A stretch of DNA of 24,442 nucleotides from positions 1-24,442 of the IMG/VR virus record IMGVR_UViG_3300034418_008649; one strand, 5' to 3'. The notes beneath the pieces were generated by a model that saw only the letters and a program-made list of their open reading frames with translations, made no database searches and was not told where the DNA came from. The position numbers and the translations under genes are program-made. Below, piece by piece: positions 1 to 24,442 of the stretch (its first letter is position 1; the number at the start of each line of letters is the position of its first letter). The DNA comes from a virus.

Positions 1-1109
1 ATGAGGCTGCCTTTATTGAAAACATTGGTGAAATTTGGGCCTCAGCTCAGCAAACACTTGCTACTGGTGGTGGGTGTATTGCTTTATCTACTCCTTATGG
101 TACAGGTAACTGGTTCCATCAAACATGGGTTAGAGCAGAAAATGGCGAAAGTGATTTCTTACCAATCAAATTACCTTGGTATGTTCATCCTGAACGAGAT
201 GAAGCTTGGAGAAAACGACAAGATGAATTACTAGGTGATCCTAGAATGGCAGCACAAGAATGTGACTGTGATTTTAGTACCTCAGGTGACACTGTATTCT
301 ATAGTGAATACATTGAATTTTATGAAAAAACCTATATTAAAAACCCACTTGAAAAACGTGGTGCAGACGGTAACTTATGGATTTGGGAACCCGCTGATTA
401 TTCAAGATCCTACCTCGTGGTTGCTGATGTTGCTCGTGGAGATGGTAAAGACTATTCTGCATTCCATATTATTGATATTGAAACCAATACCCAAGTTGCT
501 GAATACAAAGGTCAAATTGGTACTAAAGAATTTGGTCACTTATTAGTAGGCATTGCTACTGAATATAATGAAGCCTTACTTGTAGTAGAAAATGCTTCAA
601 TTGGTTGGGCAACGTTACAAACCATTATCGACAGAGGTTACACCAACCTATACTACTCAGCTAAAAGTGATGCTACGCTTTCGGATTCATATTTTGACAA
701 ATATATGGATACAAGTAAAATGGTTCCTGGCTTTACAATGTCCTCTAAAGTAAGACCTATGATTATAGGTAAATTCCAAGAATATATTTCAGATCAAAGT
801 GTAATAATCCAATCAAGTAGATTACTAGAAGAAATGAAAGTATTCATTTGGAAAAATGGACGCGCAGAAGCCCAACAAGGATACAACGATGACTTGATTA
901 TGTCATTTGGGATTGGTATGTTCATGCGTGATACGTCGTTTAAATTTAGACAACAACACTTAGATTTGAGTAAAGCAGCTTTATCTAATATTTCTACAAA
1001 TAGAGTTAATTGGCAAGGGGGATATAACCCCAACAAAATTAACAATCCTTACCAAATGGATAATCCATATGGAGATGGAAAAGAAGATATTAGTTGGCTA
1101 ATTAGATAA
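1..1109 (+). CDS. gp17: Terminase large subunit, gp17-like (5' partial)
   Basis: This is the DNA-packaging motor ATPase/nuclease, which translocates and cuts concatemeric phage DNA at the portal. The gene enters from the left edge; the first full codon is at base 3. The first visible residues EAAFI complete a DEAAFI Walker B motif whose Asp codon is split by the edge, so the Walker A part lies outside. The coupling motif LSTPYGTG follows at visible residues 28-35. The C-terminal RNase H-like nuclease domain shows its three acidic clusters: VADVARGDGKD (first Asp codon at 426), VVENAS (about residue 196) and GYNDDLIMSFG (about residue 296). These match the metal-binding Asp/Glu/Asp of T4 gp17. 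About 368 residues are visible, roughly the C-terminal 60 percent of a normal terminase. The stop is at 1107-1109 and the portal gene follows after 22 bases. Homology is very clear; only the missing N-terminus is uncertain. Confidence 0.95.
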   Translation, partial: EAAFIENIGEIWASAQQTLATGGGCIALSTPYGTGNWFHQTWVRAENGESDFLPIKLPWYVHPERDEAWRKRQDELLGDPRMAAQECDCDFSTSGDTVFYSEYIEFYEKTYIKNPLEKRGADGNLWIWEPADYSRSYLVVADVARGDGKDYSAFHIIDIETNTQVAEYKGQIGTKEFGHLLVGIATEYNEALLVVENASIGWATLQTIIDRGYTNLYYSAKSDATLSDSYFDKYMDTSKMVPGFTMSSKVRPMIIGKFQEYISDQSVIIQSSRLLEEMKVFIWKNGRAEAQQGYNDDLIMSFGIGMFMRDTSFKFRQQHLDLSKAALSNISTNRVNWQGGYNPNKINNPYQMDNPYGDGKEDISWLIR

Positions 1110-1120
1110 TATTTATAATA
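1108..1120 (+). promoter_or_regulatory. TATTTATA promoter-like motif before the portal gene
   Basis: AATATTTATAATA begins on the terminase stop codon. TATTTATA starts at 1110, exactly 22 bases before the portal ATG. The same octamer stands 22-25 bases before three other genes (3004, 10249, 13772). The block from here to the ATG closely resembles the one before 10249, including AACAT and AATGGCTGA. The constant spacing suggests a -10-like element giving a very short leader. Function is inferred; no Shine-Dalgarno sequence is present between it and the ATG. Confidence 0.45.
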
Positions 1121-1131
1121 ATAACATTGCA

Positions 1132-2967
1132 ATGGCTGATACTAGTTTATTTAGAAGATTACAGAGATTATTCTCCTCCGACGTAGTAATTCGTAACGTT
1201 GGTGGTAATCAACTTAAAGTAGTCGATACAGATAAAATCCAAACCTCTGGAGAATTCCAAACTAATGCTTTAATGGATAGATTTAAGGGTATTTACCAAA
1301 ACCCTGCTTCTACTTCTTTATTTGGATCACAATTTAACCTTAACTATCAATATTTAAGAACCCAATTATACTCAGATTATGATATTATGGATACAGATGC
1401 TATTATTGCTTCTGCTCTTGATATTATTGCTGATGAGTGTAGTCTTAAAAACGATATGGGTGAGGTACTCCAGATTAAATCATCGGACGAAGATATTCAA
1501 AAAATCTTATATAACTTATTCTACGACGTATTAAACATTGAGTTTAATCTTTGGTCTTGGACTCGTCAAATGTGTAAGTATGGTGATTTTTTCTTAAAAC
1601 TAGAAATTTCAGAAAAATTTGGTGTATATAATGTTATCCCTTACTCAGCATACCACATTGAAAGGAAAGAAAATTTTGATCCCGAAAACCCATCTAAAGT
1701 AGTATTTAATTACAACCCAGATGGTTTCTATGGTGGTTCATCTTCAGGATATTATTATACCCCTAACCAACAAAATTCAAACTTAATTACATTTGATAAT
1801 TACGAAATTGCCCACTTCCGTTTACTTTCGGATATGAACTATCTTCCATATGGTAGAGCATATATTGAGCCTGCTCGTAAATTATACAAACAATATGCAT
1901 TAATGGAAGATGCTATGTTAATTCATAGAATCGTTCGCGCCCCAGAAAAACGTATTTTCTACATCAATGTTGGTTCTATTCCACCAAACGAAGTAGAAAA
2001 CTTCATGCAGAAAACTATTTCAACACTTAAGCGTACTCCGTATATGGATCAACAATCTGGTGAGTACAATTTGAAATATAATATGCAAAACTTGCTTGAA
2101 GATTTTTACATTCCAATTAGAGGTAATGATCAAGCAACTAAAATTGATACTACACCAGGTTTAGATTATGCTGGTATCGAAGACGTTGAATACTTAAGAG
2201 AAAAACTATTTGCTGCTCTTAAAGTGCCTAAAGCATTTATGGGTTACGACGAAAACCTTCAAGGTAAAGCAACATTAGCAGCCGAAGATATTCGATTTGG
2301 TCGTACAATTGATCGTATTCAACGTATCTTACTTTCAGAATTATACAAAATTGCTTTAGTTCACTTATACGCTCAAGGGTATAGAGATGAACAAATGACT
2401 AATTTTGAACTAGATTTAACTACACCTTCTATCATTTACGATCAAGAAAAGATCGCGTTAATGAAAGAAAAAGTAGATTTAGCTGCTCAAATGATGGAAA
2501 ATAAATTAGTTCCAACAGACTGGATCTATGAAAATGTATTCCACTTTAGTGAAGATCAATATGAAGAATACAGAGATCTTATTGTACAAGATCAAAAACG
2601 TAGATTCCGTTTAGCTCAAATTGAGACTGAAGGTAACGACCCAATTACTACAGGACGTTCATATGGTACACCACATGATTTAGCTTCATTATATGGTAAA
2701 GGAAGAATGGAATCTGATCCAGGTAATGTACCTGATGGTTACAATGAGAAAAAACCATTAGGAAGACCTGAAGAAAAAGCATCAAATATTAATACTCAGG
2801 ATAATGCTTTTGGAAGAGATCGTTTAGGTAAAAAAGCCATGAGAACAGACGATCAACCAGGTATTAGAGAATCTGCGAGAATTGAATATTCTAAAAATCA
2901 ATCCTTACTAGAATCTTTAGGAAAACGCAAAGAATCGCTATTAGACGAATCAAGAATCAAAGAGTAA
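1132..2967 (+). CDS. gp20: Portal vertex protein, gp20-like
   Basis: This is the portal protein, expected to form the dodecameric ring at one vertex. It nucleates head assembly, docks the terminase and later holds the neck. At 611 residues it is longer than T4 gp20 (about 524). Family-like stretches are YDIMDTDAIIASALDIIADE (about 85-105), the NLWSWTRQMCKYGDFFLKLE region (about 140-160), RIVRAPEKRIFYINVG (about 264-279) and KVPKAFMGYDENLQGKA (about 365-381, the segment before the conserved LAAEDIRFGRTI). A charged, probably flexible tail from about residue 500, rich in Gly, Asp, Glu, Lys and Arg, accounts for the extra length. The start ATGGCTGA has no Shine-Dalgarno sequence but follows a TATTTATA motif. 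Its place after the terminase agrees with this role. I saw no (L/I)xE(A/G) protease site in it. Confidence 0.93.
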   Translation: MADTSLFRRLQRLFSSDVVIRNVGGNQLKVVDTDKIQTSGEFQTNALMDRFKGIYQNPASTSLFGSQFNLNYQYLRTQLYSDYDIMDTDAIIASALDIIADECSLKNDMGEVLQIKSSDEDIQKILYNLFYDVLNIEFNLWSWTRQMCKYGDFFLKLEISEKFGVYNVIPYSAYHIERKENFDPENPSKVVFNYNPDGFYGGSSSGYYYTPNQQNSNLITFDNYEIAHFRLLSDMNYLPYGRAYIEPARKLYKQYALMEDAMLIHRIVRAPEKRIFYINVGSIPPNEVENFMQKTISTLKRTPYMDQQSGEYNLKYNMQNLLEDFYIPIRGNDQATKIDTTPGLDYAGIEDVEYLREKLFAALKVPKAFMGYDENLQGKATLAAEDIRFGRTIDRIQRILLSELYKIALVHLYAQGYRDEQMTNFELDLTTPSIIYDQEKIALMKEKVDLAAQMMENKLVPTDWIYENVFHFSEDQYEEYRDLIVQDQKRRFRLAQIETEGNDPITTGRSYGTPHDLASLYGKGRMESDPGNVPDGYNEKKPLGRPEEKASNINTQDNAFGRDRLGKKAMRTDDQPGIRESARIEYSKNQSLLESLGKRKESLLDESRIKE

Positions 2968-2979
2968 TAAATCCTTATA

Positions 2980-2990
2980 TATTTATAATA
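2980..2990 (+). promoter_or_regulatory. TATTTATA promoter-like motif before gene 3004
   Basis: TATTTATAATA lies in the 36-base gap after the portal stop. It starts 24 bases before the next ATG and is identical over 11 bases to the motif at 1110-1120. It may start a transcript covering the four unknown genes and the prohead protease, which have no further gaps until the terminator at 6406. Confidence 0.45.
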
Positions 2991-2996
2991 AATCCT

Positions 2997-3002
2997 AGGA
3001 GG
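2997..3002 (+). promoter_or_regulatory. AGGAGG ribosome-binding-like site, abnormally close to ATG
   Basis: A perfect AGGAGG ends only one base before the ATG at 3004. Usual Shine-Dalgarno spacing is about 5-9 bases. An in-frame TAA at 2989 rules out an upstream start in this frame. The next in-frame ATG is about 70 codons in, past clearly patterned sequence. Either the site works poorly, it is accidental, or initiation uses a rare codon such as the ATT at 3010. It is the strongest purine run before any start in the window. Confidence 0.4.
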
Positions 3003-3003
3003 A

Positions 3004-3870
3004 ATGAATATTAAACATTCAAAGTACAAAAATACTGGTATCCTTTTTGAATTACTTGTACGCCAAGTAACAGCAGATACATTGAACGGTGATAACTCAC
3101 CAGCATTGGGTATCATTAAAAAATACTTTATCAAATCAGAATTATCTAAAGAGTATAAATTATACGAAGCTTTATCTAAAAACACTGCTTTAACTGAAGG
3201 AAAAGCTAATGTAATGATTCAATCATTACTTGAAACTTCTAAAAAGTTAAATAGAGGTAATTTAAAAAGAGAAAAGTATAGTTTAATTAACGAAATTAGA
3301 AAAAATTATAACTTAGAAGAATTCTTTAAAACTAAGTTACCTCATTATAAGACGTTTGCTGCGTTTTATATGTTAAGTGAAATCCAAAATTCAGACGCTT
3401 TAGTTGATACTAATCTTATCGTTAATAATAAGATGACTATCCTAGAGCATCTTTCTTCTAACGAAATTAAAGAAGAAAAAGTTGAAGCAGATATCTTACA
3501 AGAATTTCAATCATTCGATAAAGATACTCGTATGTTAACTTACCGTATCCTAATGGAAAACTTTAATGGTAAGTACACTGATTTATACGATTCACAAAAA
3601 GAAGTATTAAGACAATATATCAACTCAGTAGATTCAACTCCAGTATTAAGAGAATTCTATAATACTAAAGTAAACGAAGTAAAAGTTGCTTTAGTTGAAT
3701 TAAACCAGAATGTTACTGATAAAGCTGTTCAAATTAAAATTAACGAAGTTACTAACTTAATTACTGAGTTAGATAAAACTGCTAAAGTATCAAGTGAAGA
3801 TATTGTAAATATTCTTCAATACTTTGAACTTTACGAAGAATTAAAAGCAGCAAATGGAACAACAAAGTGA
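3004..3870 (+). CDS. Unknown head-region protein (288 aa), portal-protease interval
   Basis: I do not recognise a named family. The protein is soluble, strongly helical in appearance, rich in Lys, Glu, Asn and Leu, with no membrane segment or signal peptide. The N-terminal segment HSKYKNTGILFELLVRQVTA (residues 5-24) looks like a conserved block; I believe similar proteins occur beside portal genes in uncultured T4-like phages, but this is from memory. Two strict candidate prohead-protease sites are visible, LYE|A (residue 55) and LTE|G (residue 65). Position suggests a prohead core or assembly protein comparable to T4 gp67/gp68, although no sequence match to those is apparent. It overlaps the next gene by 17 bases, so the two are probably translated together. 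Confidence 0.85.
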   Translation: MNIKHSKYKNTGILFELLVRQVTADTLNGDNSPALGIIKKYFIKSELSKEYKLYEALSKNTALTEGKANVMIQSLLETSKKLNRGNLKREKYSLINEIRKNYNLEEFFKTKLPHYKTFAAFYMLSEIQNSDALVDTNLIVNNKMTILEHLSSNEIKEEKVEADILQEFQSFDKDTRMLTYRILMENFNGKYTDLYDSQKEVLRQYINSVDSTPVLREFYNTKVNEVKVALVELNQNVTDKAVQIKINEVTNLITELDKTAKVSSEDIVNILQYFELYEELKAANGTTK

Positions 3871-4426
3871 ATCTAAAGTAGGAGACGTAACAGTTAAAGG
3901 TGGTATTAAAACCACCATTACTGATATAGACCCAAATACAGGTGCAATTTCATGGGATGTTGAATATGCTGCTGATTATCTTCAGTTATACCAACAAGTT
4001 CAACAGTTATTTAAATCTGTAGAAAAAGCTTCTAGACAATCAAATGCTGAACCATTCATTAAAGATTGGGGTCAAGATGTACGTAATCTAAGAAATTCAC
4101 TTCGTACTTATTTACGCAATAATAAATTTGACGAATATCAGCGTGTTAAAAACATGAATGAAATTTCAGCTATGGGTGGTGGTAACAGTTTTACAGCTCA
4201 AGCTGGAGAAGGTCCTCAATACGCTACTCCTAAGGCTTTTAAAGGTAAAAAAAAAGAAGTTAAAGAAGCTAACCCTGGAGCTACTCTAGGTCTTGGTCCT
4301 AAAGCTACTGAAAACGGTGTTAAAGATAATGCTTACGTAAAGCAATATAAATACAAGCTTGTTGATAAAGATAAATTAAATAAACAAGCAAAAGGTATAG
4401 AAGTTAAACATTTATGGGGTAAGTAA
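3854..4426 (+). CDS. Unknown prohead-region protein (190 aa) with gp23-like motif
   Basis: The function is not recognised. The N-terminal part (residues 1-40) is beta-like with DPNTGAISWDVEYAADY. A helical, charged centre follows (about 41-105). Then comes a Gly-rich stretch, GNSFTAQAGEGPQYATPKAF (about 112-131), and a Lys-rich basic tail ending KHLWGK. The stretch GNSF-x-x-QAG-x-G-x-Q closely resembles GNSFNTQAGAGAQW near residue 80 of the capsid protein at 7734. The shared segment could be a common binding or processing element of the prohead. The ATG lies inside the end of the preceding gene (17-base overlap) and the next gene begins two bases after the stop. The high basic charge of the tail contrasts with the acidic scaffold and would suit a core partner; that is inference. 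Confidence 0.85.
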   Translation: MEQQSESKVGDVTVKGGIKTTITDIDPNTGAISWDVEYAADYLQLYQQVQQLFKSVEKASRQSNAEPFIKDWGQDVRNLRNSLRTYLRNNKFDEYQRVKNMNEISAMGGGNSFTAQAGEGPQYATPKAFKGKKKEVKEANPGATLGLGPKATENGVKDNAYVKQYKYKLVDKDKLNKQAKGIEVKHLWGK

Positions 4427-4428
4427 AT

Positions 4429-4680
4429 ATGTATAAATATAGATATAAATTAAAATTAAAAGAAGCCGACCCAGGTCGTGCCCAATTCCAAGAAAAACGT
4501 ATTCGTGCTTTCAAGGAAATTGAAGCTCGCTTAAATAATTTATATCCTATGTTAGATAATGCTATGGATGAAACCATAAATTACTATAAAGAAAAACCAG
4601 AATCATACACTGTTGTATATCCTACAGATTTGGTTCTTGAATATATTAAGGATATTGAAGATTTACTAAAAGGGGAATAA
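4429..4680 (+). CDS. Small unknown core-position protein (83 aa)
   Basis: A short, charged, largely helical protein. The basic N-terminus is rich in Tyr and Lys (residues 1-11) and is followed directly by LKE|A (residues 10-13), a perfect candidate prohead-protease site. The rest is acidic. Its size and place between portal and protease recall T4 gp67 (80 residues, a prohead core protein cut by gp21), but I see no convincing sequence similarity, so this is positional inference only. The start is two bases after the previous stop and the next gene starts one base after its own stop, so it is part of a tightly coupled set. Confidence 0.8.
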   Translation: MYKYRYKLKLKEADPGRAQFQEKRIRAFKEIEARLNNLYPMLDNAMDETINYYKEKPESYTVVYPTDLVLEYIKDIEDLLKGE

Positions 4681-4681
4681 C

Positions 4682-5764
4682 ATGAAAACTCTACAAGAAC
4701 AATACAACCTACTTAAAGAGGGAAAAGGACACAAAGATGTGTTCTTAAAATCTGCTCGCAGATTATTCCCTGAATTTATTAGTAACATTACTTCATATAA
4801 TGATACTGTTACTATTTTAAAACAAAAATCTATCCTTAGTGAAGGTGTAGGTGGTGTTGTCACTCAAAAATCAGCTAATCCATTTACTAATTGGAAAAAT
4901 TATTTAAATGAAGAAGCCAAAGCAGTAGAAAAAAATCCTACTAAAGAAGTAGTTGATATGGAAACTCGTGGTTACGACTACAAAGACTCTAAAAATATAG
5001 ATAATGTATACGGTCAAGAGTTTTTAGAAGGATACTACGCTGAAATGAAAGATCCTAAAAACGAAAAGAAAACAGTAGATGAATTAAAAGCTATGGTAGC
5101 TAAAAACCTAGCTAAAGATTCTACTTATTATACTACTAACCAAGCATTTGGTGTTAAAGGTATTGGTTATCAAACTGAGTTGCCTGGTTTAGGTACTCCA
5201 AAAGAAGTAAAAGGTAAATATGCTTCATCTGGAATGGAAGAAGTTAAATTAAAAGAAGACATGATTAAATTAACAGACTTACTTAACGAAAACCTTTCAG
5301 GCTATATTAATGTTCAACCTATTAATATTCCTACTTATTCGTTAAACGAAGAAAATAACGAAGAAGAAGAGGATCGTATGCGTGATGCTGAAAAAGACGA
5401 CGCTGCACATATCGAAGATTTAGAGAAAGATATGGAAGACGATAAGAAAAAAGACGATAAAATTAAAAAAGAAGATTTATCTTCTCGTCTTAAAGAAATC
5501 GAAAGTGCAGGTAACGTAGCTGCTTTAGAAGCTAAAATGAACGCTATCGATGAAGAAGTAACTGCTCGTGAAGGTAAATTATCTATGGTAGCTGAAAACG
5601 ATGCTATCGCTGAATTTATCAATCCCGCTCGTATTAAAGAAATCAACCGTGAAATTAAAGAGCTTAAAAAAGCTAGAGAAAAGTACGGTAAAATGTATGA
5701 AAAAATGTGTGGTAAAAGCTACACAAAACAAGTTGTAGACGAGACTGAAGATTACGAATACTAA
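4682..5764 (+). CDS. Unknown acidic coiled-coil prohead-region protein (360 aa)
   Basis: Not a recognised family. The N-terminal 60 residues are helical and carry two strict candidate protease sites, LKE|G (residue 13) and LSE|G (residue 54). A middle section (about 65-220) includes the patterned stretch TTNQAFGVKGIGYQTELPG. From about 225 the sequence is very acidic and Lys-rich (EENNEEEEDR, then alternating Asp/Glu/Lys), ending in a probable coiled coil (about 265-345). This composition matches scaffold or core proteins and is shared with the gp22-like gene downstream. A weak AGGGG lies 6 bases before the ATG. The protease gene starts one base after its stop. Likely role: internal prohead core component, by composition and place. 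Confidence 0.85.
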   Translation: MKTLQEQYNLLKEGKGHKDVFLKSARRLFPEFISNITSYNDTVTILKQKSILSEGVGGVVTQKSANPFTNWKNYLNEEAKAVEKNPTKEVVDMETRGYDYKDSKNIDNVYGQEFLEGYYAEMKDPKNEKKTVDELKAMVAKNLAKDSTYYTTNQAFGVKGIGYQTELPGLGTPKEVKGKYASSGMEEVKLKEDMIKLTDLLNENLSGYINVQPINIPTYSLNEENNEEEEDRMRDAEKDDAAHIEDLEKDMEDDKKKDDKIKKEDLSSRLKEIESAGNVAALEAKMNAIDEEVTAREGKLSMVAENDAIAEFINPARIKEINREIKELKKAREKYGKMYEKMCGKSYTKQVVDETEDYEY

Positions 5765-5765
5765 G

Positions 5766-6374
5766 ATGAAACAAGTACTTATTGAAACTCAGCTCTTTAA
5801 AGCTAACCCTGTGTCATTGACAGAGGGTAAACTTTCTGAACGTGGTAATCCCGTGGTAGAAGGTATTTTAGCTACTGCTGAAGTTAAGAATGGTAACGGT
5901 CGTTACTATGCTAAAGACTTATGGGAAAGAGAGATCGATAAGTATATGGATTCGGTTAAACAAAAAAGAGCATTAGGCGAATTAGACCACCCCGAATCTT
6001 CAATCATCAATCTTAAAAACGTATCACACAACATCGCTGATATGTGGTGGGATGGAGATCACGTAGTTGGTAAAATCGAAATCTTACCCACTCCATCAGG
6101 TAACATCTTAAAAGCACTTATTGATAGTGGTATTCAAGTAGGTGTTTCATCACGTGGTATGGGTTCACTTAAGCAAATGGGTGAAGTATTAGAAGTACAA
6201 GACGACTTCGAATTACTATGTTGGGATTTTGTATCAACACCCTCTAACCCAGGTTCATATATGCATTTAGTAAAAGAAGGTTTAGATTTATCTTCACAAC
6301 AAAACTATGGTAAAGTAAATAATATCGTAAGAGAAATCTTATGTGCTAATACTTGTACCTGCTATTTAGATTAA
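5766..6374 (+). CDS. gp21: Prohead core protease, gp21-like (peptidase S77)
   Basis: This is the serine protease that acts inside the prohead, cutting scaffold, capsid and core proteins before DNA packaging. At 202 residues it is close to T4 gp21 (about 212). Candidate catalytic residues are His75 in LDHPESS, Ser128 or Ser129 in QVGVSSRGMGSL and Asp154 in CWDFVSTPSNPG; these three blocks are the hallmark of the family. LTE|G at residues 18-21 is a strict self-cleavage candidate. The extreme C-terminus ends in ILCANTCTCYLD, a cluster of three Cys (193, 197, 199) that is unusual for a cytoplasmic phage enzyme. The gene begins one base after the preceding stop, so it is probably co-translated with the unknown core genes. 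A strong terminator follows 31 bases after the stop. Confidence 0.93.
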   Translation: MKQVLIETQLFKANPVSLTEGKLSERGNPVVEGILATAEVKNGNGRYYAKDLWEREIDKYMDSVKQKRALGELDHPESSIINLKNVSHNIADMWWDGDHVVGKIEILPTPSGNILKALIDSGIQVGVSSRGMGSLKQMGEVLEVQDDFELLCWDFVSTPSNPGSYMHLVKEGLDLSSQQNYGKVNNIVREILCANTCTCYLD

Positions 6375-6405
6375 TATACTTCTGTTGCCAGAAGCGCTAC
6401 CAAAA

Positions 6406-6433
6406 AACGCTCTCCGAAAGGGGGGCGTTTTTT
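6406..6433 (+). terminator. Rho-independent terminator after the protease gene
   Basis: A 10-bp stem, AACGCTCTCC with GGGGGGCGTT (two G-T pairs), is closed by a GAAA tetraloop at 6416-6419 and followed by a T run to 6433. It ends the portal/core/protease transcript and separates it from the scaffold and capsid genes. Confidence 0.85.
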
Positions 6434-6472
6434 ATATCTCTCTATATATGTATGATTGTAATGTGAGCAATA

Positions 6473-6490
6473 TACTATGTCTATATAGTA
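6473..6490. promoter_or_regulatory. Inverted repeat in the scaffold gene leader
   Basis: TACTAT (6473-6478) and ATAGTA (6485-6490) can pair around a six-base loop. No T run follows, so it is not a terminator. It lies in the 185-base gap between the protease terminator and the scaffold gene, and may be an operator or a leader RNA hairpin. It is short and AT-rich, so chance is possible. Confidence 0.3.
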
Positions 6491-6513
6491 TTTCACTATT
6501 TAATAATTCTTAT

Positions 6514-6533
6514 TACGTCTCCTAATAGACGTA
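6514..6533. promoter_or_regulatory. 7-bp hairpin/operator-like inverted repeat before scaffold gene
   Basis: TACGTCT (6514-6520) and AGACGTA (6527-6533) form a perfect 7-bp inverted repeat around CCTAAT. It ends 26 bases before the scaffold ATG and has no T run. A 5' hairpin stabilising a highly expressed mRNA, or a regulator site, are both possible. No clear promoter could be assigned in the gap around it. Confidence 0.4.
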
Positions 6534-6559
6534 CTCCACAAACTAAATTTTGAGGTAAA

Positions 6560-7705
6560 ATGGCAAACAGAGATCTGCTTAAAGAAGCAATCGCTGACGC
6601 AAAGGCACTTAAAGAAACTGCCATTGCTAACGCAAAAGCCGCTTTAGAAGAAGCTTTCGAACCAAGACTTAAGTCTATGCTTTCAGCTAAACTTGAGGAA
6701 ATGGAACAGGAAGAATTAGAAGAAGCGGACGAAGAAATGACCGAAGCTAAGAAAAAGTACAAGGACGATGATCGTAAAGACGGAGGTGAAAGTAAAGAAA
6801 CTAAGCGTACAGAAAAAATGAAGTACGGTAAGGATCTAGCTGAAGCTGAAGACATGGACGAAGAAATGGACTTAGACGAAATCTTAGCTGAACTCGAAGG
6901 AGATTTATCTGAAGATGCAAGAACTGACGCTGAGGAAGAAGGCTACAAGGACGGCATGGAAGATGAGAAAGAGGACATGGAAGACGATGAAGAAGATGAA
7001 GATATTGATCTTGAAGAAATGTCAGAAGATGACCTTAAATCTTTTATCGAAGACGTAATTGCGGACATGATTGAAGCTGGTGAGTTAGAAGCTGGTGAAG
7101 AATTCGAAGTTGAAGACGAAGACGTTGAAGACGAAGATATCGACATCGATGTAGAAGACGAAGAAGAAGAAATCACGGAAGCAAAAGAAGAAATGGATGA
7201 AGCTAAAGAAGAAATGGTAGATGAGGTAGTTGATATCGACTCTATCGTAGACAAAATGGGCTCAGCCGGTAAAGAAACAGTTAAGAAACTCATCGACGCT
7301 TTAGGTAAAGCCATCGACTACACTCCAATCCCTGCAGGTACAACTGGAAAGTTGGAAGAAGAAGATGATGAAATGATGAAAGAAATGGAATCTTTAAGAG
7401 CTGAATTACATGAAGTTAATCTTTTAAACGCCAAACTTCTTTACACAAACAAAATCTTTAGAGCTAAAAACTTACAAGAAGCTCAAAAGGTTAAAGTTTT
7501 AGAAGCATTTGACAGAGCGTCAAGTGTAAAAGAAGTTAAACTTGTATTTGAAACTTTAAACGAGGGTATTAAGACAACTCCTAAAACCCAAATTAAAGAA
7601 TCATTAGGTTCAGCTTCAAAACCAGCTGGTGTTGCTACCAAAGCTCCTATCATGGAAATCGATCCACAGGTAGCTAGATGGCAAAAATTAGCTGGATTGA
7701 AATAA
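6560..7705 (+). CDS. gp22: Prohead scaffold/core protein, gp22-like
   Basis: This is the internal assembly core on which the capsid shell forms; it is then digested by the prohead protease. At 381 residues it is longer than T4 gp22 (about 269). The layout is an N-terminal Ala/Lys/Glu helix (1-60), a very acidic centre (about 95-225, mostly Glu/Asp), a helical block NLLNAKLLYTNKIFRAKNL (about 287-305) with QKVKVLEAFDRA, and the C-terminus DPQVARWQKLAGLK. These last blocks are what I recognise from gp22-type scaffolds of marine T4-like phages. Seven strict (L/I)xE|(A/G) sites are visible, after residues 9, 31, 55, 95, 207, 307 and 335, as expected of a protein cut into small peptides. GAGGT ends three bases before the ATG, so this is one of the few starts with a Shine-Dalgarno-like sequence. 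It lies directly before the capsid gene. Confidence 0.88.
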   Translation: MANRDLLKEAIADAKALKETAIANAKAALEEAFEPRLKSMLSAKLEEMEQEELEEADEEMTEAKKKYKDDDRKDGGESKETKRTEKMKYGKDLAEAEDMDEEMDLDEILAELEGDLSEDARTDAEEEGYKDGMEDEKEDMEDDEEDEDIDLEEMSEDDLKSFIEDVIADMIEAGELEAGEEFEVEDEDVEDEDIDIDVEDEEEEITEAKEEMDEAKEEMVDEVVDIDSIVDKMGSAGKETVKKLIDALGKAIDYTPIPAGTTGKLEEEDDEMMKEMESLRAELHEVNLLNAKLLYTNKIFRAKNLQEAQKVKVLEAFDRASSVKEVKLVFETLNEGIKTTPKTQIKESLGSASKPAGVATKAPIMEIDPQVARWQKLAGLK

Positions 7706-7733
7706 ATAATGTTAAATTTTAAATTGTAAACAA

Positions 7734-9392
7734 ATGTCACAATTAAATTCTCTTTTAACTGAAGCAGCTGGTTCATGGAAGAACCTTCAAAGCGACGCTG
7801 CTAAGTTAGCTGCTAAATGGGAGAAGACAGGCTTACTTGAAGGTCTTAGAAATGAGAACGAAGTAAACAGCATGTCTATGATCCTCGAGAATCAGGCTAA
7901 GCAATTAGTAACTGAAATCTCTGCCGACGGTACACCTGCTGTTCCTGTTGGTAACTCATTCAATACTCAAGCTGGTGCTGGTGCTCAGTGGGCTGGTATT
8001 GCTTTACCTTTAGTACGTAAGGTATTTGGTCAAATCGCTGCTAAAGAATTCGTTTCTGTACAGCCTATGAACTTACCTTCAGGTCTTGTATTCTACTTAG
8101 ATTTCCAGTACGGTTCAACTAAGAACTCTGCTACAGGTACTACTCCTGAAGATTTCACTTCTGGTGATTCACTTTACGGTACTAAGAACACTGGCGCATA
8201 CCCATTCCAAACTGATGGTGCTGCTGGTAACGGTCTTTACGGTCCTGGTAGATTTGGTTTCTCTCTTAACTCACAATCTGCAAATATCGCAGCTACTTTC
8301 GCTACTGCATCTTGGAAGGATGTAGGTTTTGATTCAGACCTTTCTGCTTCAGCTGCCGCTAATGAAATCGTTAAAGTAACCATGACTAAAGCTAACGTAA
8401 CTGCTGCTGGTAATGGTGCTGCTGACGGTGATGCTGTTAGAGGCTTTGCTGCTGTTTCTGGTTCAGCTGTTGTTTCTCAAGTAAACGCTTACAACTACCA
8501 AGACGCTACTAACTTAGTAATGTTCGTTTCAGGTGCTGCCGGTACTGTAGGTGGTGCTGCTGCTGCTACTTTATACTACTCTATTGTTCCTAACGACAAT
8601 ACTTTAGGTGATTTCCAAAACACAGCTGCTATCCCTGAGATCAATATCCAAATGCGTTCTCAAGCCCTTGTTGCTAAGACAAGAAAGCTTAAGGCTGTAT
8701 GGACTCCAGAATTCGCTCAGGACTTAAATGCTTACCAAGCATTAGACGCTGAAGCTGAAGTAACTAACATCCTTTCTGAGTACATTTCTTTAGAAATCGA
8801 CTCTGAGATCTTAGGTATGTTAATTTCTGATGCTGCAGCTGGTACTGAGTACTGGTCAGCTAACGGTAATGAATTCTATGTTTCTGGTGATGATTTCACT
8901 CAGAAAGCTGCCGGTGGTGGTGGATTCTACAACACTCAAGGTCAGTGGTTCCAAACTCTTGGTACCAAGGTTAACAAGTTAAGCAACGAGATCCACAGAT
9001 TAACTCTTCGTGGTGGTGCTAACTTCATGGTAGTTTCTCCTACAGTATCTACTATCCTTGAGTCTATTCCTGGATTCGCAGCTGACAACAGCGACGCTGA
9101 GAAAATGGAATACGCTTTCGGTATCCAGAAAGCTGGCCAATTAAACGGTCGCTACAGAGTATACAAAAACCCATACATGAAAGAAAACACTATCTTGTTA
9201 GGTTACAGAGGTTCACAATTCTTAGAGGCTGGTGCTGTATTTGCTCCATACATTCCTTTAATCATGACTCCTCTTGTATACGATCCTGATACATTCGTAC
9301 CTAGAAAAGGTCTCTTAACACGCTACGCTAAGAAGATGTTACGTCCTGAATTCTACGGTAAGATCTACGTTTCTGGATTAAACACTCTTTAA
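7734..9392 (+). CDS. gp23: Major capsid protein, gp23-like (HK97 fold)
   Basis: This is the main shell protein of the head. At 552 residues it compares with about 521 in T4. Family blocks are FVSVQPMNLPSGLVF (about 100-115), the core stretch KTRKLKAVWTPEFAQDLNAY followed by ALDAEAEVTNILSEYIS (about 316-355), LLGYRGSQFLEAGAVFAPY (about 483-501) and TFVPRKGLLTRYAKK near the end. The N-terminal region carries two candidate maturation sites, LTE|A (residue 10) and LLE|G (residue 36). The second is the better candidate for removal of the helical propeptide, although shorter than T4's 65 residues. An Ala/Gly-rich stretch (about 205-290) probably forms an inserted surface domain. Codons end in C more often than in the neck genes, as expected for a very abundant protein. 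No Shine-Dalgarno sequence precedes the start, which reads ACAAATGTC. A hairpin and terminator follow the stop. Confidence 0.97.
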   Translation: MSQLNSLLTEAAGSWKNLQSDAAKLAAKWEKTGLLEGLRNENEVNSMSMILENQAKQLVTEISADGTPAVPVGNSFNTQAGAGAQWAGIALPLVRKVFGQIAAKEFVSVQPMNLPSGLVFYLDFQYGSTKNSATGTTPEDFTSGDSLYGTKNTGAYPFQTDGAAGNGLYGPGRFGFSLNSQSANIAATFATASWKDVGFDSDLSASAAANEIVKVTMTKANVTAAGNGAADGDAVRGFAAVSGSAVVSQVNAYNYQDATNLVMFVSGAAGTVGGAAAATLYYSIVPNDNTLGDFQNTAAIPEINIQMRSQALVAKTRKLKAVWTPEFAQDLNAYQALDAEAEVTNILSEYISLEIDSEILGMLISDAAAGTEYWSANGNEFYVSGDDFTQKAAGGGGFYNTQGQWFQTLGTKVNKLSNEIHRLTLRGGANFMVVSPTVSTILESIPGFAADNSDAEKMEYAFGIQKAGQLNGRYRVYKNPYMKENTILLGYRGSQFLEAGAVFAPYIPLIMTPLVYDPDTFVPRKGLLTRYAKKMLRPEFYGKIYVSGLNTL

Positions 9393-9408
9393 TCTAAATC
9401 TTAGATTA
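9390..9408 (+). promoter_or_regulatory. AT-rich hairpin overlapping the capsid gene stop codon
   Basis: TAATCTAA (9390-9397) pairs perfectly with TTAGATTA (9401-9408) across a three-base loop. The TAA stop is its left edge. Together with the GC-rich terminator 10 bases later it makes a tandem hairpin 3' end, which could protect the capsid mRNA from exonucleases. Function is inferred. Confidence 0.45.
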
Positions 9409-9418
9409 TATGTTTAAG

Positions 9419-9445
9419 AAGCCCCGCGAAAGCGGGGCTTTTTTT
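9419..9445 (+). terminator. Strong Rho-independent terminator after the capsid gene
   Basis: A 9-bp perfect stem, AAGCCCCGC with GCGGGGCTT, is closed by a GAAA tetraloop (9428-9431) and followed by seven T's. It ends the scaffold-capsid unit. It is one of three terminators in the window, and its loop is the same as that of the one at 6406. Confidence 0.93.
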
Positions 9446-9479
9446 CATATGTATAATAAACAACTAAAGTTCTTATTTT

Positions 9480-10211
9480 ATGGCTTCAAATCATCACACT
9501 GATGAGGTCTTCCAACAAAAGAGAAGGCCTAAAAACCCAATTAAATTCAAAATTTCACTAAATGACGAACAAAAAGAAGCAAAAGCAAAAATTCTAGAAA
9601 ACACAGTTACACTATTAGCCGGTTCAGCAGGTTCAGGAAAGACATTTTTAGCATGTCAAATAGCACTTGAAAAACTATTCATGAAAGAGTGCGAAAAAAT
9701 TATAATTACACGACCTACGGTGAGTAAGGAGGAAATCGGTTTTTTACCGGGTGACCTCCGCGAAAAAATGGACCCATGGGTCCAGCCTATATATCAAAAT
9801 ATGTATGCGTTATATGATAAAGTCAAAATCGAATCTCTTATACAAGAAGGAAAAATCGAAATCGTTCCTGTTAGTTTTATGCGTGGTAGAACTTTTCTTG
9901 ATAGCGTGGTTATCGTAGATGAAGCTCAAAACGTTACACATGAGCAAATGGAAATGATTGTAACCCGTTTGGGTATCCGTTCTAAAATGATAGTATGTGG
10001 TGATGATCACCAAGTAGATTTAAAATCTAAAAAAGACTCTGGATTTAGATTCCTATACTCAGCAGCACGTAAAATAAAAAATATGTGTGCTATTTCTCTT
10101 AAAACTAACCATAGAGATCCAATTGTAGAAGATTTAATTAATTTATACGAAGAAGCTCAAGAACAAGGTATTACATTAGGTACTTCTGGTTCTAGTGGAA
10201 AACGTAAATAA
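9480..10211 (+). CDS. phoH: PhoH-like P-loop ATPase
   Basis: A PhoH-family NTPase of 243 residues. In order: Walker A GSAGSGKT (about 48-55), IITRPTV (about 75-81), EIGFLPGDLREKMDPWVQPI (about 85-104), SFMRGRTF (about 132-139), Walker B VVIVDEAQN (about 143-151), a sensor-like CGDDHQVDL (about 173-181) and LKTNHRDPIV (about 202-211). phoH is a common auxiliary gene of marine and freshwater phages, often near structural genes. Its biochemical role in phages is unsettled; RNA-related ATPase/helicase activity and phosphate-stress links are both proposed. The tail ends in a Gly/Ser/Thr-rich GTSGSSGKRK. Terminators before it and a promoter-like motif after it suggest it is transcribed separately from the capsid gene. 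The leader AACTAAAGTT has no Shine-Dalgarno sequence. Confidence 0.93.
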   Translation: MASNHHTDEVFQQKRRPKNPIKFKISLNDEQKEAKAKILENTVTLLAGSAGSGKTFLACQIALEKLFMKECEKIIITRPTVSKEEIGFLPGDLREKMDPWVQPIYQNMYALYDKVKIESLIQEGKIEIVPVSFMRGRTFLDSVVIVDEAQNVTHEQMEMIVTRLGIRSKMIVCGDDHQVDLKSKKDSGFRFLYSAARKIKNMCAISLKTNHRDPIVEDLINLYEEAQEQGITLGTSGSSGKRK

Positions 10212-10224
10212 GCCAAAATTTTTT

Positions 10225-10237
10225 AATATTTATAACT
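10225..10237 (+). promoter_or_regulatory. TATTTATA promoter-like motif before gene 10249
   Basis: AATATTTATAACT carries TATTTATA from 10227, 22 bases before the ATG at 10249. The 11-base core AATATTTATAA and the spacing are identical to those at the portal gene, and the AACAT and AATGGCTGA segments also match. It is a candidate start for the neck-gene transcript. Confidence 0.45.
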
Positions 10238-10248
10238 AAAACATCATA

Positions 10249-10671
10249 ATGGCTGACTTAACCCTTTTAATTAAAGAAAGAATTATCCTTGAAGGTACTG
10301 AACGTGGTACGGATTATAACCTTACTCTTTCTGATATTGGATATATTGATAATAGAATCTTAAATGCCCCTTCAGGCTCAGATACTACTATATTTGCTTT
10401 AGCTGATGCTAATGCTGAAGGTACGTTTGTTACTAGTAGTTTAAAATATGCTCGTATTAGTAATTATTCTACAACAGCCACTGTTAATTTAAAAGTATCT
10501 TCATCAACTGAAGAATTAAACTTTAATATAGCAGCTAAAGGTACATTTATGCTTTCTACAAGTGAAATTACAGGAAGCGTAACAGACTTTACTTATGATG
10601 ATATTTCTTCAATTTTAGTTTCACCTTCAGGTAGTAATGCTAAAATTGAATATTTTATAGCAACAACTTAA
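10249..10671 (+). CDS. Unknown beta-rich virion-region protein (140 aa)
   Basis: No family recognised. The sequence alternates short hydrophobic strands with Ser/Thr/Asn/Gly turns from residue 20 onward, as in small beta-sandwich decoration, head-fibre or neck proteins. Examples are LKYARISNYSTTATVNLKV and LNFNIAAKGTFMLST. There is no signal peptide or membrane segment. One (L/I)xE|(A/G) match, ILE|G at residue 15, could allow N-terminal trimming in the prohead, but single matches also occur by chance in PhoH and the gp15-like protein. It heads the neck-gene cluster behind its own promoter-like motif and stops six bases before the gp13-like gene. A head or neck structural protein is the likeliest reading. 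Confidence 0.8.
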   Translation: MADLTLLIKERIILEGTERGTDYNLTLSDIGYIDNRILNAPSGSDTTIFALADANAEGTFVTSSLKYARISNYSTTATVNLKVSSSTEELNFNIAAKGTFMLSTSEITGSVTDFTYDDISSILVSPSGSNAKIEYFIATT

Positions 10672-10677
10672 TAAATT

Positions 10678-11859
10678 ATGGCTAATATTGCAATATACGA
10701 TGGTTCACCTACATTTACTCCTGGAACTGGTGTATTAACACCTTTTGGTTTCTATGATTGGGATGTAGAATTTCAAGCTGATATTCTTAAAGTAACTAAA
10801 TTTTGTGCTGTACGTTTAGGATACCCTATTGAAAACGTAGAATTATCCTCAGGCTCATTTTTTACAGCATTTGAAGAAGCCATCACAGTATATGGTAATG
10901 AATTATATGCTTATAAACAAAGAGAAGATTACTTATCTTTAGAAGGTTCAAATCATAATTATGCTGATTCTACAACTGATTTAGATAACCAAATTGTAAC
11001 TCCTAATTTAGAAAACGTAATTAGATTATCACAACAATACGGAACAGAAGCCGGTGTTGGGGGTAATGTTAACTGGTATAGTGGTTCAATAGACTTAATC
11101 CCAGGAGTTCAAGATTATGATTTAAACGATTGGGCAGCAACACAAGGCATTACAGGAAGTGATTTAGAAATTAGAAAAATTTTCTACCAACCAATCCCAG
11201 CTTCATATCAATTTTATGGCGGTATGGGATACGAAGGTACAGCTATTGCTATGTTTGGAGATGCTGCTGGTTATACTGCTTACGGTGCTAACAGTTTCTT
11301 AATGATGCCTTTAAGCTATGATTTACAAGCTATTCAACAAGTTGAAATGTATAGAGATATTTTATTTTCTAACTATACATTTGAATTAATTAATAATAGA
11401 CTTAGAGTTTTCCCAATCCCTAACAATGATGATGATGCTTATAGAAGCACTATCTGGTTCCAATATGATCTAAAATCAGAAAAATTAGCTAATTCTGTAG
11501 TAGGTGGAGAAGGTAAAGTAAACAACGTCTCCCAAATGCCATACAGAAACCCAGTCTACTCAAGAATTAATTCTGTAGGTAGAAGTTGGATTTTTGAATA
11601 TACATTAGCTTTATGTAAAGAAATGTTAGGCTATATCCGTGGAAAATATGGTACAGTACCCATCCCAGGAGCAGAAGTAACCTTAAACCAATCAGATCTA
11701 TTAGCCTCATCCAATGCTGATAAAGAAGCTTTAATTGCTAAATTAAGAGAATATTTTGATCAAACTTCACGTCAATCTTTATTAGAAAGAAGAGCAGCAG
11801 AATCTGATGCTCGTAGAAGTGAATTAGATAATGTACCAATGACTATATTTGTAGGGTAA
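10678..11859 (+). CDS. gp13: Neck protein, gp13-like (head completion)
   Basis: Probable head-completion/neck protein that seals the portal after packaging, together with gp14. At 393 residues it is longer than T4 gp13 (about 309). Recognisable features are the N-terminal DWDVEFQADILKVTKFCAVR with FTAFEEAITVYGNEL (about 22-80), a beta-rich centre, and the C-terminal block FEYTLALCKEMLGYIRGKYG followed by VPIPGAEVTLN (about 305-335), which I associate with gp13-type proteins of T4-like phages. The C-terminus is a charged helix (about 345-385). The gp14-like and gp15-like genes follow directly, as in T4's 13-14-15 order. Its stop shares a base with the next start (TAATG). Identification rests on these blocks and on gene order. 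Confidence 0.68.
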   Translation: MANIAIYDGSPTFTPGTGVLTPFGFYDWDVEFQADILKVTKFCAVRLGYPIENVELSSGSFFTAFEEAITVYGNELYAYKQREDYLSLEGSNHNYADSTTDLDNQIVTPNLENVIRLSQQYGTEAGVGGNVNWYSGSIDLIPGVQDYDLNDWAATQGITGSDLEIRKIFYQPIPASYQFYGGMGYEGTAIAMFGDAAGYTAYGANSFLMMPLSYDLQAIQQVEMYRDILFSNYTFELINNRLRVFPIPNNDDDAYRSTIWFQYDLKSEKLANSVVGGEGKVNNVSQMPYRNPVYSRINSVGRSWIFEYTLALCKEMLGYIRGKYGTVPIPGAEVTLNQSDLLASSNADKEALIAKLREYFDQTSRQSLLERRAAESDARRSELDNVPMTIFVG

Positions 11860-12437
11860 TGGCATTATACGGAGAGGCAAGAGATATAAGTTTTTTTAGA
11901 CACATTAACCGTGAGTTAATGGCTAATATTATCTCACAACAATGTGTTTACTATAAATTTGACTTAGGCGAAACTAAAGTTAACATCTATGGTGAAGCAT
12001 CAGGTGGAAAATACTATCATCCTCCTATACTATTAAATGCTTTAATCGAACGTAGAGATCAAGAATATCCCGAAAGTGATTTAGGTGTTAATTTTACTTG
12101 GGGTATTACCTTTAAATTTTTAAGAGACGATTTATTAGATCGTAACAAAGATTTTAACAAAGATTGGCAATTTGCTAACACATATGGAGCTAATTTAGTC
12201 CCTGAAGTAGGAGATATTATCATGTATGACCAAGGTTATTACGAAGTAGATAGTACAAACGCTAATCAATACTTTGTAGGTAAAAACCCAGCTTACGACT
12301 ATAAAGATGATAATGGTAACAACGTATTAAATGAAACTGATTTAGCTAATTTTGGTTCAAGTATTTCAATTATTTGTAATACACATTATGTACCAGCTGA
12401 TAAATTAGCATTATCACCATTTAAAGAAAGAATGTAA
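11859..12437 (+). CDS. gp14: Neck protein, gp14-like
   Basis: Probable second neck protein, joining the sealed head to the tail. It has 192 residues against about 256 in T4. The C-terminal half contains VPEVGDIIMYDQGYYEVD followed by QYFVGKNPAYDY (about 110-147), which parallels T4 gp14's EGDLIYFPMDNSLFEI and its LGKN segment. The N-terminus has ARDISFFRHINREL and a VNIYGEASGGKYYHP block. It overlaps both neighbours by one base through TAATG, indicating coupled translation of the 13-14-15 set. No processing site or membrane segment is seen. Confidence 0.72.
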   Translation: MALYGEARDISFFRHINRELMANIISQQCVYYKFDLGETKVNIYGEASGGKYYHPPILLNALIERRDQEYPESDLGVNFTWGITFKFLRDDLLDRNKDFNKDWQFANTYGANLVPEVGDIIMYDQGYYEVDSTNANQYFVGKNPAYDYKDDNGNNVLNETDLANFGSSISIICNTHYVPADKLALSPFKERM

Positions 12438-13432
12438 TGGCTAAACAAGGAAGAAAACCAGTACCAAAATCCCAAAAGGAAATTAGTGTAGGGCTTCAAA
12501 CTGCCTACGATCCTACTGTAGGTAACCCAAACGACCCTGACCAATATTCCCAACACCCTGACATTAATCAGGCTGGTATTCCTTTTAACCGTTCTGAAAA
12601 ATTATCTCAAAAAGGAGATACATACAAACAATTTACAGTAGGTTTAGAAGATATAGATGAATCTATATTTTATTATTTTAATAATGTAATTAAACCTTTC
12701 GTTATTCAAAACGACGAAAGGATTCCTGTACCTATTATATATGGTAATCCTGAAAGATGGAATAACTTTCAAAAAGACGGTTTTTACCGTGATAAGAACG
12801 GAGCCATTATGATGCCTATTATCGTAATTAAACGAGATGGTATTACTAAAAATAGAAGTATTGCCAATAAATTAGATTCAAATTTTCCTAATTTATATAC
12901 TTCTTGGCAAAAGCAATATAACCCTAAGAATTTCTACTCTAATTTTAATGTATTAAATAATAGAATACAAACAAAACAATTTGTTGCTAACGTTGTTCCT
13001 GATTATGTAACCCTTCAATATAGTGTTATTATTCAAACTTATTATATGGATCAACTAAATAAAATAGTTGAAGCCATTAACTACGCATCAGATTCATATT
13101 GGGGAGACCCAGAACGCTTTAAATTTAAAGCTATGATCGATGGATTTACAAATGCTAATCAGCTAGCACAAGGACAAGAAAGAGTAGTTAGGAGTAACTT
13201 TAACATCAATATGTATGGGTATATAATACCGGATGTAATACAAAAGGATTTAAGTTCTATTAAAAAATATAATGAGAAATCAAAAATTATATTTTCAATG
13301 GAAACTACTTCAAATCCTGAAATATTCAATCCTAATCCTCAAATAGCCCCAGCCGTTGACGGTTCTAGTGCTGTTAGAGACAGATTAAGTGAAAATGTTA
13401 ATACTCGTAAAAGAATAAACGCAGATGAGTAA
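12437..13432 (+). CDS. gp15: Tail terminator/completion protein, gp15-like
   Basis: Probable tail-completion protein that caps the tail and sheath and binds the neck. It has 331 residues against about 272 in T4. Parallels with gp15 are the pattern RIPVPIIYGNPERW (about 94-107), MPIIVIKRDGI (about 120-130) and the stretch LQYSVIIQTYYMDQLNKIVE with AINYASDSYWGDP (about 194-226). In T4 this last region reads as a strand, then a paired-motif helix and a FQPHF-like segment. The N-terminal 45 residues and the C-terminal 45 are low in structure and rich in Pro/Asn, so likely extended arms. It starts on the TAATG of the previous gene and overlaps the next by eight bases. Assignment is from pattern and gene order, so moderate. 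Confidence 0.65.
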   Translation: MAKQGRKPVPKSQKEISVGLQTAYDPTVGNPNDPDQYSQHPDINQAGIPFNRSEKLSQKGDTYKQFTVGLEDIDESIFYYFNNVIKPFVIQNDERIPVPIIYGNPERWNNFQKDGFYRDKNGAIMMPIIVIKRDGITKNRSIANKLDSNFPNLYTSWQKQYNPKNFYSNFNVLNNRIQTKQFVANVVPDYVTLQYSVIIQTYYMDQLNKIVEAINYASDSYWGDPERFKFKAMIDGFTNANQLAQGQERVVRSNFNINMYGYIIPDVIQKDLSSIKKYNEKSKIIFSMETTSNPEIFNPNPQIAPAVDGSSAVRDRLSENVNTRKRINADE

Positions 13433-13733
13433 TGTAAGATTTTTAGATAATGTTCAAGTAACTTCGTTTGCTAGTTCTAATCAATTAGTAGGTTCAACTT
13501 TCCCTAGAGTAGTATTCCCTGGGGAAATTAAAACTGTACCTACTAACCAAAACTCATACGCTTATGAAGTATACAACCAAGGAGTAATTAACATCGCTTC
13601 AGGTATAGGTGTAGAAATAGGTGGTGTAACTGTTTATTCTCATGGTTTACTTAGAATGGAAAGTAAATTTGTTAACGAAGGTGTAATCAATATAAATGGT
13701 ATTTTGGAAATTGGAGATATTTTCACAATTTAA
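13425..13733 (+). CDS. Small beta-repeat (solenoid-like) structural protein (102 aa)
   Basis: Unrecognised short protein. The second half shows an irregular strand-turn repeat: YNQGVINIASGIGVEIGG, then VYSHGLLRMESKFVNEG, then VININGILEIGDIF. N-x-G-x-I-N-I patterns like this are seen in short beta-solenoids and in trimeric fibre segments. It sits between the tail-completion protein and the two collagen-like fibres, so a fibre attachment, neck appendage or whisker-like role is plausible but unproven. The ATG at 13425 lies inside the end of the previous gene. A second ATG at 13432 is followed at once by a stop in its own frame and is not used. Confidence 0.75.
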   Translation: MSNVRFLDNVQVTSFASSNQLVGSTFPRVVFPGEIKTVPTNQNSYAYEVYNQGVINIASGIGVEIGGVTVYSHGLLRMESKFVNEGVININGILEIGDIFTI

Positions 13734-13744
13734 CTAAAAAATAT

Positions 13745-13757
13745 AATATTTATATAT
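13745..13757 (+). promoter_or_regulatory. TATTTATA promoter-like motif before the first fibre gene
   Basis: AATATTTATATAT carries TATTTATA from 13747, 25 bases before the GTG start at 13772. It is the fourth copy at near-constant distance from a start codon. A short palindromic CGTACGTAC (13761-13769) lies between it and the start. Confidence 0.42.
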
Positions 13758-13771
13758 AAACGTACGTACAA

Positions 13772-15280
13772 GTGGCTCAAATTAATATTGCAAATTCAGG
13801 CACCTCAGGCATTGAAACCCCACAATCAGGGGTTGTTGCTGTCTTTTCTAATAGTGCCGACAGTGGTAAATTATATTATAAATTTTCTGATGGTACTATT
13901 GCTCCCGTAGACACAGGTGGTACAGGAGGATCATCAACCTCAGGTACTTCGGGTACTGGAGGTAGTGGTAGTGGCTCGGGTACATCAGGCACCTCAGGAG
14001 ATGGCACTTCAGGTACTTCAGGTGCAGACGGTGCAGACGGTACTTCAGGTACTTCAGGTACTGGATCAGGCGATTCAGGTACCTCTGGAACTTCAGGTGA
14101 AGCTGGAACTTCAGGTACATCAGGTACAGGTTCAGGAGATTCAGGTACTTCAGGAACATCAGGTGTAGATGGTACTTCAGGTACTTCAGGAATAAATGGT
14201 ACTTCAGGTACTAATGGTGCTGGAGGTGGAGATGGTACTTCTGGTACGGACGGCGATTCTGGCACTTCAGGTACAGATGGTAACTCAGGAGCAGACGGTA
14301 CTTCAGGTACAGATGGTAACTCAGGAGCAGACGGTACTTCAGGTACAGATGGTAACTCAGGTACTTCAGGTACAGCAGGTAATGGTACATCTGGAACTTC
14401 AGGCGATGATGGTACATCTGGAACTTCAGGTAATGGAACTTCAGGTACATCAGGAGATGGTACATCTGGTACTTCAGGTACCCAAGGTGAAACAGGTACA
14501 GGCGGTACATCGGGTTCATCAGGTACTTCAGGTGATGGTACTTCTGGTACATCAGGTACCCAAGGTGAAACCGGTACAGGCGGTACTTCAGGTACCCAAG
14601 GTGAAACCGGTACAGGTGGTACTTCAGGCTCTTCAGGTACTTCAGGAGATGGTACTTCAGGTACTTCAGGTGCAGCAGGTACTTCAGGTACAGGAGGTGC
14701 TGGCACTTCAGGTACTTCAGGCGCAGCAGGTACTTCAGGTACAGGAGGCGCTGGTACATCTGGTACTTCAGGTGAAGGTACATCAGGTACTTCAGGCGCT
14801 CAAGGTGCTGCCGGTACATCAGGTACTTCAGGTGCCGGAGGTGGAGGTGGTGGAGGTGTAGCTTATGCCTTTAGAGTTGATTTTGATGGTAATAGTGACG
14901 CTACTACTTCAGGTAACACAGGACAGATTACTTCAGGAAACTTTAGTAGTAATACTATGAATATTACTGTTAATGCTACTAATGATGTAGTATTTGCTTT
15001 CCCTTCAGAAACGACACCACCAACTCAAGTAACAGCTTATTATTACAATGCTAATACAGATAAATATGCAGTTTCAACCTTTGGTTTAGGTAGTGTTGGA
15101 TATGAAGTTGGTCAAGGGTTTACTTCTACAATTAGTAGTAACCAAGCAGCAAATAACTTCTTTACTTCATTTAGTAGTAACGAATTAAAATTTGACCTTA
15201 CCCCAGCTAATTATGGTGGTGTTAAAAAAGGCTTACCAGCAGTTTATATCCATTGTTATTTAGTTTTCTCATTTGTATAA
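13772..15280 (+). CDS. Collagen-like (Gly-Thr-Ser)n fibre protein (502 aa)
   Basis: Probable virion fibre or appendage. The start is GTG; an in-frame TAA upstream and the absence of an early in-frame ATG leave no good alternative. The N-terminal 47 residues form a small head with [20 protein letters not shown], a pattern I associate with phage tail and fibre N-termini. Residues about 48-362 are Gly-X-Y repeats, mostly GTS with GDG, GAD, GNS, GET and GAQ variants, almost without Pro. A run of Gly leads to a C-terminal domain of about 140 residues (363-502) rich in Ser/Thr/Asn/Tyr strands that ends in a hydrophobic [11 protein letters not shown]. This would suit a trimerising or receptor-binding tip. 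Its repeat lacks the 101-residue super-unit of the next gene. A promoter-like motif precedes it and a terminator follows. Confidence 0.88.
13913..14857 (+). repeat. Gly-X-Y coding repeat of the first fibre gene
   Basis: About 315 codons of GGN-ACN-TCN-type triplets encode a collagen-like stalk. Local duplications stand out. A 36-base unit encoding [12 protein letters not shown] starts at 14270, 14306 and 14342 (the third copy partial). A block encoding [13 protein letters not shown] occurs three times between about 14478 and 14630. These near-identical neighbours suggest recent copying, unlike the more codon-scrambled repeats of the following gene. Confidence 0.9.
14270..14359 (+). repeat. 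36-bp tandem repeat, about 2.5 copies
   Basis: Copies start at 14270, 14306 and 14342, each opening with GGTACAGATGGTAACTCAGG. The first two are identical over 36 bases as read here. It lies inside the collagen-like stalk, where change by multiples of 36 bases would keep frame and Gly-X-Y phase. Confidence 0.8.
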
Positions 15281-15305
15281 AAAACATTTTAAATATTTTT
15301 TAAGA

Positions 15306-15330
15306 GCCCCTCACTTGAGGGGCTTTTTTT
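15306..15330 (+). terminator. Rho-independent terminator between the two fibre genes
   Basis: GCCCCTC (15306-15312) pairs with GAGGGGC (15317-15323) around a four-base loop, followed by seven T's. It lies 25 bases after the first fibre stop, so the giant fibre gene should need its own promoter or read-through. Confidence 0.9.
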
Positions 15331-15340
15331 AATATTTATC
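15331..15340 (+). promoter_or_regulatory. Variant TATTTAT motif after the terminator
   Basis: AATATTTATC follows the T run directly and differs by one base from the other four motifs. It is 81 bases from the next ATG rather than 22-25, so it is weaker evidence. A TTGAC at 15342 is nearby. The leader just before the ATG, TAACTAAAATATAATGGCCGA, resembles the one before 10249. Confidence 0.25.
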
Positions 15341-15372
15341 GTTGACTAGTCTGTTTGGAAGTGAAAAACAAC

Positions 15373-15402
15373 TATTACTTAAATTATTTTATTAAAGTAA
15401 TA
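15373..15402. promoter_or_regulatory. Inverted repeat in the leader of the giant fibre gene
   Basis: TATTACTT (15373-15380) and AAGTAATA (15395-15402) are perfect inverted copies 14 bases apart, ending 11 bases before the ATG. It could be an operator or an RNA hairpin controlling access to the start. All is AT-rich, so chance is possible. Confidence 0.35.
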
Positions 15403-15413
15403 ACTAAAATATA

Positions 15414-18400
15414 ATGGCCGAATATAATCCGGAACAACCCCCTTTATCGCTAGTAGGTACCATATCAGGTAATGCTCAAGGTAAAGATAAATATGGGATA
15501 AACGATGAAACTGGTTTAGGACCTAATGGTGCTGACAAGTATATATCATATGACGTTGTAATATCATCAATAACTTCTCAAGTTGTAGGTGATGCTAGTG
15601 TTAGAGACTCTTTAGGTCTTCTAGTTGGAGGTCAATACACAGGTATAGATGTTAAAGTAGGAGACTGGATGTCTACTACAGATGGTGCTCGTATATTCCA
15701 AATCACAGAAATTACAGAAAAATCTGATACCTACATTTCATGTTCTATTGAAGATGTAGGTATGGCTGTAGCTAAAACTCGTGGTGATAGGGTTAACTCT
15801 GTAGGAGATGGTACTGGTGTATTTATATTTGAGGTTAGTGATGATTCTCAACCTACATGGGCTATAAACAAATTAGATTCATTCTCTAATACTACAGCAG
15901 CTAATGCTATTCAAACTTATTTTAACGTATACGAACCATTCCAAAGATTTACTTTCTACCCAGATATTACAGGTAGTATAGAAATTGGAGATTTAGTAAC
16001 AATTACAGGTTCAGTATCAGGTACTCCTGTAACCCCTTACAGATTAGTCCAGGCCCAAGATGGAGATACAGTAGTAGGTGTTGTTTCTGACATTTACGGT
16101 GGTAATAATATTAATGTACGTCCTGTAAATAAAATTATAACTAATTTTTCAACTCCTGAAAATTTAGTAACGGGTGAAATTGGTTCAACTTGGTATTTAA
16201 GTGGTAGTGGTGCTTATACTACAAGTAGTGATTTTGGTGATCCTAAATTCTTCCAATTAAGCCTCCCAGTAGTAGCTTCAGTTACAGGTAGTGTAGACGG
16301 AACTACATTTGATCAAGGTTCTTATAACCTTATAATCAACAATATTGAAGTAATCCCTCAAAGTTCAGGAGTATTAAATCTAGGACAGATTACAAGTTCT
16401 ATTAATACTTATACTTCTACAACTTATGTAACAGCAGGTATTAATGAACAAGGTGGTGGATTTGCCTCAGCTCAAACTTTAGGATCAGCTGGTTCTGGAG
16501 GTAGTGCAGGCACATTAGCATATACAGGTGTAGATAGTGAAACCTTTATAGTATTAGATACTTCAGGTGGAACTGGTTCATACCCTTCAGCTCCAGGCAA
16601 ATTTGCAATTACTGCAAGTGGGGTTGATTTTGAAGTTCACCCTACAACAGCAGATTTTATAGCCGCTAGTGTCTATCCTGCAGCATCTGCTACTCAAATT
16701 AAAGATGATATTAATGCCGCTGCTACTGCTGCCGGAGCTGGTGTAGTAGCAACCGTTGATACTTCATCAATACCCCACATTCTTACTATCACTAATACCG
16801 GCGCTGGTACATTAGAAATAAATAATATAGCTAATGATGCTGCGGGCACAGCAACAGTAGGTAATGGTTCAGGTACAGGTTTACCTACAGGACAATTTAG
16901 TGCTCCTGCTCTAGAACAATATTTAACTTTAGGGAGAACAGATGGTGGTGATATCCTACTTCAAGGTAGTTGGGTAACATCAGCCAGTGGTTCAGGACTA
17001 TGGAGTGTATCAGGTACCCCACCTTATCTCTTAATGATTGAAGCCGCTGGTGGTGGTAGCGATTTAGAAATAGTATATACAGGATCAGTAGTAGAAACTC
17101 AAACTACTTCAATCCACTTTACAGGTTCAGGAGTTACAGTTGAAGCATCAGGTTCAAACGGTGTTTTAGTAACTATAGGAGATACAAGTACATCTGGTAC
17201 TTCAGGTACAGCTGCTGCTTCAGGTACATCAGGTACAGATGGTAGCTCAGGTACTTCAGGTAATGGTACTGATGGTACTTCAGGTACTACAGGTACAGCA
17301 GGTTCTTCAGGTACAGCTGGCACTAGCGATACTTCAGGTACTTCAGGAGGTACTTCAGGTACTGCCGGTACAAATGGTAGTGACGGTACAACAGGTACTG
17401 CAGGAAATTCAGGTACCTCAGGTACAAGTGACACCTCAGGTACAACTGGTTCAGCCGGTACTTCAGGTACTTCGGGTGATGCTGATAGTGCCACTTCAGG
17501 TACAAATGGAGTAAGTGGTACTTCAGGTACTTCAGCTGATAGTTCAACATCCGGTACTGCTGGTTCATCAGGAACAAGTGGTTCAGACGGTACTGCGGGT
17601 ACAGTAGGTACTTCAGGCTCATCAGGTACAAGTGATACTTCAGGTACAGCAGGTACAGCAGGCAGTTCAGGTACAACAGGAGATGATGGCAGTTCAGGTA
17701 CTGCAGGAAATTCAGGTACTTCAGGTACAAGTGATACCTCAGGTACAACAGGTTCAGCCGGTACTTCTGGTACATCAGGCGACAATGAAAGCTCCACTTC
17801 AGGTACAAACGGAGAATCAGGTACTTCAGGTACTTCAGGTGATTCTAGCACTTCAGGAACCGCCGGTTCTTCAGGTACTTCAGGTACAACTGGTGATGAC
17901 GGCACAAGTGGTACAGCTGGTGATTCAGGAACCTCAGGTACAAGCGAAACTTCAGGTACAGCAGGTAATGATGGAACTTCAGGTACAACTGGTGATGACG
18001 GCACAAGTGGTACAGCAGGTGAATCCGGTACTTCAGGTACAAGTGATACCTCAGGTACAGCAGGTTCTGCAGGTACTTCTGGTACATCAGGCGACAACGA
18101 AAGCGCTACTTCAGGTACAAACGGAGAATCAGGTACTTCAGGTACTTCAGGTGATAGTTCAACATCAGGAACAGCTGGTTCATCTGGTACTTCAGGTACA
18201 ACAGGTGAAGATGGAACCTCAGGTACAGCTGGTGATTCAGGAACCTCAGGTACAAGCGAAACTTCAGGTACAGCAGGTAATGATGGAACTTCAGGTACAA
18301 CAGGAGACGATGGTTCTTCAGGCACAGCAGGAGAATCAGGAACATCTGGTACATCCGATACAAGTGGTACAACAGGTACAGCAGGTAGTTCAGGTACCTC

Positions 18401-21400
18401 AGGTGATAACGAAAGTGCTACCTCAGGTACCCAAGGTAATTCAGGTACTTCAGGTACTTCAGGTGATTCTAGCACTTCAGGTACAGCAGGCTCTTCAGGT
18501 ACTTCGGGTACAACAGGTGAAGATGGCACTTCAGGTACAGCTGGCGATTCAGGAACTGCAGGTACAAGCGAAACTTCAGGTACTTCTGGAGCAGATGGAT
18601 CTTCAGGTACAACAGGAGACGATGGTACTTCTGGTACAGTAGGAGCATCAGGTACTTCAGGTACAAGTGACACCTCTGGTACAGCAGGTAGTGCTGGTAC
18701 TTCAGGTACCTCAGGAGACAACGAAAGCTCTACTTCAGGTACAAACGGTATAAGTGGTACTTCAGGTACTTCAGGTGATAGCTCAACTTCAGGAACTGCA
18801 GGATCTTCAGGAACCTCAGGCGATAACGAAACTTCAGGTACAGCTGGTACAGGAGGCTCATCAGGTACAGCAGGAGACTCAGGTACATCAGGAACTTCAG
18901 ATACTTCAGGTACTTCTGGAGCAGATGGATCTTCAGGTACAACAGGAGACGATGGTACTTCTGGTACAGCAGGAAATTCAGGTACAGCTGGTACTTCAGA
19001 TACAAGTGGTACAACAGGTTCAGCCGGTACCTCAGGTACTTCAGGAGATAACGCATCAGCAACTTCAGGAACAGCAGGTGAAAGTGGTACTTCTGGAACA
19101 TCAGGCGAAAGTTCAACTTCAGGTACAGCAGGTAGCTCTGGTACTTCAGGTGATAACGAAACTTCAGGTACATCAGGTACAGGAGGTTCAAGTGGTACAG
19201 CAGGTGAAAGTGGTACAGCAGGTACAAGTGATACTTCAGGTACTGCAGGTTCATCAGGCTCTTCAGGTACAACAGGAAATGATGGTACTTCAGGTACAGC
19301 TGGTGAATCAGGAACCGCAGGTACATCTGATACCTCAGGTACAACAGGTTCAGCCGGTACCTCAGGTACTTCAGGCGATAACGATAGCGCAACATCTGGT
19401 ACAAACGGTATAAGTGGTACTTCAGGTACTTCAGGTGATTCAAGTACCTCAGGAACAGCTGGTTCTTCAGGTACATCAGGTGATGATGAAACTTCAGGTA
19501 CAGCAGGTACAGGTGGTTCTTCAGGTACAGCTGGGGGATCAGGAACTAGTGGTACAAGCGATACTTCAGGTACAACTGGTAACGATGGAACTAGTGGTAC
19601 AAATGGAAATAATGGTACATCTGGAACAGCTGGTGAATCAGGAACCTCAGGTACAAGTGACACCTCAGGTACAACAGGTTCAGCTGGTACAAGTGGTACT
19701 TCAGGCGATAACGAAAGCTCAACATCAGGTACAGCCGGTGTAAGTGGTACTTCAGGTACCTCAGCAGATAGTTCAACTTCCGGAACAGCTGGTTCTTCAG
19801 GTACAACGGGTTCAGATGGTACAGCTGGTACAGTTGGTACAGCAGGCTCATCCGGTACAAGTGATACTTCAGGTACAGCTGGTACATCAGGTTCTTCAGG
19901 TACAACTGGAGAAGATGGTACCTCAGGTACTATAGGTACCAGTGGCTCGAGCGGTACTTCAGATACTTCAGGTACTACAGGTTCAGCTGGTACCTCAGGT
20001 ACAAGTGGTGATAACGAAAGTGCTACTTCAGGTACTGCAGGCGTAAGCGGAACTTCAGGTACTTCAGCTGATTCAAGTACTTCAGGAACAGCCGGTTCTT
20101 CAGGTACTTCAGGTTCAGATGGAACTTCAGGTACGGTAGGTACAGCTGGTTCAAGTGGTACAAGTGATACCTCGGGTACTTCAGGTACCGCAGGTTCATC
20201 AGGTACAACTGGTGACGATGGTACTTCAGGCTCAGTAGGTACCAGTGGTTCAAGCGGTACTTCAGATACAAGTGGTACAACAGGTTCAGCTGGTACAAGT
20301 GGTACTTCAGGCGATAACGAAAGTGCTACTTCAGGTACTGCAGGCGTAAGCGGAACTTCAGGTACTTCAGCTGATTCAAGTACTTCAGGAACTGCAGGTT
20401 CAAGCGGTACTACAGGTTCAGATGGCACAAGTGGTACAGTTGGTACAGCAGGTTCATCAGGAACTTCAGATACAAGTGGCACATCAGGTACAAACGGTAG
20501 TTCAGGTACTTCAGGTGATGATGGTACTTCAGGTACAGTAGGTACAGCTGGTTCTTCAGGTACAAGTGATACTTCAGGTACAACAGGTTCTGCCGGTACT
20601 TCAGGTACTTCAGGCGATAATGAATCAGCAACTTCAGGTACAAATGGTGTAAGTGGAACTTCAGGAACATCAGGTGAATCAAGTACTTCAGGAACCGCCG
20701 GTTCTTCAGGAACAAGTGGTTCAGATGGTACTTCAGGAACTGTAGGTACAGCTGGTAGTTCAGGTACATCCGATACAAGTGGTACTTCAGGTACAGCAGG
20801 TTCATCTGGTACTACAGGAGATGATGGTACATCAGGTTCAGTAGGTACTTCAGGTTCTAGTGGTACTTCAGATACTTCAGGAACAACAGGTAGTGCGGGT
20901 ACATCAGGTACAAGTGGAGACAATGCTTCGGCAACTTCAGGTACAGCAGGTGTAAGCGGTACTTCAGGTACATCAGCAGACTCAAGTACATCAGGTACAG
21001 CTGGTAGCTCAGGTACTTCTGGATCGGACGGAACTTCAGGTACAGTTGGTACTGCTGGTAGTTCGGGTACAAGTGATACTTCAGGTACCTCAGGCACAGC
21101 CGGTTCATCAGGTACTTCAGGTTCGGACGGAACTTCAGGCTCAGTAGGTACTTCAGGTTCATCAGGCACTTCGGATACTTCAGGTACAACTGGTTCAGCA
21201 GGTACTTCTGGTACAAGTGGTGATAACGAAAGTTCAACTTCAGGTACAGCCGGTGTAAGCGGTACTTCAGGTACTTCAGGTGATAGCTCAACTTCAGGAA
21301 CTGCAGGTTCTTCAGGTACTTCCGGTTCCGACGGAACTTCAGGCTCAGTAGGTACTTCGGGTTCATCAGGAACAAGTGATACTTCAGGAACTTCAGGTTC

Positions 21401-24400
21401 AGCTGGTACTTCTGGTTCAACAGGTGACAGTAAAACTTCCGGTACAGTAGGTACTTCAGGTTCAAGTGGTACAAGTGATACTTCAGGTACTACAGGTAGT
21501 GCAGGTACATCAGGTACTTCAGGAGACAATGCTTCAGCAACTTCTGGTACAGCAGGTGTTTCTGGTACTTCAGGTACTTCAGCAGATAGTTCAACTTCAG
21601 GAACTGCCGGTAGTTCAGGTACTTCAGGTTCGGACGGAACTTCAGGTTCTGCAGGAACAGCTGGTAGCTCAGGTACATCCGATACTTCAGGAACTTCAGG
21701 TTCAGCAGGTACTTCGGGTACAACGGGTGACAGTCAAACCTCAGGTACTGTAGGTACAGCAGGTAGCTCAGGAACAAGTGACACCTCAGGTACAACTGGT
21801 TCAGCCGGTACATCAGGTACTTCAGGTGATAACGCTTCAGCAACTTCCGGTACAGCAGGTGTTTCAGGAACTTCTGGTAGTTCCGCAGATAGCTCAACTT
21901 CAGGAACAGCCGGTTCTTCAGGTACTTCAGGTTCAGATGGAACTTCAGGTACAGTTGGTACAGCAGGTTCTTCAGGAACAAGTGATACTTCAGGAACTTC
22001 AGGTTCAGCTGGTACTTCTGGTTCAACAGGTGACAGTAAAACTTCCGGTACAGTAGGTACTTCAGGTTCATCAGGTACAAGTGATACTTCAGGTACAACA
22101 GGTAGTGCTGGTACTTCAGGTACTTCAGGTGATGTATCAAGTGCAACTTCAGGTACAGCAGGTACTTCAGGAAGCTCAGGTACTTCAGGCGGATCAAGCA
22201 CTTCAGGAACTGCAGGTTCTTCAGGTACAACTGGTTCAGATGGTACAAGCGGTACAGTTGGTACAGCTGGTTCAAGTGGTACAAGTGATACATCAGGTAC
22301 CTCAGGTACAGCTGGCTCTTCAGGTACTTCAGGTTCGGATGGTACATCAGGCTCAGTAGGTACTTCAGGTAGTTCAGGTACATCTGATACTTCAGGTACT
22401 ACAGGTAGTGCCGGTACTTCAGGTACTTCAGGCGATAACGAAAGCTCAACATCAGGTACAGCCGGTGTTTCTGGTACTTCTGGTACTTCAGGTGATAGCT
22501 CAACTTCAGGAACTGCAGGTTCTTCAGGAACTTCAGGTTCGGACGGAACTTCAGGTACAGCAGGAACTGCAGGTTCAAGTGGTACTTCCGATACAAGTGG
22601 AACTTCAGGTTCAGCTGGTACTTCTGGTTCAACAGGTGACAGTAAAACTTCCGGTACAGTAGGTACAGCAGGATCATCAGGTACTTCAGATACAAGTGGT
22701 ACAACTGGTAGTGCTGGTACTTCAGGTACTTCAGGCGATAATGAAAGCGCAACATCAGGTACAGTAGGTGTAAGCGGTACTTCAGGTACATCAGGCGAAT
22801 CAAGCACTTCAGGAACTGCAGGTTCTTCAGGAACAAGTGGTTCAGATGGCACTTCAGGTACAGCTGGTACAGCAGGTAGTTCAGGTACTTCTGATACAAG
22901 TGGAACTTCAGGTTCAGCCGGTACTTCAGGTTCAACTGGAGATAGTAAAACAAGTGGTACAGCAGGTACAGCGGGTTCAAGCGGTACTTCAGATACTTCA
23001 GGTACTACGGGTTCAGCCGGTACTTCAGGTACAAGTGGTGATGTAGCTTCTGCAACATCAGGTACAGCCGGTACTTCAGGAAGCTCGGGTACTTCAGGTG
23101 GATCTTCAACCTCTGGTACAGCAGGTTCAAGCGGTACAACAGGTTCAGATGGAACGTCAGGAACTGCGGGTACAGCTGGTTCATCAGGTACAAGTGATAC
23201 TTCAGGAACTTCAGGTTCAGCTGGTACTTCAGGTACAACTGGAGACAGTAAAACAAGTGGTACAGTAGGTACAGCCGGTTCATCAGGTACTTCAGATACA
23301 AGTGGTACAACAGGTTCAGCAGGTACTTCAGGTACTTCAGGTGATGTAAATTCAGCAACTTCTGGTACAGCAGGTACAAGCGGTAGTTCAGGTACTTCAG
23401 GTGGATCAAGCACTTCAGGAACAGCAGGTTCTTCAGGAACAAGCGGTTCAAATGGTACTTCAGGTTCTTCAGGTACTGCAGGTTCATCTGGTACCTCAGG
23501 TTCAAGTGATACTTCAGGTACATCCGGTTCAAGTGGTACATCAGGTTCAAATGGTACATCTGGTTCTTCAGGTACTGCAGGTTCTGCAGGTACTTCAGGT
23601 ACAAGTGATACTTCAGGCACTACAGGATCACACGGTACATCTGGTAGCTCAGGTACTTCAGGTTCTTCGGGTACAGCAGGTTCTGCAGGTACTGGTGGTA
23701 CTTCGGGTGTTAGTGGAAACGCTAATAGTTCAGGTACTTCATCAACCTCAGGTACAGCAGGTTCTTCAGGTACAACAGGTACAGCTGGTACTTCAGGAGT
23801 AGCAGGAGCTAGTAATTCATCAGGTACTTCAACTTCAAGTGGTACAGCAGGTACTACAGGTACATCAGGTACATCTGGTTCAGGTGATGCTACATCAGGT
23901 ACAGGAGGATCTGGTACTTCGGGTACAGCAGGTACATCAGGTTCTTCAGATACTTCAGGAACTTCAGGTTCAGCAGGTACTACTGGTACAGCAGGTACAT
24001 CAGGTGGTAGTGGATCATCAGGTACTACTGGATCTTCAGGTACATCAGGTTCAAGCGGTACTTCAGGAAGTTCAGGTACAAGTGGTTCATCTGGTACTTC
24101 AGGTGCAGCAACAATACTTAATAATACAAATAATTATGTATTAACTGCTACTGGAACCTCAGGATTAATTCAAGGCGAATCTAATTTCCAATTTGATGGT
24201 AATACATTAACTCTTGAAAAAGCTAAATTACAATCAAATCAGGTAACGTTAACCGCTAACTCAACTACTACAATCTTAGATAGTATTAATAATATTAACG
24301 TATCTTTAGGTGTTACTTTAGAATACATTATTATGAATATTGATGGTAGTAATATGAGAGGTGGTACATTTATGGCCATTACTAATAATACAAGTACTAA

Positions 24401-24442
24401 AGTAACCGAAACCATGACTACTGATTTTGGAGATACTTCAGT
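15414..24442 (+). CDS. Giant collagen-like fibre protein (3' partial, >3009 aa)
   Basis: One reading frame stays open from the ATG at 15414 to the right edge. I read the N-terminal part and the last 320 bases codon by codon, and the repeat anchors stay in frame throughout. Residues 1 to about 591 are non-repetitive, beta-rich and low in Cys, with segments such as KVGDWMSTTDGARIFQITEI (about 83-102) and YEPFQRFTFYPDITGSIEIG. This is probably the virion-attachment part, although no family was recognised. Residues about 592-2897 are Gly-X-Y repeats (TSG, TAG, SSG, TTG, DDG) containing a higher-order array. From about 2898 a new domain starts (LNNTNNYVLTATGT, then SNFQFDGNTLTLEKAKL), resembling the start of many phage fibre C-terminal regions, and runs off the window. 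A long virion fibre is the likeliest role. The repeat has almost no Pro, so whether it folds as a collagen triple helix, a polyglycine-II-like bundle or something else is open. Thr/Ser at X and Y would permit O-glycosylation. Confidence 0.88.
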   Translation, partial: MAEYNPEQPPLSLVGTISGNAQGKDKYGINDETGLGPNGADKYISYDVVISSITSQVVGDASVRDSLGLLVGGQYTGIDVKVGDWMSTTDGARIFQITEITEKSDTYISCSIEDVGMAVAKTRGDRVNSVGDGTGVFIFEVSDDSQPTWAINKLDSFSNTTAANAIQTYFNVYEPFQRFTFYPDITGSIEIGDLVTITGSVSGTPVTPYRLVQAQDGDTVVGVVSDIYGGNNINVRPVNKIITNFSTPENLVTGEIGSTWYLSGSGAYTTSSDFGDPKFFQLSLPVVASVTGSVDGTTFDQGSYNLIINNIEVIPQSSGVLNLGQITSSINTYTSTTYVTAGINEQGGGFASAQTLGSAGSGGSAGTLAYTGVDSETFIVLDTSGGTGSYPSAPGKFAITASGVDFEVHPTTADFIAASVYPAASATQIKDDINAAATAAGAGVVATVDTSSIPHILTITNTGAGTLEINNIANDAAGTATVGNGSGTGLPTGQFSAPALEQYLTLGRTDGGDILLQGSWVTSASGSGLWSVSGTPPYLLMIEAAGGGSDLEIVYTGSVVETQTTSIHFTGSGVTVEASGSNGVLVTIGDTSTSGTSGTAAASGTSGTDGSSGTSGNGTDGTSGTTGTAGSSGTAGTSDTSGTSGGTSGTAGTNGSDGTTGTAGNSGTSGTSDTSGTTGSAGTSGTSGDADSATSGTNGVSGTSGTSADSSTSGTAGSSGTSGSDGTAGTVGTSGSSGTSDTSGTAGTAGSSGTTGDDGSSGTAGNSGTSGTSDTSGTTGSAGTSGTSGDNESSTSGTNGESGTSGTSGDSSTSGTAGSSGTSGTTGDDGTSGTAGDSGTSGTSETSGTAGNDGTSGTTGDDGTSGTAGESGTSGTSDTSGTAGSAGTSGTSGDNESATSGTNGESGTSGTSGDSSTSGTAGSSGTSGTTGEDGTSGTAGDSGTSGTSETSGTAGNDGTSGTTGDDGSSGTAGESGTSGTSDTSGTTGTAGSSGTSGDNESATSGTQGNSGTSGTSGDSSTSGTAGSSGTSGTTGEDGTSGTAGDSGTAGTSETSGTSGADGSSGTTGDDGTSGTVGASGTSGTSDTSGTAGSAGTSGTSGDNESSTSGTNGISGTSGTSGDSSTSGTAGSSGTSGDNETSGTAGTGGSSGTAGDSGTSGTSDTSGTSGADGSSGTTGDDGTSGTAGNSGTAGTSDTSGTTGSAGTSGTSGDNASATSGTAGESGTSGTSGESSTSGTAGSSGTSGDNETSGTSGTGGSSGTAGESGTAGTSDTSGTAGSSGSSGTTGNDGTSGTAGESGTAGTSDTSGTTGSAGTSGTSGDNDSATSGTNGISGTSGTSGDSSTSGTAGSSGTSGDDETSGTAGTGGSSGTAGGSGTSGTSDTSGTTGNDGTSGTNGNNGTSGTAGESGTSGTSDTSGTTGSAGTSGTSGDNESSTSGTAGVSGTSGTSADSSTSGTAGSSGTTGSDGTAGTVGTAGSSGTSDTSGTAGTSGSSGTTGEDGTSGTIGTSGSSGTSDTSGTTGSAGTSGTSGDNESATSGTAGVSGTSGTSADSSTSGTAGSSGTSGSDGTSGTVGTAGSSGTSDTSGTSGTAGSSGTTGDDGTSGSVGTSGSSGTSDTSGTTGSAGTSGTSGDNESATSGTAGVSGTSGTSADSSTSGTAGSSGTTGSDGTSGTVGTAGSSGTSDTSGTSGTNGSSGTSGDDGTSGTVGTAGSSGTSDTSGTTGSAGTSGTSGDNESATSGTNGVSGTSGTSGESSTSGTAGSSGTSGSDGTSGTVGTAGSSGTSDTSGTSGTAGSSGTTGDDGTSGSVGTSGSSGTSDTSGTTGSAGTSGTSGDNASATSGTAGVSGTSGTSADSSTSGTAGSSGTSGSDGTSGTVGTAGSSGTSDTSGTSGTAGSSGTSGSDGTSGSVGTSGSSGTSDTSGTTGSAGTSGTSGDNESSTSGTAGVSGTSGTSGDSSTSGTAGSSGTSGSDGTSGSVGTSGSSGTSDTSGTSGSAGTSGSTGDSKTSGTVGTSGSSGTSDTSGTTGSAGTSGTSGDNASATSGTAGVSGTSGTSADSSTSGTAGSSGTSGSDGTSGSAGTAGSSGTSDTSGTSGSAGTSGTTGDSQTSGTVGTAGSSGTSDTSGTTGSAGTSGTSGDNASATSGTAGVSGTSGSSADSSTSGTAGSSGTSGSDGTSGTVGTAGSSGTSDTSGTSGSAGTSGSTGDSKTSGTVGTSGSSGTSDTSGTTGSAGTSGTSGDVSSATSGTAGTSGSSGTSGGSSTSGTAGSSGTTGSDGTSGTVGTAGSSGTSDTSGTSGTAGSSGTSGSDGTSGSVGTSGSSGTSDTSGTTGSAGTSGTSGDNESSTSGTAGVSGTSGTSGDSSTSGTAGSSGTSGSDGTSGTAGTAGSSGTSDTSGTSGSAGTSGSTGDSKTSGTVGTAGSSGTSDTSGTTGSAGTSGTSGDNESATSGTVGVSGTSGTSGESSTSGTAGSSGTSGSDGTSGTAGTAGSSGTSDTSGTSGSAGTSGSTGDSKTSGTAGTAGSSGTSDTSGTTGSAGTSGTSGDVASATSGTAGTSGSSGTSGGSSTSGTAGSSGTTGSDGTSGTAGTAGSSGTSDTSGTSGSAGTSGTTGDSKTSGTVGTAGSSGTSDTSGTTGSAGTSGTSGDVNSATSGTAGTSGSSGTSGGSSTSGTAGSSGTSGSNGTSGSSGTAGSSGTSGSSDTSGTSGSSGTSGSNGTSGSSGTAGSAGTSGTSDTSGTTGSHGTSGSSGTSGSSGTAGSAGTGGTSGVSGNANSSGTSSTSGTAGSSGTTGTAGTSGVAGASNSSGTSTSSGTAGTTGTSGTSGSGDATSGTGGSGTSGTAGTSGSSDTSGTSGSAGTTGTAGTSGGSGSSGTTGSSGTSGSSGTSGSSGTSGSSGTSGAATILNNTNNYVLTATGTSGLIQGESNFQFDGNTLTLEKAKLQSNQVTLTANSTTTILDSINNINVSLGVTLEYIIMNIDGSNMRGGTFMAITNNTSTKVTETMTTDFGDTS
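17187..24104 (+). repeat. Gly-X-Y coding repeat of the giant gene (about 2306 codons)
   Basis: The region is a continuous run of Gly-X-Y-type triplets, dominated by Gly-Thr-Ser, Gly-Thr-Ala, Gly-Ser-Ser and Gly-Thr-Thr with scattered Asp, Asn, Val, Glu and Lys. Gly is mostly GGT, but Thr uses ACT, ACA and ACC and Ser uses all six codons, so the DNA is far less repetitive than the protein. The ends (17187-17477 and 23646-24104) do not follow the 101-codon super-unit. Confidence 0.93.
17478..23645 (+). repeat. Higher-order array of 20 units, period 303/312/330 bp
   Basis: Anchors encoding Asp-(Asn/Val/Ala)-x-x-(Ala/Ser)-Thr-Ser-Gly start at 17478, 17781, 18093, 18405, 18717, 19047, 19377, 19707, 20010, 20313, 20616, 20919, 21222, 21525, 21828, 22131, 22434, 22737, 23040 and 23343. 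Spacings are 303, three of 312, three of 330, then twelve of exactly 303. The extra lengths, 9 and 27 bases, are one and three Gly-X-Y triplets. The unit from 20313, counted codon by codon, has 101 residues, with one break of Gly phase at the anchor and Asp at a Gly position in ADSS and in two TSDTSG segments 33 residues apart. Later anchors often read DVSSA, DVASA or DVNSA instead of DNESA. Confidence 0.92.

What the first reader, a model, noticed from the sequence alone, without database searches (positions are those of the whole stretch)
15414..24442. Giant phage fibre built on a Gly-Thr-Ser collagen-like repeat of about 2306 residues
The sequence shows a single frame of more than 3009 codons, most of it (Gly-X-Y)n with Thr/Ser/Ala in place of Pro. 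Phage collagen-like fibres are known, but they are usually tens to a few hundred residues long. At the collagen rise of about 0.29 nm per residue this stalk would reach roughly 660 nm if fully extended, several times a phage head; other folds would be shorter. It may be a previously undescribed class of very long phage fibre, possibly glycosylated on Thr/Ser.
Basis: partly seen in the sequence, partly recalled or inferred. Interest (0 to 1): 0.85.

Follow-up and report, generated by a model that had tools for sequence, protein, structure and literature searches.

The report
Giant collagen-like fibre of T4-like phage
A T4-like virus of bacteria carries a real, intact gene for one of the longest collagen-like fibres seen in phages (about 3,000 amino acids, over 2,300 of them Gly-X-Y repeats with no proline). 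Close relatives carry, beside such fibres, enzymes that look able to hydroxylate and glycosylate collagen-like fibre proteins.

Summary
One frame, 15414-24440, is open for 3009 codons: a unique N-terminal domain (aa 1-568), a Gly-X-Y array (aa 569-2911, 2343 residues, 29% Ser, 28% Gly, 24% Thr, no Pro) and a non-repetitive C-terminal domain cut by the contig end. A relative with a similar C-terminal domain shows that only about 36 residues are missing. It is not an assembly artefact: the longest exact repeat is 99 bp, synonymous changes dominate between repeat units, and independent contigs hold complete genes of the kind (2662, 2710 and 2277 aa). It is a modular virion fibre: two unrelated N-terminal anchors, arrays of 0 to 2409 residues, and exchangeable tips occur at one locus between the neck genes and the tail sheath gene. 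The window's anchor is homologous to PA5oct gp181, annotated as a virion protein found by mass spectrometry. Collagen-like by sequence is shown; a triple helix is not. Long GTS/GSS arrays are common in environmental phages, so this is an extreme variant of a known kind. The most surprising result lies in close relatives: the same fibre cluster encodes a GT4-GT25-lysyl-hydroxylase protein and a TibC-like serine heptosyltransferase. The window ends before that region.

The parts
15414..17117 (+). N-terminal domain of the giant fibre (aa 1-568), the conserved virion anchor
   Evidence: 61-68% identical in L007, L008, L009, L015; hhalign probability 98.1 over 455 columns to PA5oct gp181, annotated as a structural protein with ESI-MS/MS support; no Pfam or PHROG match above cut-off
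17118..24146 (+). Gly-X-Y array (aa 569-2911, 2343 residues), the shaft
   Evidence: PF01391 Collagen E=3e-185 in 42 stretches; X mostly Thr/Ser/Asp, Y mostly Ser/Ala, no Pro
17430..23597 (+). Super-repeat region inside the array: about 20 units of 101/104/110 residues, each with DTS, ESATS-type and STS breaks
   Evidence: the same units in L008 and L009; longest exact DNA repeat 99 bp
24147..24440 (+). Start of the C-terminal domain (aa 2912-3009), cut by the contig end; probable tip
   Evidence: 72% identical to the C-terminus of the complete 2710-aa protein in L203 and 42% to that of L008, both of which end in a stop codon
13772..15280 (+). Second, shorter collagen-like fibre (502 aa, GTG start, array of about 330 residues) with its own C-terminal domain
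   Evidence: PF01391 E=1.3e-12; PHROG 5073 and 6320 tail fibre; a like gene at the same place in all close relatives that extend past it
12437..13432 (+). Conserved 331-aa protein just upstream of the fibre cluster, used as landmark for the comparison of 64 loci
   Evidence: 76-90% identical in close relatives; related loci found with it
10678..11859 (+). Neck / head-tail adaptor protein (gp13-like)
   Evidence: phrog_211 head-tail adaptor Ad2, E=3.4e-11; same place as the putative head completion protein of phage immuto
7734..9392 (+). T4-type major capsid protein gp23
   Evidence: PF07068 E=2e-74; 53-58% identical to Flavobacterium phage immuto
1132..2967 (+). T4-type portal protein gp20
   Evidence: PF07230 E=1.8e-69

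Best explanation
The gene encodes a very long virion fibre of a T4-like myovirus, most likely infecting a Bacteroidota host. The N-terminal domain docks on the virion, the collagen-like (Gly-Thr/Ser-Ser/Ala)n shaft projects the C-terminal tip, and the tip binds the host surface. Shaft length is a freely tuned module: relatives keep the same anchor with shafts from none to 2409 residues, or keep giant shafts on a different anchor, with exchanged tips. Shown: intact selected reading frame, modular conservation, placement in a fibre cluster between neck and tail-sheath genes, homology of the anchor to an annotated virion protein. Inferred: trimeric assembly, triple-helical (or at least extended) shaft, up to about 670 nm, receptor binding by the tip. 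Inferred from close relatives only: Ser O-heptosylation of the Ser/Thr-rich shaft by a TibC-like enzyme of the same cluster.
For: Open frame and array. pN/pS 0.35 between units, with many synonymous changes. Longest exact repeat 99 bp and 3.4% of 55-mers repeated, so the array is resolvable by short-read assembly. Complete genes of the kind with stop codons in three other contigs: 2662 aa (L008, array 1946), 2710 aa (L203, array 2248), 2277 aa (L205, array 1763); L009 has 2409 residues of array. Same anchor without any array in L015 (828 aa). A second, unrelated anchor family carries giant arrays at the same locus. Anchor homologous to PA5oct gp181, which lies next to fibre genes in PA5oct; a weaker match in Salicola phage SCTP-2 also lies next to a long fibre gene. 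The next clade out has no fibre genes there and goes straight to the sheath gene. In G005 the cluster is bounded by the neck-side genes and the sheath and tube genes. T4-type head genes nearest to Flavobacterium phage immuto.
Against: No direct evidence of expression, of presence in a virion or of trimerisation for this protein. Zero Pro and five Lys in 2343 residues, and Gly replaced by Asp/Ser/Ala at conserved places, argue against a uniformly stable triple helix. Structure predictions were poor (pLDDT 39 for the anchor, 50 for the tip), so neither fold nor receptor-binding role was shown.
Confidence: 0.78

Rival explanations
1. It is a virion fibre, but the shaft is not a collagen triple helix: it is a flexible, brush-like or polyglycine-II/other repeat structure, possibly heavily O-glycosylated, and much shorter than 670 nm.
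For: No Pro, nearly no charge except Asp/Glu, 97 separate G-X-Y runs with a mean of 6.6 triplets, conserved Gly substitutions and one register shift per 101-residue unit. Ghosh 2012 (PMC3368898) suggests that the stability of phage collagen domains comes from high Pro in X and charged residues, features missing or nearly so here.
Against: Strict triplet register with different residue preferences at X and Y (Thr 353 in X, 48 in Y; Ser 138 in X, 293 in Y), unit lengths that differ by multiples of three residues, PF01391 matches. A cold habitat, if that is where it lives, would need less thermal stability.
Confidence: 0.4
2. The array is an assembly or sequencing artefact, or a decaying repeat with no product.
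For: Several other contigs break inside such arrays (L007, L142, L143); the antisense strand also shows long open frames.
Against: No exact repeat above 99 bp; complete genes of the kind in independent contigs; pN/pS about 0.3-0.4 in three contigs; 2343 codons without a stop against at most 208 in shuffles.
Confidence: 0.03
3. It is not a tail fibre for host attachment but a neck whisker or head-associated decoration fibre that holds the virion to surfaces, particles or mucilage.
For: The genes lie beside the neck genes, as wac (fibritin) does beside gene 13 in T4 (my own knowledge).
Against: The same interval holds other fibre genes and ends at the sheath gene in relatives; PA5oct gp181 lies next to tail-fibre genes.
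Confidence: 0.2

Closest known systems
EPcl collagen-like phage fibre proteins of E. coli O157:H7 prophages (Ghosh et al. 2012, PMC3368898)
   Same: Phage fibre with N-terminal attachment domain, Gly-X-Y shaft and C-terminal domain; shaft lengths vary in multiples of three; triple helix shown there
   Different: Collagen domain of 111 residues in the protein studied there against 2343 here; Pro-rich and charged there, no Pro here; no sequence relation between the terminal domains was tested
Pseudomonas phage PA5oct gp181 (Arenbergviridae), structural protein with ESI-MS/MS note in the record
   Same: N-terminal domain homologous over 455 columns
   Different: gp181 is 657 aa, and PA5oct has no collagen array
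Flavobacterium phage immuto (Immutovirus), nearest cultured phage
   Same: T4-type head and neck genes in the same order, 36-61% identical for most genes
   Different: No match to PF01391 in the whole genome and no homologue of the anchor
GTSG/GSSG-array fibres of environmental phages (e.g. the L040/L072 family, frames of about 1931-2060 residues)
   Same: Complete fibre genes with arrays of 1666-1795 residues, in contigs that carry the same landmark gene
   Different: Only 34-37% identical at the landmark gene; anchor not homologous by tblastn; a different start of array and different tip; no 101-residue super-repeat motif
Human LH3/PLOD3, COLGALT1 and mimivirus L230/R699 collagen-modifying enzymes (for the enzymes of the relatives)
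   Same: LH domain with the Fe and 2-oxoglutarate residues plus GT25 domain in one protein, encoded beside collagen-like fibres
   Different: Encoded by phages; extra GT4 domain in the window's clade; activity untested; not seen in the window itself

Membership tests
Phage collagen-like fibre proteins (Gly-X-Y shaft) | Gly at every third residue over a long stretch | tested here: met
   82% of 2343 residues in runs of at least 3 perfect triplets; z = 38 for Gly i,i+3; PF01391 above its cut-off
Phage collagen-like fibre proteins (Gly-X-Y shaft) | Non-collagen domains at both ends, encoded among virion or fibre genes | tested here: met
Collagen triple helix | Pro (or Hyp) at X/Y, or other stabilising residues such as Lys/Arg | tested here: not met
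   0 Pro, 5 Lys and 0 Arg in the array
Collagen triple helix | Trimeric triple-helical conformation | not testable with these tools
   needs CD, ultracentrifugation or EM
T4-like myovirus (gp23/gp20 lineage) | gp20 portal, S77 prohead protease, gp23 capsid in T4 order | tested here: met
   PF07230, PF03420, PF07068
Bacterial autotransporter heptosyltransferase (TibC) family, for the 754-aa enzyme of the relatives | Catalytic Asp-110 and four iron-finger Cys (339, 342, 358, 370 in TibC; PMC4358343) | tested here: met
   phmmer E=1e-39; Asp482 and Cys705/708/724/736 with the same spacing, invariant in five sequences
Procollagen lysyl hydroxylase/galactosyltransferase, for the 786-aa enzyme of the relatives | HxD...H Fe ligands and Arg for 2-oxoglutarate (His667, Asp669, His719, Arg729 in LH3; PMC6082870), GT25 domain | tested here: met
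   E=1.4e-20 to LH3 and 1.6e-12 to procollagen galactosyltransferase 1; residues invariant in five sequences
Procollagen lysyl hydroxylase/galactosyltransferase, for the 786-aa enzyme of the relatives | Hydroxylation and glycosylation of Y-position Lys in Gly-X-Lys | not testable with these tools
   consistent only: in eight neighbouring arrays from these contigs and cultured phages Lys is in Y 188 times and in X 0 times

The most novel reading that the evidence does not exclude
The window's phage belongs to a lineage that builds and post-translationally matures its own giant fibres in the bacterial cytosol: a proline-free Ser/Thr collagen-like shaft of about 0.6 um hyper-O-heptosylated by a phage TibC-like enzyme, plus Pro/Lys collagen-like fibres whose Y-position lysines are hydroxylated and glycosylated by a phage procollagen-lysyl-hydroxylase/galactosyltransferase. 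That would be an animal-style (and mimivirus-style) collagen maturation pathway in bacterial viruses; cultured cyanophages S-PRM1, S-CAM9, S-8S55 and Roseobacter phage CRP-6 carry a related enzyme beside Gly-X-Lys fibre genes.
Probability: 0.4. Interest if true: 0.88.

Novelty: new variant of a known kind. Interest (0 to 1): 0.68.

Why it matters
It extends phage collagen-like fibres from the tens to hundreds of residues usual in the sample to over 2,300, in a proline-free sequence with a 101-residue super-repeat, and shows that shaft length is a module that changes from 0 to 2,400 residues on one anchor. This makes two questions testable: whether a triple helix can be built without proline in bacteria, and what a virion gains from reaching over half a micrometre. 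The cluster in close relatives suggests that phages themselves encode collagen hydroxylation and glycosylation, which would be a new use of an enzyme set known from animals and mimivirus, and a possible source of tools for recombinant collagen.

Tried and rejected
AlphaFold of the anchor (pLDDT 39) and of the tip (pLDDT 50) was too poor for fold claims. Foldseek with the tip model gave only weak hits to phage fibre proteins (best E 4e-5 in BFVD, none below 1e-3 in PDB) and is not used as evidence. No solved relative of anchor or tip by sequence. No relative of the anchor in the bacterial and archaeal genome collection. tblastn of the array against named phages found nothing, as the low-complexity filter would cause. 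The super-repeat motif was found only in L008 and L009. An artefact was considered and rejected. A Bacteroidota secretory O-glycosylation motif at the conserved D-T-S breaks was considered and dropped: xTS is the background of the array, so DTS adds no signal, and that pathway (own knowledge) acts on exported proteins. Literature searches found no report of phage lysyl hydroxylases or of GTSG phage arrays, but the held library is partial.

Full report
Observation. The window is a 24.4-kb virus record. The frame at 15414 is open for 3009 codons and leaves the contig. It divides into an N-terminal domain (aa 1-568), a Gly-X-Y array (aa 569-2911; 2343 residues; Ser 670, Gly 667, Thr 561, Asp 137, Pro 0, Arg 0, Lys 5) and the start of a non-repetitive C-terminal domain. 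(The script stopped with an error on a later protein after printing the results used here.) Gly spaced by three exceeds shuffles with z = 38, and the frame is stop-free ten times longer than the best of 100 dinucleotide shuffles. The array is a hierarchy: triplets, then about 20 units of 101, 104 or 110 residues, each with Gly replaced at fixed places (DTS, STS/ADSSTS) and one ESATS-type break that shifts the triplet register by two residues.

Not an artefact. The longest exact repeat in the array is 99 bp, and only 3.4% of 55-mers recur. Between equal-length units pS is 0.46 and pN 0.16; the pattern is alike in L008 and L009. Complete genes of the kind, ending in stop codons, exist in independent contigs: L008 (2662 aa, array 1946), L203/G005 (2710 aa, array 2248) and L205/G006 (2277 aa, array 1763); L009 carries 2409 residues of array. 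The C-terminus of the 2710-aa protein is 72% identical to the window's and continues for 36 residues past the point where the window stops, so the whole protein is about 3045 residues.

What phage. gp20, S77 protease, gp23 and PhoH are T4-type. The nearest cultured phage is Flavobacterium phage immuto, 36-61% identical for most head and neck genes in the same order. A Bacteroidota host is therefore likely but not shown. Immuto has no collagen array and no homologue of the anchor.

What the gene is. The N-terminal domain is 61-68% identical in four other contigs with long matches and is homologous to PA5oct gp181 over 455 columns (probability 98). That record annotates gp181 as a structural protein with ESI-MS/MS support, and its neighbour matches tail-fibre families. 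In L015 the same anchor occurs in an 828-aa protein with no array at all. In G005 and G006 a different anchor family (40% identical to each other; the G005 one shows no similarity to the window's) carries giant arrays at the same site. L009 has a different domain after its array. A survey by the landmark protein upstream gave 64 loci: close relatives that extend far enough have a roughly 500-600-aa collagen-like fibre followed by a second fibre, most with a giant array; the next clade (65% identity at the landmark) has no fibre genes there and passes directly to the tail sheath gene; more distant phages carry other, mostly non-collagen fibres or the sheath gene. This is a modular fibre locus.

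How unusual. Many are cut by contig or fetch limits, so these are lower bounds. Distant T4-like contigs (34-37% at the landmark gene) have complete genes with arrays of 1666-1795 residues. So this is an extreme, not a solitary, case. At 0.286 nm per residue the array would be about 670 nm if fully triple-helical and straight; this is an upper bound. The absence of Pro is notable: published bacterial collagens have Pro as the commonest X residue (PMC8968730), and the stability of the E. coli phage collagen has been put down to Pro and charged residues (PMC3368898). The positional preferences (Thr in X, Ser in Y) show that the triplet register matters, but a triple helix is unproven.

An unexpected neighbour in relatives. 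In G005 (landmark protein 88% identical to the window's) the interval between giant fibre and tail sheath holds further fibres, including Pro-rich collagen-like ones, then seven non-fibre genes. One, 786 aa, matches GT4, GT25 and a lysyl-hydroxylase domain: E=1.4e-20 to human LH3 and 1.6e-12 to procollagen galactosyltransferase 1. The residues equivalent to LH3 His667, Asp669, His719 and Arg729 are invariant in five sequences. The next gene is a 2OG-Fe(II) oxygenase (PF13640). A 754-aa protein joins a GT4 domain to a TibC-like domain (E=1e-39) with the catalytic Asp and all four iron-finger Cys at identical spacing. TibC heptosylates Ser in repetitive adhesins (PMC4358343), which fits a Ser-rich array as substrate, by inference. 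Seven contigs carry the LH gene; where enough of the upstream side is present it follows Pro-rich collagen-like fibre genes, and in all of them the sheath gene follows downstream.

The same enzyme in cultured phages. S-PRM1 gp162, S-CAM9 gp218, S-8S55 and CRP-6 gp58 carry a related protein, annotated as hypothetical protein or 2OG oxygenase; S-PRM1 gp162 has GT25, LH3-glycosyltransferase-like and LH parts. They lie beside fibre genes rich in Gly-X-Lys. In the eight arrays tallied from these contigs and phages Lys is in Y 188 times and in X never. The 8-kb fragment AG-345-L05 showed no array. The window is cut before this region, so these enzymes are predicted, not observed, for this phage.

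Verdict. A real, intact, very long modular collagen-like fibre: a new variant of a known kind. Virion fibre about 0.8; triple-helical shaft about 0.5; Ser glycosylation about 0.4-0.5. The reading that would be truly new is a phage-encoded collagen maturation pathway.

Noticed in passing
L204:1813-4170 (G005), homologues in L206, L208, L209, L210, L211, L212: 786-791-aa GT4-GT25-lysyl-hydroxylase protein next to Pro-rich collagen-like fibre genes and upstream of the tail sheath gene; catalytic residues of LH3 conserved.
   Followed up: yes
L204:6297-8561 (G005) and homologues: GT4 fused to a TibC-like heptosyltransferase domain with catalytic Asp and four iron-finger Cys, in the same fibre cluster.
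   Followed up: partly
L213:8639-10483 (S-PRM1 gp162), L215 (S-CAM9 gp218), L214 (CRP-6 gp58), L216 (S-8S55): Cultured phage proteins annotated as hypothetical or 2OG oxygenase look like complete procollagen lysyl hydroxylase plus glycosyltransferases, beside fibre genes rich in Gly-X-Lys.
   Followed up: partly
L204:4174-4785 (G005): 204-aa 2OG-Fe(II) oxygenase (PKHD / prolyl-4-hydroxylase-like); the neighbouring arrays have Pro almost only in X, so its substrate is unclear.
   Followed up: no
window 17099-21529, strand -: 1476-aa antisense open frame, a by-product of the repeat composition; similar ones in L008 (1863 aa) and L009 (2182 aa).
   Followed up: partly
L176, L180, L182, L185 downstream of the landmark gene: 1709-1830-aa non-collagen giant fibres (start such as MSKFVSELSGSLIF) occupy the same locus in other T4-like relatives.
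   Followed up: no
L155 and L156, about 50 bases after the landmark gene: A 358-aa protein starting MKVLFLAPHLSTGG, looking like a glycosyltransferase by eye, at the fibre insertion site in another clade.
   Followed up: no
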